Of a stretch of 64,000 nt of DNA, positions 1 to 64,000 are shown piece after piece. Below the pieces are notes generated by a model, which made no database searches, had not been told where the DNA came from, and saw only the letters and a list, made by a program, of their open reading frames with translations. Where the stretch lies: NCBI RefSeq assembly GCF_014280935.1, contig NZ_JACLZI010000036.1, forward strand, positions 62,001-126,000. Direction: 5' to 3'. Positions within the stretch are counted from its first letter, which is position 1. Each line of letters begins with the position of its first letter. The position numbers and the translations under genes were made by a program. Origin of the DNA: Aquibacillus kalidii. Lineage in GTDB: Bacteria > Bacillota > Bacilli > Bacillales > Amphibacillaceae.

Positions 1-19
1 CTGCCTTGTTTCGTTTCAT
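1..19 (-). CDS. 5' end of an unidentified minus-strand gene, cut by the window edge
   Basis: An ATG at the minus-strand complement of 17-19 is preceded by an AAGGAGAG ribosome binding site at good spacing, so a gene seems to start here and run off the window. Only the first six residues (MKRNKA) are visible and no family can be named. The 250 bases upstream contain an operator-like inverted repeat, which would suit a self-regulating regulator, but that is inference. Confidence 0.5.
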
Positions 20-43
20 GGATACTCTCCTTTGACGAATAAT

Positions 44-104
44 ATATAAGTATATAAGTACAACTTATTTTAACACACATCATATATTTAAACTTGTACT
101 TATA
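44..104. promoter_or_regulatory. Operator-like inverted repeat upstream of the edge gene
   Basis: AAGTACAACTT (56-66) and AACTTGTACTT (91-101) are reverse complements in 10 of 11 positions, 24 bases apart, with an extra direct copy of ATATAAGT at 44-51. They lie in the promoter region of the minus-strand gene that leaves the window. The arrangement resembles operators bound by dimeric regulators such as TetR or MarR types. No binding protein can be identified here. Confidence 0.3.
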
Positions 105-233
105 ACTATTATAATAGTAAACCACAAAAATCCCAATAATTTATCATCATTTTTCATAAAAAGTATAAAGATTGTATTTACTTATCAATCGTAGTAGTTA
201 CTTTATATTGGCTAAAATAAAAATTTCGCAATC

Positions 234-262
234 AAAAAGGTTAGAAAAATAATTTCCTAACC
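234..262 (-). terminator. Intrinsic terminator of the serine hydrolase gene
   Basis: Read on the minus strand, AGGTTAG and CTAACCT form a stem followed by a TTTTT run, immediately after the hydrolase stop codon. Confidence 0.7.
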
Positions 263-271
263 TGTACTATC

Positions 272-1426
272 TTATAGGCAACTATATATAACGGATCGTA
301 ACCTTGGTTGCTGATATGCCTCAAAATTAGGAAACATTTGCTGCATATAAACAGCCGATAGTTTTTCTTTAGGGTCGATCAGTACCCACGTGCCTGCTAG
401 ACCTGACCAACCGAATTCCCCGATAGAGCTATTAGCCCCTCCTTCTGCTCGATCAATCATTGTTCTAACACCCAACCCGTAGCCGTAACCGCGAAGATAA
501 TCCCAATTAAAATATGTCATTTGTTCAGCATTTAGGTGGTTTGTTGTCATAAGCTTGATCGTTTTTTCTCCAATTATACGTTGTCGATTCCCAACCCCAC
601 CGCACGCAAGCATATGTGCGAAACAACTGTAATTACTTAATGTTGATAAAAGTCCAGCCCCACCTAATTCCAAGCTTGTATCAGGGTGAAATTGTTCATC
701 AACGGATAGATTTTTTGTCAATATTCCATCCTCACTCCTGTTATATAGGCTAACTAAGCGATGCTTTTTCTCTTCTGGTATTTTGAAGAAAGTATCTTTC
801 ATTTCTAAAGGATCAAATATATTCTCTTTTAGGAAATCTCCAAATGTCTTTCCGCTTACCACTTCAATTAGCACTCCTAGCACATCGTGACTTAAGCCAT
901 AGCGCCACTGTGTTCCAGGGTCAAATGCTAAAGGAATGGATGTTAACGCTTTCGATAAATCGCGAATCGTTACCCTTTTATCCTCCATTAATGTGCCCAT
1001 TAGACTACTAATCTGTTGTTCTGTCTCATCACCATTTCCAGGGTATGGCAAACCAGAAGTCATGGTAAACAAATCTTTTATCCTAATAGGTCTAGTTGAT
1101 GGGAATGCGTAAACCTCTCCGTGTTCATTAGTCCTGTTTACTTGGATGTTTTTATACTCAGGTAAATAGTTTTCAACAGGATCGTTCAATAAAAACAGCC
1201 CACGCTCATATAACATTAGAGCTGCGGTACACGTGACTACCTTAGTCATAGAATAAATTCGAAATATACTCTCATCTGTAATAGGAGTCTTTGTTTCTAT
1301 ATCCGAATAGCCTATGTAATCTTCAAACAATTTCTCACCATCACGCATAACGTTTAAAGAACATCCTGCAGGTCCTTTTTCTACAAAACTATTTAACAAC
1401 GGTAGTAGTTTCGATGATAATTCCAT
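272..1426 (-). CDS. Beta-lactamase-fold serine hydrolase (EstB-like esterase / class C family)
   Basis: The 384-residue protein belongs to the beta-lactamase/transpeptidase-like superfamily (PF00144). The SxxK nucleophile motif is visible as SMTK at residues 59-62 in the usual context after the IFRIYSM strand, and the second motif looks like YGLS near residue 176. There is no signal peptide, so it is probably cytoplasmic, which fits EstB-type esterases better than secreted penicillin-binding enzymes. A late WSG motif takes the place of the KTG box, as is usual in this subgroup. It stands alone, with its own terminator downstream. Substrate is unknown; an ester or small amide is inferred from the family. 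Confidence 0.85.
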   Translation of the reverse strand: MELSSKLLPLLNSFVEKGPAGCSLNVMRDGEKLFEDYIGYSDIETKTPITDESIFRIYSMTKVVTCTAALMLYERGLFLLNDPVENYLPEYKNIQVNRTNEHGEVYAFPSTRPIRIKDLFTMTSGLPYPGNGDETEQQISSLMGTLMEDKRVTIRDLSKALTSIPLAFDPGTQWRYGLSHDVLGVLIEVVSGKTFGDFLKENIFDPLEMKDTFFKIPEEKKHRLVSLYNRSEDGILTKNLSVDEQFHPDTSLELGGAGLLSTLSNYSCFAHMLACGGVGNRQRIIGEKTIKLMTTNHLNAEQMTYFNWDYLRGYGYGLGVRTMIDRAEGGANSSIGEFGWSGLAGTWVLIDPKEKLSAVYMQQMFPNFEAYQQPRLRSVIYSCL

Positions 1427-1556
1427 TCCTATTCCCCCTATTCACCTAATATAATAAGACACTGTAAAAGATTAAAATCATCCATTTCCTAACAGTTTCA
1501 GCGAAATACGTCACTATTCTAGTATGACAGAAATGTCTATTTTTTATTTTGTAATA

Positions 1557-1931
1557 TTAATATTCGATTCTATTTTTATAATCCCTCTTTTTACTTTTTT
1601 CAATATCGATATATTTCGTACTATATTCAATAACGTCATTTATATTTAAGCTGTTCCTCTTAGCAAATTCTTTGACGGTTTCTAACAACTCTTTGTCATA
1701 GGTGGTTTTGTATTGTACGCGATCTTTTGGTCTTAGCTCTTTATTATAGGAAATCGTACCATGGTCAATTAAATGTTCCAAGCCACTCTCCAACAAATAA
1801 TTAGCATACGTATCATTATTTAAAGCTATGTCATTAAGTTCTTCGATTATGGATTTACTTATATTCGTCCGAAACTTCACTCTTTTTTCATCCGTTGTTT
1901 GAATTAATCTACCGTTAACTTTTTTCCACAT
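1557..1931 (-). CDS. Small protein with two ribbon-helix-helix-like repeats
   Basis: This 124-residue protein starts at an ATG with a good AGGGAG site. I see two similar halves, roughly residues 17-56 and 71-110. Each has a short basic beta-like stretch (KRVKFRTNIS; RVQYKTTYD) followed by two predicted helices, the pattern of Arc/MetJ-type ribbon-helix-helix domains. A single-chain tandem RHH protein that binds DNA is therefore plausible, but no experiment or exact homologue is recalled. The charged lysine-rich C-terminus supports nucleic acid contact. It is transcribed alone, and AT-rich DNA surrounds it on both sides. Confidence 0.6.
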   Translation of the reverse strand: MWKKVNGRLIQTTDEKRVKFRTNISKSIIEELNDIALNNDTYANYLLESGLEHLIDHGTISYNKELRPKDRVQYKTTYDKELLETVKEFAKRNSLNINDVIEYSTKYIDIEKSKKRDYKNRIEY

Positions 1932-2113
1932 AGTCAGTCTCCCTAAATTAAAATACTATACCTTTATTATAGCATGATTGAGTGCTTTCAAATTTCAGGA
2001 ACTAAACATTCGTTTATAGTCTGGTTCATCAATTGCCACAAAACCAAACGGTTGTCCTCCTCTCTATAATAAATCTGTCATACATTAGTATAAGAAACAA
2101 AGGAGGCGTTATT

Positions 2114-2380
2114 TTGTCAATTAATCGTTATCATGGACTGTGCCAGAAAAATCAAGGACGTCCTGTTCAAATTAGAACAAACAGCGGAGAGATTCATAGA
2201 GGAATAATTCGTCACGTAACAAAAGACAGAGTTTATTTACAACCCCTTGGACGGAGAGCTAATTTAGGTGGTTATGGTTATGGATATAGAGGCTATCGTG
2301 GTTACGGATACGGTAGTGGATGGGGCGTTGCGTTAGCTGCTATTGCTGCATTTGCCTTTTTACCTTTATTCTTTTGGTAA
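2114..2380 (+). CDS. Small Gly/Tyr-rich protein with LSm-like start and hydrophobic tail
   Basis: The reading frame is open from 2033, but the real start is the TTG at 2114, seven bases after an AAAGGAGG site, giving 88 residues. The N-terminal part (GRPVQIRTNSGEIHRGIIRHV) has the alternating pattern of a small SH3/LSm-like barrel. A block rich in GYGYRGYRGYGYG follows, then a hydrophobic segment ending in FLPLFFW. Similar small proteins occur in Bacillaceae and are often spore- or envelope-related, but the function is unknown. A terminator follows directly. Confidence 0.7.
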   Translation: MSINRYHGLCQKNQGRPVQIRTNSGEIHRGIIRHVTKDRVYLQPLGRRANLGGYGYGYRGYRGYGYGSGWGVALAAIAAFAFLPLFFW

Positions 2381-2387
2381 CTAACTC

Positions 2388-2419
2388 AAAAAGCTATCCT
2401 TGAGTTCGGATAGCTTTTC
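2388..2419 (+). terminator. Intrinsic terminator after the Gly/Tyr-rich gene
   Basis: AAAGCTATCC pairs with GGATAGCTTT around an 8-base loop, followed by a short T run, just downstream of the stop at 2380. Confidence 0.75.
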
Positions 2420-2442
2420 CTTACATATCATTTTTCTACATA

Positions 2443-2568
2443 TCAAGATTGTGATCGAACAAGGATAGAGCAATCTCCTAATTTGCCTTGTTTATACCAG
2501 ATCTTATCCCCTTTTCCAGAATGTGATTCGTCACTAAATCGGACTACGGTTGAGAGTTTAATCCCCTA
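2443..2568 (-). pseudogene. Possible gene remnant in the 2420-2707 gap
   Basis: The gap between the terminator and the next small gene holds a 40-codon open stretch on the minus strand with a natural-looking composition (it includes FSDESHSGKGDKIWYK) that ends at a stop at 2443. It is preceded in frame by a TAG and has no start or ribosome binding site. It may be the decayed 3' end of a lost gene. The family is not recognised, and the call is weak. Confidence 0.2.
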
Positions 2569-2707
2569 AGATCCAATTTGGAAATTATGTTAACATGGAA
2601 TAAAATGTAACTAAATAACCACGGATTTGTTAAAGAAAGTATAAACCATTTATTAAAGCACCAATAATAATAGTAACTGATATTGGAATAAGAAAGGAGT
2701 TTTTAAA

Positions 2708-2827
2708 ATGGAATGGTTAATGATAGTACTTATAATTATTGTAATAGGAGCTGGACTTTGGGGATGGATAGCTAGAGCGAAATGGTCAGACGAGCAAGCT
2801 AAGAAGATTAAGCGAGATGATGATTAA
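2708..2827 (+). CDS. 39-residue single-span membrane microprotein
   Basis: An ATG at 2708 follows AGAAAGGAG at good spacing and opens a 39-codon frame. The protein has one hydrophobic helix (residues 4-21, rich in Ile and Val, ending GWGWIA) and a charged cytoplasmic-type tail ending RDDD. The family is unknown. The strong ribosome binding site and the amphipathic architecture favour a real membrane microprotein over chance. Confidence 0.6.
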   Translation: MEWLMIVLIIIVIGAGLWGWIARAKWSDEQAKKIKRDDD

Positions 2828-2961
2828 TTATAACTAGCTGATATTAAACTATTCACATCCACATAATGGCTTGCAATTTCTTATCAAATATAGGCCTATC
2901 ATAGTTTATAAGATTATGATTAGCTAATACATAGTAAGGAAGTAAGAAGTTAAGAAATGTT

Positions 2962-3011
2962 AAAAACACCTCGACAGTTAGAAATCAAAACTCTAACTGT
3001 CGAAGGCGTTT
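2962..3011 (-). terminator. Intrinsic terminator of the DUF3219 gene
   Basis: A perfect 11-bp stem (CGACAGTTAGA with TCTAACTGTCG, 2972-3002) is extended by flanking GCC/GGT pairs and followed on the minus strand by GTTTTT. Confidence 0.7.
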
Positions 3012-3090
3012 AATACTAATTTCTGAGCATGTATAGTTCCACAACTATTTTGTGGATTGAACTAGTAAATATATAGAACCATTTTACTTT

Positions 3091-3369
3091 TTATTCTTCT
3101 AATAATGTAACTCTAAATTCTCCCACTTCTCCCTTATTATATAAATTAGTAATGGAAGTCGAGTAATTGACTATTTTGCCTTTAAACTCCAGATCACGTT
3201 TGGGTACTTTTACATGAAAGGAGCCTCTGTAAAGTAAAGTCGATACATCATGATATTGCTCATGTGTAACCTTAAAAACAACTGTAATTTTATTTATATT
3301 ATTTTCTATTTCTTCATCGTACTTTGTCAGGTGGAGCAAATAATCATCTAAATATATCTCCGTAACCAT
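3091..3369 (-). CDS. DUF3219 family protein (YkvR-like)
   Basis: This 92-residue soluble protein resembles the B. subtilis YkvR/DUF3219 family in length and in its opening pattern of an acidic helix followed by beta strands (INKITVVFKVTHEQYHDVSTLLY). No catalytic residues or signal peptide can be seen. The biochemical role of the family is unknown. The gene ends at a strong terminator and starts 37 bases from the next minus-strand gene, so the two may be co-transcribed. Family assignment is from memory of the sequence pattern. Confidence 0.65.
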   Translation of the reverse strand: MVTEIYLDDYLLHLTKYDEEIENNINKITVVFKVTHEQYHDVSTLLYRGSFHVKVPKRDLEFKGKIVNYSTSITNLYNKGEVGEFRVTLLEE

Positions 3370-3406
3370 CTGTTTAACTCCTTATTCCGTCTAGATTTAC
3401 AGAATA

Positions 3407-4384
3407 CTATTCCTTTGTAAATTGCTTTGTACTTCTAACTGTATCAATTGGCCTTACATAATTTTCAATTTCTTCACGTTTTGCCTCTAGGAACGGAGGT
3501 AAAGAAAGTTTTTCACCTAGTGTCTCATATGGCTCATCCCCCATAAATCCTGGACCATCTGTAGCAAGTTCAAATAAAATCTGTGGTGCCACACGAGCAT
3601 AAAGCGATTTAAAGAAGAAGCGATCCACATACCCAGATGTTTGAAAACCAAATTTGTGATACCACTCATCCCAGGCATCTAGTGCAGCACGGTCTTCTAC
3701 CCGAAAAGCTGCGTGGTGAACAGTTCCAAATCCTTGTTGGGCTTGAGGAAGAATAACATTATGTTCCACAATTACTTGAGCACCATTTCTGCCTTCCCCA
3801 ACCTCAAATAAGTGAAAGGAACCATCTTGATCTATTTCTTGGAATAGTAAAACTTTTTCCATCATCTCTTTAAAATAATCAAAGTTTTGAATCCGAACAA
3901 AGATTGGTCCTAGACCTGTTATGGCATATTCAAGTGGAATAGGTCCGTCTTGCCATGGTGTACCTGATTCTACCCCCTGATTCTTTTCGTCAGATATTAA
4001 TTGGTATTGTTGTTCATCAAAATCTTCAAAGGAGAGTGTTTTTTTGCCAAATTGCTCCTTTATACCTGTATGTTTGATTTCCAATCTATCAAAACGCTTT
4101 TCCCAATATTCTAAAGCGGCATCACTTGGTACCCTGAACGATGTTTTAGATATTTCATTCGTTCCATGTACCCCTTTTGGAATACCTGGAAAATCAAAAA
4201 ACGTCATATCAGTCCCAGGGCTACCAGTGTCATCTGCGAAAAACAGGTGATACGTTTGGATATCATCCTGATTAACTGTTTTCTTTACTAATCTCATTCC
4301 TAACACGTATGTAAAAAATTCATAGTTTTTTTCCGCACTACTAGTTATAGCTGTAACATGGTGAATTCCTTTTAACTGATCCAT
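3407..4384 (-). CDS. Ring-cleaving dioxygenase, MhqO/MhqA-like (VOC superfamily)
   Basis: The protein has 325 residues and two glyoxalase/VOC modules. The first opens with GIHHVTAIT, giving the first metal-ligand histidine at about residue 8. The second has TVHHAAFRV near 220 and the metal-ligand glutamate in QILFELATDG near 270. This is the arrangement of the B. subtilis MhqA/E/O enzymes, thiol-stress-inducible ring-cleaving dioxygenases that take part in resistance to quinones and catechols. The start is supported by a TTGGAGGA site. No MhqR-type regulator is adjacent, so induction by quinones is an inference. Confidence 0.85.
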   Translation of the reverse strand: MDQLKGIHHVTAITSSAEKNYEFFTYVLGMRLVKKTVNQDDIQTYHLFFADDTGSPGTDMTFFDFPGIPKGVHGTNEISKTSFRVPSDAALEYWEKRFDRLEIKHTGIKEQFGKKTLSFEDFDEQQYQLISDEKNQGVESGTPWQDGPIPLEYAITGLGPIFVRIQNFDYFKEMMEKVLLFQEIDQDGSFHLFEVGEGRNGAQVIVEHNVILPQAQQGFGTVHHAAFRVEDRAALDAWDEWYHKFGFQTSGYVDRFFFKSLYARVAPQILFELATDGPGFMGDEPYETLGEKLSLPPFLEAKREEIENYVRPIDTVRSTKQFTKE

Positions 4385-4593
4385 TTATATTCCTCCAACT
4401 CTTTATAACAAACAATATTATGCTTTTATATTCCCTTATATAAGGATGGAAATACATTTTATGAATCAAGTTTATCATCGAATTTATCTTTAATTCAAGA
4501 TAAATGTTCTGTTATTACTATATAACCTATTCTATGCCCTAAATCATGGCTAATTATATCAACTATTACAGTATTCACTATCAAATAACTTAA

Positions 4594-5073
4594 TCATGAA
4601 ACTTTTGCAAATTTTCTTCTTCTTGATTTACCTAAAAGAATAAGTACCAATATAATGTTAGCGCTAGAGCAAAGTATAAAAAACCAAGTAAATAATTTTC
4701 CGCCTAAAGTAGGTGAATCCTGAATTAGGAACCCTATAAATAATAGTACGCTGCCTAATAAAACATGGAATAAAATTTTCATTTTTGGACGTCGCTTTGT
4801 TAACAAATAGGCCGTCATCATTAAAATGAAGGTAAAGCTTAACACCATTAAAACAGGAAAGGTGGGTTTAAATTTTGCTGCATATATAAAGTGATCTAGT
4901 TGGGAAATTTGACTAGAACTTGTTATGTTCTCCTCATTGCCCAACCTAGTAAAATCAGCAGAATAATTCCATTCCCATGGATCGTCAATGATTGTGCTTC
5001 CCTCATACCAAGTGGCCAAGGTAGCAAATATAAAAGTGGATATAGCTATTAGATAGGATAGTATAAATTTCAA
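4594..5073 (-). CDS. DUF4306 family membrane protein (YjdJ-like)
   Basis: The 159-residue membrane protein has an N-terminal hydrophobic helix (2-20), an exposed loop of about 50 residues with WEWNYSADFTRLG, and three further hydrophobic segments near 73-90, 100-118 and 124-148, ending in a basic KSRRRKF tail. This matches the DUF4306 family of Bacillaceae in topology. Function is unknown. It has no obvious operon partner. Confidence 0.65.
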   Translation of the reverse strand: MKFILSYLIAISTFIFATLATWYEGSTIIDDPWEWNYSADFTRLGNEENITSSSQISQLDHFIYAAKFKPTFPVLMVLSFTFILMMTAYLLTKRRPKMKILFHVLLGSVLLFIGFLIQDSPTLGGKLFTWFFILCSSANIILVLILLGKSRRRKFAKVS

Positions 5074-5204
5074 CTTAATACCTTCTTCCCAAAAAAGTTT
5101 CTCCGTATTAGATATTTTACACTTCTAATATTAACATAAAATTCCAAGTTGTTTTATATGTGAATCACGATCTTATATTATTGTATAATTATCACCTACT
5201 AGTA

Positions 5205-5238
5205 TAAAAAAAGATCAATCTACTAGACTGATCTTTTT
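5205..5238 (-). terminator. Terminator of the thiamine thiazole operon
   Basis: On the minus strand AAAAAGATCA and TGATCTTTTT form the stem, followed by a T run. It lies 25 bases after the thiF stop. Confidence 0.75.
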
Positions 5239-5262
5239 CAACTTATTTATTTTTTATTAGAA

Positions 5263-6282
5263 CTATTCTATGTACCGATGATATAGCGTTTTAGCTTCTA
5301 CTACATCCTTTGTACCGTGGATTAACACTCGACCATCTTTAAAAACAACCATTCTGATTGCACCAGAAGAATAAGACAGTAAAAAATCATTTTGCGAGAT
5401 CTTACCACCTAGTTTGGAAAGTTTATCAGCGAGTGTGACTAGATCTCTAGGCGTCTGTCTCGGTGGTCTAATTTGAACCGTATCACGGCCGCATAATACA
5501 GCTGTTTTTGTTTGATTATCTGGATGTAAATATGGGTAAATTGGGCTATTTCCACAGGAGGTACAGGTACCTCTTCTCAAGCTATCTACATTAATCGCTG
5601 TATGGTCATTTTTCCATAAATCAAATGAAACGAGCTTAGATAGCAGTACTTTATCGTCTTCTACTAAAATCTTAAGTGCCTCTGTTACTTGGTGCGCCAC
5701 GACCATTTGTACTGTAGGACTGATGATTCCCGCTGTATCACATGTCAATCCACCAATTGGGACTGTATGAAGTAAACATTGTAAACATGGTGTTTTACCT
5801 GGAATGAATGTATAGCTAAGACCGTAACTACCAACACAAGCTCCATAAATCCAAGGTGTTTTATATTTTTGGGAAATGTCGTTAATGATCATCCTTGTAT
5901 CAAAGTTATCAGTAGCATCAATTATCACATCTACTCCACGAACTAGTTTTTCCATTTCTTCTACTGAAACATCCATCACAAGCGCATCAATAGTCACATC
6001 AGAGTTTATCTGTGTCAACCGTTTCTTTGCAGCTATCGCTTTCGGCAATCGATTCTTTACGTCTTGCTCTGTATATAGCTGTTGTCGCTGTAAATTACTT
6101 GATTCTACATAATCGCGATCCGCAATTGTAAGTCTTCCAATACCTGCACGAACTAGTGATTCAGCATTTCCTGCGCCAAGAGCCCCGGCACCAATAATTA
6201 ATACATGCTTATTTCTTATCCTATCTTGGCCTTTTTTGCCAATAGGAGAAAATAGTTCCTGACGAGAATACCGATTACTCAT
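5263..6282 (-). CDS. thiF: Sulfur-carrier adenylyltransferase ThiF
   Basis: ThiF activates the C-terminus of ThiS by adenylation so that sulfur can be loaded for thiazole synthesis. The 339-residue protein shows the E1-like nucleotide fold: the glycine-rich GAGALGAGN at about 32-40, SNLQRQQLY near 64 with the conserved arginine, and two CxxC pairs for structural zinc (CLQC and CTSC). A C-terminal extension of about 90 residues follows the second pair. Its start overlaps the end of thiG by four bases, so the two are translationally coupled. It is the last gene of the tenI-thiO-thiS-thiG-thiF unit. Confidence 0.92.
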
Positions 6283-7046
6283 CCAATACTAATCCCTTCG
6301 GTAGGGCTGCTAGCTGATGCATACTGTTTCTTCGGAATCCGCCCAGCTTCATAACCTAATCTACCAGCTTCAATGGCTAGCTTCATGGCTTTTGCCATTT
6401 GAACGGGATTTTTGGCACCAGATACTGCAGTGTTTAATAAAACACCATCCGCTCCCATTTCCATTGCAATTGCAGCATCTGAGGGTGTCCCGATTCCTGC
6501 GTCTACAATAACAGGTATATTCGCTTGCTCGATGATAAACTTCAAGTTTAGCGGATTAATAATCCCTTGCCCTGAACCGATTGGTGATGCACCTGGCATG
6601 ATAGCGTGACAACCTAGCTCTTCTAATCGCTTCGCTAACAGTACATCATCTGATGTATACGGTAAAACGGTAAATCCTTCTTTCAATAACTCCTCTGAAG
6701 CCTTCAAAGTCTCGATAGGGTCTGGTAATAAAGTTTTTTGGCAACCAATAACTTCCACTTTAATCATATCGCAAAGTCCTGACGCTTTTGCTAATTTAGC
6801 TGTACGAACTGCTTCCTCTGCGGTTTTGGCTCCGGCAGTATTTGGGAGTAGTGTGTACTTGTCTAAATCTAGTAGCTCTAAAAAATTTGGCTGACTCGGT
6901 TCGAATATATTCATTCTTCTAACTGAAAATGTCAGTACCTCCGTATCTGACACCTCTACCGCTTGTTTCTGTATATCAAAATTCGGATATTTTCCCGTAC
7001 CTAATAATAACCTAGACTTAAATTTATAATTTCCTATTTGCAACAT
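6279..7046 (-). CDS. thiG: Thiazole synthase ThiG
   Basis: ThiG condenses deoxyxylulose phosphate, dehydroglycine and ThiS thiocarboxylate into the thiazole phosphate of thiamine. The 255-residue TIM-barrel protein has the family length and the Schiff-base lysine in DMIKVEVI (K96). The phosphate-binding glycine motifs [10 protein letters not shown] and [10 protein letters not shown] are intact. Its ribosome binding site GGAGG is encoded within the terminal glycine codons of thiS, one base upstream, which ties its translation to thiS. Confidence 0.95.
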
Positions 7047-7047
7047 C

Positions 7048-7251
7048 TCAACCGCCTCCTACAAAATGAACAAGTTCTAATTTATCTCCGTCAGAGATTG
7101 CCGTCTCTTGATGAGTGTCTTTCTCTAAAATAGTCGCATTTAATTCAACAATGACAACCTTGTCGCCCAAACCATAATAGTTTAGTAAACTACCTACTGT
7201 TTTAATAGAATCTGAGAGCTCCACACTTTGACCGTTAATGAATAAATTCAT
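7048..7251 (-). CDS. thiS: Sulfur carrier protein ThiS
   Basis: This 67-residue ubiquitin-like protein ends in HFVGGG. The C-terminal glycines are the site that ThiF adenylates and that is converted to a thiocarboxylate. The ending is the same as I recall for B. subtilis ThiS. The gene overlaps the 3' end of thiO by 17 bases and is followed at once by thiG, the classic order for the thiazole branch. Confidence 0.95.
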
Positions 7252-8392
7252 TACTTACCTCCTTTTGGTTTACATACAATCGGTCGTGTCTATCCAACCG
7301 AAACGCCGATATATCGATTGTAGGAGATTGTCGCTCCATTAGATCTGCCATAACAACTCCAGTTATTGGCGAAAGTAATATTCCGTTCCGAAAGTGGCCC
7401 GTGGCAACAAATAAACCCCGGTAGTCTGGATGTTCTCCTAGATATGGTAATCCGTCTTCTGTTTGAGGTCGAATTCCCGCCCATGCTTTTTCCCATTCAG
7501 CATCTTTTATCTTGGGGAGTAACTTGATCGCTTTATCCAATAACATAGAAATGCTATGAGCAGATACTTGTTGATTAAACGTGTATGGTTTAACAGAGGC
7601 ACCCACAAGGATCCGATTGCCTCTCTTTGGCACAAGGTAACACCCATCAGAAAATATCGTCCGTGATAAGATAGGTTTGTTTGTTGTAACAGACAAGCAC
7701 TCTCCTTTTACCGGATATACATTTAGGTTAAGACCGGTTTCCCTTAATAGCCCCCTACTCCATGCACCAGTTGTCACGACAACATTTTCACTGTGAAAAT
7801 CGCCCTCATTCGTTTTCACTCCAACTACTCGCCCCTTTTTTAATAAAAGGGATTCCACATCAGTAAATTCTTTCACTTCAGCCCCGAATACGATAGCTGC
7901 CTTAATCATCCCATTTGTTAGTTGTGGTGCAGAAACCTGCCCATCATTTTCCAAAAACATAGCCCCAAGTACTTCATCAGACAGATAAGGCTCTCCTTCT
8001 AGCAATTGATCCTGTGACATCCACTCCGCTTTTTGGCCTGTTTTCTTTTGTGAGGAGAGGATCTGTTGATAGTCCTCTACCTCTTTATTCGATACTGCAA
8101 CTTTATACATACCACGGTTGATCAATTCAATATCAATACCACACGTATCCAGAATCTCCTCCGAGAGATTTGGGAACATATTTCGACTTTGAATTGCCGA
8201 ATAAAACAGCGGGTTCTCTTCCTCCAATTCTGCTTGAACTGCCAACATTCCAGCAGCAGCAGAGGACGCCTTACTTGCAATTCTATCCTTTTCAATTAGT
8301 AGAACATTCTGGCCACGTCTAGCTAATTGGTAAGCGATGGAACCACCTATTACTCCACCGCCGATCACAATAGAATCATAAATTTGGTTCAT
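7235..8392 (-). CDS. thiO: Glycine oxidase ThiO
   Basis: ThiO is the FAD enzyme that oxidises glycine to the imine used by ThiG in aerobic bacilli. The 385-residue protein starts with the dinucleotide-binding motif VIGGGVIGGSIAYQLARRG and carries the C-terminal FAD motif GIRPQTEDGLPYLGEH and FVATGHFRNGILLSP typical of the DAO family. The presence of thiO rather than thiH indicates the oxygen-dependent route. It overlaps thiS by 17 bases and follows tenI by 15 bases. Confidence 0.93.
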   Translation of the reverse strand: MNQIYDSIVIGGGVIGGSIAYQLARRGQNVLLIEKDRIASKASSAAAGMLAVQAELEEENPLFYSAIQSRNMFPNLSEEILDTCGIDIELINRGMYKVAVSNKEVEDYQQILSSQKKTGQKAEWMSQDQLLEGEPYLSDEVLGAMFLENDGQVSAPQLTNGMIKAAIVFGAEVKEFTDVESLLLKKGRVVGVKTNEGDFHSENVVVTTGAWSRGLLRETGLNLNVYPVKGECLSVTTNKPILSRTIFSDGCYLVPKRGNRILVGASVKPYTFNQQVSAHSISMLLDKAIKLLPKIKDAEWEKAWAGIRPQTEDGLPYLGEHPDYRGLFVATGHFRNGILLSPITGVVMADLMERQSPTIDISAFRLDRHDRLYVNQKEVSNEFIH

Positions 8393-8407
8393 CTTATCAC
8401 CCGTTTC

Positions 8408-9022
8408 TTATAGATTTGATAGCATATTTTTATATCTTTTAACGGTCGTTTCTGGGTCCTTATCCTCTAATATCCCTGACATGACCGCTATCCCATCTGC
8501 ACCAGCATTTAGCACTTGTCGAATATTGTTAGGTTTAATACCTCCAATTGCAATTACGGGAATTGTACTTTGTTTCTTTATATCTCGTAATTTCGATAAG
8601 CCAGTGGGTGGCAATCCTGCTTTTGAATTTGTCGGAAAAATATGACCATACATAACATAGTCGGCACCTTGCATTTCAGCTTCCGCTAACTCCTGACTAG
8701 AATGTATAGATTTCCCTATCTGCAAGGTAGGATAGTTTTTTTTAACTACAGCTAGTGGTAAAGAGTGGTGTGCCAGCTGAACACCTCGTACCATGGTAAT
8801 TTGTGCAATATCAAGTCGGTCATTAATCATGATTTTAGATGAAGGAACCCCAGAATCAATCAATCTTGTTACTAGTTGATATATTTCGATTGCAGATCTA
8901 TTCTTTTCTCTAATATGAATGACGTCTATAAATGGATGAATACAACTAAGAATCGTGAGGAGATGTTCTGTTGTTTGATTTCCCGTTGATACAACATGTA
9001 ATTGTTTAGCTATTCCTCTCAC
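8408..9022 (-). CDS. tenI: Thiazole tautomerase TenI
   Basis: TenI aromatises the thiazole tautomer made by ThiG; the fold is that of ThiE thiamine phosphate synthase. Motifs HIREKN, VQLAHHSLP, SIHSSQE and YVMYGHIFPTNSKAGLPPTG match TenI/ThiE, and the VIAIGGI and ADGIAVMSGI phosphate loops are present. Position beside thiO and the weak pyrophosphate-binding residues point to TenI rather than ThiE. The frame is open to a TTG at 9043, but that codon lies in the T tract of the leader terminator. GTG at 9022, seven bases after AGAGG, is a better start (204 residues); ATG at 9028 is the alternative. Confidence 0.85.
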   Translation of the reverse strand: MRGIAKQLHVVSTGNQTTEHLLTILSCIHPFIDVIHIREKNRSAIEIYQLVTRLIDSGVPSSKIMINDRLDIAQITMVRGVQLAHHSLPLAVVKKNYPTLQIGKSIHSSQELAEAEMQGADYVMYGHIFPTNSKAGLPPTGLSKLRDIKKQSTIPVIAIGGIKPNNIRQVLNAGADGIAVMSGILEDKDPETTVKRYKNMLSNL

Positions 9023-9041
9023 CTCCATTCCTCTATACAAC

Positions 9042-9070
9042 AAAAGCCACCCCGAAATAGAGTGGCTTTA
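9042..9070 (-). terminator. Expression-platform terminator of TPP riboswitch 1
   Basis: AAAGCCACTC and the partly complementary GGGTGGCTTT form a stem with a following TTTTGTT on the minus strand, between the TPP aptamer and tenI. This is the expected layout of a transcription-attenuating TPP riboswitch. Confidence 0.8.
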
Positions 9071-9095
9071 CTACTACATGTTAAATCACATGATA

Positions 9096-9185
9096 CAGCC
9101 ACTTCCCTACGCTAGTTTTAACTAGATCAGGTTCAAAGGGTTAGGTATAACCATCTCAGTCCGTATAGACACCCCTAGTGAGTTA
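9096..9185 (-). ncRNA. TPP riboswitch (THI box) upstream of tenI-thiOSGF
   Basis: On the minus strand the conserved THI-box elements occur in order: CTAGGGGTGTC, GACTGAGATGG, ACCCTTTGAACCTGATC and the closing GCGTAGGGAAGTGG. These form the two arms that bind the pyrimidine and the pyrophosphate of thiamine pyrophosphate. A terminator follows at 9042-9070, so ligand binding should stop transcription before tenI. It lies inside the larger cluster, only 26 bases after the ykoC stop. Confidence 0.95.
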
Positions 9186-9210
9186 GAAAAAATATGAAAT
9201 TATCGGAAAG

Positions 9211-10014
9211 TCATCCCTCGTACCGAACATCATGTATATCAACATAAGGAAAGTAAATCATCGCTACATAAGAAATGGTAATGATCAAAAGAAAGAAAAC
9301 AACAAATAAAAAGTCGTATCTCGAAAATCCTAACTGATAATAATACGTACGCTTACTCGTTTGACTAAAGCGTTTAGCTTCCATCGCCACTGCAATTCGG
9401 TGAGCTCTTCTAATACTTTGAGCAAGTAAAGGGATGGAGAAAAACTTCAATCTTTCATATAAACCTCTTAACCCTTTATGGTGTTTTACCCCACGTATTT
9501 TTAATGCATATCGCAGCGTTTGTAATTCCTCTATCATAATGGGTAATAATCGAATGGCTGCCATAAAGCTATAAGCATATTTTGGCTTTAACTTTAACTG
9601 TTGCATAAAGGAATAAAAGAGATAGACAGGTCTAGTCGTTAAAGCAAACGTAACACCTAGTAAAGCAAACTCTATCCCACGGACACCTAGATGCACTCCT
9701 CTAAAAAAGCTTTCCTCCGTAATGTGAATGAATCCCCACTTAAACCACGTTACGTCTCCTTTCCCAAAGAAAATCATAGAGGTTGAAGATGTGATAAAGA
9801 TCAACAGGAAAGGAATAGCGATTAATAAAAGCCGTTTCCATGGATGTCCAGTAAAGCATACATATAAGATTAATGTTCCGAACATCAAATTGACCATCAC
9901 ATTAATATCATGGATAAATAGTAACCCGAGAAAAAGGATGACAATGATTACAAACTTAAAGCTCGGATTAATTTTGTGTAACCAAGTTACTTGAGAGCTT
10001 AACTCCATTGTCAT
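9211..10014 (-). CDS. ykoC: ECF transporter transmembrane (T) component YkoC
   Basis: This is the T subunit of an energy-coupling-factor importer and couples the ATPase to the substrate-binding YkoE. The 267-residue protein is strongly hydrophobic at the N-terminus (about five predicted helices) and has the signature cytoplasmic arginine motifs of EcfT proteins: AAIRLLPIMIEELQTLRYALKIRG and QSIRRAHRIAVAMEAKRF. ATG at 10014 follows GGGAG at good spacing and is preferred to the upstream ATG at 10029. The gene overlaps the end of ykoD by 47 bases. Uptake of a thiamine precursor is inferred from the TPP leader. Confidence 0.85.
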   Translation of the reverse strand: MTMELSSQVTWLHKINPSFKFVIIVILFLGLLFIHDINVMVNLMFGTLILYVCFTGHPWKRLLLIAIPFLLIFITSSTSMIFFGKGDVTWFKWGFIHITEESFFRGVHLGVRGIEFALLGVTFALTTRPVYLFYSFMQQLKLKPKYAYSFMAAIRLLPIMIEELQTLRYALKIRGVKHHKGLRGLYERLKFFSIPLLAQSIRRAHRIAVAMEAKRFSQTSKRTYYYQLGFSRYDFLFVVFFLLIITISYVAMIYFPYVDIHDVRYEG

Positions 10015-11500
10015 TACTTCTCCCTTCATCTGTTATTTTAAGTGAATTTGCAGACCTTTTTATCCATTCATTCGGTGTACAATCCTCTACTAGTTTACCT
10101 TCTCTGATTTCCCAAACCCTTGTAGCAAAATTCTCTACAATCTTCATATCGTGTGTCACCATTAAAATAGTGGATCCTTGTAACCTAATCGCTTCTAACT
10201 GCTCCAAGATATCAAAGGTATTCCTTGCATCTTGTCCAAAGGTTGGCTCATCCAATAGCAGAAAAGGCTGTTGCCTAACCATTGCAGAAGCAACACTTAA
10301 TCTTCTTTTTTGGCCTAATGACAACTGATAAGGATGATTCGTTTTAACCTTAGACAGATTATATACGTCTAAACATTCCTCTACTCGTTTATCAATTTCT
10401 TTTTGGTTCCAATTCTCTTGTGATAATGAATACGTAATTTCATCGTAAACGGAATTAGAGATAAATTGAAATTCGGGGTTTTGAAAAACAAATGATAAAT
10501 GCTTAGTGACCTCGTCGACCTTGTTGTATTGTTGTCCATTAATTTTGTACAAGCCTTTAGTTTTAATTAGCTTCATTAAAGCGTGTAAGAGTGTGCTTTT
10601 CCCCGCACCATTTTCTCCAATGATCGCAATCCATTCTTTTGAATGAATATCCGCTTTCCTCACCTCAATTTTTTTTTCTTTCCTTCTAAACCCCGTAAAC
10701 TCAGATAAACAAATCCTTTCCTGGTGACTATCCTTTTCCTCATGATAGGTTTGTTTTAAAGATGAATTCGCTAAGTAATCATCCCATACACCTGGATACC
10801 AAATGCCATGTTCACGCAAAGTATCTGTATAATACTTGAAAATGTAATCTTTTGTGCCATCTGCAATTAGTTTTCCGTGCTCATTAAGTAAGATAACTCG
10901 ATCAACAAAATCGACAATTTTCTCAATGTTATGCTCTACAATAATTAATGTCTTATCTTCACCGATGTGCTTTATTGTCTTCCATACTTCATCGGTACCC
11001 TCAGGGTCCAACAAGGCAGTTGGTTCATCTAAAAAAAGCACCTCAGGCTGTAATGCTAAAACGGATGCAATCGCAAGCCTTTGCTTCATCCCACCAGACA
11101 ATGTTTGAATAGAAGTATGGATATCTTCGAAGGATAATCCAACCTGATCCAGGTTTGCTTTAATCCTTTCTTCCATTTGCTCTCTAGGTATTTGTAGGTT
11201 TTCTAATACGAATGCAAGTTCCTCATCTACATATGGCATACAAAATTGGGTATCTGGATCTTGAAATAAGAAGCCCCAAGACGAAGGTGTTGTTACATTA
11301 TCTGTTTTTATTGGCACTTCAATTGAATCTGGGATTAAACCAGTTAACACTTGTAACAGTGTAGATTTACCAGAACCTGACGGACCAACAATTAAAACCT
11401 TTTCTCCTTTTTGAACAGATAATGAAAAATCTCTAAACAGTAGAGAGTTGCTACCTGGAAATTTCAATCGTAAATTTTCAACGCTTGTAACTACTGTCAT
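9968..11500 (-). CDS. ykoD: ECF transporter double ATPase YkoD
   Basis: The 510-residue protein contains two full ABC ATPase domains in one chain. Domain 1 has Walker A GPSGSGKST, signature LSGGMKQR and Walker B VLFLDEPTA; domain 2 (from about residue 265) has GENGAGKST, signature LSLGQKRR and FLLLDEPTF. This fused arrangement matches YkoD of the B. subtilis ykoFEDC thiamine/HMP transporter. It lies between ykoE and ykoC, under the first TPP riboswitch of the cluster (12919-13015). Confidence 0.9.
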   Translation of the reverse strand: MTVVTSVENLRLKFPGSNSLLFRDFSLSVQKGEKVLIVGPSGSGKSTLLQVLTGLIPDSIEVPIKTDNVTTPSSWGFLFQDPDTQFCMPYVDEELAFVLENLQIPREQMEERIKANLDQVGLSFEDIHTSIQTLSGGMKQRLAIASVLALQPEVLFLDEPTALLDPEGTDEVWKTIKHIGEDKTLIIVEHNIEKIVDFVDRVILLNEHGKLIADGTKDYIFKYYTDTLREHGIWYPGVWDDYLANSSLKQTYHEEKDSHQERICLSEFTGFRRKEKKIEVRKADIHSKEWIAIIGENGAGKSTLLHALMKLIKTKGLYKINGQQYNKVDEVTKHLSFVFQNPEFQFISNSVYDEITYSLSQENWNQKEIDKRVEECLDVYNLSKVKTNHPYQLSLGQKRRLSVASAMVRQQPFLLLDEPTFGQDARNTFDILEQLEAIRLQGSTILMVTHDMKIVENFATRVWEIREGKLVEDCTPNEWIKRSANSLKITDEGRSNDNGVKLSSNLVTQN

Positions 11501-11513
11501 CTTATCCCCCTAT

Positions 11514-12095
11514 CTACTGATCCAATGCCTGATAATCATCTTTGGATATTGGTCGTACCAAATTCGTTACCCCTGTTTTTTCTAAAGCAATGACAATAAA
11601 ATGAGCGAAAACACCTGCAATCAGAATACCGCCTAATATTCGTGCACCAAACATTAGTCCTAGATTCCAAAGCGCTAAATCTTCAACATATCCATAAAAG
11701 TAATCAATGATAATGGAAGCTAGTGCTGATGCTAATCCTGCTAATGACACAACCCATACTCCAAATCTTTTATATCCAAATGCCATAAAAATAAGTTCTG
11801 CTGCTAAACCTTGACCTAAACCAAAAATAAGAGTTGTTACTCCCCATTCTCCTCCGAAAATAAATTCACCATGTGCTGCAGCAACTTCTGCCAATAAAGC
11901 AACACCCGGTTTTCTAACAATTAAAAATGCCACAGTTGCTGCAATAAACCACATCCCATAAATGAGTTGTTCAGCATGTAAGCCTACGGTAGAAACAACT
12001 CCGTATAAAGGACCCCACAGTTTATAAATAAGTCCAAAGATAAGAGAAATAATAATTGTTACTAAAATGTCGGATAATTTTAATCCTTTATTCAT
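11514..12095 (-). CDS. ykoE: ECF transporter substrate-binding membrane protein YkoE
   Basis: YkoE is the S component that recognises the substrate of the YkoEDC transporter. The 193-residue protein has five to six hydrophobic segments and the family patterns LIYKLWGPLYGVV, GMWFIAATVAFLIVRKPG and AAAHGEFIFGGEWG. It follows tenA by 14 bases. In B. subtilis a YkoF protein accompanies YkoEDC, but no YkoF is encoded here. TPP control and the TenA neighbour suggest thiamine or hydroxymethylpyrimidine as substrate. Confidence 0.88.
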   Translation of the reverse strand: MNKGLKLSDILVTIIISLIFGLIYKLWGPLYGVVSTVGLHAEQLIYGMWFIAATVAFLIVRKPGVALLAEVAAAHGEFIFGGEWGVTTLIFGLGQGLAAELIFMAFGYKRFGVWVVSLAGLASALASIIIDYFYGYVEDLALWNLGLMFGARILGGILIAGVFAHFIVIALEKTGVTNLVRPISKDDYQALDQ

Positions 12096-12109
12096 TTGTC
12101 ATCCATCCT

Positions 12110-12784
12110 TTAATTTGATAGTTTAATAGGCCAGTCTTCTAAGTTATAAGCCATTTCCCAAAATCCATATTCATATTGACTGCTAATTACGAAATGTTCT
12201 TCCATTCGTTCTAACTCTTGAGCACTAGTGTTTCTTGCTATTTCATCTAGTCGATCAATTTGTTCCTCTACAAGATTTCGGAACCAGTCTCCGCCATACG
12301 CTTCTATCCATTTTTGATAAATAGGCTCTTGTGGATTATGCATTTTCAATCGTTCTCCAATTTCATAATATAGCCAATAACAAGGTAAGATGGCAGCGAG
12401 TAAATCGCCTAAATGACCACCGAATGATGCGCGATACATGTGCGAGGTATAGGCATAGGCCGTTGGTGACGGTTTAAAATTACGCTGCTCTTCTTCGGTA
12501 ATGCCTAAAAGCTTCGAGAAGGTTCGGTGTAACTCTAATTCTGCTTCATATGTACCTTGTGCATGAATGGCCATTCGATTTGTTGTATGCAAATCTTTTG
12601 CCAATGCCCCGCCTAAAGACTGAACTCTGGCAAAGTGTGATAAGTAGTACGCATCCTGCATGACATAATACTTAAAATTTTCCAATGGCAGATTTCCATC
12701 ACCAATGCCTTTTACAAATGGATGATCGAAACTTGCCTGCCAAATGGGATCGGCAACCTTCCTTATTTTTTCTGAAAATTTCAT
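12110..12784 (-). CDS. tenA: Aminopyrimidine aminohydrolase TenA (thiaminase II)
   Basis: TenA hydrolyses aminopyrimidine from degraded thiamine to HMP, feeding pyrimidine salvage. With the ATG at 12784 the protein has 224 residues, and the numbering matches B. subtilis TenA: Asp44, catalytic Cys135 (AAILPCYWLYY) and Glu205 all fall where expected. This supports that start over the ATG six bases upstream, which directly abuts GGGGA. TenA heads the tenA-ykoE-ykoD-ykoC unit behind a TPP riboswitch, coupling salvage to import. Confidence 0.93.
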   Translation of the reverse strand: MKFSEKIRKVADPIWQASFDHPFVKGIGDGNLPLENFKYYVMQDAYYLSHFARVQSLGGALAKDLHTTNRMAIHAQGTYEAELELHRTFSKLLGITEEEQRNFKPSPTAYAYTSHMYRASFGGHLGDLLAAILPCYWLYYEIGERLKMHNPQEPIYQKWIEAYGGDWFRNLVEEQIDRLDEIARNTSAQELERMEEHFVISSQYEYGFWEMAYNLEDWPIKLSN

Positions 12785-12827
12785 CCTCATTCCCCTTTTC
12801 TAAGATTTGCAACCCATAGTAAAATAC

Positions 12828-12871
12828 AAAAAACCCACTTTCTAAAGCCGTTAGGGCGCAAAGAAAGTGGG
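12828..12871 (-). terminator. Expression-platform terminator of TPP riboswitch 2
   Basis: CCCACTTTCT and AGAAAGTGGG form a perfect stem, with an inner GCGCC/GGCTT region and a TTTTTTG tail on the minus strand, between the aptamer and tenA. Confidence 0.85.
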
Positions 12872-12918
12872 CATAATCGGAATATTTCATATAAAAGCAC
12901 AGTAATACAAAATTCCGT

Positions 12919-13015
12919 CATTCCACTTCCCTACGCTGGTATGATCCAGATCAGGTTCTAAGGGTCTTAAAGTATCACTTTAATCTCAGTCTTAACAAAG
13001 ACACCCCTAGTGGGT
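12919..13015 (-). ncRNA. TPP riboswitch (THI box) upstream of tenA-ykoEDC
   Basis: Minus-strand THI-box elements CACTAGGGGTGTC, GACTGAGAT, GAACCTGATCTGGAT and CAGCGTAGGGAAGTGG are all present. The P3 arm is longer and more AT-rich than in the second copy. A strong terminator follows before tenA, consistent with transcription attenuation by thiamine pyrophosphate. Confidence 0.95.
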
Positions 13016-13141
13016 TGCTAATTTATTCAATTTTCGTACTTATCATATCATGATTCTAAATATTGTCAAACAGAATTTAACACTTTTGGCAGAGGTTCAT
13101 CATATACAAACGCTTATTAATAGTTAAAGCCCAATCCAGTG

Positions 13142-14890
13142 TTAACTATTAAACTTCCGTACTAAACCATTTAATTTCGTAGATAAGCTTGTTAATTGAC
13201 TAGCATTTGATGCAATTTCTTCCATTGTTATACTAGTTTCTTCTGTTGTTGCGGAAGCTTCTTCTACACTTGCTGCAGATTCTTGCGCGATCCCGGCTAC
13301 ATCTTGTATGGCCGTATTCATTTGTTGACTATTTAGGGATATTCCTTGTAAATTTGATTTTACTAGTTCGATATTATCAGCCATTTCTTCAACAGAGTCA
13401 CTTATCCGCTTAAACATGTCCCCAGTTGTTCTTATTTGCTTGGTCCCTTCTGTAACCTCCCTGTAACCATCCTTTAGGGAATTTGTTACATTTCCCGTCT
13501 CCGTTTGAATTGTTTTGACAATCGTAGTAATATCTTTGACAGAATCTCCTACTTGTTCCGCTAATTTACGAACTTCGTCTGCTACAACCGCAAAACCTTT
13601 TCCATGTTCCCCTGCTCGAGCCGCTTCAATAGCAGCATTTAAAGCTAAGAGATTAGTTTGATCTGCTATATCTTTAATAACGGATACTAATTTTGTAATT
13701 TGTTGTGATTGGGTATCTAATCCATTTACTTTTACAACTGCCTCTTTTACGATGCGATCAATTCTAGCCATCTGTTCAACGGAGGTATTCATCAATTGTG
13801 TTCCTTCATGGGTTAAATGTATAACAGCTTCCGACGACTGATGAATACTGTCACCACTTCCGCTGGTTTCATCTACCTTACTCGTGTAAATAGCCATTTT
13901 AGAAGAAAGATCACCGACATAGCTAGCCTGTGACTCAATACCAATTGATAATTCTCCCATAGTAGTAGCAACCTGTTCGGAACCAAGTTTGACTTCATTA
14001 GCTGAATCTGTTAACACATGACTTTGCTTGTCCAATTCATCTGATATTTCCAATACATCATGAATCATTGCCCTTAAATTCGTTCCCATTGTGTTCATAC
14101 TATGTGCAATTCGACCTATCTCATCATTGCCTTTATAATCAATTTGGTCAGTGTCAAGATTACCACTTGCAATTTGGTTACTTACTTCCACTACTTGATT
14201 TAAATGTTTAGATATGGATCTACTAATGACGAAAACTAAAATACTCCCAATGATTACAGATACTAACATCGAAACGATTAACGTGATAAATGAAGTTTGT
14301 TGACTTATTTGGACATTATCAACAGCTATTTGTTGCTCTTGAATGACTAAGTCACTAATAATATCTATAATTTCATCGGAATCAATAAACAACCTATCCA
14401 GTTCAAGTGCTGTTCTTTTGGCAGTTACAAAATCCGCCTCTTTTACAGCAGGTTTTATTACTTGCTCAAATTGTTCATCAATCGTTTGATGATTGGTTAC
14501 TACTTGTTGAAGTAATTCTTGTTGTTCGGGTGTTTTTAATTGCGAAGTTACAGATTCCACAATACTATTAAACTGCTCTTTACGATCTTCGTATTCCGCT
14601 AAGTATGTTTCCGTAGAATAATGAACGTAATTTGCTATACGTAACCCCATACTTTCAGATAATGTATTCAATTCCGTTATTTGCATCGCTTTATCACTGC
14701 TAGTAGCCATGTCTTCTACGTTACCACCGATATCATTAACAAGTTTCGTAACGACAACTGTGGAAATACCAAAAAGTAAAAAAATAATAATTAATGAAAG
14801 ACCATATTTTTTACCAATATTCAATTTCGAGAACAAACCCCTACCTGTTTTTTTCGGTTTAAAAAACGTTACTTTTCTCTTTTTCTTCAT
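13142..14890 (-). CDS. Methyl-accepting chemotaxis protein
   Basis: This transmembrane chemoreceptor has 582 residues from the ATG at 14890, nine bases after GGAGG. A basic N-terminus leads into TM1 (about 27-50). A four-helix-type extracellular sensor of some 150 residues comes next, then TM2 (about 200-223) and a HAMP segment. The long methylation/signalling coiled coil contains the hairpin tip [19 protein letters not shown], which contacts CheA/CheW. The ligand is unknown. The gene is monocistronic, with no che or fla genes nearby, as is common for bacilli. Confidence 0.93.
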
Positions 14891-15162
14891 AGCACCCAAC
14901 CTCCACAAATTTGTTATCGCTTACATTTTATGTGTAATAAAATCAACTCCCTATCTGTTGCCATCCACTTATACGTATAAATATTACTAACTATTAAGGT
15001 TGACATAATTATATCATAAAAATTTTGTTACCTTATAGAAATATACGTACAAGGTGGATGGTCATCTTATGTAGTATATTATTAAATATATCACATTTAC
15101 ACCATTATTCAACATAATTCGATAAAATATGTACGTACATATGGAAACTGTATGAACATAAA
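14891..15162. other. AT-rich upstream region with three TACGTA-type palindromes
   Basis: No gene is seen between the chemoreceptor start and the terminator at 15163. The stretch holds a perfect 12-bp palindrome TTATACGTATAA (14969-14980), an imperfect relative around ATATACGTAC (15041-15050) and a perfect 16-bp palindrome with core GTACGTAC (15127-15142). Shared TACGTA cores at about 75- to 85-base spacing suggest regulator binding upstream of the receptor, but no protein is identified. Confidence 0.3.
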
Positions 15163-15198
15163 GAATAACCCATATCAATTTTCCGAAATGGGTTATTT
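15163..15198 (-). terminator. Intrinsic terminator of the VOC gene
   Basis: AATAACCCAT pairs with ATGGGTTATT around a 14-base loop; ATTCTTT follows on the minus strand. Confidence 0.6.
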
Positions 15199-15220
15199 AT
15201 TCTTAAGAGTAATTATCACT

Positions 15221-15637
15221 TTACTCCAGATTATAGTTGCTTTTATAAATTGGACTTAATTCACTCCATACATCAAACATATTATTGTCTAAATCCCAGA
15301 AGACAAAATTTTGTCCTGAATGTCCCCTTTTCTCGATTGGCCCAACTTTTACATTCGTATCTTTAAATATCTTATACATGGATTCAAGTGCCTTCAAGCC
15401 GTCAACTTCAAATGTTAAAGAAAAATGGGGAATGTCATGGATCGTTGTAAAGTTAGCGGTTTCCTTTTCAATTGCCTTTACTAAGAAAAAACTTTGATTT
15501 GCAAAATTAACAATTGCTTTATCTTCATCTTCATAGCTAAGCTTTGCCCCTAAATTTTTTTGATACCAACCACTAGCCTTTTTAACATCACTTACTGGTA
15601 AATAAGTAGTCCCTACTCTTATCAACTTTTCACCCAT
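15221..15637 (-). CDS. VOC family (glyoxalase/bleomycin-resistance-like) protein
   Basis: A single-domain vicinal-oxygen-chelate protein of 138 residues, counted from the ATG at 15637, which follows AAGGGGG at good spacing; the open frame extends 60 bases further without a site. The pattern VGTTYLPVSDVKKASGWYQKNLG begins the first beta-alpha-beta unit. HDIPHFSLTFEVDG marks the second, and QNFVFWDLDNNMFDVW ends the domain. Metal-ligand positions are not all conserved, so it could be a binding protein rather than an enzyme. No partner gene is obvious. Confidence 0.75.
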   Translation of the reverse strand: MGEKLIRVGTTYLPVSDVKKASGWYQKNLGAKLSYEDEDKAIVNFANQSFFLVKAIEKETANFTTIHDIPHFSLTFEVDGLKALESMYKIFKDTNVKVGPIEKRGHSGQNFVFWDLDNNMFDVWSELSPIYKSNYNLE

Positions 15638-15786
15638 TATTAACCCCCTTACCATTCTTAACAGTGCGGTTTTAATCCAATCTAATTCTTCATCCACTCC
15701 ATTGTACTAGTAATAAATGTTATATAACGAAAGTATGGATATGTTTAACTATTTGCTATAGCACGTATACTAATTAGTTGTGTTCA

Positions 15787-16782
15787 TTAAGCTAAAATAT
15801 TAAAAAGCTCTTTCTTCACTTGCCATTGTAGCGGCTCCCCGTTTAAGTACCGCTTAAACTCTTCTAGCATATAGTAGCCCATTCTTCCGCATTCATCGCC
15901 CTCACTTCCAGCTAAATGTGGTGTTAATACCACGTTTTCTAACTGATATAGTGGGGAATCTTGACTTGGTGGCTCTGGAAACGTTACATCCAAGACGGCA
16001 GTTATATCTGGTCTATCCTGTAAAACCTCAATCATTTCCGGTTCTCTTACAATAGCACCTCTAGAAGTATTGATAAAACTAGAATTAGGAGGCATAACTG
16101 AAAAGTGTTCTTTTGTAATCATGCCTTCCGTTTCTTTTAGTAGAGGGGCATGTAAAGAAACTACATCAGACCGTTTGAAGGTTTCTTCCAAGCTGCATAG
16201 CTCAACACCTAACTGTTTAGCTTCTTCATCGCTTATGTATGGATCATAACCGATTATGTTTATATCAAATGGCTTCAGCAACTCACATACAATTCTTCCA
16301 ACAGTACTTAACGAAACGATTCCAACAGTACTTCCAAAAGCACCTGGAATGTTAAACGGTTTTTGGGGGAATTGCTTGGTTTTTCTAATACTTCTCGTAT
16401 ACGCCCACCCATTCTTTAAGCAGAATAAAATTTGTGATAATGTAAATTCTGCAACTGGAATCGCATTTGCCCTAACAGCATTAGTCATTAGAAGATTACG
16501 ATTCCAAGTTGCTTCTGTTACGATATTCTTTAACGATCCAGCAGCATAGAAAAACGCCTTTAGATTTGGTGCGGCATCAAGTAATGCTTGGTCAAGCTTC
16601 GGACCACCCCACCCAGAGAAAATGACTTCTACTTCCTTTAAGATAGAAATGTCCTGTTGGATTTGTTGATTGGTCATAGGTGGTCGATAAATATCTGATA
16701 TCGCTTCAATTCCTTTCCTCACTTGTTCGGGATACACGATATCAAATGTATCTTGATTCATTATATACAATCCTTTTACCAT
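15787..16782 (-). CDS. D-isomer-specific 2-hydroxyacid dehydrogenase family protein
   Basis: The 331-residue NAD-dependent oxidoreductase has a nucleotide loop within GSTVGIVSLSTVGRIV, followed by the acidic residue in IIGYDPY. The catalytic arginine lies in INTSRGAIV and the C-terminal histidine in LTPHLAGSEGDE. The ATG at 16782 has AAAGGG eight bases upstream and is chosen over the GTG at 16791. It lies 63 bases downstream of the DUF2264 gene in the same direction, so the two probably form an operon for a sugar-derived substrate. The precise substrate cannot be deduced. Confidence 0.82.
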   Translation of the reverse strand: MVKGLYIMNQDTFDIVYPEQVRKGIEAISDIYRPPMTNQQIQQDISILKEVEVIFSGWGGPKLDQALLDAAPNLKAFFYAAGSLKNIVTEATWNRNLLMTNAVRANAIPVAEFTLSQILFCLKNGWAYTRSIRKTKQFPQKPFNIPGAFGSTVGIVSLSTVGRIVCELLKPFDINIIGYDPYISDEEAKQLGVELCSLEETFKRSDVVSLHAPLLKETEGMITKEHFSVMPPNSSFINTSRGAIVREPEMIEVLQDRPDITAVLDVTFPEPPSQDSPLYQLENVVLTPHLAGSEGDECGRMGYYMLEEFKRYLNGEPLQWQVKKELFNILA

Positions 16783-16845
16783 CGCTATCACCCTTTCTAT
16801 TTGGTTGGAAACACTTGCATCTATTTAATTTGTTTCGACTAAAAG

Positions 16846-17985
16846 TTAATAAAGAGCTGAGTCAATTGGTATGAATTTTCCAGACCATGCTTTTTTTGTG
16901 GTCCAATCTTCTTCACCTTGCCAGAAGGGATCGTCTGACGGCAAGCCTAATGGGAGAAAAATGGTTGCACACAAATATAAACTACCAGTAGAAATATAAG
17001 GTTCTCCCAGATTAGGTTGATGACCATATAATCCTATTTTAAGCCATCCTTCATCATCAAAGGTTCCTGGTATCTCTATCGACCTCCGCATAACTGCTGT
17101 CAATGCACAACGTACCTGGGCTGGTTTGAGACTATCATCTAACCTGTGTTGCAAAGCCATTTGTGCTAAATGCTGGAATGCGCCAAAACGATAGGCTATT
17201 GATCTTCCTACTATTGGATACGTGCCTTCTGGTGAAATACTTCTTTCCAAAATGACAGCATATCTAATCGCTCTTTCGTGTATAGTTTGTTTCATATCCA
17301 TCCAATCAGGTGATAGATGGGCAATTTGGTCAATAATATCTACCATCATCGGTTGAATCACAAAACTATTATAGTAATCTGCATGATAAGCAGGCCCATC
17401 TCCGTATATACCATCTCCTACATACCATTGTTCATGTTGTTTCAATGCATAGTCTATCCTCATGGGATCCCAATCTTCATCAAACAAAAATAGAGCTGTT
17501 TCGATCATCGCTGCAAACAATAACCAGTTGTTGAAAAAGGGTTTTCGGTTTCGTGTTTGTTTTAGTGCTTCTACAACATTAAGTTTAACGGATGGCTCTA
17601 GTTTTTCCATTAGCTCTTTAGGAGCACGTACTAAAGCGTGAGCAAGGAAGGCTGCATCAACAATTGGTTGATGTCCCTCTGTAAAATTCATATAATCAGG
17701 CGAAGACGGGTCCGTTGCCTCTTTCATGCCAGTTCGAATAAGCTCCGCATAGTGTTTTCTTAGCAACCCTTCTTCTCCGTCATCTGGACCATTTTCTATC
17801 CACGGAGCTATACCGCATACAAGTCTGGCGAACGCTTCTAAATGACTATAATCTCCTCGGTCATCCAACGTTCCTTCAACAGGCATCAATTGCTTCAATT
17901 GCTGATTTGCAAGGGAACTGAGGACTGGATGAGCAATTTTATCCATTGTTTTCAACCAATAGTCTCGATCATAAGTAGGTAACAT
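16846..17985 (-). CDS. DUF2264 protein, putative alpha/alpha-barrel carbohydrate enzyme
   Basis: This soluble 379-residue protein matches DUF2264, a family with an (alpha/alpha) barrel found in carbohydrate-utilisation clusters. Visible conserved stretches are the N-terminal DYSHLEAFARLVCGIAPW, then NNWLLFAAMIETAL and WYVGDGIYGDGPAYHADYYNSF, which resemble active-site walls of unsaturated glucuronyl hydrolase-type enzymes. There is no signal peptide, so it acts on imported material. The neighbouring dehydrogenase and divergent AraC regulator support a small sugar or uronate pathway, but no transporter is present. Confidence 0.75.
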   Translation of the reverse strand: MLPTYDRDYWLKTMDKIAHPVLSSLANQQLKQLMPVEGTLDDRGDYSHLEAFARLVCGIAPWIENGPDDGEEGLLRKHYAELIRTGMKEATDPSSPDYMNFTEGHQPIVDAAFLAHALVRAPKELMEKLEPSVKLNVVEALKQTRNRKPFFNNWLLFAAMIETALFLFDEDWDPMRIDYALKQHEQWYVGDGIYGDGPAYHADYYNSFVIQPMMVDIIDQIAHLSPDWMDMKQTIHERAIRYAVILERSISPEGTYPIVGRSIAYRFGAFQHLAQMALQHRLDDSLKPAQVRCALTAVMRRSIEIPGTFDDEGWLKIGLYGHQPNLGEPYISTGSLYLCATIFLPLGLPSDDPFWQGEEDWTTKKAWSGKFIPIDSALY

Positions 17986-18414
17986 ATATACACCCCTTTT
18001 GTTAGTTTAATAATTTCACTTTTTGGCTAAGACTTATTTCTTTTACTATACATTTTAGTTTGGAATGCCCAGCTAAACGATCTCTGTCATTACAATTACT
18101 GGTATAGTATAACTTAGAAATTTTCATTAAAGTTGTTGTATAATTACTAATAATATCGTTCTGTTGTCCTAAGATTATTAGATAGATAGTCTAATTTAAA
18201 ATGGAAAATGATTATGAAGATGAAGAAAAACTAAGTATTTGATTCTGATTTGCATACCTTCTAAAAAGTTATAATTGATATTATAGTTGAATTTAAGTAA
18301 TACTATAATCTTTCATTTTTCACTTCTTCTAGATTTTATAGTAGGGTTAAGCTTGGCAAATTTGGATCTGTTCTTAACAAAAACAACAAGACTTAATAGA
18401 ATTATGGAGGGTCT
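17986..18414. promoter_or_regulatory. Divergent intergenic region between DUF2264 gene and AraC regulator
   Basis: The 429 bases contain no convincing gene. They carry the divergent promoters of the DUF2264 and regulator genes. An inverted repeat ATTATAGT/ACTATAAT (18280-18287 and 18302-18309) is the best operator candidate. No clear catabolite-response element was spotted. Confidence 0.35.
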
Positions 18415-19287
18415 ATGGTGAATAATTTATTTGAACAAATTGATCTAAAACCTTTTCATTGGATTTATCGAAGAGTATCTGAAGAAAACTTTCAAGGTTT
18501 TTATCATTGGCATCAAGGATGTGAAATATTATTTGTTTATCGTGGGCAAGGTCGTGTAATTGTGAACCAACAGTCATACGAAATAAAAAAAGGCATGCTT
18601 TTCTTTTTTCAACCGTTTCAATTACACAAGGTATATGTTGATGTCTCCCCTCACACTCCTTATGAGCGGAGTATCTTGCACTTCGATCCATTATCTCTTG
18701 GGAGAAATTTGCACTTTTTTCCAGGTCTTAGTGGGTTATTAAAGCAATTGCAAAATGGTATAAATGAACCACAAGCATTTGATCTAAAAGATGCCTTTCC
18801 ATACATAAACGATATATGCGAGATATTTAATAAATCGTTACAAACAAGCAACTGGGAAGAGGATAGCCAGCTTTTTCTAATGCAAATACTCTCTTGTATC
18901 CGTTCAAATATTCATGATGTTCAGTTAAATACATCCTCTAATAAAGAATTCCGTTCACTTTACTACTCAGAACGTATTATGCTTTGGATAGAGGAACATT
19001 ATAAGGAACCATTTGACTTGGGACAATTATCGGATGAACTTCATTTATCAAAATCATATGTCTCCAGAATATTCAAACGTGAAACTGGAAGTAATTTAAC
19101 TGAATATATTACTATTCGTAGAATCCAACAAGCTTGTCAATTATTACAGATGACTAATAACCCTATAGAAATAGTTAGTCAAAATGTAGGGTTTGAAAGT
19201 GTTTCTTATTTTATCCAGTTATTTAAAAAAATGATAGGTACTACGCCACACCAATATAGACTTTCGCAGCAGTCATCCACAAACTAA
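18415..19287 (+). CDS. AraC family transcriptional regulator
   Basis: The 290-residue protein has an N-terminal cupin-type sensing domain (FYHWHQGCEILFVYRGQGRV around residues 33-52; GMLFFFQPFQLHKV around 61-74). The C-terminal double helix-turn-helix runs from about residue 190 to 285: LGQLSDELHLSKSYVSRIF, then IEIVSQNVGFESVSYF and GTTPHQYR. ATG 18415 sits close behind GGAGG; GTG 18418 is possible. It is divergent from the DUF2264-dehydrogenase pair and is the likely activator of that pair in response to a sugar. Confidence 0.88.
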   Translation: MVNNLFEQIDLKPFHWIYRRVSEENFQGFYHWHQGCEILFVYRGQGRVIVNQQSYEIKKGMLFFFQPFQLHKVYVDVSPHTPYERSILHFDPLSLGRNLHFFPGLSGLLKQLQNGINEPQAFDLKDAFPYINDICEIFNKSLQTSNWEEDSQLFLMQILSCIRSNIHDVQLNTSSNKEFRSLYYSERIMLWIEEHYKEPFDLGQLSDELHLSKSYVSRIFKRETGSNLTEYITIRRIQQACQLLQMTNNPIEIVSQNVGFESVSYFIQLFKKMIGTTPHQYRLSQQSSTN

Positions 19288-19339
19288 TAGAAACTGTAGT
19301 AATATAATAGTTCCAATACCCTAAAGAATAGACGGAAAA

Positions 19340-19376
19340 CAAAAACGCTTGGATATTAAAAATCCAAACGTTTTTG
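19340..19376 (+). terminator. Intrinsic terminator of the AraC regulator gene
   Basis: AAAAACGCTTGGAT and ATCCAAACGTTTTT form a long stem with a T-rich 3' side. The rest of the gap up to 19587 holds nothing that I recognise. Confidence 0.75.
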
Positions 19377-19587
19377 TTTTTATCTAGTTTCAAAAGTATC
19401 CATCACTTAGAGACGGACCAAAAGAATGGAAACAACTTGATTGTCAAGGTTATTATATTTAATAAGAGATTTTCAAATATGAAATGAGACCCATCTTATA
19501 ATACTCGAATTGGCCAACTAATTGTGTTTCATAGTTTATACACATAACTAATAAAAGACCTTACCATTTGTATTGCTTCCTTTATCC

Positions 19588-20301
19588 TCACATGTCAACG
19601 TTATGGAAAACTTGTTGAACATCCTCTAAATCTTCTAAAGCATCAATCATTTTTTCAAATTGTTCTTGTCCATCAGCAGGAAGTTCCACGTCACTTTGAG
19701 CAAGCATTGTTAATTCTGCTACAGAAAATTCTGTTACACCAGCATTTTTAAATGCCTCTTGAACTGCGTGGAATTGATCGGGTTCTGCATATACAATCAC
19801 AACATCTTCTTCTTCGATAATATCACGCGCGTCCAAATCAGCTTCCATTAGTATCTCAAGCACATCATCTTCCGTTTTACCTTCCACACCAATTACTGCA
19901 GTAGCATCAAACATATAAGAAACAGAACCGCTAACACCCATGTTTCCGCCATTTTTGTTAAAGGCCGCGCGCACTTCTGATGCTGTACGATTAACGTTAT
20001 TTGTAAGGGTATCTACTATAACCATTGATCCGTTTGGCCCGAACCCTTCATAGCGTAGTTCATCGTAATTTTCTTCTGAACCACCCTTTGCCTTTTCGAT
20101 GGCACGGTCAATAATATGTTTCGGTACATTGTACGTTTTGGCACGTTCAAGAACAAATTTTAATGTTTGGTTAGATTCAGGATCAGGTTCCCCTTGTTTG
20201 GCCGCAACATAGATTTCACGTCCAAATTTAGCGTAGATTCGACTAGTATTTTTATCTTTTGCGGCTTTCTTTTCCTTAATATTATTCCATTTACGTCCCA
20301 T
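19588..20301 (-). CDS. YebC/PmpR family protein, YeeI type (YebC2)
   Basis: The 237-residue protein begins [20 protein letters not shown], the hallmark of the YeeI branch rather than the YrbC branch of the YebC family. It contains the conserved [32 protein letters not shown] and [14 protein letters not shown] blocks. These proteins were long annotated as transcription regulators. Work on B. subtilis YeeI (YebC2) points to a role in helping ribosomes through proline-rich stretches. The gene is monocistronic. The assignment is very firm; the molecular role is from the family. Confidence 0.92.
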
Positions 20302-20528
20302 TTAAGTTCACTCTCTTTCAACTTTAATGTCTGATTAACAGCAACATATCTATTAACCAATAAAATATAGTAAAATTTCCATTAATCACAAACTATATTA
20401 TACCTCATAAACAGTATTTGTTAATAGTTATACTAGACATTTACTAGAGACGGTTGAATATCTTCATTCTTTGTTCACTATTTGCTACACTATACCTTGG
20501 AAAGTAAAAGGAGGAAAAGGAGAGCTAA

Positions 20529-20948
20529 ATGAAAAATTACGCATTAGATCACATAGGCATAGCTGTTCGTCAGTTAGAAGATATGATTCATTTCTACCAA
20601 AATATATTAGGTGCTCAATTAATAGATCGATACAGGAGTGATGCAAAAGGAGTAGAAAGTGAAATAGCTATAATGGAGGTGAATGGGCAGAGAACAGAAT
20701 TATTAGCTCCAACAAATAATACAACTTCACCTATTGCTCGCTTTATAAAGCAAAAAGGAAAAGGTGTCCATCACATCGCATACTGTGTTGGTGATCTCGA
20801 TATAGCATTAAAAGATTTAGAAGAAATAGGAATTCGTACTATGCCTGAAACCTTAAGAACGAATAAGCATGGAAGAAGATTGATCTATCTGAACCCTGCT
20901 GATACAGAGGGAACCATTATAGAATTTTGTGATTACCCTAATCTTTAA
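20529..20948 (+). CDS. Methylmalonyl-CoA epimerase-like VOC protein
   Basis: This 139-residue protein has the two beta-alpha-beta-beta modules and the conserved pattern of methylmalonyl-CoA epimerase: LDHIGIAVRQLED at the start with the first metal histidine, KGVHHIAYCVGDL with the second, and TEGTIIEFC with the glutamate ligand. The enzyme interconverts (R)- and (S)-methylmalonyl-CoA. No mutase or carboxylase genes are adjacent, so another acyl-CoA-like substrate cannot be excluded. The start follows AGGAGGAAAAGGAG. Confidence 0.8.
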   Translation: MKNYALDHIGIAVRQLEDMIHFYQNILGAQLIDRYRSDAKGVESEIAIMEVNGQRTELLAPTNNTTSPIARFIKQKGKGVHHIAYCVGDLDIALKDLEEIGIRTMPETLRTNKHGRRLIYLNPADTEGTIIEFCDYPNL

Positions 20949-21037
20949 TTCCTGTCGTTACAACTATTTGTAATATGCGGTACTTAGACAAGTTATTACA
21001 AAATATACTGTAACCATATAGGAGAGGGGGATGTTTT

Positions 21038-21181
21038 CTGAAATACTTAGATTGGCAGCTAATATTTTTTGTTGGTACTTCCCTAGCGCATGAATATTGG
21101 ACTACATTAGGACTCCCTCAAGTTTATTATTGGGAAGTAAAACGGGAACATAACAACTTACTAAATAAAGAGATAAAATAG
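21038..21181 (+). CDS. 47-residue microprotein probably started at CTG
   Basis: A 48-codon frame with protein-like composition (YLDWQLIFFVGTSLAHEY, then GLPQVYYWEVKREHNN) follows a strong GGAGAGGGGG site by seven bases, but its only start there is CTG. No ATG, GTG or TTG occurs in frame between the site and the conserved-looking part. An ATG at 21031 lies in another frame and yields a 20-residue peptide that stops at 21093. A good terminator follows at 21218. The N-terminal half is hydrophobic, suggesting membrane association. Family unknown; a sequencing or natural frameshift is an alternative. Confidence 0.5.
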   Translation: MKYLDWQLIFFVGTSLAHEYWTTLGLPQVYYWEVKREHNNLLNKEIK

Positions 21182-21217
21182 CATTAAACTAACACTAAGT
21201 CGTAAGCATGTATAATT

Positions 21218-21247
21218 AAAAAAGCTTGGCAAAGTCAAGCTTTTTTT
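21218..21247 (+). terminator. Intrinsic terminator after the CTG-started microprotein
   Basis: AAAAAAGCTTG pairs with CAAGCTTTTTTT around a 7-base loop. Confidence 0.8.
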
Positions 21248-21363
21248 CATTTTCATTTAGACCCAGTTAAATTTATCCCATAATTAGAAGTGTAGGTAAG
21301 TTAATAATGGTGTTTTAAATTACTCCATCCTATATAAAACAGGTCCCTCTATTGGGACCTGTT

Positions 21364-22017
21364 TTACATTGTACTTTTAATCCCTTTTTTTACTAGTATC
21401 ATATTCGCAGGGTAACTAGTTATAAAGCCTAAAATCATAGCAATTTGCATCATCAGCCAGTAAGTAGGTTCACTAGGTATAGGGGGATTATTAAAAGTAA
21501 GATGCACGATGGCCATCCAACCAAACATCCCTATTTCAAATGCTATTAAAGACAATGAATCAGCCTTAAGTGAAGCTTTTAAAGAATGTTTAATCCCTTT
21601 TTCTTTGTTCATCGGATAAAGAGCTAACAGCTGGAATACAATTCCAAAGATAAAAGCCAAAACAAATTCTAATACATAATGGGCAAGTAATGTTGATTGA
21701 AAAACTGTCCAACCTGTTAAAGCAATGATCGGAACACCAATTGCATCCCCCATCGAACAGCCAGAAGAGCAGTGACTCGTTGAAACAAATACTTTTTCTT
21801 TTAAGCCAAGATTAGATTGCTTGGTGTTATCTTTTGCCTTTAACCTTCCCCATCTAAAATATGTCCAAATCGCTATTGGGCCAAGAAACCAACCATTTAT
21901 CGGCCAGACTACGTTCATTACTTTCATCATTTGCGGATGTTTTCTCACATCCAAAGCAATCACTATGGAAGATAAGATACCTATCCCTAACGTTAACCAT
22001 GAAACAATAGTTAACAA
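21364..22017 (-). CDS. DUF4396 family membrane protein
   Basis: The 217-residue integral membrane protein starts at TTG, seven bases after AGGAGG. Hydrophobic helices lie near 2-22, 38-54, 93-112, 117-138, 160-178 and 187-208. The loop STSHCSSGCSMGDAIG (about 80-95) carries a Cys-x3-Cys pair that could bind copper or another metal, and histidines follow (TLLAHYVLEF, MAIVHLTF). These match DUF4396. Metal transport or sensing is only an inference. Confidence 0.72.
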   Translation of the reverse strand: MLTIVSWLTLGIGILSSIVIALDVRKHPQMMKVMNVVWPINGWFLGPIAIWTYFRWGRLKAKDNTKQSNLGLKEKVFVSTSHCSSGCSMGDAIGVPIIALTGWTVFQSTLLAHYVLEFVLAFIFGIVFQLLALYPMNKEKGIKHSLKASLKADSLSLIAFEIGMFGWMAIVHLTFNNPPIPSEPTYWLMMQIAMILGFITSYPANMILVKKGIKSTM

Positions 22018-22176
22018 ATTATCCCTCCTAAAAAGTGTATAGGTATCTTTTCCCTATCTCTCTACTCATTAATCATTACTTGTTTACATAATATGATTAT
22101 TGACAACTCGTGAACTTTATATATTTCTCACATAAATTTCTAACAATTTGGGATAATAAAAATGGAGGTGTATAAT

Positions 22177-22428
22177 ATGACAAATCCATACTTATGTCCA
22201 AATTGCAAAACAAATCGCTCTAGATTTAATGTAATTGAACAAGTCGTTACTCCTGTAAAGCTTCACCCACAATCAGGAGAAGTTACAGAGCAATACACAA
22301 ACGATAACTTAGACCCCTTCCATACTGCTTATAATGGACCTAGTCACCGCGTTCAATGTGGTGCTTGCGGGTTAGTAGAAGATGAAATAAGATTCATTAA
22401 GCAAGCTGAATTAAATAATAAAAAATAG
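22177..22428 (+). CDS. Small double-CxxC zinc-ribbon-like protein
   Basis: ATG 22177 sits seven bases after GGAGG and gives 83 residues; an in-frame ATG at 22162 has no site. Two cysteine pairs, CPNC near the start and CGAC near residue 65, can form a zinc ribbon around a hydrophilic middle section. I do not recognise a characterised homologue. It stands alone and shares a bidirectional terminator with the convergent repair gene. Confidence 0.65.
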
Positions 22429-22454
22429 TAGGGCTCTATTGCCCTGCTATTTTT
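22421..22454. terminator. Bidirectional terminator between zinc-ribbon gene and endonuclease IV-like gene
   Basis: AAAAATAGTAGGGC and GCCCTGCTATTTTT form a stem with A and T tracts on both sides, so it can serve both convergent genes. Confidence 0.8.
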
Positions 22455-22458
22455 ATTA

Positions 22459-23292
22459 TTATTGCCATTTTTCTTGTAATTGTTTGATTTCGTCTTGTTG
22501 GGTTATGCCAAGATCATCTGGCGTTTCCAAAATAAAGGGTATCTCTTTAATAAAAGGTGATGAGAGCAACTTATTCCATTGATCCTCCTTAATTTTACCA
22601 TTATAAAAGATATTAGCATGACGGTCTTTTCCTGATCCCACTTCATATTTGGAATTATTAAAATGTATCGCAACCAGATGATCAAAGTATTCCAGTTCAT
22701 TCGCTTTGTCTGCAAAGTCGTCCCAGTTATCTCCGGTCCAGATTCCACTTGCAAACGCGTGACAGGTGTCAAAACAGAACCCTATTTTATCAGGATAATC
22801 TACCAACTTCCTAACCTGTGTAACTTCTTCTATTGTTGTGCCCATAACACCTGGAATTCCGACATTATTCTCTATTAAAACCTTACAATTACCAGACCAC
22901 GCTTCAAGGGTTTGATTCAATGTCTCGATCATCAACTTATAACTATTAAGCGGATTGTCATCGTCCTTGTCTTTCCCAAAATGAACGACAACGCCAATTG
23001 ACCCACAGGCTTCTGAAATATCTAAATCATTCAAAAGTGAATCCACCACATTTTGTTTCTTATCAAAGGTTGGTGTAAGATTTGTCGGATATGGTGAATG
23101 CGAAATAGAGATCATGCCGTTCTCTTTACAATATTTTTTGCAAAGTGCGGCATCTGCTTTGTCATAATCCTTTACAGTTAAACTTCTAGGGTTTTTAGGA
23201 AAATATTGAAATGCTTGACAGTTGTATTTTTTGGCAAGTTTTGCAGCACCTAAATAACCATTTTTAATGCTGACATGGCATACAAATTTCAT
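22459..23292 (-). CDS. Endonuclease IV family AP endonuclease
   Basis: Endonuclease IV enzymes cut DNA at abasic sites with a trinuclear zinc centre. From the ATG at 23292 (after AAAGGTGG) the protein has 277 residues. All nine expected metal ligands are in place: His65, His104, Glu141, Asp175, His178, His210, Asp223, His225 and Glu256. The sequence is divergent from the usual Nfo/YqfS, so this may be a second paralogue. It lies 14 bases after an Fpg-like glycosylase gene in the same direction, giving a two-step base-excision-repair operon. Confidence 0.87.
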   Translation of the reverse strand: MKFVCHVSIKNGYLGAAKLAKKYNCQAFQYFPKNPRSLTVKDYDKADAALCKKYCKENGMISISHSPYPTNLTPTFDKKQNVVDSLLNDLDISEACGSIGVVVHFGKDKDDDNPLNSYKLMIETLNQTLEAWSGNCKVLIENNVGIPGVMGTTIEEVTQVRKLVDYPDKIGFCFDTCHAFASGIWTGDNWDDFADKANELEYFDHLVAIHFNNSKYEVGSGKDRHANIFYNGKIKEDQWNKLLSSPFIKEIPFILETPDDLGITQQDEIKQLQEKWQ

Positions 23293-23306
23293 AGTACCCA
23301 CCTTTG

Positions 23307-24116
23307 TTATTTTTGGCATCCTGTACAAAAATATGTCTTTCTTGAAGAAACTTCTTCCTTGATAATTTTGTTCCCACACCTACTACAGTTATCACCCTCT
23401 CTGTTATATACATGGAAGGATGTTAAATAGCTACCTGTTTTCGTATCATCCTTATATAGACGTTCATCCATGTAACCACCACCACTTATCGCTTGTTGAA
23501 GTGTAGCTCTAATGGATTGGTAAAGAGTAATTAATTCTTGCTCGGATAACTCGTTTATATTATGCGTGGGTAACAGCTGCGCTGACCAACAGATTTCATC
23601 CGAATAACGGTTGCCAATCCCCGCTAAAAAATGTTGATCAACTAAAGTTGTTTTCAGTTTTCCTCGTTTATTTTTAACTATCTCAAGAAATTGATCTGTT
23701 GAAAAGTTAATATCTAATGGCTCTGGACCAAGATCAGATAATTTTTCTACTACTTGTTGTTTAGTAAGGAGATGGAGATACCCTAACCGCAGTCCAATAA
23801 AATATAAACTTTCCTCCCCAAATGAAAGTTGTACTTGGATGGTACGATCTGGTTTATCTTCCTCATTTCCATAAAACATCCACCCACCTAACATTAAATG
23901 TAATAAAAGGACATCCCCACTTTGTAAATGAAAAACTAAGTGTTTTGCTCTCCGTTCTATTGCGATAATCGATTGCATTTTCGTTCGATTTATAAATTCA
24001 TTTACGCTTAGATTAACTGATTTGGCACGGTTTACTTCTATCCTTTTAATTGCTTTATCTTTAATTTTGTCTGTTAGTAACGTTCTATAGTTTTCCATCT
24101 CTGGAAGTTCTGGCAT
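23307..24116 (-). CDS. Formamidopyrimidine-DNA glycosylase family protein (Fpg/Nei-like)
   Basis: The 269-residue enzyme keeps the N-terminal MPELPE, where Pro2 is the catalytic nucleophile and Glu3 the acid. It also has a lysine in RRAKHL (K58), the helix-two-turn-helix region around GIGNRYSDEICW, and a C-terminal zinc finger CSRCG...CTGC with the arginine in SSRKTYFC. These are the features of a bifunctional glycosylase/lyase acting on oxidised bases. The divergence from standard MutM, which usually sits near polA, suggests a paralogue. The downstream endonuclease IV-like gene would process its products. Confidence 0.85.
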   Translation of the reverse strand: MPELPEMENYRTLLTDKIKDKAIKRIEVNRAKSVNLSVNEFINRTKMQSIIAIERRAKHLVFHLQSGDVLLLHLMLGGWMFYGNEEDKPDRTIQVQLSFGEESLYFIGLRLGYLHLLTKQQVVEKLSDLGPEPLDINFSTDQFLEIVKNKRGKLKTTLVDQHFLAGIGNRYSDEICWSAQLLPTHNINELSEQELITLYQSIRATLQQAISGGGYMDERLYKDDTKTGSYLTSFHVYNREGDNCSRCGNKIIKEEVSSRKTYFCTGCQK

Positions 24117-24206
24117 GTCAAAATCCCTCCGATTCCTGTATTATTGCCTAAATGAAGTGAAAAATGAGAATAGAATAAAACGATGAAATTTGAAAGGAGT
24201 TTTCCT

Positions 24207-25157
24207 TTGAAAAAAGATGATTTCCACCAATTACTTAAAGAACATACCATCTATCAGGTTATAACTGGATCCACCGCGTATGGTCTTGCTAATAAAGACA
24301 GTGACATTGATGAGAAAGCGTTTGTTATCCTTCCTGCTCCGTTCACCTTAACATTGGGACATGAATGGGAAACAGAAACATTACATAAACCAGATATAGA
24401 ATATCACTCTTTAAAAAAAGCAATGAACCTTCTCAAAGCACAAAACCCTACTCTGTTAGAAACCTTGTTTGTGGATGACAAATTTATTAAAAAACAAACA
24501 TCTATAGGTCAAACACTAAGGGATCATAGACATTTGTTTCTCTCACAAACCTGCTATTATACGTTTGGAGGTTATGCTAAAGACCAACTAAAGCGAATAA
24601 AAACTAATTTGCAACACCAACAAAAGTTAAACTTATGTAGCATAAATGATTCCTTGAAACAGTTTCAGAATAATATGAACGATAAGTATGGACCAATAAA
24701 TACGCAAAATGTAATCATAAAGCGAAACGATAAAGATAATTTTGTTGAACTATCGATTCCGAGTTCCATCCCTTTAGCTGACATTAATCAGTTAACCAAT
24801 GATCTAACATCCCTTTTAAAAAAGGATAGCCATCATAAAAAGAAAGAGACAGATCCTCAAAGGTTATTCAAGCATGCCATGCATTTAGTTCGTTTACTTC
24901 TCACTGGAATAGAAGTATTAGAAGCAGGTACACTAACTGTTTATCATGAACAGAACCAATTGTTGTTACGAAATGTTAGAAATGGCGACATGACATGGGA
25001 AGACATTTTTAACCTTACCGATAATCTGTTAGACAAATTGGAAAAAGCAAAGGAGTCTTCCTCTCTACCTGAACAAACTGACTATAAGAAAATTAATGAC
25101 CTATATTTTTACTTAATGAGTCGATATTACGGGTTGGGAACTAATAAATATTTTTAG
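24207..25157 (+). CDS. RlaP-family nucleotidyltransferase (YcgL-like)
   Basis: The 316-residue protein is a DNA polymerase beta-type nucleotidyltransferase. The GS motif and the metal aspartates are seen in ITGSTAYGLANKDSDIDEK. The family (PF10127) is known from predicted RNA repair systems where it is linked to RNA ligases; B. subtilis YcgL is similar. No ligase is adjacent here. TTG 24207 lies seven bases after AAAGGAG; the ATG at 24183 has no site. Substrate unknown. Confidence 0.78.
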   Translation: MKKDDFHQLLKEHTIYQVITGSTAYGLANKDSDIDEKAFVILPAPFTLTLGHEWETETLHKPDIEYHSLKKAMNLLKAQNPTLLETLFVDDKFIKKQTSIGQTLRDHRHLFLSQTCYYTFGGYAKDQLKRIKTNLQHQQKLNLCSINDSLKQFQNNMNDKYGPINTQNVIIKRNDKDNFVELSIPSSIPLADINQLTNDLTSLLKKDSHHKKKETDPQRLFKHAMHLVRLLLTGIEVLEAGTLTVYHEQNQLLLRNVRNGDMTWEDIFNLTDNLLDKLEKAKESSSLPEQTDYKKINDLYFYLMSRYYGLGTNKYF

Positions 25158-25252
25158 AGAATAGATAAGGTACAAAAAACCATTGACTGTTCCCCTCTTC
25201 AAGCCTATAATAATCTAGTTTATAAGACTTATTATGGAGAGGCGAAAGCAAA

Positions 25253-26068
25253 ATGAATATGGTTACATTTAACCCGTTCCGTACGATCGGGATCCCAGGT
25301 GTGAAATACATTAAACCAGAGCAAAGTTTCCGTGAAATAGATACATTAAAAGGTGCAGACGTATTGCTATTTCCTGAGAACTGGCAAACTACGTTTTTAG
25401 CCTATGGTGTTAAGAAACCTATTTTTCCAAGTATTGAAACAATACAATTAGGATATAGCAAAATAGAAATGACTCGAGCCTTATGGACCGTTTGTCCAGA
25501 ACATGTTCCCTACACTGAAATTCTTGCCAACACACGCACAAATCAAGCCAATATTCTAGACACCTTTCCCTTTCCGTTTGTTGGTAAAGAAGCTAGGAAT
25601 TCTATGGGTAAAGGCGTTTATTTAATTAAAAATAAAGAAGACTTTGATGACTACTGTGAAAAAACAGACACACTTTATGTACAAGAATACCTTCCGAATG
25701 AAGATAAGGATCTAAGAATTTGCATTGTTGGAGAAGAAATTGTGGCTAGTTATTGGAGAACTGGGGCTGAAGGTGCATTTCTTCATAATGTAGCTCAAGG
25801 AGGAGAATTGTGCTTTGATTTCATACCACAAGATTCCTGTGACTTGGTTTTACAAGTTGCTAAACAACTAAATATTAACCATGCTGGATTTGATATTTTA
25901 TATTCGAATGGAAAAGCATACATTCTTGAATTTAACGTTTTGTTTGGGAATCAAGGAATTAGAGAACAAGGTATATCAATCGAAAATAAGATATACGAAT
26001 ACCTGTTGAAAACGATTCACCGTCCATACCCAACAGCACCACTCACTCCATTAAAAGGAATTTCTTAA
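25253..26068 (+). CDS. RimK-type ATP-grasp family protein
   Basis: The 271-residue protein has an ATP-grasp fold: FVGKEARNSMGKGVYLI for nucleotide binding, YVQEYLP and DLRICIVG for the hinge, the NVAQGG loop, and a metal/catalytic strand AGFDILYSNGKAYILEFNVLFG. RimK-like enzymes join an amino acid or other amine to a carboxylate with ATP. The N-terminal preATP-grasp part is short. It is 95 bases after the nucleotidyltransferase gene but has its own promoter-like sequence and a GGAGAGG site. Substrates unknown. Confidence 0.8.
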   Translation: MNMVTFNPFRTIGIPGVKYIKPEQSFREIDTLKGADVLLFPENWQTTFLAYGVKKPIFPSIETIQLGYSKIEMTRALWTVCPEHVPYTEILANTRTNQANILDTFPFPFVGKEARNSMGKGVYLIKNKEDFDDYCEKTDTLYVQEYLPNEDKDLRICIVGEEIVASYWRTGAEGAFLHNVAQGGELCFDFIPQDSCDLVLQVAKQLNINHAGFDILYSNGKAYILEFNVLFGNQGIREQGISIENKIYEYLLKTIHRPYPTAPLTPLKGIS

Positions 26069-26201
26069 TAAATTAATAGAACATGTAATCTTCAGTAGAA
26101 ATTTTCAGGCAAATTCCTTTATTTCATTGCAAGGGCAATTAATGTTTGATATAGTGGTATCTAACAAAAGAATAATGCTTTACTTCAATAAATTAATTGA
26201 A

Positions 26202-26384
26202 GTGAGGATAGAGGTGCAAAGACCATAAGTAAGTAGTTTGAGGAGAATGAGCCCATTGAAGACTACTGAAAGGGGAATTTGCCGAAGCGGGCAGAAGCTC
26301 ATCATTCTGCTTCGCTGGTTCTGTATTGAATAAATACAGAGCTGTCATATAGCTACCTATACGCTATATGGAGGGCTATCTCAC
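26202..26384 (+). ncRNA. Lysine riboswitch (L box) upstream of dapA
   Basis: The leader carries the core L-box sequences GAGGATAGAGGTGC, a TAAGTA segment, GAAAGGGGAATTTGCCGAAGCG and CTGG, then a GAGCTGTCAT stretch. The closing P1 helix pairs GAGGATAG with CTATCTC. It is followed by an intrinsic terminator and then dapA, so lysine should cause premature termination. The aptamer begins about 135 bases after the ATP-grasp stop. Confidence 0.92.
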
Positions 26385-26410
26385 GCATCATAACGGAAAA
26401 TAATAGTGAT

Positions 26411-26443
26411 GCAACAACGATGCCCTTCGTTGTTGCTTTTTTT
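26411..26443 (+). terminator. Expression-platform terminator of the lysine riboswitch
   Basis: GCAACAACGA and TCGTTGTTGC form a perfect stem followed by TTTTTTT. Confidence 0.88.
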
Positions 26444-26480
26444 GTACTATTAAGATTTATGGTGTTGGAGGAAAAAACGA

Positions 26481-26528
26481 ATGCTTACGCAATACAAATA
26501 TGTTTTTCTTACCTTCATCCGTTCCTAG
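26481..26528 (+). CDS. Possible 15-codon leader peptide between riboswitch and dapA
   Basis: An ATG at 26481 follows TTGGAGGAAAAAACGA, a strong ribosome binding site, and encodes MLTQYKYVFLTFIRS before a TAG. The stop is 11 bases upstream of the 5' arm of the helix that masks the dapA ribosome binding site. It is a candidate leader peptide whose translation would open that helix. There is no run of lysine codons. Confidence 0.4.
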   Translation: MLTQYKYVFLTFIRS

Positions 26529-26539
26529 TGATGAGATAC

Positions 26540-26597
26540 CCTCTATTCATACTGTTATTGGTTGTTAGAACGTTTGTTTTTAATCTATGAATAGAGG
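26540..26597 (+). promoter_or_regulatory. 12-bp helix masking the dapA Shine-Dalgarno
   Basis: CCTCTATTCATA (26540-26551) is an exact reverse complement of TATGAATAGAGG (26586-26597). The 3' arm contains the AGAGG used by dapA, so the helix would hide the ribosome binding site. The loop is 34 bases. This looks like a second, translational control layer after the lysine riboswitch. Confidence 0.5.
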
Positions 26598-26605
26598 TGA
26601 TGAAA

Positions 26606-27493
26606 ATGGATTTTGGTCGTGTATTAACAGCGATGGTGACTCCATTTGACCAAAATGGAAATATTGATTATGGAAAGACAGAAAGATTAATTAATCACTT
26701 GCTCGCCAATGGCACAGATGCCTTAGTGGTAGCTGGTACTACTGGTGAGTCTCCAACTTTATCAAAAGAGGAAACACTAGCTTTACTAAAGTTTGTCGTA
26801 AAAACGGTGAAGAATCGTGTCCCAGTAATTGCAGGAACTGGCTCAAATAACACTCAAGCATCTATTGAGCTAACAAAGCAAGCTGAGACAATTGGTGTGG
26901 ATGGAGTAATGTTAGTTACACCATATTACAATAAACCTTCCCAAGAGGGAATGTACCAGCATTTTAAAGTAATTGCTGCAGCTACCACTCTCCCTGTTAT
27001 GCTTTATAATATTCCAGGAAGAAGTGTAGTTAATTTAGAACCAGAAACGGTAATCGAACTTTCAAAAATAGATAATATCGTCTCCATTAAAGAAGCAAGT
27101 GGCGATTTAGACGCTGTTACAAAAATTATTAACGAAACGGCAGATTCTTTCACCCTATATAGTGGTGATGATAGTTTAACTTTGCCAATTCTATCCGTAG
27201 GTGGACACGGAGTTATTTCTGTTTCCTCTCATATAATTGGTAATGATATGCAAGAGATGGTACGTAGCTTTATGTCAGGAGATCCTAGGAGATCAGCATC
27301 TATCCATCAAGCAATTCTTCCCATTATGAAAGCTCTATTTATGGCACCGAATCCAACAGCTGTTAAAGAGGCTTTAGGATTGGTTGGTTGGGATGTTGGT
27401 TCTGTGAGATTACCATTAGTCCCTTTAAATAAAGAGGAAAAGCAAGTTCTTGAGCATTCTATTCATTTTTTACGAAATTATAACGTTGGATAA
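26606..27493 (+). CDS. dapA: 4-Hydroxy-tetrahydrodipicolinate synthase DapA
   Basis: DapA condenses pyruvate with aspartate semialdehyde, the first committed step to lysine and dipicolinate. With the ATG at 26606 (eight bases after AGAGG) it has 295 residues. AGTTGES holds the two active-site threonines (45, 46), Tyr108 lies in TPYYNKPSQEG, Tyr134 in MLYNIPGR and the Schiff-base lysine is Lys162 in SIKEASGD. It is not in a dap operon here. The lysine riboswitch, possible leader peptide and SD-masking helix indicate feedback control by lysine. Confidence 0.95.
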   Translation: MDFGRVLTAMVTPFDQNGNIDYGKTERLINHLLANGTDALVVAGTTGESPTLSKEETLALLKFVVKTVKNRVPVIAGTGSNNTQASIELTKQAETIGVDGVMLVTPYYNKPSQEGMYQHFKVIAAATTLPVMLYNIPGRSVVNLEPETVIELSKIDNIVSIKEASGDLDAVTKIINETADSFTLYSGDDSLTLPILSVGGHGVISVSSHIIGNDMQEMVRSFMSGDPRRSASIHQAILPIMKALFMAPNPTAVKEALGLVGWDVGSVRLPLVPLNKEEKQVLEHSIHFLRNYNVG

Positions 27494-27508
27494 GAAAAAG
27501 AAATAGTT

Positions 27509-27540
27509 AAGGCCCAATAATTATTAAATTGGGCCTTTAT
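27509..27540 (+). terminator. Terminator of dapA
   Basis: AAGGCCCAAT and ATTGGGCCTT form the stem, followed by TATTTG. The following 110 bases show nothing else. Confidence 0.8.
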
Positions 27541-27651
27541 TTGTTCATGATGATTGTTGGAATCTCCCATTTTAGAGATAGGGGGCTTATGTGTAATCAG
27601 TTCCATCGCCTTCAGTCGCAACCTTAGACCTAGACCTCTTGCTCTTATTAA

Positions 27652-27903
27652 CTAATATAATTGTTCATAAACACCATTTAGTTGATATCCACGTTCAAAA
27701 TCTCCTGATTCATTAGCATGATTCATTTCTTTGTCAAGTAACTGCGTAAGCAATTGTATGTGTTCTTGCCCTAGGTCATCTACAAATTGTCTTTCTGAAG
27801 CATATTGTTTTTGCTCAAGAATACTTGTTATATCTCGAACTGCTTCGCTTTCTTCCGCATAGTTTGACAGCACTTCTCTTAAATACGCCAAATTTTGATC
27901 CAT
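27652..27903 (-). CDS. csgA: Sigma-G-dependent sporulation protein CsgA
   Basis: This acidic 83-residue protein has the length and layout of B. subtilis CsgA, made in the forespore under sigma-G: an opening LAYLREVLSNY, a central KQYASERQFVDDL block, and a C-terminal YQLNGVYEQLY. The start follows GAGAGGTGA. No function beyond sporulation expression is known for the family. It indicates a spore-forming host. I did not find a clear sigma-G promoter by eye. Confidence 0.7.
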   Translation of the reverse strand: MDQNLAYLREVLSNYAEESEAVRDITSILEQKQYASERQFVDDLGQEHIQLLTQLLDKEMNHANESGDFERGYQLNGVYEQLY

Positions 27904-27981
27904 TATTTTGTCACCTCTCTAGTTGTAGTTCAATCTCGTCACTAGATTTAGGATATATATAACTGACTAAAAATATGCGTA

Positions 27982-28006
27982 AAAAAACCCCTTATTTAAG
28001 GGGTTT
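27982..28006 (-). terminator. Terminator of the M20 peptidase gene, overlapping its stop
   Basis: AAACCCCTT and AAGGGGTTT flank a 4-base loop, with a TTTTTTT tail on the minus strand. The stop codon TAA is part of the stem. Confidence 0.8.
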
Positions 28007-29147
28007 ACCTTTTACCTTCTGTTAATCGTTGGATAAGAGCCGCTAATAATAATGTTCTAGGTACGAGTGAATCAATCTCTAAATACTCTTTTGTGCTATG
28101 GGCGTTACCACCGATCGGTCCAAGTCCATCTATAGTCGCAACACCAATAGCTGCAGTAAAAGATGCATCAGATCCTCCACCTGTAGCGGTATCATCGATT
28201 GTTACATCAACATTGTTTCCAACTTCTCTTATTATTCTAAGAAGTTTCCTTGTTTTCTCATTCTTTTCCATCGGTGGTCTATTTATTTCACCGTGTATCG
28301 ATACTTTTGTACCAGACACATCTGTTGATGCACAAATTTGTTCTAATCTCTCAGTTAATGGTTCTGCTTGTTCCATTTCAGAAAAACGAATGTCTATTTG
28401 AGCACTTGCATGATCAGAGACTGTATTAACGGAAGAACCACCTTCTATTACACCTACATTAACATTAATACCTTGGTCTGGATCAGATAACTCGTGTAGT
28501 TGAATAACCTTATGTGCTAATTCTTCAATTGCACTTCTACCTTTTTCTGGTTCAATTCCTGAATGAGCTGCTCTTCCAGTCACTTCTAGCACATAGTTTC
28601 CTTTTCCACGCCTTGCAGATACGATCGATCCATTTTTTCTAGCAGGTTCCATGACTAGCGCATATTTTTTGTTCCTGGCATGCTTTTCTATTAAGGAACG
28701 AGAAGTTAAGGAGCCGACTTCCTCATCGCTATTAATTACTATTTCAACATTTTGAAAACCTTCGTTTCCACTATTCATTAACGTTTTCATCGCATATAAT
28801 ACAGAAACAAGACTAGCCTTCATATCGATCACTCCGGGTCCGAAAGCCTTATTCCCTTCGACATGAAATGGTCTTTCATCTACAGTTCCTTTTGGAAAAA
28901 CGGTATCCATGTGAGCAGCAATAATAATCGAAGGTCTATTACAGTTCGCGTGCTTAATGACCAAATGATTTCCAAATTCTTCTTCTTGATAAACTTTAAC
29001 CTCAAATCCCATTTGCTGATATTCTGACGTTAAGATTTCGCCAATCCTATCAACACCTTGCTTATGATAAGTTCCGCTATCAATGTTAACCAATAGCTCA
29101 AGTAAATGAAGCATATTTTTTTTGTGACTCTCTAAAAACTCCTTCAT
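28005..29147 (-). CDS. M20 family metallopeptidase (carboxypeptidase G2-like)
   Basis: The 380-residue enzyme has the dinuclear zinc set of the M20 family. IAAHMDTVF gives the first histidine and catalytic aspartate, GVIDMKASL the bridging aspartate, NSDEEVGS the catalytic and metal glutamates, VMEPAR another ligand and GGNAHSTKEY the last histidine. The inserted dimerisation domain (about 180-290) includes GRAAHSGIEPEKGRSA. Similarity is greatest to glutamate carboxypeptidases that cut C-terminal glutamate. There is no signal peptide. Substrate unknown. Confidence 0.87.
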   Translation of the reverse strand: MKEFLESHKKNMLHLLELLVNIDSGTYHKQGVDRIGEILTSEYQQMGFEVKVYQEEEFGNHLVIKHANCNRPSIIIAAHMDTVFPKGTVDERPFHVEGNKAFGPGVIDMKASLVSVLYAMKTLMNSGNEGFQNVEIVINSDEEVGSLTSRSLIEKHARNKKYALVMEPARKNGSIVSARRGKGNYVLEVTGRAAHSGIEPEKGRSAIEELAHKVIQLHELSDPDQGINVNVGVIEGGSSVNTVSDHASAQIDIRFSEMEQAEPLTERLEQICASTDVSGTKVSIHGEINRPPMEKNEKTRKLLRIIREVGNNVDVTIDDTATGGGSDASFTAAIGVATIDGLGPIGGNAHSTKEYLEIDSLVPRTLLLAALIQRLTEGKR

Positions 29148-29241
29148 TCTTTCTTCCCCTGTCTTTCACATAACGTTATATAGTAAGAAAATAATACTAT
29201 AATTTTTAAATATTATCTATAGTGAATAGATATGCATTCGT

Positions 29242-30102
29242 TTAGTTGGTTGTGAGATACGTTTTCCCATCTTTTTGTTCAATTTTCCTGTCTTTCATTA
29301 ATTTACCTAACGCCCTCTTAAATGCTGCCTTACTTATGTTAAATGTACCTTTAATGTCCTCTGGATCACTCTTATCGCCGAACCCCATAACACCGTTGTG
29401 ATCACTAAGGTATTGTAAAATCATATCAGAGTCGTCCATCATGGAATGTTGCTTTAATGGTAGTAACGAAACATTTAGACTGCCATCTTCTTTCACATCA
29501 ATTACTCTTCCATTTACCCATTCCCCTAATCTAGGATCTCGTTTTCTTTCCGTATGATGGATAAAGCCGCGGTAACCTTCCTCAGTTAAGATAACAGCTC
29601 CCTCTTTACTTGTTCGAAAAACCCGTCCATTAATTTCTTGATTTAATAAGGAAGCTGGCGCTGTGTCCCATTGTCCTTCGAAATCACCCTCCGTAACTGG
29701 TTTTGCAATGAGGCGTCCCCTTTTATCCTTATCTAACGTGACATACAACTCGTCCCCAACCTCTGGCCAAACTCTTTCAATCAATGGTAGGTGATCATTG
29801 GAAACTAAAACCTCTTTACTAGTTCCAATATCGACAAAGACACCTAACCCCTTTACAACCTCTACAACTTCGCCCCAATCGAAAATATCAAATTGAACAT
29901 CGGGAATACTCATCGTTGCAACCACTTGCCCTTTTTTATCATGATAAAGGAATACTTCAACAGTTTGATCTTCGTTTAAATCGCCTTTTATTTCATTTGT
30001 ATGTAACAGAACTTCTTCTTCCCCATCTGTTAACACGTAACCAGTATCAATTTTTCTTGCTATTTTTAAATTTTGAATGGTGCCTACCTTTAAATTTTTC
30101 AT
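29242..30102 (-). CDS. cvfB: S1-domain RNA-binding protein CvfB (YitL-like)
   Basis: CvfB proteins are RNA-binding virulence or stress regulators with tandem S1-like domains and a C-terminal winged helix. From the ATG at 30102 (after AAAGAGG) the protein has 286 residues. The S1-like modules span about 1-62, 65-135 and 145-215 (for example [20 protein letters not shown]). The winged helix [20 protein letters not shown] is near the C-terminus. The frame is open 60 bases further upstream but lacks a site. It is monocistronic. Confidence 0.88.
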
Positions 30103-30233
30103 TTCATTCAGCCTCTTTCTTATTGGTCTTAAAGTATAGTCTTCTCTTCTCTCTCTTGACATTATACAAGGTTACATTTAATATCACATCATATCCAGAA
30201 TCATGGTTGTTACGGTTAGGAGAGGATATATTA

Positions 30234-30680
30234 ATGAAGGTTTATGTAGATGCGGACGCATGTCCTGTAAAAGAGATAATTATCGAGGAAGCAAGTAAAT
30301 ATAGCCTTCCCGTTGTGCTTGTTAAAAGTTTTGCTCATTTTTCGCATGATAAAGACCCAGTCGGTGTCGAATCAATCTATGTAGACACTGGAGCTGATTC
30401 TGTGGATTACCGTATTATGCTATTAGCAACCTCTGATGACCTTATTGTCACACAGGATTACGGTCTTGCATCACTTGCTTTAGGAAAAGGATGTATTGTC
30501 CTGCATCATAAAGGTTTCCAATACTCGATGGAGAACATCGATGAGCTTCTAAACACTCGGCATGCACATGCAAAAGCTAGAAGAAGTGGAGCAAAGACAA
30601 AAGGGCCAAAACCTTTTACGGATACAGACCGTCACAAATTCAGAAGTCTATTTAGTAATTTATTATCTAGAACAATTTAA
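30234..30680 (+). CDS. YaiI/YqxD family protein (DUF188)
   Basis: The 148-residue protein begins [12 protein letters not shown] and contains [12 protein letters not shown] and [13 protein letters not shown], the signature blocks of the YaiI/YqxD (PF02639) family, whose fold resembles PIN/NYN nucleases. The conserved aspartates in VDADACPV and QDYGLA suggest a metal-dependent nuclease, but activity has not been shown. The ATG at 30234 follows AGGAGAGG. The much longer upstream open frame is not coding. Confidence 0.88.
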
Positions 30681-31063
30681 TTTCTTTAGATACTATCTTA
30701 TTTGAGATCTACCATAACTTTATTATGTACGAAAATAAAAATACCAGTCCCAATATGGAACTGGTATATTTCATTTAAAGTTAACAGCCACAATTGCCGT
30801 AAATCTTTTAAGAAAGTTTTAAACCACCACTCCTCAAAGTGGGTGTTCGCAGAAACCTTCCTGTCTTCCACACATGTTGGAGGCCTGACATTATTGTTTC
30901 AATGTAAAACTCCCTATTCCAGCTTAAAGGTTAAAACTTAATTAGTATTACGAACATCGTAGCTTGTATCATTATAATATCGTATTGTGTTCCATAATTC
31001 AATGTTTTTTTTTGGATAGTTATTCAATTTAACTATAACTTTAAACTGTAAACTTAGCGAATA
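30681..31063. other. Gene-free gap with a weak terminator and an unexplained conserved-looking block
   Basis: After the YaiI stop, ATACCAGT and ACTGGTAT (30739-30767) form a hairpin that may terminate transcription. A GC-richer stretch at about 30817-30925 contains a hairpin CCACT...AGTGG and no credible gene. Its composition stands out from the surrounding AT-rich DNA and could be the end of a lost mobile element, but no transposase or matching end is found. Confidence 0.3.
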
Positions 31064-31540
31064 TTAATTATCAAGTTTAATAAAACTCTTTAATAAAACA
31101 CGGAAGATCATATACCCAATTATGCCACCTACAGTATTTAATAAAATATCATCGACATCAAAAGCCCCCACCCTAGCGATTAGTTGTGCAGTTTCTACGG
31201 AAACAGATAGTAGAGAACTGAAGATGGTTACAATTCTCGAAGATCTCATTCTACTAAATAATATGGGCAATAAAAGACCTAGTGGAACAAAAGCCAACAT
31301 ATTACCAAAGAAATTATCGGTTAATAAATGTAACCCAAATTTCTCAAACCCACTAACGTATTGATAAATCGACTGGAATGGAATAATGTTGTAATCTATG
31401 CTCCCTTTTACTCCTCTTCTGTATGCAGAAAAAAACAATAAATAAAAGAGTACTAGTAAGTAAAGAGAGAAACTGATTGCAGCGAAGAGCTTTATCTTTC
31501 CTGAGAAAACATAGTTTGTACTTCTCAACTTACCAATCAT
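31064..31540 (-). CDS. VanZ family membrane protein
   Basis: The 158-residue protein has four predicted membrane helices (about 18-38, 72-95, 101-118 and 134-150) and the VanZ family blocks YNIIPFQSI, DNFFGNMLAFVPLGLLLP and FDVDDILLNTVGGIIGY. VanZ-like proteins contribute to low-level teicoplanin or antimicrobial peptide tolerance; some act in envelope homeostasis. The ATG overlaps the stop of the upstream 49-residue gene as ATGA, so the two are translationally coupled. Confidence 0.85.
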   Translation of the reverse strand: MIGKLRSTNYVFSGKIKLFAAISFSLYLLVLFYLLFFSAYRRGVKGSIDYNIIPFQSIYQYVSGFEKFGLHLLTDNFFGNMLAFVPLGLLLPILFSRMRSSRIVTIFSSLLSVSVETAQLIARVGAFDVDDILLNTVGGIIGYMIFRVLLKSFIKLDN

Positions 31541-31686
31541 TTATTGTTGTCTTTACTTTTCATTATTTTAGCAATTCTACTAATATCCCAACGCTTAGCT
31601 GTCTCATCCGCAACGTCATATTCTTTCCCTTCTCTTAAAAGCTGGCCATTATACGTTGTTTGGACTAGCATCTTAACTTTAGCCAA
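31537..31686 (-). CDS. 49-residue protein coupled to the VanZ gene
   Basis: A TTG at 31686 follows AGGTGA and opens a 49-codon frame (AKVKMLVQTTYNGQLLREGK at its start, ETAKRWDISRIAK later). The frame ends in the ATGA overlap with the VanZ gene, strong evidence that it is translated. The pattern resembles the small lysine-rich domain (VKMLVxTTYNGxLxKxGExY) found in many Firmicute phage and prophage proteins. It could be a domesticated phage-type module, but the function is unknown. Confidence 0.65.
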   Translation of the reverse strand: MAKVKMLVQTTYNGQLLREGKEYDVADETAKRWDISRIAKIMKSKDNNK

Positions 31687-31898
31687 TTTGTTCACCTACT
31701 TTATTAATTATTTAAAAAATTGAAAAATGAATCCTTTTATCTATCCTAATATGTTATCTTATCCTAATTTATTGTCAAGAATTACGAAAAACGTATGAAT
31801 CTGGGTATCTGTCCCTTTCAATTATTCTGCCTAATACATATGCTACTAACGCATAACCCATTAGATAGAATCCCTAAAGGGGAGGAAGGAGAATCAGT

Positions 31899-32267
31899 AT
31901 GTATCAACATCAACAATACGCAATGCACCCACAAATGAGAGGTGCTAATGATTACAGATATGCAGGAGGCTTTGGACCTGTTGGAGCTGGATTATTAGGT
32001 CTAGGTCTAGGTTATCTTGGAGGAGAATTACTTGATAATGGACCTGGATATGGCGGATACGGTCCAGGATTCGGTGGATTCGGACCTGGTTATGGAGCAG
32101 GCTTTGGCCCTGGATATGGTGCTGGATTCGGGGGTTATCCTGGAGCAGGATTCGGACCTGGCTTTGGTGGACCAGGTTTTGGAGCAGGATTCGGCGGCTT
32201 TGGTCCCGGATATGGAGCAGGCTTTGGCGGATACGGTTATCCTGGATATGATAACGACTTATTTTAA
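31899..32267 (+). CDS. Glycine-rich tandem-repeat protein
   Basis: The 122-residue protein is preceded by GGGGAGGAAGGAG. After a short Gln/His/Met head (residues 1-30) and a hydrophobic VGAGLLGLGLGYLGGELL stretch come repeats built from GPGYGAGFG, GFGGFG and GFGPGFGG to near the C-terminus, which ends in YDNDLF. Such proteins occur in spore coats or on the surface of bacilli. The repeats are also nucleotide repeats and may vary in copy number. Function unknown. Confidence 0.75.
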   Translation: MYQHQQYAMHPQMRGANDYRYAGGFGPVGAGLLGLGLGYLGGELLDNGPGYGGYGPGFGGFGPGYGAGFGPGYGAGFGGYPGAGFGPGFGGPGFGAGFGGFGPGYGAGFGGYGYPGYDNDLF

Positions 32268-32278
32268 TAGATAGTTTA

Positions 32279-32326
32279 AATAAAGGAACATCCCGTATTT
32301 TGTATAAACGGGATGTTCCTTTATTA
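32279..32326 (+). terminator. Terminator of the glycine-rich gene
   Basis: TAAAGGAACATCCCGT pairs with ACGGGATGTTCCTTTA, a long perfect stem ending in a T-rich side. Confidence 0.85.
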
Positions 32327-32415
32327 GTAATAACTGCATAACAGAAACTGAATATCCATGCGCATTAGAAATTTACTAGAAAAAGAACACCTGGGTTTAC
32401 AACAAGGATGTTAAA

Positions 32416-32439
32416 AATTAAACAAACGTTTGATTAATT
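32416..32439. promoter_or_regulatory. 24-bp near-perfect palindrome in a convergent gap
   Basis: Centred at 32427/32428, 11 of 12 base pairs match, with core CAAACGTTTG flanked by AATTAA and TTAATT arms. It looks like an operator of a dimeric regulator, but it lies between two convergent genes, with no promoter-proximal gene to control. Confidence 0.35.
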
Positions 32440-32480
32440 TTATAAATGTAAAAGGTAGAGCGTTTATCATGTACAACTGA

Positions 32481-32515
32481 AAACGGAAGACTATGGTTTT
32501 TACCTTAGTCTTCCT
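32481..32515 (-). terminator. Terminator of the NAD(P)-binding protein gene
   Basis: GGAAGACTA and TAGTCTTCC form the stem (with extended GG/CC pairs), followed on the minus strand by GTTTTC. Confidence 0.6.
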
Positions 32516-32521
32516 TCCTTT

Positions 32522-33166
32522 TTAAGACAGTTGTTCGATTGAGTTCGTTATCGATGTGCTACCTGATACAAGATCAAACGATTTTTTGTATGTTCTATTA
32601 TCATCCAATGCAGCTACCACCACCGAAGCTACGTCTTCACGTGGGATCGATCCTGCCAGCATATTTTCTCCAATTGTAATAGTACCTGTGCCTGGTTCAT
32701 TTGTTAAACCACCTGGTCTAATAATTGTATAGTTTAATGTACTAGCTAACAATTGTTTATCAGCAAAATGTTTTGCTACATAGTATGGTTTTAATGGTTC
32801 ATACCAGTTTTCTCTGTTATTTGCTTGAAAGGCACTTACCATAACAAACCGTTCGATACCCAGCTTTTCGGCTGCTTCAATTGTCTTAGCTGCTCCGTCT
32901 AGGTCAATTAGTAATGTCTTATCATCACTTGTTCCTCCACCGGACCCAGCTGTAAAAATAATGGCTTCAACATCTCTGGCTGCATTGACGATTTCGTCAA
33001 CACTACCCTCTAAATCTGCAACAACACTTTCTATCCCTTTAGATTTCCACTCATTAGCCTGGTCTATTTTCCTAACCATTGCCTTCGCTACATGGTTATT
33101 TTTAGATAGTTTTTCTACTACATGTTTTCCTATTTGGCCGTTAGCACCTACTACTAAAACTTTCAT
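32522..33166 (-). CDS. Atypical SDR / NAD(P)H-binding protein (YhfK-like)
   Basis: The 214-residue Rossmann protein has the NAD(P)-binding loop VVGANGQIGKHV at residues 5-16, the acidic residue in VVADLEG, and a conserved TIIRPGGLTNEPG block typical of the atypical short-chain dehydrogenase subgroup of B. subtilis YhfK. The catalytic Tyr-x3-Lys is present in the YYVAKHFADK stretch. Substrate and role (possibly redox or quinone-related) are unknown. It lies 22 bases downstream of cysK and may be co-transcribed. Confidence 0.8.
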   Translation of the reverse strand: MKVLVVGANGQIGKHVVEKLSKNNHVAKAMVRKIDQANEWKSKGIESVVADLEGSVDEIVNAARDVEAIIFTAGSGGGTSDDKTLLIDLDGAAKTIEAAEKLGIERFVMVSAFQANNRENWYEPLKPYYVAKHFADKQLLASTLNYTIIRPGGLTNEPGTGTITIGENMLAGSIPREDVASVVVAALDDNRTYKKSFDLVSGSTSITNSIEQLS

Positions 33167-33188
33167 CTACTCATTCCTTCAGATTATT

Positions 33189-34109
33189 CTATTCGTCTAA
33201 CAGGTTCATGCTTAAATATCTCTCACCCGTATCGGGAGCAATGCAAACAACTTTTTTACCAGAACCTAACTTTTTTGCGACTTCGATCGCTGCGAATACG
33301 GCTGCTCCAGCTGAAGGTCCTACAAAAATCCCTTCCCTCGACGCTAGCTGTTTAAACGTGTCTATCGCATCCTTATCTTTTATTTGAATTATTTCATCAT
33401 AAACACTTGTGTTCAGTATACTTGGAACAAACCCCGGGCTTGTTCCAACTAATTTATGTTTTCCAGGCTTTCCTCCTGACAATACAGGAGAACCTTGGGG
33501 CTCTACTACAGCAATATGTATTCCAGGAATTAATTCCTTTAGTGTTTCACCTGTACCAGTCACCGTTCCTCCAGTTCCTGCAGTCGCAACAAACCCATCT
33601 AGCTTTCCTTCCAGTTGACCATAAATTTCTTGGGCAGTTGTACTTCTATGGATATCTGGATTAGCCATATTTTCAAACTGTTGCGGCATAAAGCTATTAG
33701 GAATTTCTTCGCACAGTTCTTTAGCCCGTTTTATAGCACCAGGCATTTTGTCTTCACTTGGTGTTAACACAACCTTAGCCCCATAGGCCTTCAATATGTT
33801 GATTCGTTCCTTTGTCATGTTATCGGGCATAACCAAAATTGCTTGATATCCTTTAGCAGCAGCTGTCATTGCTAATCCGATACCTGTATTTCCACTTGTT
33901 GGTTCAATAATCGTATCACCCGGGTTAATTACACCTTGCTCTTCAGCAACCTTTATCATATTATAGGCAGCACGATCCTTTACACTTTTGGAAGGATTAA
34001 ACATTTCTAGCTTTACATATACTTCTGCTGCATCATTTGGAACGATCCTATTTAATTTTACTAATGGGGTATTTCCGATTAATTCGGTAATATTATTTAC
34101 TACTCTCAC
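33189..34109 (-). CDS. cysK: Cysteine synthase family protein (CysK-like)
   Basis: The enzyme makes cysteine from O-acetylserine and sulfide with PLP. The 306-residue protein starts at GTG after GAAAGGAAAG. The PLP lysine is Lys44 in NPSKSVKDRAA, the substrate loop is EPTSGNTGIG, the phosphate loop GTGGTVTGTG, and the cofactor-contact serine lies in FVGPSAGAAV. The sequence is close to CysK, but a paralogue such as B. subtilis YtkP cannot be excluded. No CymR or T-box motif is obvious in the 100-base leader. Confidence 0.85.
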   Translation of the reverse strand: MRVVNNITELIGNTPLVKLNRIVPNDAAEVYVKLEMFNPSKSVKDRAAYNMIKVAEEQGVINPGDTIIEPTSGNTGIGLAMTAAAKGYQAILVMPDNMTKERINILKAYGAKVVLTPSEDKMPGAIKRAKELCEEIPNSFMPQQFENMANPDIHRSTTAQEIYGQLEGKLDGFVATAGTGGTVTGTGETLKELIPGIHIAVVEPQGSPVLSGGKPGKHKLVGTSPGFVPSILNTSVYDEIIQIKDKDAIDTFKQLASREGIFVGPSAGAAVFAAIEVAKKLGSGKKVVCIAPDTGERYLSMNLLDE

Positions 34110-34215
34110 ACTACACTTTCCTTTCTATGCCAGATTCCTTGTAGGAAGATTTAAAATACTATACTTACTATATTATCAATTGGTTTACCGGTTACCAACC
34201 ATTTTGATTTACAAA

Positions 34216-35181
34216 CTACTTTATTTTTACAGTGCTTTGGTTAATCCACTCCACACTAGAATGATTTCGTAAATCTCTCATTAATTGAAAGAGCGCTTCA
34301 TCTTTCTGTTTTGCTTCAATCATACAATCAACTTGAGGTGTAGTACCATTAACCCTTTTAGCAAATTCTAAAAACATAGACGAATCAACAAAATCAGCAT
34401 GATGGCGAAACTGTTTATCATTTTTAGGACTAGAAAGGTGAACTTTAATAGGTAAAGCTGAATTGTCCCAACTTTTTAATATTCTGTCCCAATAAATAAT
34501 CCAATCTTCTTCCCTATGATTTGCCAGGTGATGATGGAGATCAAACACGAGTGGAACAGCTAATTTTTCAGATAAGTATAAAGCATCCTCAACATCAAAT
34601 GTTTTATCATCATTTTCTAAAATGATCATTCGCTGAATTCGTCTCGAGATTCTGCCCCAATTTTCAACGAACCGTTCCAATGCGTTTGGCTTATCTCCAT
34701 AACTCCCACCTACGTGTAGGACACAGCGATGCAACGGATCTAACCCCATAGCTTTTAAAAGGTCATAATGATACTTGAGGGTTTGAACGGAACTCTTTAC
34801 TATGTCTTGTTTCGGTGAATTCAACACAACAAAATGGTCAGGGTGAAAGTCAATTCTCATTGCCTTTTCCTTTGCATAATTACCTAGTTTTTCTAAACTG
34901 ACTTTCACTCCTTTTAGATAATCCCAATCAGAAAGTTCCTCATGAGTAGCAAGTGGTACTAGCTTTGAGCTTAGACGAAAAAGTGAAATATCAAAAGCAT
35001 GGTTATGCTTTAACAGCCGGAGACAGTTTTCCACGTTTCGATTAGCAATCAACTCCAATTTCCTGATTGCAGCTTCACGGTTTGTCTGCTGACTGAAATT
35101 TTTATAGGTCATCGTTTGTGACGGTGAACTATTTTTTACATGCACGCTCATTGCGACATAACCAAATCGAAATATAGTCAT
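34216..35181 (-). CDS. uvsE: UV damage endonuclease UvsE (UvdE)
   Basis: UvsE nicks DNA 5' to UV photoproducts in an excision pathway independent of UvrABC. The 321-residue TIM-barrel protein shows the family's ordered metal-ligand blocks: IRKLELIANRNVENCLRLLKHN, RIDFHPDHFVVLNSP, VLHVGGSYGDK, ILENDDKTF, VFDLHHHLAN, KVHLSSPK and HADFVD. The start follows TTGGAGGGA. It lies 106 bases beyond the cysK start and is separately transcribed. Strong match to the family. Confidence 0.93.
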   Translation of the reverse strand: MTIFRFGYVAMSVHVKNSSPSQTMTYKNFSQQTNREAAIRKLELIANRNVENCLRLLKHNHAFDISLFRLSSKLVPLATHEELSDWDYLKGVKVSLEKLGNYAKEKAMRIDFHPDHFVVLNSPKQDIVKSSVQTLKYHYDLLKAMGLDPLHRCVLHVGGSYGDKPNALERFVENWGRISRRIQRMIILENDDKTFDVEDALYLSEKLAVPLVFDLHHHLANHREEDWIIYWDRILKSWDNSALPIKVHLSSPKNDKQFRHHADFVDSSMFLEFAKRVNGTTPQVDCMIEAKQKDEALFQLMRDLRNHSSVEWINQSTVKIK

Positions 35182-35399
35182 TTATATCCCTCCAACAACA
35201 AACATATTGCCTTATTATCACCTATTTATGTCGGATTATTGATACATCTTTCAGTTAATTGGTGATACTGTCAATTCTTGCGCTTTCCCAGGAAATGAAC
35301 TGTTTGAGTGTACGGTATTCAATTCGAAAATAGAAACAGTAGAATAATGAAGAGTAATTCAAAGGTAGGATAACAAGGCTTTAATACTTATAAAGGTTT

Positions 35400-35655
35400 T
35401 GGGTTCGCAATATTTTTCGTTTGCTTCTTATCCCTAAAACGTTAATTATCGTTATAAAATATTACCAATTAATACTATGATGGAAAAGGTTGTCTTTATA
35501 TTATCAGCAATGCCAAAGCGTTCATGTTGACTAACATCCTGTTTTTTTAATATATAGACGAAGAGGAAACAGCAGTAATCACTACTATATACTCTAGCCT
35601 TTTAGCTTTGTTAAGTATCCCGGTTATATCGTTGCTCACGAATTGGTGGTTGTAG
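35400..35655 (+). pseudogene. Decayed 3' end of an AEC family (auxin efflux carrier-like) permease
   Basis: Pieces of one protein appear in three frames. RLLLIP is at 35418, MMEKVVFILSAMP at 35477, and AFMLTNILFF, an in-frame TAA, then DEEETAVITTIYSSLLALLS, continue from 35518 to a stop at 35655. Their order and content match the C-terminus of AEC permeases (an LxxMPxxxxAFxLxxxxxxDEEE pattern and the last membrane helix). At least one frameshift and a stop have destroyed it. The 5' part is lost. The rest of the 35182-35739 gap holds no other recognisable gene. Confidence 0.55.
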
Positions 35656-35739
35656 AAACATTTCGTCTGGAAATATTTACTCCTATAAGACTACGAATAC
35701 TTTTCGGTATAATAGTAAGCTAGATGGAGGTGATTAAGT

Positions 35740-36666
35740 TTGTCAGATGTTAAGTACTATGTCTTCTTTGATTTTGAAATGCTCTGTTCAAACAGAGGGA
35801 TGCTTCAGGAGGAAATGGAGGCTATTAGGCTTGGTGCAGTAAAGTACGAACTTGCAACAGAAAAAGTAACCAGTTTTGATGCGTATATCCGTCCTTTACA
35901 ACAAAAGAAATTAACGCCATTCTGTAAGCAGCTAACTGGAATTCAGGATTCAGATCTAGTAGGTGCCCAGACCTTTGATCAAGTTTTCTCCAATTTTCTT
36001 ACTTGGGTTGGAGGGGTTAAAAAGACGAGGTTTTTTTCTTGGTCAAAAAGCGATCTTCAACGCCTAAAATTAGATTCTCAGTTACACGATATATCTATCA
36101 GAACTGTAGAAAAAATAGAAAATAGGTATGTGGATTTCCAAGCTATTCTCACAAAACGAGTAACAAAAGAAAATCTATCCGTTCAGAATGCCTTAGAATT
36201 ATATGATATGACCTTTGTAGGGGAGCAACATAACCCTATGTACGATGCATTTAACACACTACGTATTTATTTAAACTTTCTTAACTATCCAATAAAGTCT
36301 GATCTTCTGATGATAGATCGTTATATATTACAAGGTCAATTAAAACGTAATAAATCAATTAATGAGCAAGTAAAACAACTAATGAAATTAGATTTAGAAT
36401 CTCTATTGGTTGAATTACATGATATGTACCGCTTACGTAATGCTCAGAAGTTACTGAAGAAGGTAAAGCGGTTAGTTAAAAAATATGAAAATATTTCTAT
36501 AAACCGTTCTGGCATATTTAATGATGATCTTATTGAATCAGTTAGTTTACTGAAAGTTTTTTATGATGAACTTCGATCTACCTACAATTATCACTTTAAG
36601 CATGCTGCGAAAATAATGATAATTGATGAGCATTTAGTTTCACCGATAAAACAATTAGCTGTTTGA
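35740..36666 (+). CDS. DEDDh 3'-5' exonuclease family protein
   Basis: The 308-residue protein starts at TTG behind TGGAGGTGA, with a TATAAT box about 30 bases upstream. The N-terminal half is an exonuclease domain: FFDFEM supplies the first Asp and Glu, SWSKSDLQRL lies in the middle, and HNPMYDAFNT supplies the final His and Asp. The C-terminal 120 residues are basic, helical and of unknown function. Its relatives include sporulation exonucleases such as KapD. The substrate may be RNA or DNA. Confidence 0.75.
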   Translation: MSDVKYYVFFDFEMLCSNRGMLQEEMEAIRLGAVKYELATEKVTSFDAYIRPLQQKKLTPFCKQLTGIQDSDLVGAQTFDQVFSNFLTWVGGVKKTRFFSWSKSDLQRLKLDSQLHDISIRTVEKIENRYVDFQAILTKRVTKENLSVQNALELYDMTFVGEQHNPMYDAFNTLRIYLNFLNYPIKSDLLMIDRYILQGQLKRNKSINEQVKQLMKLDLESLLVELHDMYRLRNAQKLLKKVKRLVKKYENISINRSGIFNDDLIESVSLLKVFYDELRSTYNYHFKHAAKIMIIDEHLVSPIKQLAV

Positions 36667-36817
36667 AGCAGAAGGGAATCTTCCTGCTTCGTACATATAT
36701 TAAAACAACGGAATGCCAAATACTAAAACATAAAAATGTGCTCGTAACCTATTACCACAGGAATTCATCTTTTATCACACTATTCTAGGATATGATAGAT
36801 CCAGTTATATACTAAAT

Positions 36818-36844
36818 AAAAAAAGATCAACATTTGTTGACCTT
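36818..36844 (-). terminator. Terminator of the adenosine deaminase gene
   Basis: GGTCAACA and TGTTGATC with a 2-base tip are followed by a T run on the minus strand. The stem abuts the stop codon. Confidence 0.7.
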
Positions 36845-37907
36845 AAATAACCTCGCTTATCTTACCCTCTAACTGCTTATATTCTTGAAGACAAATATTC
36901 TTTAACTCTTTTTTGTCAGATACTTCTAAAAACGATGCCTCTATCCCATTCATAACAAGCTGCGCTAACTCGCTTGTAGTAAATTCAAAATGTTTAGCTA
37001 ATATCATGTATTCTTTTGTTAAAGTTGTTTTCGAGACTGTCAAATTATCTGTATTGACCGTTACCAACAAACCCTGGTCAAAGTATTCACGAATCGGGTA
37101 TTCTTTCCAACTGTCTGATGCTTTTGTTTGAATATTACTAATTGGACACATTTCTAATGGAATTCCTCTAGAATACACCTCATTAAATAAACTCATATCT
37201 TCTTTTAATCTAACACCATGCCCAATCCTGGAAGCACCTAATTTATGGATAGCATCTTTGATATTGTTTGCCCCTGCCGCCTCACCTGCATGAATCGTAA
37301 TGGGTAATCCCTTTTTATCAGCAATTTTGAAGACGCTTCGAAATAAATAGGCTGGATAGGAAGCCTCATCTCCTGCTAGATCCACCCCAACTAATCCTGA
37401 ATTTAAAAAGGATGATGCTGCTTCAATTACTTCCATGTTAACTTCGACGGAGTGATGCCTTAAACAACAAGCAATGGCTTTTGCTCGCACACCAAATGTT
37501 TGTTCACCTTTATTTAATCCTTTAATTACAGAGCCAATAACTACTTCAAGACTTAACCCTTTTTGACGGTGCAATTGTGGACCAAATCGGACTTCAATAT
37601 ATTTACAGTTTTGGCTATGTGCTTGTTCAACTAATTCAAAAGCAACTCTTTCCAGTGCTTTTTCTGTATGCAGAACTTGTGAAACTAGGTCAAATTTACT
37701 TAGATATGATTTTAAATCAGGGCAGTCATCCTCGATCTGTAAATATGGCTTTAAACTAGAAAGATCAGATTTAGGTAACGCTACTCCTTGCTCAGTAGCT
37801 AACTCCAGTACTGTTTTTGGTTTTACACTCCCATCTAAATGCAAGTGTAAATCTATTTTCGGTAAACTTTTCACCACTTGTAACATATTATCCTTTAACA
37901 AATTCAT
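36843..37907 (-). CDS. add: Adenosine deaminase
   Basis: The enzyme deaminates adenosine or deoxyadenosine to inosine, for purine salvage. The 354-residue protein has the zinc motif HLH (His21, His23) in IDLHLHLDGSVKP. ITIHAGEAAG supplies the third histidine and catalytic glutamate, RIGHGVRL the catalytic histidine, and VNTDNLTVS the zinc aspartate. The usual DD pair is DN here, as in several bacillar relatives. The start follows AAAGGAG. It is alone and bounded by terminators. Confidence 0.9.
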   Translation of the reverse strand: MNLLKDNMLQVVKSLPKIDLHLHLDGSVKPKTVLELATEQGVALPKSDLSSLKPYLQIEDDCPDLKSYLSKFDLVSQVLHTEKALERVAFELVEQAHSQNCKYIEVRFGPQLHRQKGLSLEVVIGSVIKGLNKGEQTFGVRAKAIACCLRHHSVEVNMEVIEAASSFLNSGLVGVDLAGDEASYPAYLFRSVFKIADKKGLPITIHAGEAAGANNIKDAIHKLGASRIGHGVRLKEDMSLFNEVYSRGIPLEMCPISNIQTKASDSWKEYPIREYFDQGLLVTVNTDNLTVSKTTLTKEYMILAKHFEFTTSELAQLVMNGIEASFLEVSDKKELKNICLQEYKQLEGKISEVI

Positions 37908-38042
37908 TCTCCTTTCAGTAATGAGAATATTGTTACTATTTTAATATGTACGTAAGTATTTTGCCACAATGTTGTTAGTAATATTTACAAGATATTTAAT
38001 GAATAGTGTTAAGCATCAAAAGCATTCGTATAAATTACTAGA

Positions 38043-38082
38043 TAAAAAAAGAAAGCAAAAAACGAATCGCTTTTTGCTTTCA
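38043..38082 (-). terminator. Terminator of ilvA
   Basis: GAAAGCAAAAAG and CTTTTTGCTTTC form the stem with a T run on the minus strand. Confidence 0.75.
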
Positions 38083-38087
38083 AAAAG

Positions 38088-39347
38088 TTAAATTAACAAA
38101 TTGAACAAGTTTTGATCTTTGTTAATTTCTATATAAGTAAAGCCCTTTTTCTCCATACGTTCAATTAAAGGTTGATAGTCGTTCGTGTGTTTAAGTTCAA
38201 TTCCAACAAGAACGGGTCCTTTATCTCGGTTGTTCTTTTTCGTATATTCAAAGCGTGTGATATCGTCTGTTTCTCCAAGTACTTCATCCATAAACTCTCT
38301 CAATGCACCAGCACGTTGTGGGAAATTAACAATAAAATAGTGTTTATATCCCTCATAAATCAAGGAACGTTCCTTGAAATCTTGCATTCTATCGATATCA
38401 TTATTACCACCGCTTATAATACACACTATATTTTTTCCTTTAATTTCGTCCTTGTAAAAATCTAGTGCTGCTACTGGAAGTGCACCAGCAGGTTCTGCAA
38501 CAATAGCATTTTCATTATATAAGTCTAAAAGGGTGGTACATATTTTACCCTCAGCTACCACGGAAATGTCATCAATTATTTCTTGGCCAATTTCAAAGGT
38601 TAAATTCCCTACCTTAGCTACACTAGCACCATCAACAAACTTGTCTATTTGACTTAATTTAACTACTTGATTCTGCTTTAATGACTCTTTCATGGAGGCA
38701 GCTCCAGCTGGTTCTACTCCAATCACCTTTGTAGATGGGCTGATATTCTTAATGTAAGAACCAACTCCAGATATTAATCCTCCTCCACCCACGGCCATAA
38801 AGATGTGTGATACTGGTTCTTCCATACTATCTAGTATTTCAAGTCCAACTGTACCTTGACCAGTAATAGTTCTGTAATCATCGAAAGGATGAATAAACGA
38901 CATATTGTGTTCATCACAGTATGCCTGTGCTTTTTCATAGGAATCATCAAAGGTGTCACCTGTTAAAATTATCTCGACAAATGGCCCTCCAAAAAACTCT
39001 ACTCGATTTACTTTTTGACGAGGAGTAGTACTTGGCATAAAAATTTTTCCTTTAATTCCTAAAGCTTTACAAGAATAAGCCACTCCCTGTGCATGATTTC
39101 CTGCACTTGCACAAACAACACCATTAACTAGTTCTTCTTTCGGAAGGCTTTGCATAAAATAGTAAGCTCCTCTAATCTTAAAAGAACGAACTACCTGAAG
39201 GTCTTCGCGCTTCAAATACACGTTACATTGATAACGTTCTGATAGAATAGTATCTCGCTGTAATGGTGTCTTCACAACAATATCCTTCAATACTTGATTG
39301 GCAATGATTATATCTTTAATTTGAATCGGATTTACTTTTGTGCTCAT
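38088..39347 (-). CDS. ilvA: Threonine ammonia-lyase, biosynthetic (IlvA)
   Basis: IlvA converts threonine to 2-oxobutyrate, the first step to isoleucine. From the ATG at 39347 (eight bases after AAGGA) it has 419 residues, close to B. subtilis IlvA. The PLP lysine is Lys57 in VRSFKIRGAYY. ASAGNHAQGVA and the glycine loop AVGGGGLISGVG are intact. The last 80 residues form an ACT-like regulatory domain (YFIVNFPQRAGALREF). Feedback inhibition by isoleucine is expected. A CodY-like box lies about 90 bases upstream. Confidence 0.92.
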   Translation of the reverse strand: MSTKVNPIQIKDIIIANQVLKDIVVKTPLQRDTILSERYQCNVYLKREDLQVVRSFKIRGAYYFMQSLPKEELVNGVVCASAGNHAQGVAYSCKALGIKGKIFMPSTTPRQKVNRVEFFGGPFVEIILTGDTFDDSYEKAQAYCDEHNMSFIHPFDDYRTITGQGTVGLEILDSMEEPVSHIFMAVGGGGLISGVGSYIKNISPSTKVIGVEPAGAASMKESLKQNQVVKLSQIDKFVDGASVAKVGNLTFEIGQEIIDDISVVAEGKICTTLLDLYNENAIVAEPAGALPVAALDFYKDEIKGKNIVCIISGGNNDIDRMQDFKERSLIYEGYKHYFIVNFPQRAGALREFMDEVLGETDDITRFEYTKKNNRDKGPVLVGIELKHTNDYQPLIERMEKKGFTYIEINKDQNLFNLLI

Positions 39348-39430
39348 ACTTAGGATCCTTCCTACATATAAAATGATTAGACTCATACTACCACACTAAT
39401 TTAATTAAGAAAACTTAAAAACGCAAAAAA

Positions 39431-39449
39431 TGAAAATTTTCAGACTTTT
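39431..39449 (-). promoter_or_regulatory. CodY-like box upstream of ilvA
   Basis: The plus strand reads TGAAAATTTTCAGACTTTT. The TGAAAATTTTCA part is a perfect 12-bp palindrome, and AATTTTCAGACTTTT matches the CodY consensus AATTTTCWGAAAATT at 12 of 15 positions. It lies some 90 bases upstream of the ilvA start, a sensible place for branched-chain amino-acid-dependent repression. Confidence 0.4.
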
Positions 39450-39467
39450 AATATAAGCAGAGTAAGA

Positions 39468-39501
39468 AGAAAACAACTACCATTTATGATAGTTGTTTTC
39501 C
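39468..39501 (-). terminator. Terminator of ppaC
   Basis: GAAAACAACTA and TAGTTGTTTTC form a perfect stem just after the ppaC stop; the tail on the minus strand is only moderately T-rich. Confidence 0.65.
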
Positions 39502-39513
39502 ATAGTTCAAAAA

Positions 39514-40437
39514 TTAGAATGCTGCTTGTAAATTTGGAACAATTTGTTTTTTACGTGAAACTACACCTTTTAGTGTTGCTATTCCGCCTTCTAAATTAAC
39601 ATCAAAGGCTTTTTCGACTACTGTTGCAGCGTCCCCTAAAGAAAGTACAACGGAATCGTTATTCAAAATATCCGTTACTACAAAAACGAATAAATCTAAT
39701 CCTTTACTTGTTATGGTGGATTCAATTGCTTTTTCAATCTCCGCTTTATTAGCAAAGACTTCATCTGTGTCAACCGTGTTTACTTGAGCTACTTCCACCT
39801 TTTTATCGCCCATGGTAAATTCTTTTGCATCCAATGTAATTAATTCGGCCACTGTTTTGTCACTTAAATCAGCACCAGCTTTTAACATATCTAAACCGTA
39901 TTTTTCAGAATCAACACCAGCGATCTCTGCTAATTCTTTAGCTGCTGCTATATCCTCATCTGTACATGTTGGTGATTTGAAAAGTAAAGAGTCTGAGATA
40001 ATCGCCGAAAGCATTAAACCAGCGATTTCTTTTGAAATAGAAATATTATTTTCCTTATAAAGTTTATTCAATATTGTAGCAGTACAACCAACTGGCTCTG
40101 CACGGTAATATAGAGGGTCCTTTGTCTCGAAATTAGCTATTCGATGGTGGTCAATTACTTCTAGCACTTGAACTTGGTCAATATCATTTGCGCTTTGTTG
40201 TTTTTCATTGTGATCAACCAGAATAACTTGATCTGCTTCACTAGAAACACTTTCAACTAACCTAGGAGCGTCTACTTTAAAATAATCTAATGCATATTGC
40301 GTTTCTCCGTTAACTTCTCCTAGACGTACGGCCTCTACTTCATTACCCAATTTTGATTTTAAATCAGCATATGCAAGTGCTGACGTAATTGTATCCGTAT
40401 CCGGGTTTTTGTGTCCAAAAATAAGAACTTTTCCCAT
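39514..40437 (-). CDS. ppaC: Manganese-dependent inorganic pyrophosphatase (family II)
   Basis: The enzyme hydrolyses pyrophosphate in the cytoplasm and belongs to the DHH family. From ATG 40437 (after AAGGAG) it has 307 residues. The metal motifs are [14 protein letters not shown] (His9, Asp13, Asp15), ILVDHNE, the DHHRIANF signature and a C-terminal VSRKKQIVP that binds substrate. It is the sole gene of its transcription unit, between ilvA and proBA. A very secure assignment. Confidence 0.95.
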
Positions 40438-40613
40438 AATCAAAACTCCTTATATATCATATTTATGTATTGAAAATCCTTTACTATTGTAACGTAATTC
40501 CTTATATTTTTCACTAGTAAGGTTACATTTAAGCAAATTTTGTTACTACTAGTCTTCTATCATAATTCACGATCCTGCTACGACTAAATTCAAATGGGAT
40601 CGTGAACGAATTG

Positions 40614-41858
40614 TTATTTTATCTGTCCATCACCGCGAACTATATACTTTGTAGAAGTAAGGGCAGGTAACCCCATCGGCCCTCTAGCATGGAGCTTCTG
40701 TGTACTTATTCCTATTTCAGCACCAAATCCAAATTCAAATCCATCTGTGAAGCGAGTTGATGCATTATGATAAACTACAGCAGCATCAATTTTATTGAGG
40801 AACTCAACAGCATGCTGGTCGCTTTCAGTTAGAATAGACTCTGAATGTTTGGAACTGTATTTCCGAATATGATTAATTGCTTCATCTAAGGAATCTACAA
40901 CTTTAACGGCTAAAATCTTGTCTAAAAACTCTGTATCCCAATCTTCTTCCGTTGCAACAGATGATTTAGGAAAAGTAAAGTTTAGTGTAGGATCTAATCG
41001 AAGTTCCACATCATTTCCAACTAAATTTTCTAATAACCTACTAATATTATCTTTGCCCCATTGTCTATGAATAACCAATGTTTCAATCGCGTTACAAACA
41101 GACGGACGCTGTGTTTTTGCGTTAACTGCTACTTCGAGTGCCATCTTTACATCTGCTGTGGCATCGATAAACAGATGACAATTCCCCGCTCCAGTCTCTA
41201 TGACAGGCACTGATGCTTGTTCCACAACCGTTTGGATTAATTTCTTCCCTCCTCTAGGTATTAATACATCCAGATAATCACTCATTTTAAACATCTTGGA
41301 AGCTGTTTCGCGACTTGTATCCTCTACCAATTGCACGCAATCCTTTGGTAGTTCTGATTTCGCTAGTGCTTGTTGAATAACCTGAACAAGTGCCTGGTTA
41401 GAATGAATAGCGGAGGAACTACCTCTAAGTAAAACTGCATTCCCTGTTTTCAAACATAAGCTTGCAGCATCCACTGTAACGTTAGGTCTCGCTTCATAAA
41501 TCATACCAACTACACCTATTGGTACACTTATCTTGTCAATTTTTAAACCATTAGGTCTTTCCCATGACTCTATAATTTCCCCAATTGGGTCATTTAGTTT
41601 TGTTAACTCCCTAAGTGCGTCAGACATATCTGTAATCCTATTTATATCTAATATTAATCGATCTATTAACGACTCGTGAAATCCATTAGCTCTTGCACTG
41701 TCGATATCCTTCGTATTCTCATTAATGATAAAGTCTTTCTGCATGAGTAACTCTTCAGAAATCATTTTTAATGCATCATTCTTTTGTTTTGTGGTCTTTT
41801 GCCCTAAAAGAATTGCACTATCTTTTACTAATTGTGCTTTATATAATAAATCGCTCAT
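40614..41858 (-). CDS. proA: Gamma-glutamyl phosphate reductase ProA
   Basis: ProA reduces glutamyl phosphate to glutamate semialdehyde in proline synthesis. It is an aldehyde dehydrogenase-fold protein of 414 residues, with the catalytic cysteine in QRPSVCNAIETLVI, the VPIGVVGMIYEARPNVTVDA block and the C-terminal FGFGAEIGISTQKLHARGPMG typical of ProA. Its start overlaps the end of proB by four bases (ATGA). Expression depends on the proline T-box upstream of proB. Proline may also serve as osmoprotectant in this group of bacteria. Confidence 0.95.
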   Translation of the reverse strand: MSDLLYKAQLVKDSAILLGQKTTKQKNDALKMISEELLMQKDFIINENTKDIDSARANGFHESLIDRLILDINRITDMSDALRELTKLNDPIGEIIESWERPNGLKIDKISVPIGVVGMIYEARPNVTVDAASLCLKTGNAVLLRGSSSAIHSNQALVQVIQQALAKSELPKDCVQLVEDTSRETASKMFKMSDYLDVLIPRGGKKLIQTVVEQASVPVIETGAGNCHLFIDATADVKMALEVAVNAKTQRPSVCNAIETLVIHRQWGKDNISRLLENLVGNDVELRLDPTLNFTFPKSSVATEEDWDTEFLDKILAVKVVDSLDEAINHIRKYSSKHSESILTESDQHAVEFLNKIDAAVVYHNASTRFTDGFEFGFGAEIGISTQKLHARGPMGLPALTSTKYIVRGDGQIK

Positions 41859-42976
41859 GACTCTACCTCCTCAAATATGATTACTAATCGGTCACGATGA
41901 ACAGCTTCTGGTTTTCTATGTCTAGTAAGAAGCATAGCCTCTTGGCTCCCCTTACCTTTTATTTCTTTTAATTCGCTGGATGAATAGCTAACTTGCCCTT
42001 TCCCAACTATCTGATTATTGTTCCTGATTTCCACTACATCCCCTATGTTAAAATTCCCGTTTATTGTCGATATACCGGCAGGCAGCAAACTTTTCCCTTC
42101 GTTTAAAATAGCATGGCGGGCACCATCATCAATTTCAATTGCTCCTGAAATCGAAGAATGAAAAGCTATCCACTGTTTTTGTTTTCGAGGACTCGTTTTC
42201 TCAATGTCTCCAATATAGGTTCCTTCACCAGTCCCATCAATAATATCTAAGAGTTTATTAGGTCCTGTACCAGAACCGACAAAAACTTTTACACCAAGCG
42301 ATAATGCTCTTTTGGCTGCAAGTATTTTTGATTTCATGCCACCCGTACCAAACTTAGATCCTGAATCACTTTTAGTTTGTTCTAAAATATCCTCTGTGAT
42401 AAATGGCAAATAATCATAGCGAGTAGAAGCTGGATTGATGTGTGGATTATCAGTATAGAGCCCATCAATATCCGTCAACATAACGAGGAAATCTGCGTTA
42501 ACCAATCCACTAACTAAGGCAGACAACATATCATTGTCTCCAAATGTTAGTTCCTTGATAGATACAGTGTCATTCTCATTTATGATGGGCAAAACCGATC
42601 GCTTCAATAACTCGGATAAGGTCGAATAAACATTTGTATATTGTTCTTCATTAACAAACACATCTCTCGTAATTAATAATTGAGCCGCAACGATTTCAAA
42701 TGACCTAAACACTTCTGTATATGCTTGCACTAATAAACCTTGCCCCACTGCCGCTGCAGCTTGTTTCCCAGCAACAGTTACCGGGCGACTTGGATAACCT
42801 AGGTCTGTGAATCCTGCTGAAATGGCACCTGACGATATTAAAATTACTTCATAATTACTTTTTATGAGACGCGCAATAGCTGCAGCATGTTCATTTAGTA
42901 ATTTTTTATCCAATCCGCCTGTTTTATTTGTTAACGAACTACTACCAATTTTGACTACAATACGTTGTTTTGCCAT
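41855..42976 (-). CDS. proB: Glutamate 5-kinase ProB
   Basis: ProB phosphorylates glutamate, the feedback-regulated first step of proline synthesis. The 373-residue protein has the amino-acid kinase domain (VVKIGSSSLTN at the start, SSGAISAG, INENDTV, FGDNDMLSALVS and GTGGMKSKI) and a C-terminal PUA domain (residues 275-370). The start follows AAAGGCGTGA. It is the first gene of the T-box-controlled proBA operon; proA overlaps it by four bases. Confidence 0.95.
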   Translation of the reverse strand: MAKQRIVVKIGSSSLTNKTGGLDKKLLNEHAAAIARLIKSNYEVILISSGAISAGFTDLGYPSRPVTVAGKQAAAAVGQGLLVQAYTEVFRSFEIVAAQLLITRDVFVNEEQYTNVYSTLSELLKRSVLPIINENDTVSIKELTFGDNDMLSALVSGLVNADFLVMLTDIDGLYTDNPHINPASTRYDYLPFITEDILEQTKSDSGSKFGTGGMKSKILAAKRALSLGVKVFVGSGTGPNKLLDIIDGTGEGTYIGDIEKTSPRKQKQWIAFHSSISGAIEIDDGARHAILNEGKSLLPAGISTINGNFNIGDVVEIRNNNQIVGKGQVSYSSSELKEIKGKGSQEAMLLTRHRKPEAVHRDRLVIIFEEVES

Positions 42977-43026
42977 TTTTATTCACGCCTTTACCATTAA
43001 TCGAATCGTTAATATATACATTTAAA

Positions 43027-43270
43027 CATCAAAAAAACTCTTTCTGTCCTGTAATTAAGAAAGGACGGAAAGAGTTTGGATCCGCGGTACCACCTTTAGT
43101 TGGCAAATATGCCCACTCGGTCCTGTAACGTAGGTAACGGTTAAGTTATTAGCTCAACAGTTCATAGGGTAGGTTCAATAGGAAGTTAAACGGTAGAATC
43201 TTTCAGCCAGTGAATTCTACTCTCTTTCGTTTCTGGTCCTATTTACTAGTCCTAATCTGCACAGTTTATT
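43027..43270 (-). ncRNA. Proline T-box leader of proBA
   Basis: On the minus strand the leader has the T-box sequence AAGGTGGTACCGCGG (about 43076-43095). A competing terminator follows (AAACTCTTTC...GAAAGAGTTTTTTT, 43030-43077). Stem I has an AGTA-type loop, and opposite it is the specifier CCT (43171-43173) flanked by GAA and A, which codes for proline. Uncharged tRNA-Pro should stabilise the antiterminator. Its promoter is mapped at 43288-43316. Confidence 0.93.
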
Positions 43271-43287
43271 TGGTTTTGTTACGAAAT

Positions 43288-43316
43288 ATTATGCTTTACA
43301 CGTCGGAATATGTCAA
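43288..43316 (-). promoter_or_regulatory. Sigma-A promoter of the proBA leader
   Basis: TTGACA (43316-43311) and CATAAT (43293-43288) on the minus strand are separated by 17 bases, nearly consensus. They lie just upstream of the predicted T-box stem I. Confidence 0.75.
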
Positions 43317-43423
43317 CTAAAATCTGAAAAATCAATTAGCTATCACAATATAAATCATATTCTACTTTTATTATAAATACAATCTATAGGACAAGCATTA
43401 TATTTACGGAAAGAGGATGTTAG

Positions 43424-43477
43424 ATGCGTACAGCCATAAAGAAACAAAATTGGATCTGGGAGTATATGAAATCATGA
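43424..43477 (+). CDS. 17-codon upstream ORF, or displaced start, of the YitT-like gene
   Basis: ATG 43424 lies seven bases after AAAGAGG, the best ribosome binding site in the region, and encodes MRTAIKKQNWIWEYMKS. It ends in an ATGA overlap with the start of the YitT-like frame. Either it is a coupled leader peptide or it is the original N-terminus split by the short repeat ATGAAATC/ATGAAACA at 43466-43481, which shifts the frame. Confidence 0.4.
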   Translation: MRTAIKKQNWIWEYMKS

Positions 43478-44097
43478 AACAACTAATAAATCATTATTTA
43501 CTGATTACTTGCGGTTCCTTTATTCAAGGAATGGCTATGTCCTTGTTCCTTTTCCCTCACTCCATTCCGTCTGGGGGTTCGGCAGGAATAGCTGTCTTGC
43601 TAAATTACTGGTTTGGCGTGCCACTAAGTATTGCACTTTGGGCAGTTAATTTTTCCTTACTTGTAGCAGCCATTTATTGGTTAGGCAATGCAAGTACAAT
43701 TGGAACGATGTACGCTATTACGATGACATCAGTAAGTGTCCAATTGTTCGAGCTTAATATATTTGTACATCAAGCACCAATCTTAATCGATATACTCTTA
43801 GGTTCTGCTACATTAGGAATAGGCGTGGGTATGCTGCTTAGACAACAGGTTTCAAACGGTGGAATGGGTGTGCTCGCATTAATTGTAACGAAATATCGAA
43901 ACGTTGCTCCTGGTAAACCCTTGCTTTTATTGAATGGATTTATTTTTATACTTACTGGATCTATTATTCAATGGATTATTGTGTTAGAAGCTATCTTTGT
44001 TCAATTTATATCAACAAAGCTAATTAATATTGTCTATAATTGGAGGTTTCCGCGAATATATTTTCCTGTGCTTAGCATTCGTAAAAAGAAATCCTAA
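43474..44097 (+). CDS. YitT-family membrane protein lacking the C-terminal domain
   Basis: From the ATG at 43474 the protein has 207 residues and five or six hydrophobic segments. The opening LFLFPHSIPSGGSAGIAVLL and the repeat-like VGMLLRQQVSNGGMGVLALIV are YitT (DUF161) motifs. YitT proteins usually have about 280 residues with a cytoplasmic DUF2179 domain, which is absent here. A start at 43417 is possible in the same frame but abuts the ribosome binding site. Function is unknown. The 5' end is unusual. Confidence 0.72.
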   Translation: MKQLINHYLLITCGSFIQGMAMSLFLFPHSIPSGGSAGIAVLLNYWFGVPLSIALWAVNFSLLVAAIYWLGNASTIGTMYAITMTSVSVQLFELNIFVHQAPILIDILLGSATLGIGVGMLLRQQVSNGGMGVLALIVTKYRNVAPGKPLLLLNGFIFILTGSIIQWIIVLEAIFVQFISTKLINIVYNWRFPRIYFPVLSIRKKKS

Positions 44098-44179
44098 CTT
44101 TTTCTTAGGACAACATTTATTCCTCTTACTAGAAGCATATTCTCGTATGTAGAGTAAATGCGAAAGGATGTGCCTCTAA

Positions 44180-45160
44180 TTGAAACATATATGGAAAGTC
44201 ACCTTTATAAGCGCTCTCTTGGTGCTACTCACGCTTAGCGCGTGTGCTAATTCTAATAAGGAAGCTGAGGTTGATAACTTCCCAAGTAAGACGATTCAGC
44301 TTATTGTGGCATATTCGCCTGGTGCTGCTACAGATACCCAGGCACGAATTATAGCTAAGTACGCAAATAAATATTTAAATCAGGAATTAGTCATCGTAAA
44401 TAAACCTGGAGGTGGAGGTCAAGTCGGGTGGAACAATTTCACAACAGTTAAGCCCGATGGTTACACATTAGCTGTATATAATCTTCCACATATCATAAGC
44501 CAGCCTTTAGTAAATGATACAACTTTTTCAGTGGATACATTTGAACCGGTTGTCAATTGGGGTGGTGATCCAACCGTTTTTGCAGTACGAGCGGATAGTG
44601 ACATTAACAGCCTTGAAGATTTAATCAAACAAGCTCAAGCATCGCCAAATACCGTTACAGTTGGTAATGCTGGTAAATATGTAGGGCAACATTTAGCGAT
44701 CTTGCAGTTAGAAGATGCTGCTAAGGTAAAATTAGAAGATGTTCCCTATCAAGGCTCTGCTGATGCAATAGCTGCTTTACTAGGTGGTCATATTGACGTA
44801 GTGTCAGGCAACCTTTCCGATATATATCGTCTAGGTGAAGAAGTAAAGCCACTCGCAATAGCAAGCGAAGAAAGACATCCATTTGATCGAGATATTCCTA
44901 CTTTTGGAGAGCTTGGATATCCAGAGGTAGTAATGAGTACAGACCGTGGTATCGCAGCCCCTGAAGGAACCCCGAAAGAAATCATCAGCAAATTAGAAGA
45001 AGCTTTTATGGAGCTACTAAACGATGAGGAGTTTATAAAAGAGATGGAAAAAGCCGGAGCCGACCTTCTTATTATGGATCGAGAGCAAGTACTAGATGAA
45101 ATGGAAAAAAGACAAGAAACTTATGAGGGATTGTTAAAAAATATTGGTGTAATCGAATAA
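44180..45160 (+). CDS. Tripartite tricarboxylate transporter substrate-binding lipoprotein (TctC)
   Basis: TctC-type proteins capture citrate or other carboxylates outside the membrane. The 326-residue precursor starts at TTG after AAAGGATG. It has a signal peptide with the lipobox LSAC (Cys22), and the mature part contains PSKTIQLIVAYSPGAATDT and GGGGQVGWNNF, the Bug/TctC signatures. The TctA-TctB permease is encoded convergently across a shared terminator, so the two are not one operon but probably one transporter. Confidence 0.88.
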   Translation: MKHIWKVTFISALLVLLTLSACANSNKEAEVDNFPSKTIQLIVAYSPGAATDTQARIIAKYANKYLNQELVIVNKPGGGGQVGWNNFTTVKPDGYTLAVYNLPHIISQPLVNDTTFSVDTFEPVVNWGGDPTVFAVRADSDINSLEDLIKQAQASPNTVTVGNAGKYVGQHLAILQLEDAAKVKLEDVPYQGSADAIAALLGGHIDVVSGNLSDIYRLGEEVKPLAIASEERHPFDRDIPTFGELGYPEVVMSTDRGIAAPEGTPKEIISKLEEAFMELLNDEEFIKEMEKAGADLLIMDREQVLDEMEKRQETYEGLLKNIGVIE

Positions 45161-45162
45161 AC

Positions 45163-45199
45163 ATAAGGGGAAAGAGTACATTGACTCTTTCCCCTTTTC
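45163..45199. terminator. Bidirectional terminator between tctC-like and tctAB-like genes
   Basis: AAGGGGAAAGAGT and ACTCTTTCCCCTT form a perfect stem. The T tract is strong on the plus strand; the minus strand has a weaker tail. Confidence 0.8.
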
Positions 45200-45252
45200 A
45201 TTCTCAAAAGGTTTAAAATATCATTGGGTAGCCTTACTAAAAGAAAACTTGC

Positions 45253-47217
45253 TTATACGTTTAATACAGTAAAGATTGTTGGAACTGGTACTTGAATGAT
45301 TTGAGAGAAGATCAAATATAAAAAGGCCGTAAACACTATTGTTACGATAAATACAGTCCATAACCGGATATCCTTATTCTTTTTAACAAATACTAAGTAG
45401 CACGGAACTGCTAACATAAGCATAATCACCTGTAAATAATAGCCTGTAATACTAGTCAATACACTTAAAAATGCAACAATGCACACAATAGGAAGTGAAC
45501 TCCATTTATAGGACATAGCATTATTTCCCTGGTTCTTTTCAGCTCTAATTGCTTTCAAGTACTCTACAACGATTAAAAGTAAAACGACTCCAAGAACAAT
45601 CTGCGGAAATATCCTTTGTTCTAACTGAAAATTTTGTAATAAGATTAATCCTGTAATTACAAGAACAGCTGCAAGTTGCCATAGAATTCCCTTTAAGGAT
45701 AGGAAATTCACTTTTTTCGAGGACCGTAATTCAATTGATTTTAATTTTATCTGTTGATAGATAGAAATTGAAATTGTTATGACTACTAACGCGCATAAAA
45801 TAATGTTGATACTACCGCTTAAAAACATAGATAGAATTGAACCATTAGCTTTCCCTACTTGGATACCATGTAACAAACCTTGCTCGGCAATTGGTCCAAG
45901 TATAAAACCTAAAGCGACAGGAGCTGCTGCAAAGCCGAACTTATCTAAGATAAACATGACGATACCGACCATAACAACAGTATAAATATCAAAGACATTA
46001 TTTTGCATACAAAAAGCACCAATAATAGAGAATGAAAGAATTACAGGTGCCATTATAAAAGTAGGGATTTGTGACAGTTTTGTCATGTACTTAATCATTG
46101 CTAAGCCCAAGAATAACAATAATATTTGTGCCCCTACCATACTGAACAGAAAAGTGTAAGCCACATCTGTATTTTCTACAAATAAGGATCTTCCAGGCCA
46201 AATACCATGAATTAAAAGTCCACCAAGGAATATTGCTGCTGTTGGAGAACCAGGAATTCCTAATGTTAATAACGGAATTAAGGAACCCCCAACCATTGCG
46301 TTATTAGCACTCTCAGAAGCTATGATACCTTTCTTTTCTCCTTTACCGAATCCTTCTTTATCTTTTGAAAAACGCTTTACTTCATTATAAGCAAGTATAC
46401 TTGCAATATTACCACCTGCCCCTGGTATCATACCGATAAAGGCACCAACTAGACTTCCGATTCCTAAAGATTTAGGTTTTTTTAAAACATCGGAAAAGGA
46501 TTGTCTTATTGTCGATTTTTTGATTTTATAAATTAGTGGTCGAGGATGATTAATGGCAGTTAAATGTTCAATCAATCTTAATGCTTGTGGAAAAGCAAAT
46601 AGACCGATTAATATCGCAACTACATGAAATCCCCCTATTAAACTCTCAGAACCGAATGTAAATCGAGGCAATCCTGTTACTGTGTGGATCCCTACGAAAG
46701 AAAGATAGATACCAATACTTCCACCTAATAAATTTTTGGATATTGATCCATCTGAAATGGCTGCGATGACAGTTAACCCAAAAATGGCAATCCAAAAATT
46801 TTCGGTTGGGCCGAATTGCAACGAAAACTCAGAAACAATCGGTGCAAAAAATAGTAGTAAAACCATGCCGAATATCCCGCCAAACACAGAAGCAATTGTT
46901 GATACTTCTAGTGCTTTTCGGGCCTCGCCATTTTGTGTCATTGGAAATCCATCAAATGTAGTGGCTACTGATGCCGGAGCTCCTGGAACGTTAAATAATA
47001 TAGCAGGAATGGATCCTCCATATACACTCCCACAATAAATTCCTCCCAATATTATTAGCCCTTCGGTAGCACCTAATGAGAATGTAAAAGGAATTGTTAA
47101 GGCTACACCCATTGTGGGTGTTAATCCAGGTAGAGCTCCGACAACAATGCCAAGAAATAACCCAAGGAATAATATGATTAAATAACGGAACTCAAAGGCT
47201 TGCCAGAAAACATCCAT
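45253..47217 (-). CDS. Fused TctA-TctB permease of a tripartite tricarboxylate transporter
   Basis: The 654-residue protein contains a complete TctA permease (about residues 1-490): GALPGLTPTMGVAL, GGSIPAILFNVPGAPASVATT, GAFIGMIPGAGGNIA and TLGIPGSPTAAIFLGG are the family's glycine-rich motifs. A C-terminal segment of about 155 residues with four hydrophobic helices looks like TctB. The two are normally separate proteins. ATG 47217 is chosen for its spacing to GGGGG. It transports a carboxylate with the convergent TctC lipoprotein. Confidence 0.85.
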   Translation of the reverse strand: MDVFWQAFEFRYLIILFLGLFLGIVVGALPGLTPTMGVALTIPFTFSLGATEGLIILGGIYCGSVYGGSIPAILFNVPGAPASVATTFDGFPMTQNGEARKALEVSTIASVFGGIFGMVLLLFFAPIVSEFSLQFGPTENFWIAIFGLTVIAAISDGSISKNLLGGSIGIYLSFVGIHTVTGLPRFTFGSESLIGGFHVVAILIGLFAFPQALRLIEHLTAINHPRPLIYKIKKSTIRQSFSDVLKKPKSLGIGSLVGAFIGMIPGAGGNIASILAYNEVKRFSKDKEGFGKGEKKGIIASESANNAMVGGSLIPLLTLGIPGSPTAAIFLGGLLIHGIWPGRSLFVENTDVAYTFLFSMVGAQILLLFLGLAMIKYMTKLSQIPTFIMAPVILSFSIIGAFCMQNNVFDIYTVVMVGIVMFILDKFGFAAAPVALGFILGPIAEQGLLHGIQVGKANGSILSMFLSGSINIILCALVVITISISIYQQIKLKSIELRSSKKVNFLSLKGILWQLAAVLVITGLILLQNFQLEQRIFPQIVLGVVLLLIVVEYLKAIRAEKNQGNNAMSYKWSSLPIVCIVAFLSVLTSITGYYLQVIMLMLAVPCYLVFVKKNKDIRLWTVFIVTIVFTAFLYLIFSQIIQVPVPTIFTVLNV

Positions 47218-47274
47218 ATCCCTAACCCCCATAACTAAGCTAGGATATGATATTCACCCATTCGGATTTATGTG

Positions 47275-47556
47275 TTAACTCTCTTTCTCACTAGATACAT
47301 CTACTTTCTTCCCACCAACTGTCAAATAGGAATAAACTTCTAAGTCAGGCTTTAACTTAGCCAAACCTTGTAAGTATGGTTCAACAAGATCTTTAAAGTC
47401 AGCCTCTACCCCTTCATCTTCTAGTTGACCATATACATACATCTTTTTTTGTTCCATTAAGAAAGCAATGTACCCTACAGCTTTATTTTTATCATCTACA
47501 ACATTTAATACCTGGGCATCTTCTCTTAAAAATTCTGGTGAAAAATAAATTTGCAA
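47275..47556 (-). CDS. Unidentified 93-residue protein
   Basis: TTG 47556 follows AAGGAGGA by six bases, so the longer frame (to 47649, overlapping the transporter gene) is not real at its 5' end. The protein, beginning QIYFSPEFLREDAQVL, is acidic and soluble, with beta-rich stretches such as KKMYVYGQLEDEG and DLEVYSYLTVGGKK. I do not recognise a family. It follows the MFS gene by 16 bases and is likely co-transcribed, so it could assist that exporter. Confidence 0.65.
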   Translation of the reverse strand: MQIYFSPEFLREDAQVLNVVDDKNKAVGYIAFLMEQKKMYVYGQLEDEGVEADFKDLVEPYLQGLAKLKPDLEVYSYLTVGGKKVDVSSEKES

Positions 47557-47572
47557 CGTAAGTCCTCCTTCA

Positions 47573-48826
47573 TTATTCTGTGGATAACTGTAATTTTTTA
47601 AAGACTGATTCAGAATTTTCATCTTCTTGTTGCGCTGGACTTTTTGCATGGATTAATGTTAGACATAAAATCGCAACAAGCAAAGTAAGCCCTGCGGTTG
47701 CAAGAAACATTGGAGTTCGTCCAATTCCCATTAACCACCCATAAATCGGTGGACCGGCCGCTACACCTAAAAACCTGACAGATCCGTATAAAGAAGTTAC
47801 AAAGCCTCTCCTTTCTTTTCCAACAGAGCCCGTTATGAGACTGTTCAAACAAGGAAGAACCAATCCAGTACCAATACTGCTGATAACCAAAACAGAAAAG
47901 AATGGTACTAAGCTTGTAAAGAAAGTTAAAGAAGCAAATGAAATGGTCATTAATAACAACCCTAGAACGATCAAACGCTTCATTACTTGCATATTCTTCC
48001 CTATTTTGCTTCCTGTAACAAAAGAAGTTGTCATTTGAAACAGTAACGGTACAGCTAGTATCGCCCCTTTTAAAACCCCATCCATTCCATAATCTTTTTC
48101 TAACACGTCTGAAATATAAAAAAGGATTCCAAAAAGTGTAAAGAGACAGGTTGCACCAGCTAAATAGGTAGTAAATAACCAACGACCTTCATGTTTAAAT
48201 ACAGAAAATAAGCCCTTTACGTAATTTCCTATGGATGGTGGTTGTTTCTTTTTCTTTTTTTCTTTCACGAAAAACATATTTAGAAGTACAGAAACAAGAC
48301 AGAAAATCGGGAACCCCCAAAAAGGACCATACCACACAATTAGAGCAAGTAATGAACCTACAATCGGTGATAAAACCTTCCCAAACCCATTGGATGCTTC
48401 AATAAGTCCTAGAACTTTACTTTGCTGACCACCTTTAAACAGGTCGCCTGCTAGTGCCATTGCAATAGGAGCTGTACCTGCTGCACCAATCCCCTGCATT
48501 GCTCTTCCTGTTAATATCCACGGGTAGGCACTATCAAACCATGCGGAGGCGGCACCCGCTAGTAATCCCCCAAGCCCATAAAGAATTAATGCTGGAACAA
48601 TGATCACTTTTCTAGAGAACCGATCTGAAAAGTAACCTAAAATTGGGATAAATATAGCTGCTGTAACCGAAAATATTGTAATGGTTAAGCTGACTTTAAA
48701 TGAACTCAAGTTCAATTCCGATTCCATCTTTGGTAAGATAGGAATTAACATGGAATTTCCAAGTGTCATAATGAGAGGGATGGAACTGATTGCTAATATG
48801 ATTAACCCTTGCTTTGATTTTGCCAA
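47573..48826 (-). CDS. MFS drug/siderophore exporter (YmfD-like)
   Basis: The 417-residue protein has 12 predicted membrane helices and the major facilitator loop [11 protein letters not shown] between helices 2 and 3, with the central cytoplasmic linker [11 protein letters not shown]. It resembles drug:proton antiporters of the DHA1 type, including B. subtilis YmfD (bacillibactin exporter). The start is TTG after AAAGGAG. Substrate is unknown; no siderophore genes are nearby. The downstream 93-residue gene is in the same unit. Confidence 0.82.
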
Positions 48827-48954
48827 GGTGACTGCTCCTTTCGGATGACGATTACCACATAGATAGCTTGGATTAAAATAGCCAATTCATACAGTAAATA
48901 CAGAGGAAAAAAGTGGGATAAAAAAATACCCACCATGACTGGTGGATATTGCCA

Positions 48955-49914
48955 TTATAATAAAGACTTAGCTAACAATTCATATGAGTACTGCCTTGAA
49001 TCATAATCGTTAGTGATTGTTACTATCATAATCTCATCTAAAGGTGAGCTGTTAAATATATCCTTTATTTGTTCCGATACGGACATCGCTGTACCGTAAA
49101 GCATATTATTTTTATACTGGTTAAACATAGTTAACTCATCAGAAGACAGGTTTTGCTTTTTGTCTTTTTTGGGGTTTATTCGTGTTATAAGGTACTCTGT
49201 TACTAACCTTTGAGCTATTTCTTCTGTATCCGCACAAATAACAGATATCGTGACGATTGCATATGGTTTATGCATATATTCATTGGGTATAAAATGTTGT
49301 TTATAGTTTTCTATAATGTTTTCCCCACTATGTTCACTCATAAACCGACCAAAACAATAACCAGTACTAGTATTAGCTGCAAGTTCCCCGCTTTTAGGAC
49401 TTGTTCCTAATATCCATGGTATTGGAGGTGTCTTCGGTTGTGGTAAAGCTTTTGTATTAGCAAACATATGATCACTTGGAAAATCATCATAAATAAAATG
49501 GAGTAGCTCCTCTATTAATTCGGGCGTTTGTTTAACATTTGCTAAGAAATTACCAGATAGTGCAATGGATGCTTCTGCTGATCCTCCAGGGGCACGTCCA
49601 ATCCCTAAATCTATTCTATCCGGAAATAACGTGCCCAACATATTAAAAATCTCCGCAACTTTGTATGGTTTATAGTGAGGTAATAGAGTAGCACCTGATC
49701 CTATTCTAATCTTACTCGTTTTCATCCCAAGGTAGGTTAGCAGTACTTCTGGAACCGAACTTGCTAATTTGTCCATTCCATGATGCTCTGCAACCCAATA
49801 ACGAGTATAACCAAGTTTCTCTGCAACCTGAGCTAATGTAACTGTTGATTCCAATGCGTCTAGAGCAGTGACACCATTAACAATAGGTGATTGATCTAAA
49901 ATACTTAACTTCAA
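48955..49914 (-). CDS. LLM-class flavin-dependent oxidoreductase (luciferase-like)
   Basis: The 319-residue protein belongs to the bacterial luciferase-like monooxygenase superfamily, uses reduced flavin, and looks like the YceB/YtmO/MsnO1 subgroup. LSILDQSPIVNG begins the barrel. RYWVAEHHGM, RIGSGATLLPHYKPYKVAE and DLGIGRAPGGSAEA are the signature blocks, and WILGTSPKSGELAA is further downstream. The best start is TTG 49914 after GGGAG; the frame continues 111 bases upstream without a site. A second member of the family ends the window. Substrate unknown. Confidence 0.85.
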   Translation of the reverse strand: MKLSILDQSPIVNGVTALDALESTVTLAQVAEKLGYTRYWVAEHHGMDKLASSVPEVLLTYLGMKTSKIRIGSGATLLPHYKPYKVAEIFNMLGTLFPDRIDLGIGRAPGGSAEASIALSGNFLANVKQTPELIEELLHFIYDDFPSDHMFANTKALPQPKTPPIPWILGTSPKSGELAANTSTGYCFGRFMSEHSGENIIENYKQHFIPNEYMHKPYAIVTISVICADTEEIAQRLVTEYLITRINPKKDKKQNLSSDELTMFNQYKNNMLYGTAMSVSEQIKDIFNSSPLDEIMIVTITNDYDSRQYSYELLAKSLL

Positions 49915-49982
49915 AAAAGGTGACTCCCTTCCATTATAGTATCGTATAATAGTAACTTTTATTGGACATCTGAGTAAACCGC

Positions 49983-50020
49983 AAAAAAAGATAGAAAAGA
50001 CACCCCTATAGGGTGCCCTT
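49983..50020 (-). terminator. Terminator of ilvE
   Basis: GGCACCC and GGGTGTC with a short TATA-type tip form the stem, and on the minus strand a T-rich stretch follows. Confidence 0.65.
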
Positions 50021-50029
50021 ATCATACAA

Positions 50030-51103
50030 TTAGTTTACTTCTAGCGTCCAATTAAATAAATCTTCCTCGATACCATACTGAATTCCAGTTAGGGTATCAT
50101 ATAATTTTTTGGCTATTTGGCCAGTCTTATGATTATTTATTACTAACGTATTTCCTTGCCATGCAAGCTCTCCAATTGGAGAAATAACTGCTGCTGTTCC
50201 TGCTCCAAATGCCTCTTCAACTAATCCCTGTTGGTAGCTTTCATACAGTTCCTCCATTGAAATTTTTCGTTCTGATACAGGAATATCCCAATGCCTTAAT
50301 AATTGTATTACTGAATTTCTTGTGACACCTTCTAAGATACTACCATTTAACTCAGGTGTCACAACTTCTCCATTAATTTTAAAGAAAACATTCATGCTAC
50401 CAACTTCTTCGATATACTTTTTCTCTAAACCGTCTAACCAAAGAACTTGCGCATACCCCTTATCTGCAACTAATTCTTGTGCTTTTAAACTAGAGGCATA
50501 GTTTCCTGCAGTTTTGGCTTCTCCTGTCCCACCTTTTACAGCTCGAACGAAATCATTCTCGACTGCTATTTTCACCGGATTTATTCCTTCTTTGTAATAA
50601 GCCCCTACAGGCGAAAGAATAATAATAAACTGATATGCTTTTGAAGGAGCTACCCCTAAATATGGTTCAGTAGAAATAATAAAAGGACGAATATAAAGAG
50701 ATGTTCCAGATGTACTAGGAACCCATTTCTTATCAATGCTTACTAGTTGTTTGATAGCATCTATCGCAAACTCTTCGTCAATTCTTGGTATACACATACG
50801 GTCATTAGACCTGTTTAAACGCTCCATATTTTTATTAGGTCTGAACAGCTTTACTTTTCCTTCTTTTGTTAAATAAGCCTTCAACCCTTCAAATACAGTT
50901 TGACCATAATGAAACACGATAGAAGCTGGGTCAAGCATGAGAGGTTGATATGGTACGATTCGAGAGTTATGCCAACCTTTACCTTCCTTAAAATCCATGA
51001 TAAACATGTGATCTGTGAAGTGTCTACCAAACGCTAAAGATTCGTCAGATGGCTTTACTTTTAATGAATTACTTTTTTCAATGCTTATACTATGTTCTGT
51101 CAT
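50030..51103 (-). CDS. ilvE: Branched-chain amino-acid aminotransferase
   Basis: The enzyme transfers amino groups between glutamate and the keto acids of leucine, isoleucine and valine. The 357-residue fold-type IV PLP protein has the PLP lysine in GGTGEAKTAGNYA (Lys197), the FHYGQTVFEGLKAY block and the IRPF and GTAAVISPIG motifs. These are the features of the larger bacillar/mitochondrial type (B. subtilis YbgE/YwaA). The start follows AAGGAGA. It links to glutamate synthase next to it in metabolism, though it is a separate unit. Confidence 0.93.
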   Translation of the reverse strand: MTEHSISIEKSNSLKVKPSDESLAFGRHFTDHMFIMDFKEGKGWHNSRIVPYQPLMLDPASIVFHYGQTVFEGLKAYLTKEGKVKLFRPNKNMERLNRSNDRMCIPRIDEEFAIDAIKQLVSIDKKWVPSTSGTSLYIRPFIISTEPYLGVAPSKAYQFIIILSPVGAYYKEGINPVKIAVENDFVRAVKGGTGEAKTAGNYASSLKAQELVADKGYAQVLWLDGLEKKYIEEVGSMNVFFKINGEVVTPELNGSILEGVTRNSVIQLLRHWDIPVSERKISMEELYESYQQGLVEEAFGAGTAAVISPIGELAWQGNTLVINNHKTGQIAKKLYDTLTGIQYGIEEDLFNWTLEVN

Positions 51104-51386
51104 AACTATGTCTCCTTGTCAGCTAGTTTAAGATATATGTATAAAGTAAACTATTATTATCTATAAAGACTATTTTATTACTAATTTGTTATCTAACACA
51201 ACCATTTACAGTTAAAAATTCTTACTATTTGGATATAACATTCTTTCTAACCATGCTATTGCGATGAGACAGAAATGCAAATCATGATTACTATTTATAA
51301 TTTAGATCCTTTTTTCGTTTTTTCATAGTTAGCAAGAAGATATTTTGTGGTAATATATTTATATCTTCTAAGAGGAGTTGCGTGGA

Positions 51387-52133
51387 ATGGAAACAATTGT
51401 TCAGGGGGAAAATGTTCACCGTTTTGAAGCTGCCTATAATCGTATTCACAATAAGTTAATGGAATTAGTGAGTAAATCAAGTGATCATGCTGCCTATGGT
51501 GAAGTTTTACAGGCTGCCCGCAAACTTCATAATGTTGTCCGTTATAATTACGATACGTTAAAACAATTCGGAAAACTAAGAAATGCATTGGTGCATCGAA
51601 AAGTCCGTCAAGATTTTTATATCGCAGAACCTCATCAAGAAATCGTACAAGAAATAGAACGTATTTGTGAATTAATGTATGAACCACCACTTGCATTATC
51701 AATTGCCTCACAACCTGTTACGAGTTTCCACCCGACAACTTCTATCCAAACAATCTTGGAAGCGATAAATGATAGTGGTTTTTCCCAGTTTCCGATTGTC
51801 AATGAAATTGGATTCCATGGCTTGTTAACAGAAGGAGGCATTGCCAAATGGCTTTCCTGCAATATTATAGATAGTCTAGTTTCCTTACACGATGTTACTG
51901 CAAAAGATATATTGGAATATGAGAAGCCACACAATGTTAAATTTTTAGACCGAAACAGTTCTATATACGATTTAGAGGCAATATTTGAAACAAGTTTTGA
52001 CGATAACAAGAAATTAGAAGCAATTTTAATTACACATAGTGGATCAAAAAAGCAAAAACCAATAGGAATTGTCACTTCGTGGGATTTAGTAAAAATTGAC
52101 CATGCAAACGTAACCATTGCTAGCCATGTATAA
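51387..52133 (+). CDS. HEPN-like domain fused to a CBS pair
   Basis: From ATG 51387 (nine bases after AGAGGAG) the protein has 248 residues. The first 95 are all-helical and contain KLRNALVHRK, with the RNxxxH arrangement (Arg65, Asn66, His70) that marks catalytic HEPN RNase domains. The rest is two CBS motifs (from about 105 to 245: VTSFHPTTSIQTILEAI... and PIGIVTSWDLVKI), which usually bind adenine nucleotides. This suggests a nucleotide-sensing RNase, but HEPN assignment is by motif only and a scaffolding role is possible. The gene is followed 32 bases later by a membrane protein. Confidence 0.65.
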   Translation: METIVQGENVHRFEAAYNRIHNKLMELVSKSSDHAAYGEVLQAARKLHNVVRYNYDTLKQFGKLRNALVHRKVRQDFYIAEPHQEIVQEIERICELMYEPPLALSIASQPVTSFHPTTSIQTILEAINDSGFSQFPIVNEIGFHGLLTEGGIAKWLSCNIIDSLVSLHDVTAKDILEYEKPHNVKFLDRNSSIYDLEAIFETSFDDNKKLEAILITHSGSKKQKPIGIVTSWDLVKIDHANVTIASHV

Positions 52134-52165
52134 CCAAACTTTTCTTCTTTAAGGAGGGATTAACC

Positions 52166-52567
52166 ATTCAAGATGTTATTAGAATACTGGCTGAAATAGT
52201 AAATATGTGCCATGATATGCTTATTGAATTGTTTAAAACGATGGGATTCTCATTAACAGATAAACAACTACACTTTTGGATTATCGGTTTTATTGGTCTG
52301 TTTTCATTTTTTATTATTTATTTTGTTTTTAAATGGATTCAACAATTAAAGTGGAGTACCACTATCATCTCCTTTATCTATACTTTCACGATGATGGTCG
52401 TATTAGTATTCGCTATCGAAATTCAGCAGGCCATTACAAATCGCGGGAATATGGAATTTGCGGATGCTGTGGTTGGCCTTTGGGGATTTATCGTTTTTTT
52501 TCTTATTTATGTAGCCATAGCTTTGTTTATATATGTAATTTCTTACCTGTATAACAAACGCAGATAA
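52166..52567 (+). CDS. Small polytopic membrane protein, probably started at ATT
   Basis: A strong AAGGAGGG (52151-52158) lies seven bases before ATT 52166, in frame with a conserved-looking N-terminus (QDVIRILAEIVN). The first ATG is 39 bases further on and has no site. ATT initiation (as for infC) gives 133 residues. Three or four hydrophobic segments are visible: LHFWIIGFIGLFSFFIIYFVF, TIISFIYTFTMMVVLVFAI and GLWGFIVFFLIYVAIALFIY. It probably shares a transcript with the HEPN-CBS gene. Function unknown. If ATG 52205 is used the protein has 120 residues. Confidence 0.6.
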   Translation: MQDVIRILAEIVNMCHDMLIELFKTMGFSLTDKQLHFWIIGFIGLFSFFIIYFVFKWIQQLKWSTTIISFIYTFTMMVVLVFAIEIQQAITNRGNMEFADAVVGLWGFIVFFLIYVAIALFIYVISYLYNKRR

Positions 52568-52581
52568 TTTCTGATATAATA

Positions 52582-52614
52582 AATACCCTGTTTCCGTGGA
52601 AACAGGGTATTTTC
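52582..52614. terminator. Bidirectional terminator after the membrane protein gene and gltD
   Basis: AATACCCTGTTTCC and GGAAACAGGGTATT form a perfect stem with A and T tracts on both sides, shared by convergent transcription units. Confidence 0.82.
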
Positions 52615-52620
52615 TATGGC

Positions 52621-54117
52621 TTACATACCAGCAACAGTTGGTAATTTAGATGACCCCATCAGATACTCATCTACTGCGTAAGCTACTTCACGACCTTCGT
52701 TAATAGCCCAAACGATTAGACTTTGTCCTCTTCTAGCATCACCTGCAGCAAATACGCCTTCTACATTAGTAGTGAATTCACCGTATTCTGCTTCTACTTT
52801 TCTATTGACTGTATTTATTCCAAATTCCTTCAATAATGGTTGTTCTGGACCTTCGAAACCAATCGCAATAAGGACTAGTTGGGCTGGCCATACTTTTTCC
52901 GTTCCCGGAACTTCTTCGTAAACGAACATACCATTTTCATCTCTTGTTTTTTTCATTTCAATCGTATGAAGTTCTTGTAACTTTCCGTTTTCATCAGCAA
53001 CAAACTTCTTTGTTTGGATGCAATATTGGCGAATATCTTCCCCAAATTTAGCCTTCGCTTCTTTATGAGCATAATCTAAGCTAAAGACTTGTGGATATTC
53101 AGGCCACATATTATTAGAAGTTCTTGCCATCGGTAATTGTGGGTGTTTACCAAACTGGACAACACTGTTAGCACCTTGACGTAGTGCTGTTGCAATACAG
53201 TCTGCTCCTGTATCTCCACCACCAATAACGATTACATCCTTACCTTTAGCGTCAATGTAGTTACCATCTTCTAAGTTAGAGTCTAGTAAGCTTTTAGTGG
53301 AAGTAGTTAAAAAGTCCATAGCAAAATGTACACCTTCTGCTTCACGACCCTTAATTACTAGATCACGTTGTTTCTGAGCTCCCGTACAAACAATAACAGA
53401 ATCATACTGTTGTTTTAACTCATCAGCCGTAATATCAGTACCTACTTCTGTATTTAATACGAAAGAAACACCCTCTTGTTCTAACAACTTTATTCTACGT
53501 GCTACTACATCTTTTTCTAGTTTCATATTAGGAATACCGTAAGTTAACAATCCACCAGCACGGTCAGCACGTTCGTAAACCGTTACGTTGTGACCAGCTT
53601 GATTTAACTGGTCAGCACTAGCCATCCCTGCCGGACCTGAACCAATAATTGCCACCTTTTTACCTGTGCGCTTCTCAGGTATTCTTGGTGTAATCCAACC
53701 ATTTTCAAATCCTTTATCAATAATTGCTTGCTCAATATTCTTAATAGCTACTGCAGGATCAGAAATAGCTACTGTACAAGACCCCTCACATGGCGCTGGG
53801 CAAACACGTCCAGTAAACTCAGGAAAATTATTAGTCTTCATCAAACGTTCTAATGCTTCTTTCCATTTTCCTTTATAAACTAAATCATTCCACTCCGGAA
53901 TTAAGTTGTAAACAGGGCAACCAGACGTTGCCCCTCCTATTTCCATTCCAATATGACAGAAAGGTGTACCACAATCCATACAACGTGCACCCTGCCTGCT
54001 CATTACTTCATCCGAGAAAGGAGCAGAATATTCTTTCCAGTCATTTAAGCGTTCGATTGGATCACGTTGCGTTGCTTCTTCGCGCTTAATTTCCATAAAA
54101 CCTGTTGCTTTTCCCAT
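52621..54117 (-). CDS. gltD: Glutamate synthase small subunit (GltD)
   Basis: This NADPH- and FAD-binding subunit feeds electrons to the large subunit (named gltB in B. subtilis). The 498-residue protein has the N-terminal iron-sulfur cysteine clusters (ARCMDCGTPFC, SGCPVYN and CPAPCEGSC), the FAD loop AIIGSGPAGMASADQL, and the NADPH loop VIGGGDTGADC, plus a C-terminal GEFTTNVEGVFAAGDARRG. It lies 15 bases after gltB and ends at a strong terminator. Confidence 0.96.
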   Translation of the reverse strand: MGKATGFMEIKREEATQRDPIERLNDWKEYSAPFSDEVMSRQGARCMDCGTPFCHIGMEIGGATSGCPVYNLIPEWNDLVYKGKWKEALERLMKTNNFPEFTGRVCPAPCEGSCTVAISDPAVAIKNIEQAIIDKGFENGWITPRIPEKRTGKKVAIIGSGPAGMASADQLNQAGHNVTVYERADRAGGLLTYGIPNMKLEKDVVARRIKLLEQEGVSFVLNTEVGTDITADELKQQYDSVIVCTGAQKQRDLVIKGREAEGVHFAMDFLTTSTKSLLDSNLEDGNYIDAKGKDVIVIGGGDTGADCIATALRQGANSVVQFGKHPQLPMARTSNNMWPEYPQVFSLDYAHKEAKAKFGEDIRQYCIQTKKFVADENGKLQELHTIEMKKTRDENGMFVYEEVPGTEKVWPAQLVLIAIGFEGPEQPLLKEFGINTVNRKVEAEYGEFTTNVEGVFAAGDARRGQSLIVWAINEGREVAYAVDEYLMGSSKLPTVAGM

Positions 54118-54132
54118 ATTCCTCTCTCCTTT

Positions 54133-57100
54133 CTACTGTACTACCTTTTCTTTTGATTCTTTTGTAACTGCTTTTTGGTTATTTTTCGCTAAAAAGGCAC
54201 TCATTTGCGCTTCTTCAGTAGTTTCACCTGCGTCAATGTAAGATTGAATTTGACTTAACATATGCTTGTAATCATTTGGAATGACTTTAACAAACTTTTG
54301 AGAAGCCTCATTCCAATTTTCAAGGATACTAGCAGCCTTACTACTATTCGTATATTGGAAGTGACTTTGAATCATATGCTTTAACTCATCTTCTTCAGCT
54401 GTATCTTCCAAGGATTCAAAACCTATCATTTCTGTATTACATAGACCTTTAAATACTTGTTTGTCTTCAGCATAAACATAAGCTATACCACCAGACATTC
54501 CCGCGCCAAAGTTTTTACCTACTTCACCTAATACAACTACACGTCCGCCAGTCATATATTCACAACCGTGATCACCGATTCCCTCAACAACAACCTTTGC
54601 ACCACTGTTACGTACTGCAAAACGTTCACCAGCCATACCATTTATATACGCTTCACCGTTCGTAGCACCGTATAAAGATACGTTACCAGCAATTACGTTT
54701 TTACTAGGGAATATGGTTGATTCTTTCGGGGAAGAAACTACTATTTTCCCTCCAGATAAACCTTTTCCAACGTAGTCATTTGCATCACCATTAAGTAGCA
54801 TTGTCATTCCTTTAGGGATAAATGCCCCAAAGCTCTGACCGGCTGAACCATTAAAACGTAGTGTAATAGTATCTTCTGGTAGACCTTCTTCTCCATATCG
54901 CTTAGATATTTCACTACCTACGATAGTACCTGTTACTCGATTTATATTTTTAATAGAGAACGTTGCATCTACCTTTTCTTTTGTCTCGATAGCTTGTGTA
55001 ACAACAGGCAAGATCTCTGTTACATCAAGAGATTGATCAATCTTATGATTTTGAGGTGTCTTGAACGTACGTCCACCTTCAACTTGGTATAACAATGTAG
55101 AAAGATCTAAATCTTTGGCTTTCCAATGCGCTTTCGCACGATCACTAATACCAAGAACATCTGTACGCCCTACCATTTCTTCTACAGTTCTAAAGCCAAG
55201 TAAAGCCATAATTTCACGCATTTCCTCTGCGACAAAATGCATATAGTTTACAATATGGTCTGGGTCACCAATAAACTTTTTACGTAATTCAGGATTTTGC
55301 GTTGCAACCCCTACTGGGCAAGTATCCATATGACATACTCGCATCATAACACAGCCAAGAACAACTAAAGGAGCAGTTGCAAAACCATATTCTTCAGCAC
55401 CCAACAAAGCAGCCATTACAACATCTTTACCAGTTAAAAGCTTACCGTCAGTTTCTAGAATGACACGCTCTCTTAGCCCATTAAGCATTAAGGTTTGGTG
55501 AGCTTCCGCTAAACCTAATTCCCAAGGTAATCCGGTGTGTTTAATACTAGTTTTAGGTGATGCACCAGTACCACCATCATAACCTACAACAGAAATGACA
55601 TCTGCACTACCTTTAGCAACCCCCGCGGCAATCGTTCCAACGCCTGCTTTAGATACTAATTTCACACTTATTCTTGCATCACGATTAGCATTTTTAAGGT
55701 CATGTATCAACTGAGCTAAATCCTCAATAGAATAAATATCATGGTGCGGTGGTGGTGAAATTAAATCTACACCAGGAGTAGATCCACGTACATCTGCAAC
55801 CCATGGGTATACCTTTTTACCTGGCAATTGACCACCCTCACCCGGTTTAGCACCTTGAGCCATCTTAATTTGAAGCTCATCAGCATTAACAAGGTAATGA
55901 CTCTTTACACCAAATCGTCCAGATGCAATTTGTTTAATTGCGCTACGACGTTGATCTCCATTCTCATCAACAATGTAACGTTTAGCATCCTCTCCACCTT
56001 CACCACTATTACTCTTTCCACCAATACGGTTCATTGCAATAGCAAGTGCTTCATGTGCTTCTTGACTTAAAGAACCAAACGACATTGCGCCAGTTTTAAA
56101 ACGTTTAACAATTGATTCAACAGGCTCAACTTCATCGATGGATATAGCATTCGTTTTCTCGAATGAAAATAAATTTCTTAAAAAGCCTAGACGCTCTTCA
56201 TCAGCAGCCTTAGAGAATTCTTTAAATAAATTGTAATCTCCTCTTCGACAAGCCCATTGTAAAGTATGAATTGTCTTTGGATTGAACGCGTGATGTTCTC
56301 CCGTTTTTCTCCATTGGAAGTCACTTCCTGATTCAAGTGATTTATCAATAGCTTCTTGATATCCAGATTGATGACGAAGGATGGCTTCTTTTGCAATCGT
56401 GTCAAATCCAATTCCATCAATTTGAGAAGCTGTACCTGTAAAATGTTCATTAATTACTTGTTTACTAATACCGACTGCTTCAAATATTTGTGCGCCACGG
56501 TAACTTTGAACAGTAGAAATACCCATCTTACTCATTACTTTGACAACGCCTTCTGTAACAGCACCAATGTACTTATTAACGGTATCTTCATAACTTACAT
56601 CCAGGTTTCCACGTTCGATTTCATATTTATATGTTTCGAATGCAAGATACGGATTTATCGCATCAACACCATAGCCAAGTAATGCAGCAAAGTGATGAAC
56701 CTCTCTCGTTTCACCAGTTTCCGCAATTAAACTTACCTTTGTTCTACTACCCTGACGAACAAGATATTGGTGTAGAGCACTCACAACTAACAATGCTGGA
56801 ATCGCAACATTATTTCCATCCATCTTTCTATCAGATAGGATTAATAAATTAGCACCATCTGCTATTGCTTTGTCAGCCTCTTCAAAGACAGATTGTAGTC
56901 CTACTTCAAGGTTGTCTGAAAATAATGCATCAATAGTATGGCTTGTAAAACCAGTGTACTTATCCTCTCTAATCCCTTTTAACTGGTAGTTAGAAAGTAC
57001 AAATGATTCCAATTGGATACGATGACAATTCGCCTTATTAGGGTGGAGGATATTCCCTTCAGGTCCTAATAACGTCATAGTAGAAGTAACAATTTGTTCA

Positions 57101-58686
57101 CGGTATGCATCAATCGGAGGATTTGTCACTTGAGCAAACAATTGTTTGAAATAATTAAACAATGATTGAGGACGCTCAGATAATACCGCAAGTGGGACAT
57201 CATTCCCCATTGCACCAATTGGATCTTTTCCTTGGGTAATCATCGGTACTAAATATTTTTCAATATCCTCTGTTGTATATCCGAAAGCTTTTTGTCTAAT
57301 AAACAGACTATCAATTGTAGGTTCGTTTTCCCCTACAACACTTCCATCTAATCGCACAAGTTTTTCATCTAACCACTCTTGGTATGGATGTGCATGTGCT
57401 ACTTCTTTTTTAATTTCTTCATCAGAAATAATACGCCCTTCTTCTAAATCAATTAGTAGCATCTTACCAGGGCTTAATCTATCTTTATATAGAATATTTT
57501 CTTCTTCCACATCAATAACGCCAACTTCGGAAGAATAAATAATGTAATCATCTTTTGTTACATAATAACGTGCGGGTCTGAGACCATTACGGTCCAATAT
57601 TGCCCCAATTTGCTTTCCATCTGTAAATGTAATGGAAGTAGGACCATCCCACTGCTCCATTAAACAGCTGTGGTATTCGTAAAATGCTCGTTTTTCCTCG
57701 GAGATATGTGGATTTTTCTTCCACGGCTCAGGAATAAGCATCATAGCCGCGTGTGCAGGTGTTCTTCCTGCCAATGTGAAAAATTCCAACGCGTTATCCA
57801 ATGTTGATGAATCACTACCGTCAGCATTTAGAATTGGAAGAACCTTTTGAAGATCTTCACCAAACGCCTCAGACACAAATTGTTGTTCACGCGCTCTCAT
57901 CCAGTTAATGTTCCCTCTCATCGTATTAATCTCACCATTATGGATAAGGTAACGGTTAGGATGAGCACGTTCCCAACTAGGGAATGTGTTTGTACTAAAT
58001 CTAGAGTGAACAAGTGAAAATGCAGACACAAAGTCTTCATCTTGCAGTTCTAAATAAAATTCATCTACTTGATTAGGTGTAAGTAACCCTTTATATACAA
58101 TAGTTCTGTTAGATAGACTAGCAAAATAAAAGCGCATTTCACGTTTTTCTGCCCAGTATTCCGCTTGCTTTCTAATCACGTATAATTTTCTTTCAAACAC
58201 TAATTCATCCGTAATATTATCATTAGCACCAATAAACACTTGTCGTACTACTGGACAAGTTTCCTGTGCGTTTATTCCGATTTTTCTGACATCTGTTGGT
58301 ACAGTTCTCCAACCAATAAGCTGTTGACCTTCTTTTGCAATTATTTCGTTTACATACGTTTCAATTTCTTCTCTTTCTTGGTCATCCTTAGAGAAGAATA
58401 CCATACCTACTCCATAACGCCCTTTTTCTGGTAATGTAAATTCTGGGCATACTTTACGAAAATATTGATCTGGTATCTGTACCATCAAACCTGCGCCGTC
58501 TCCTGTATTCGGATCACTACCTTGACCACCACGGTGATCTAATTGACATAACATATTTAAACCTTTTTTAACTATGTCATGAGTAGCCAGACCTTTCATG
58601 TGTGCATACAAACCAATACCACATGCATCATGTTCGAATTCAGGACGGTATAGCCCTTGTGCTTTAGGCATCTGATTATAACTCAT
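54133..58686 (-). CDS. gltB: Glutamate synthase large subunit (GltB)
   Basis: The 1517-residue enzyme makes glutamate from glutamine and 2-oxoglutarate (named gltA in B. subtilis). The class II amidotransferase domain starts at Cys22 after a short propeptide (HDACGIGLYAH). The central FMN domain has KPGEGGQLPGKKVY, and the 3Fe-4S cysteines are in CVMMRVCHMDTCPVG. The beta-helix C-terminal domain follows (VGKGLSGGKIVV, GGRVVVLG). It is transcribed divergently from gltC and activated by GltC in relatives. The start follows GGGGGCG weakly. Confidence 0.96.
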   Translation of the reverse strand: MSYNQMPKAQGLYRPEFEHDACGIGLYAHMKGLATHDIVKKGLNMLCQLDHRGGQGSDPNTGDGAGLMVQIPDQYFRKVCPEFTLPEKGRYGVGMVFFSKDDQEREEIETYVNEIIAKEGQQLIGWRTVPTDVRKIGINAQETCPVVRQVFIGANDNITDELVFERKLYVIRKQAEYWAEKREMRFYFASLSNRTIVYKGLLTPNQVDEFYLELQDEDFVSAFSLVHSRFSTNTFPSWERAHPNRYLIHNGEINTMRGNINWMRAREQQFVSEAFGEDLQKVLPILNADGSDSSTLDNALEFFTLAGRTPAHAAMMLIPEPWKKNPHISEEKRAFYEYHSCLMEQWDGPTSITFTDGKQIGAILDRNGLRPARYYVTKDDYIIYSSEVGVIDVEEENILYKDRLSPGKMLLIDLEEGRIISDEEIKKEVAHAHPYQEWLDEKLVRLDGSVVGENEPTIDSLFIRQKAFGYTTEDIEKYLVPMITQGKDPIGAMGNDVPLAVLSERPQSLFNYFKQLFAQVTNPPIDAYREQIVTSTMTLLGPEGNILHPNKANCHRIQLESFVLSNYQLKGIREDKYTGFTSHTIDALFSDNLEVGLQSVFEEADKAIADGANLLILSDRKMDGNNVAIPALLVVSALHQYLVRQGSRTKVSLIAETGETREVHHFAALLGYGVDAINPYLAFETYKYEIERGNLDVSYEDTVNKYIGAVTEGVVKVMSKMGISTVQSYRGAQIFEAVGISKQVINEHFTGTASQIDGIGFDTIAKEAILRHQSGYQEAIDKSLESGSDFQWRKTGEHHAFNPKTIHTLQWACRRGDYNLFKEFSKAADEERLGFLRNLFSFEKTNAISIDEVEPVESIVKRFKTGAMSFGSLSQEAHEALAIAMNRIGGKSNSGEGGEDAKRYIVDENGDQRRSAIKQIASGRFGVKSHYLVNADELQIKMAQGAKPGEGGQLPGKKVYPWVADVRGSTPGVDLISPPPHHDIYSIEDLAQLIHDLKNANRDARISVKLVSKAGVGTIAAGVAKGSADVISVVGYDGGTGASPKTSIKHTGLPWELGLAEAHQTLMLNGLRERVILETDGKLLTGKDVVMAALLGAEEYGFATAPLVVLGCVMMRVCHMDTCPVGVATQNPELRKKFIGDPDHIVNYMHFVAEEMREIMALLGFRTVEEMVGRTDVLGISDRAKAHWKAKDLDLSTLLYQVEGGRTFKTPQNHKIDQSLDVTEILPVVTQAIETKEKVDATFSIKNINRVTGTIVGSEISKRYGEEGLPEDTITLRFNGSAGQSFGAFIPKGMTMLLNGDANDYVGKGLSGGKIVVSSPKESTIFPSKNVIAGNVSLYGATNGEAYINGMAGERFAVRNSGAKVVVEGIGDHGCEYMTGGRVVVLGEVGKNFGAGMSGGIAYVYAEDKQVFKGLCNTEMIGFESLEDTAEEDELKHMIQSHFQYTNSSKAASILENWNEASQKFVKVIPNDYKHMLSQIQSYIDAGETTEEAQMSAFLAKNNQKAVTKESKEKVVQ

Positions 58687-58783
58687 TTTTTATACGCCCC
58701 CGTTTATTCTATACTTTTAAGGTGTCTATTTACATTGTAGGTTTATTTATTCATCCAAACAATATATAATATAGATGAAAACA

Positions 58784-58798
58784 ATCTCAGTTTGAGAT
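58784..58798. promoter_or_regulatory. GltC box between gltB and gltC
   Basis: ATCTCAGTTTGAGAT is a perfect dyad of two hexamers around a 3-base centre, the form recalled for GltC operators. It lies 22 bases upstream of the gltC start and about 100 bases upstream of gltB. A TATAAT (58765-58770) serves the divergent promoter region. Confidence 0.7.
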
Positions 58799-58820
58799 GG
58801 ATTGGATTGGAGTGGTAAAA

Positions 58821-59723
58821 ATGGAGTTGAGACAGCTTCGTTATTTTATGGAGGTAGCTGAAAGAGAACACGTTTCAGAAGCGGCAGCTCATTTACATGT
58901 AGCACAATCTGCTATCAGTAGACAGATTGCAAATTTAGAAGCAGAATTAGGTGTTTCTTTATTTGAAAGAGAAGGAAGAAACGTAAAGTTAACACATATA
59001 GGGAAAGTTTTTTTAGCTCATACTAAAACCGCAATGAAGGCCATTGATCATGCAAAAAAGCAAATTGATGAATACATTGATCCAGAACGCGGATCGATTA
59101 AGATTGGTTTTCCGACCAGTTTAGCTAGTAACCTTCTTCCTACGGTAGTTTCCGAATTTAAGAAGAAACACCCTAAAATAGCTTTTCAACTTAGACAAGG
59201 TTCTTATAATTTTTTAATTGAATCAGTAGAAAACAGAGAAATAGATGTTGCCTTTTTGGGACCTGTACCAACCGACCACCCTGAACTTAAGGGAGACATT
59301 TTGTTCACTGAAAATTTATCCGCCTTGGTTCCTAGCACTCACCCTTTGTCCGAAAGAAAGAGTGTTAACCTTAGAGATTTGCGAGACGAACCGTTTGTAC
59401 TCTTTCCGAAAGGGTATATACTACACAAGCTTGTGATTGATGGCTGTAAACAAGCTGGATTCAGGCCGAATGTCACCTCGGAGGGAGAAGATCTAGATGC
59501 CATCAAGGGACTCGTTGCTGCAGGAATTGGTATTACTCTTTTACCAGAAAGTGCATTTAGTGAAGTGAAGCCACATTACAGTGCCAAAGTTAACATTAAT
59601 AATCCTGAATTAAGAAGAACGGTTGGCATTATCATACCTAAACATCGAAACTTAGCACCTTCTGAAAAAGTATTCTACGACTTTGTTAAAGATTTCTTTT
59701 CCATTTTGCAACAATTTCAATAA
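58821..59723 (+). CDS. gltC: LysR-type regulator GltC
   Basis: GltC activates glutamate synthase genes and responds to 2-oxoglutarate. With the ATG at 58821 the protein has 300 residues and opens MELRQLRYFMEVAEREHVSE, nearly identical to B. subtilis GltC, so the longer frame from 58797 is not used. The helix-turn-helix is at about 18-37 (AAAHLHVAQSAISRQI) and the effector domain follows with IKIGFPTSLASNLLPTV. Divergent orientation to gltB and the GltC box between them agree with the known regulon. Confidence 0.95.
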   Translation: MELRQLRYFMEVAEREHVSEAAAHLHVAQSAISRQIANLEAELGVSLFEREGRNVKLTHIGKVFLAHTKTAMKAIDHAKKQIDEYIDPERGSIKIGFPTSLASNLLPTVVSEFKKKHPKIAFQLRQGSYNFLIESVENREIDVAFLGPVPTDHPELKGDILFTENLSALVPSTHPLSERKSVNLRDLRDEPFVLFPKGYILHKLVIDGCKQAGFRPNVTSEGEDLDAIKGLVAAGIGITLLPESAFSEVKPHYSAKVNINNPELRRTVGIIIPKHRNLAPSEKVFYDFVKDFFSILQQFQ

Positions 59724-59950
59724 TGCCTATAGAATAATTAAGATAGTATATGTGTCCACCAGTTCATATTATAATGAAGAAACAGTTTATTGCTCTTATT
59801 ATCTATGTATATTAGTTAAAGAAAACAAGATCTAGTTGCAACATCTTTTATCCCCTTCCATATACGATAATAATTCGAAAATTGGTGGGACGTGCTGTTT
59901 TAACATGTTATCCACATTCAGCAGATGGTATAATTTTTTAAAACAATGAA

Positions 59951-59990
59951 AAAAAGGTAAGGTTATGGAAAACCATAACCTTACCTTTTT
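59951..59990. terminator. Bidirectional terminator between gltC and a small minus-strand gene
   Basis: AAAAAGGTAAGGTTATGG and CCATAACCTTACCTTTTT form a long stem with a 4-base loop. It overlaps the stop codon of the 45-residue gene. The preceding stretch 59724-59950 is AT-rich with nothing recognisable. Confidence 0.85.
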
Positions 59991-60118
59991 GTGTTTGATC
60001 TTTTTGCGTTATCCTCTAGCTCTGATTTAGGACGTTGGTTAGCCTCGTCTTCTGTAAGTCCTTGAGGATTTACACTAGTTCTAGGTCGATGATCATAATT
60101 AGTCTTCTTATTGGTCAT
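59981..60118 (-). CDS. 45-residue hydrophilic protein
   Basis: ATG at 60118-60116 follows TTGGAGGTGG and opens a 45-codon frame that ends inside the shared terminator. The protein is very hydrophilic, with no hydrophobic helix (TNKKTNYDHRPRTSVNPQG, then an acidic middle and a KRSNTKR tail). It resembles the small spore- or stress-associated proteins of bacilli in composition, but no specific family is recalled. The strong site and terminator make it likely to be real. Confidence 0.6.
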   Translation of the reverse strand: MTNKKTNYDHRPRTSVNPQGLTEDEANQRPKSELEDNAKRSNTKR

Positions 60119-60184
60119 TTAAAGCCACCTCCAAGGATAGTCTTTACAATGACAAGGTGACTTATCCAAGATATCAAATGTTTC

Positions 60185-61066
60185 TTAGATTACCTTATTC
60201 ATCCATCTAGAAGAGTTTTTAAATTCAAGTTGTTTTTCTAACATGTGTTTCACACGTTCACCGTTAATTTTCCAAGAAGCATCTTCTAAAGAACAAGAAA
60301 CTGGAACCTCTGTATGAATTTTGGCCAGGTTTCTTGATAAATGAAGCATATCTATATTTTCTTCAATTTTTTTCTTAATCCCTTTAGATAATTTATCCAA
60401 GTTGTTAATGATTTCGTCAATCGAACCATATTCTTGAATCAGCTTGGTTGCTGTTTTTTCACCAATGCCTTTAACACCAGGATAATTGTCAGACGTGTCC
60501 CCCATCAAACCTTTTAAATCAACTATTTGGAGCGGTAAAAGTCCTTTAGCTTCATAAAAAGAGTCATTCTTATAAACCTCATAATTCCCCTGGCCCTTTT
60601 TCATAATTGCAACTGATACATGATCTGTAACTAATTGAAGCATGTCTTGATCTCCAGTAACAATTAATACATCATTTTCTTCACTATATATATTCGCAAG
60701 AGTCCCTATACAATCGTCTGCTTCATATCCCTCTAGACCAATATTTGGCACTTCAAAAGCATCTACAACTTCTTTAACAATGTTGAATTGTGGGATAAGT
60801 TCAACAGGTGGTTCTCCGCGGTTGGATTTATAGCCATCGTACATTTCAGAACGAAATGTTTTACTACCCATGTCCCAACAGCAGATAACATGACTAGGAT
60901 CAAACGTTTCAATTGAATTAATAAAATAGTTTAAAAACCCATAAATACCATTTGTTGGAGTTCCTTTACTATTAATCATAAAATTGCCTGAATAGGCTGT
61001 TGCATAAAAGCCTCTAAAAAGTAACGCCATTCCGTCCACTAATAAAATTGTTTTTCTATTTTCCAT
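60185..61066 (-). CDS. 5'-3' exonuclease, stand-alone FEN/PolA type (YpcP-like)
   Basis: The 293-residue protein equals the 5' nuclease domain of DNA polymerase I without the polymerase. LLVDGMALLFRGFYA holds the first metal aspartate. CCWDMGSKTFRSEMYDGYKSNR, GLEGYEADDCIGTLA, VTGDQDMLQLV and GLMGDTSDNYPGVKGIGEKTA supply the remaining acidic cluster and the helical clamp/H3TH. Its B. subtilis counterpart is YpcP, involved in RNA primer removal. The start follows AAGGACGA. Role in primer or flap processing is inferred. Confidence 0.88.
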   Translation of the reverse strand: MENRKTILLVDGMALLFRGFYATAYSGNFMINSKGTPTNGIYGFLNYFINSIETFDPSHVICCWDMGSKTFRSEMYDGYKSNRGEPPVELIPQFNIVKEVVDAFEVPNIGLEGYEADDCIGTLANIYSEENDVLIVTGDQDMLQLVTDHVSVAIMKKGQGNYEVYKNDSFYEAKGLLPLQIVDLKGLMGDTSDNYPGVKGIGEKTATKLIQEYGSIDEIINNLDKLSKGIKKKIEENIDMLHLSRNLAKIHTEVPVSCSLEDASWKINGERVKHMLEKQLEFKNSSRWMNKVI

Positions 61067-61175
61067 TATAATCGTCCTTAATCAATAAATTTATTAATCT
61101 ATCATAATACTCTCATAAATTCACAGATTAACCAAGTGTAATTTCTTTATTAAATGTATATAAATGGTAGAATTC

Positions 61176-62579
61176 CTATCTTGCAATTGGCATCTTCACC
61201 ATAAAGGTTGTTCCTTCATTTACAATACTGTCTATTAATATTTCTCCCTCATGATTACTAATTATCTTGTGACTTACCATTAATCCTAAGCCTGTACCCT
61301 TCTTTTTAGTTGTAAAGAAAGATTCTCCGACCTTGTCCAAGTATTCTTTAGGAATTCCACAACCAAAATCTCTTACTTTTACAAAAGCTTTTCCTTCTTC
61401 AGTATGTAACTCAATGACTACTCTTTGATGTGTTTCTGAAGCTTCTACAGCATTTTTAATTAAATTAATAAACACTTGTTTAAGTTGAGATTTATCTCCG
61501 AATACACGAACAGGGTCTTCTTTAGGTCTCCAAGTGATTTGGATATTTTTACTACGTGCTGTTGAATTAATTAAAAAAACAACTTCATCTATAATTTGAA
61601 CCATATTATGGGAATTCATTTCTTCCTTTGGTTTCGCGAAACCTAGTAGGTCATTAGCAAGTTGTTCAATTCTTTCTATTTCTGAATTTAGAATATTGAT
61701 ATAATCTTTTGTTTTAATGGTTCCTGCTTGCATTAACTGCAAAAACCCTTTAATTGATGTAAGTGGATTTTTAATCTCATGAACAACACCTGCACTCAAT
61801 TCACCAATTACGGCTAATTTTTCAGATTGTCTTAGGAGTTTTTCAGATTCGATTTGATCTGTAACATTACGTGAGTCAACAATGACACGGAAGTCATTAT
61901 TTCTTGTAAACACTTTGGCTTTTGATTCCATCCATAAGTAATCTTCATCTTTACATTTCACCCTACAACATATATTACTAGTAGTCACAGACTTTTTTAA
62001 CTTTTTGTAGGCGTTAAGTAACACGATTTTGTCATCGGGGTGGATGTACTCATATATATTTTTCCCTCGAATCTCATCTTCACCATAGCCTAGTAACCCT
62101 TCTACTGATGGGGAAACGTATTGAATAGTCCCATCAAAACTAATTTCCGTTATAACATCAGAAATATTCTCGCTTATTAATTTATATTGCTCGACACTTT
62201 GTACGTATTCTTTTTCGTATAGCTTTCTTTTCGTTATATTATGTATATGGACTTGAGCATATACCTTTCCATCTTGTACGTATGGTGATGCAAATACCTC
62301 TACATCAATTGGAAACCCATTCTTATCAATAAATACTTGCTCCATTGCTTCTACTTTTTCTTTATCTTCAATTACCCTCTTTAACCTCTGCTTACAGGCC
62401 TCTTTGTAGTCCGAATGGAGAATTTGTTCAAAATCGAGTAAATCTTTATAACTATAACCTAACAACTCATAAACATACTTATTAGCATAGATTATTTCTC
62501 TATTATCAACTACTAGTATCCCAGTAGTTGAATTATTTATAATTTGTGAGTAATCTAAAGAATTCATATAAGTTACCAA
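61176..62579 (-). CDS. Soluble PAS-domain sensor histidine kinase
   Basis: This 467-residue kinase has two PAS domains (about 8-118 and 128-243) and no membrane helix. The dimerisation/phosphoacceptor domain has His267 in VVHEIKNPLTSIKGFL. The ATPase domain carries N box FINLIKNAVEAS, G1 DFGCGIPKEYLDKVG, F box ESFFTTK and G2 KGTGLGLMVSHKI. Cytoplasmic PAS kinases of this layout include the sporulation kinases KinA/KinE, but the partner regulator is not encoded nearby. Start TTG behind GGGGGG. Confidence 0.87.
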   Translation of the reverse strand: MVTYMNSLDYSQIINNSTTGILVVDNREIIYANKYVYELLGYSYKDLLDFEQILHSDYKEACKQRLKRVIEDKEKVEAMEQVFIDKNGFPIDVEVFASPYVQDGKVYAQVHIHNITKRKLYEKEYVQSVEQYKLISENISDVITEISFDGTIQYVSPSVEGLLGYGEDEIRGKNIYEYIHPDDKIVLLNAYKKLKKSVTTSNICCRVKCKDEDYLWMESKAKVFTRNNDFRVIVDSRNVTDQIESEKLLRQSEKLAVIGELSAGVVHEIKNPLTSIKGFLQLMQAGTIKTKDYINILNSEIERIEQLANDLLGFAKPKEEMNSHNMVQIIDEVVFLINSTARSKNIQITWRPKEDPVRVFGDKSQLKQVFINLIKNAVEASETHQRVVIELHTEEGKAFVKVRDFGCGIPKEYLDKVGESFFTTKKKGTGLGLMVSHKIISNHEGEILIDSIVNEGTTFMVKMPIAR

Positions 62580-62702
62580 GATATCCCCCCTTCCTTAAAT
62601 TAAACACGAATACTAGACAATTGTAACTAAATTATGTACATTATAAAATACATTTACATCTATTTCTATTCTACTATACCATTTTCTAACGGAGTGTGAC
62701 TA

Positions 62703-63233
62703 ATGACAAAACAATTAGAGTTAGCAACCTTTGCAGGTGGATGCTTTTGGTGCATGGTAAAACCATTTGATCAATGGGAAGGTGTGGAACAAGTTATTTC
62801 TGGATATACTGGAGGCTCGTTGGATAACCCAAGCTACGAGCAGGTAAAAACAGGAACAACAGGACATTATGAAGCTGTCCAAATCACCTTTAATCCATCC
62901 ATTATACCATATGATCAAATATTATCTCTTTATTGGCCACAAATTGACCCAACTGATGCTGATGGCCAATTTCAAGATAGAGGACCACAGTATCGTGCTG
63001 CAATTTTTTACCATACATTGGAACAGAAAGAGGCTGCCGAACAGTCCAAACAAGAGATTATTAATAGTAACCGTTTTAAAAAGCCAATTGTTACTGAAAT
63101 CCTACCTGCTTCTAACTTCTATCCAGCAGAGGATTATCATCAGGACTTCTATAAAAAGAGCGAGAAGGAATACAAAGAGGATCGAGAGAAGTCTGGGCGA
63201 GATGAATTTATCAACCAGCATTGGGAAGAATAA
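62703..63233 (+). CDS. msrA: Peptide methionine sulfoxide reductase MsrA
   Basis: MsrA reduces methionine-S-sulfoxide in proteins after oxidative damage. The 176-residue protein has the catalytic GGCFWCM motif (Cys14, with Cys17), GYTGG, the conserved GHYEAVQ and [17 protein letters not shown], and YHQDFYKK near the end. The usual companion msrB is not adjacent. The start lies after a weak AACGGAGTG site. The terminator at 63245 follows. Confidence 0.93.
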
Positions 63234-63244
63234 TATGCCTGTTA

Positions 63245-63277
63245 GGGAACCGTTCTATATAGAATGGTTCCTTTTTT
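63245..63277 (+). terminator. Terminator of msrA
   Basis: GGGAACCGTTCTAT pairs with ATAGAATGGTTCC, followed by TTTTTTAT. Confidence 0.8.
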
Positions 63278-63322
63278 ATAGTACTGTTTCACCTTAACCA
63301 GTTTACATAATATTATTATGGT

Positions 63323-64000
63323 CTATAGTAATTTCTCTGCTATTAGTCGATATGATTTTACTTTATCGTCGAAATCATAAATGTTGGTTATAATTAGAAA
63401 TTCATCCGTATGATATAGATCACTTAATCGCTCTAATTCATCCTTCACCTTATTCGGAGTACCTACAATGGTACGCTTCCTGTTCTGTTTAATTTTATGT
63501 ATATCTACTTCAGTAAAAGTATTGCTTTTAACCTCCTCAATGGAAGGTACTTTCGTATCTCTTCCCGCTCCTACATTTAATAACCATTTATCCTGACTAA
63601 GTGCAATTTCTTCTGCTTTTTCTTGTGTTTCAGCACATACAACAAAAATACAAACATTCGATTGCGGCATCTCGCTATTCTCTGATGCTAAAAATTGCTC
63701 ACGATAAGTAGTCAACACTCTTTCACCATTGGTGGGGTTTATAAAGTGACCAAACGTATAACCTACACCTAAACGTGCTGCATTATATGCACTTCTTTCT
63801 GATAGTCCTAATATCCACATATCAGGGTTTGTATCCGTTCTTGGGCTAGCTTTAACAAGTCTATAATCGTGGTCTCGCGGCAATGTATTATGAAGAAATC
63901 CTTTTAGATCTGTTACTTTTCTCAGAAAGGAGTTCATACCTGATTCAGCCCCATCGGTTAAAGCCATCCTTGTTTTTTCAGATCCGCCAGGCGACCTACC
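63323..64000 (-). CDS. LLM-class flavin-dependent oxidoreductase, truncated by window end
   Basis: The visible C-terminal 225 residues belong to the luciferase-like family. The reading frame continues without a break through the right edge, where it reads GRSPGGSEKTRMAL, the same signature as the other family member at 48955 (GRAPGGSAEA). MWILGLSERSAYNAARLGVGYTFGHFINP and NVCIFVVCAETQEKAE follow. The start lies beyond the window. It converges on msrA. Substrate unknown. Confidence 0.88.
   Translation of the reverse strand, partial: GRSPGGSEKTRMALTDGAESGMNSFLRKVTDLKGFLHNTLPRDHDYRLVKASPRTDTNPDMWILGLSERSAYNAARLGVGYTFGHFINPTNGERVLTTYREQFLASENSEMPQSNVCIFVVCAETQEKAEEIALSQDKWLLNVGAGRDTKVPSIEEVKSNTFTEVDIHKIKQNRKRTIVGTPNKVKDELERLSDLYHTDEFLIITNIYDFDDKVKSYRLIAEKLL

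Follow-up and report, generated by a model that had tools for sequence, protein, structure and literature searches.

Organization of the dapA leader

The window, which is the whole stretch of DNA analyzed (64,000 nucleotides; 64 kb), carries dapA, encoding 4-hydroxy-tetrahydrodipicolinate synthase (26606..27493, + strand), as identified from its open reading frame (ORF) and orthologues. The start codon is the ATG at 26606-26608 (MDFGRV...), 8 nt past the GG of AGAGGTG, and a further in-frame ATG is present at 26600. In the closest genera, the dapA orthologues that follow lysine riboswitches are 79-83% identical. All of the leader features described below are on the + strand.

A consensus scan alone placed a putative promoter at 26127..26155 (TTGCAA-17-TATAGT; the second hexamer is preceded by TG). 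An L box aptamer (RF00168) follows at 26201..26386, with an Rfam match of 131.4 bits (E 5.6e-35) that covers the full length of the covariance model (model positions 1-182 of 182). RF00168 aptamers precede dapA in the window and at the orthologous loci, as expected for the leader of a lysine gene. By its covariance-model match and position in the leader, the aptamer is a lysine riboswitch. In the sequence, the 5' arm of P1 (GTGAGgATAG, 26202..26211) has its partner at 26376-26384, within the aptamer 3' strand ATGGAGGGCTATCTCACGC (26368..26387), which consists of J5/1 and the P1 3' arm and was delimited by RNAduplex and the antiterminator fold. A scan located an intrinsic terminator hairpin and its T tract at 26411..26443 (stem, 26411-26436). 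The aptamer 3' strand and the 5' side of the terminator form an antiterminator of -19.1 to -21.5 kcal/mol (z -3.54 for the fold of -19.1 kcal/mol). The terminator and an antiterminator built on the P1 3' strand are mutually exclusive, which is the arrangement of a transcription-attenuating L box.

Several other regulatory RNAs in the window scored above the Rfam gathering scores: a T-box leader (43058-43268, - strand), two TPP riboswitches (12911-13018 and 9087-9186, both - strand), and a 6S RNA (30781-30968, - strand). A second dapA paralogue of the same genome (contig C34, 214060-214914, - strand) is 67% identical, and the search of this genome reported no lysine riboswitch near it. The only other lysine riboswitch of the genome (L112; contig C42, 1914-2090, - strand) precedes an antiporter-like gene (MENSFYSLLPAVLMLILVLVTRKV) labeled as NhaC-type by resemblance alone, and no sequestor of the dapA type is present behind it.

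A conserved hairpin masks the dapA Shine-Dalgarno sequence

Downstream of the intact L box and terminator, CCTCTATTCATA (26540..26551) is perfectly complementary to TATGAATAGAGG (26586..26597), which holds the core AGAGG of the dapA Shine-Dalgarno (SD) sequence. The exact 12-bp arms, their position, and the SD sequence in the 3' arm had been reported in the first-pass annotation, and all are present in the sequence. Folding and conservation also support both arms. The resulting hairpin, designated here as the sequestor, folds with -17.8 kcal/mol (z -2.64). In shuffled sequence, perfect 12-bp inverted repeats (loop, 3-60 nt) occurred at a mean of 0.75 per 64 kb, whereas the window contains nine distinct sites of this kind, the dapA hairpin among them. 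A chance origin of the dapA hairpin was excluded mainly because the helix is conserved in relatives, and not by its rarity alone.

Orthologous dapA loci were gathered from the family and order (Bacillales genomes). Among 108 extracted leaders, two were false and dropped, leaving 106 distinct leaders in which a lysine riboswitch immediately precedes dapA; the nearest named relatives are Aquibacillus rhizosphaerae and Aquibacillus salsiterrae. The hairpin class of the window was found in 44 of the 106 leaders. Under a broad pattern, these 44 leaders (the TATTC class) carry (GT)GATGAGATA(C/G)CCTCTATTCA or a recognizable variant after the terminator and TGAATAGAGGTG before the start codon, approximately 15 to more than 100 nt after the 5' element. 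The loop and the upstream spacer are divergent. In 37 aligned sequences, 90.3% of the cells of the SD helix were paired, versus 33-54% in slid registers. Both sides were altered in 14 cells (shuffle mean, 6.8), mainly by a change of the outer pair from UA to AU, and none of 500 shuffles reached the covariation score. The helix varies little, and one outer pair carries most of the covariation. A 5' arm constrained to pair with the SD sequence as well as with an invariant aptamer strand would be expected to have near-invariant inner pairs.

An SD-masking helix after the L box and terminator is real and conserved, with some covariation. A conserved hairpin that pairs with the SD sequence is characteristic of a translational, SD-sequestering riboswitch platform. 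The leader does not correspond to the dual platforms of Barrick and Breaker, whose regulated terminator contains the ribosome-binding site (RBS) in its 3' side, because the dapA SD sequence is in a separate hairpin (26586-26597) and the terminator stem ends at 26436.

Predicted pairing between the aptamer strand and the post-terminator element

The element GTGATGAGATACCCTCTAT (26528..26546), which overlaps the anti-SD arm, is complementary over 18 bp to the aptamer 3' strand at 26368-26387. This duplex, designated as the antisequestor, comprises ATGGAGGG/CCCTCTAT, TATCTCA/TGAGATA, and CGC/GTG, with C26376 and A26531 as one-base bulges. RNAduplex yielded -24.8 kcal/mol, versus -13.2 +/- 2.4 kcal/mol for dinucleotide shuffles, and in a scan of approximately 32,000 windows from both strands of the 64 kb, no site other than the aptamer strand and the complement of the element itself reached -24.8 kcal/mol. 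The aptamer 3' strand is thus common to P1, the antiterminator, and the antisequestor. The seven bases CCTCTAT (26540-26546) belong to both the antisequestor and the sequestor, in which their partner is ATAGAGG, the SD core; the two structures are mutually exclusive for this reason.

Complementarity between the aptamer and the element was significant (p<=0.05) in 79 of 105 dapA leaders, which share phylogenetic descent, and in none of 11 leaders of other lysine-riboswitch genes (nhaC-like, lysC, and lysA; a control set built from Rfam matches). When similar leaders were collapsed, 33 of 45 clusters passed. The SD-pairing arm surpassed shuffles in 47/101 dapA leaders versus 1/10 controls, and in 94 of 101 leaders the aptamer-pairing and SD-pairing sites had an overlap of 3 nt or more.

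The aptamer motif GGAGGG resembles an SD sequence and is a confounder of this test. As a control, the anti-SD arm was kept fixed and only its 5' flank was shuffled. This flank-only test was passed (p<=0.05) by 30 of the 44 leaders of the TATTC class, including that of the window (p 0.01), and by 2 of 50 leaders outside it, in which aptamer pairing is consequently inseparable from the SD-likeness of GGAGGG. We dropped the claim of an antisequestor for all Bacillales on this basis, and the firm claim is confined to the TATTC class. The flank GATGAGATAC, which does not participate in the SD helix, is 89% conserved in comparison with 49% for the loop, and against CTATCTCACGCATC alone the flank reached a mean of -10.2 kcal/mol versus -6.3 kcal/mol for shuffles. 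These comparisons of leader sequences make coupling between the aptamer and the element well supported for the class of the window. An anti-SD strand that may pair with the aptamer, exclusive with P1 and the sequestor, was thus found in silico in this class, and the signal is weak elsewhere. One relative (L113) lacks two bases of the aptamer strand, which shortens the pairing with the element.

Other leader types were also noted. Oceanobacillus, Salinibacillus, Alkalibacillus, and related leaders (L036, L041, L048, L065, L146, L151, L158, and L165) carry GGTCCTCCACACC or a similar motif after the terminator. In these leaders, GGUCCUCC can pair with aptamer GGAGGGCU over 8 bp, and CACACC pairs with the SD sequence GGGTGTG and barely overlaps the aptamer-pairing site. 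In the CCTCCACACC type, the overlap between the antisequestor and sequestor is minimal and the SD sequence is paired in both states. A compact type with GATAGCCCTTTT or a similar motif (L159, L160, L157, L170, and L138) has a 5' half complementary to aptamer AGGGCTATC and a 3' half that pairs with the SD sequence AAAAGGG; it may be the switch in its simplest form.

Folding of complete leaders

Full leaders were folded in a state with P1 enforced and in a P1-free state imposed by soft constraints. With P1 enforced, the pairing probability of the SD hairpin in the window was 0.87 (1.00 in several relatives) and that of the aptamer-element duplex was 0.00; the latter was 0.78 in the P1-free state. 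Among 97 leaders, the accessibility of the SD sequence in the P1-free state increased by more than 0.1 in 39 and decreased in 6. The predicted opening in the window is modest and partial (0.23 without P1 versus 0.12 with P1) because the freed SD sequence takes other partners in silico. Against shuffled upstream sequences, SD accessibility by partition function was at chance level (6/106 leaders with p<=0.05; controls, 2/11), and this statistic was superseded by the SD complementarity test.

Both pairings are conserved in the class of the window, exclude each other, and compete thermodynamically in silico. Nevertheless, a conserved hairpin that folds alone is also what would be expected if it were uncoupled from lysine, with the riboswitch acting through the terminator only and the hairpin lowering or buffering dapA translation, or sensing temperature or another factor. 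The insignificance of aptamer-element pairing in the other Bacillales types when the anti-SD arm was fixed agrees with this explanation. However, it does not account for the flank GATGAGATA, which lies outside the hairpin and yet is near-invariant and complementary to the P1 3' arm in the class of the window, or for the combined complementarity to the SD sequence and aptamer, which was not seen behind other lysine riboswitches. We regard an uncoupled hairpin as rather unlikely, although it is the most serious competitor of an aptamer-controlled one.

The short ORF in the leader and other explanations

The first-pass annotation had proposed a second control layer on dapA, in which ribosomes completing a short leader peptide cover the 5' arm and free the SD sequence. 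The SD-masking helix of this proposal stood, being conserved in related genera with some covariation; control through translation of the leader peptide did not. The 15-codon ORF MLTQYKYVFLTFIRS (26481..26528, stop included) is present as described, with GGAGG 9 nt before its ATG and a TAG stop that ends 11 bases before CCTCTATTCATA. However, it is located in the long spacer (26444..26527), most of which is, by length comparison with close relatives, an insertion: the T run and the element are 84 nt apart in the window, versus 17-21 nt in the closest relatives. The insertion was rejected as a repeat since its sequence occurs once in its own genome, with no second copy.

The annotation had suggested conservation in relatives as a check, and the answer was divided: the helix was kept with a few compensatory changes, and the ORF was found in no relative. 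Among the 106 dapA leaders, there was no homologous short ORF, and only in the window does an ATG ORF with a strong SD sequence lie ahead of such an element. In this survey, entries whose start falls only a few bases from the T tract are artefacts of the scoring, and L054 and L090 have unrelated ORFs in other parts of the leader. Leader-peptide attenuation depends on the translation of a short ORF that is conserved ahead of the switch helix, and the ORF of the window is not conserved. An overlapping second ATG frame of about 43 codons (MVLEEKTNAYAIQIC...FNL; ~26459-26590, +) crosses the 5' arm and terminates with TGA where the 3' arm begins; no counterpart was noticed by eye in relatives.

The SD sequence of the 15-codon ORF is strong (-9.3 kcal/mol) and the ORF ends 11 nt 5' of the anti-SD arm, so that a ribosome on it might open the helix, with dapA translation hinging on leader translation. 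However, all relatives lack the ORF and retain the helix and flank, the ORF is within an insertion specific to the window, the peptide contains one Lys and no recognizable stalling motif, and a ribosome at the stop codon would also mask part of the antisequestor site. The dependence of dapA translation on leader translation is accordingly unsupported, and we rejected leader-peptide control as very improbable. The complementarity of the masking strand to the aptamer, which the first-pass annotation had missed, offers a simpler, conserved means of opening the helix.

A role of the paired arms as an inverted-repeat operator bound on the DNA by a transcription factor is hardly conceivable: the 12-base arms are strongly conserved, but a loop of ~15 to more than 100 nt among relatives is hardly tolerable for a dimer site on DNA, the 3' arm is tied to the SD sequence in its position, and the arms of other genera differ in sequence while SD complementarity is kept.

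Discussion

The present analysis leads us to consider it probable that one lysine aptamer of the dapA leader serves two successive platforms, which compete with each other for a single aptamer strand. In the absence of lysine, the J5/1-P1 3' strand would build the antiterminator, allowing RNA polymerase to read through. The emerging GTGATGAGATACCCTCTAT would then capture the same strand and, as the antisequestor, pull CCTCTAT off the SD sequence, making the SD sequence of dapA accessible. In the presence of lysine, P1 would form and the terminator would act; in transcripts that escape termination, the released CCTCTATTCATA would shut over the SD sequence and block translation. We infer that lysine binding drives this exchange of pairings in cells. 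The benefit is likely to be the suppression of terminator leak together with an off response on mRNA that has already been made.

This two-tier logic has precedent in the TRAP-controlled trp leader (PMC12288461), and leak was lowered by engineered dual control (PMC5435934). The trpEDCFBA leader of B. subtilis is the closest functional parallel, in which a single sensor acts on a terminator and, in transcripts that read through, on a downstream hairpin that sequesters the trpE SD sequence. However, its sensor is the TRAP protein and not an aptamer, and the pathway and sequences are different. The dual riboswitch platforms described by Barrick and Breaker in 2007 likewise attenuate transcription and then translation if termination fails. 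They are defined by an RBS inside the terminator hairpin (PMC2258182), whereas the dapA leader has a separate hairpin 97 nt past the T tract with its own aptamer pairing. The lysC L box of B. subtilis shares the aptamer family and the exchange between P1, antiterminator, and terminator; transcription termination has been described for it (PMC8124236), and a downstream SD sequestor has not been described in the literature searched. In E. coli, the lysC lysine riboswitch is paired with RNase E decay and not with an intrinsic terminator (PMC5584792). The dual-control repressor derived from pT181 combines a terminator and RBS masking to cut leak (PMC5435934); in contrast to the dapA leader, its input is an antisense RNA, its RBS is inside the terminator, and it is engineered.

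Whether a terminator and an SD-sequestering hairpin placed in series on one natural lysine aptamer, with one switch strand, are old and widespread in Bacillales dapA leaders, the anti-SD strand being rewritten between genera while complementarity to the SD sequence and aptamer is kept, is in our judgement an evenly balanced proposition. The open-access literature searched held no report of a lysine riboswitch with a serial terminator and sequestor. Firmicute riboswitches are usually classed as transcriptional (PMC2258182), and surveys of expression platforms stop near the terminator. A survey of lysine riboswitches in 2017 did not mention terminators or SD sequences (PMC5584792), and a covariation study in 2026 restricted the sequence downstream of the lysine aptamer to 25-50 nt (PMC13273304). 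If the proposed mechanism is true, platforms that suppress leak in series may be frequent and have gone unnoticed, and in the dapA leader engineered dual-control RNA devices would have a counterpart in nature. It would also provide a testable reason for the length of dapA leaders.
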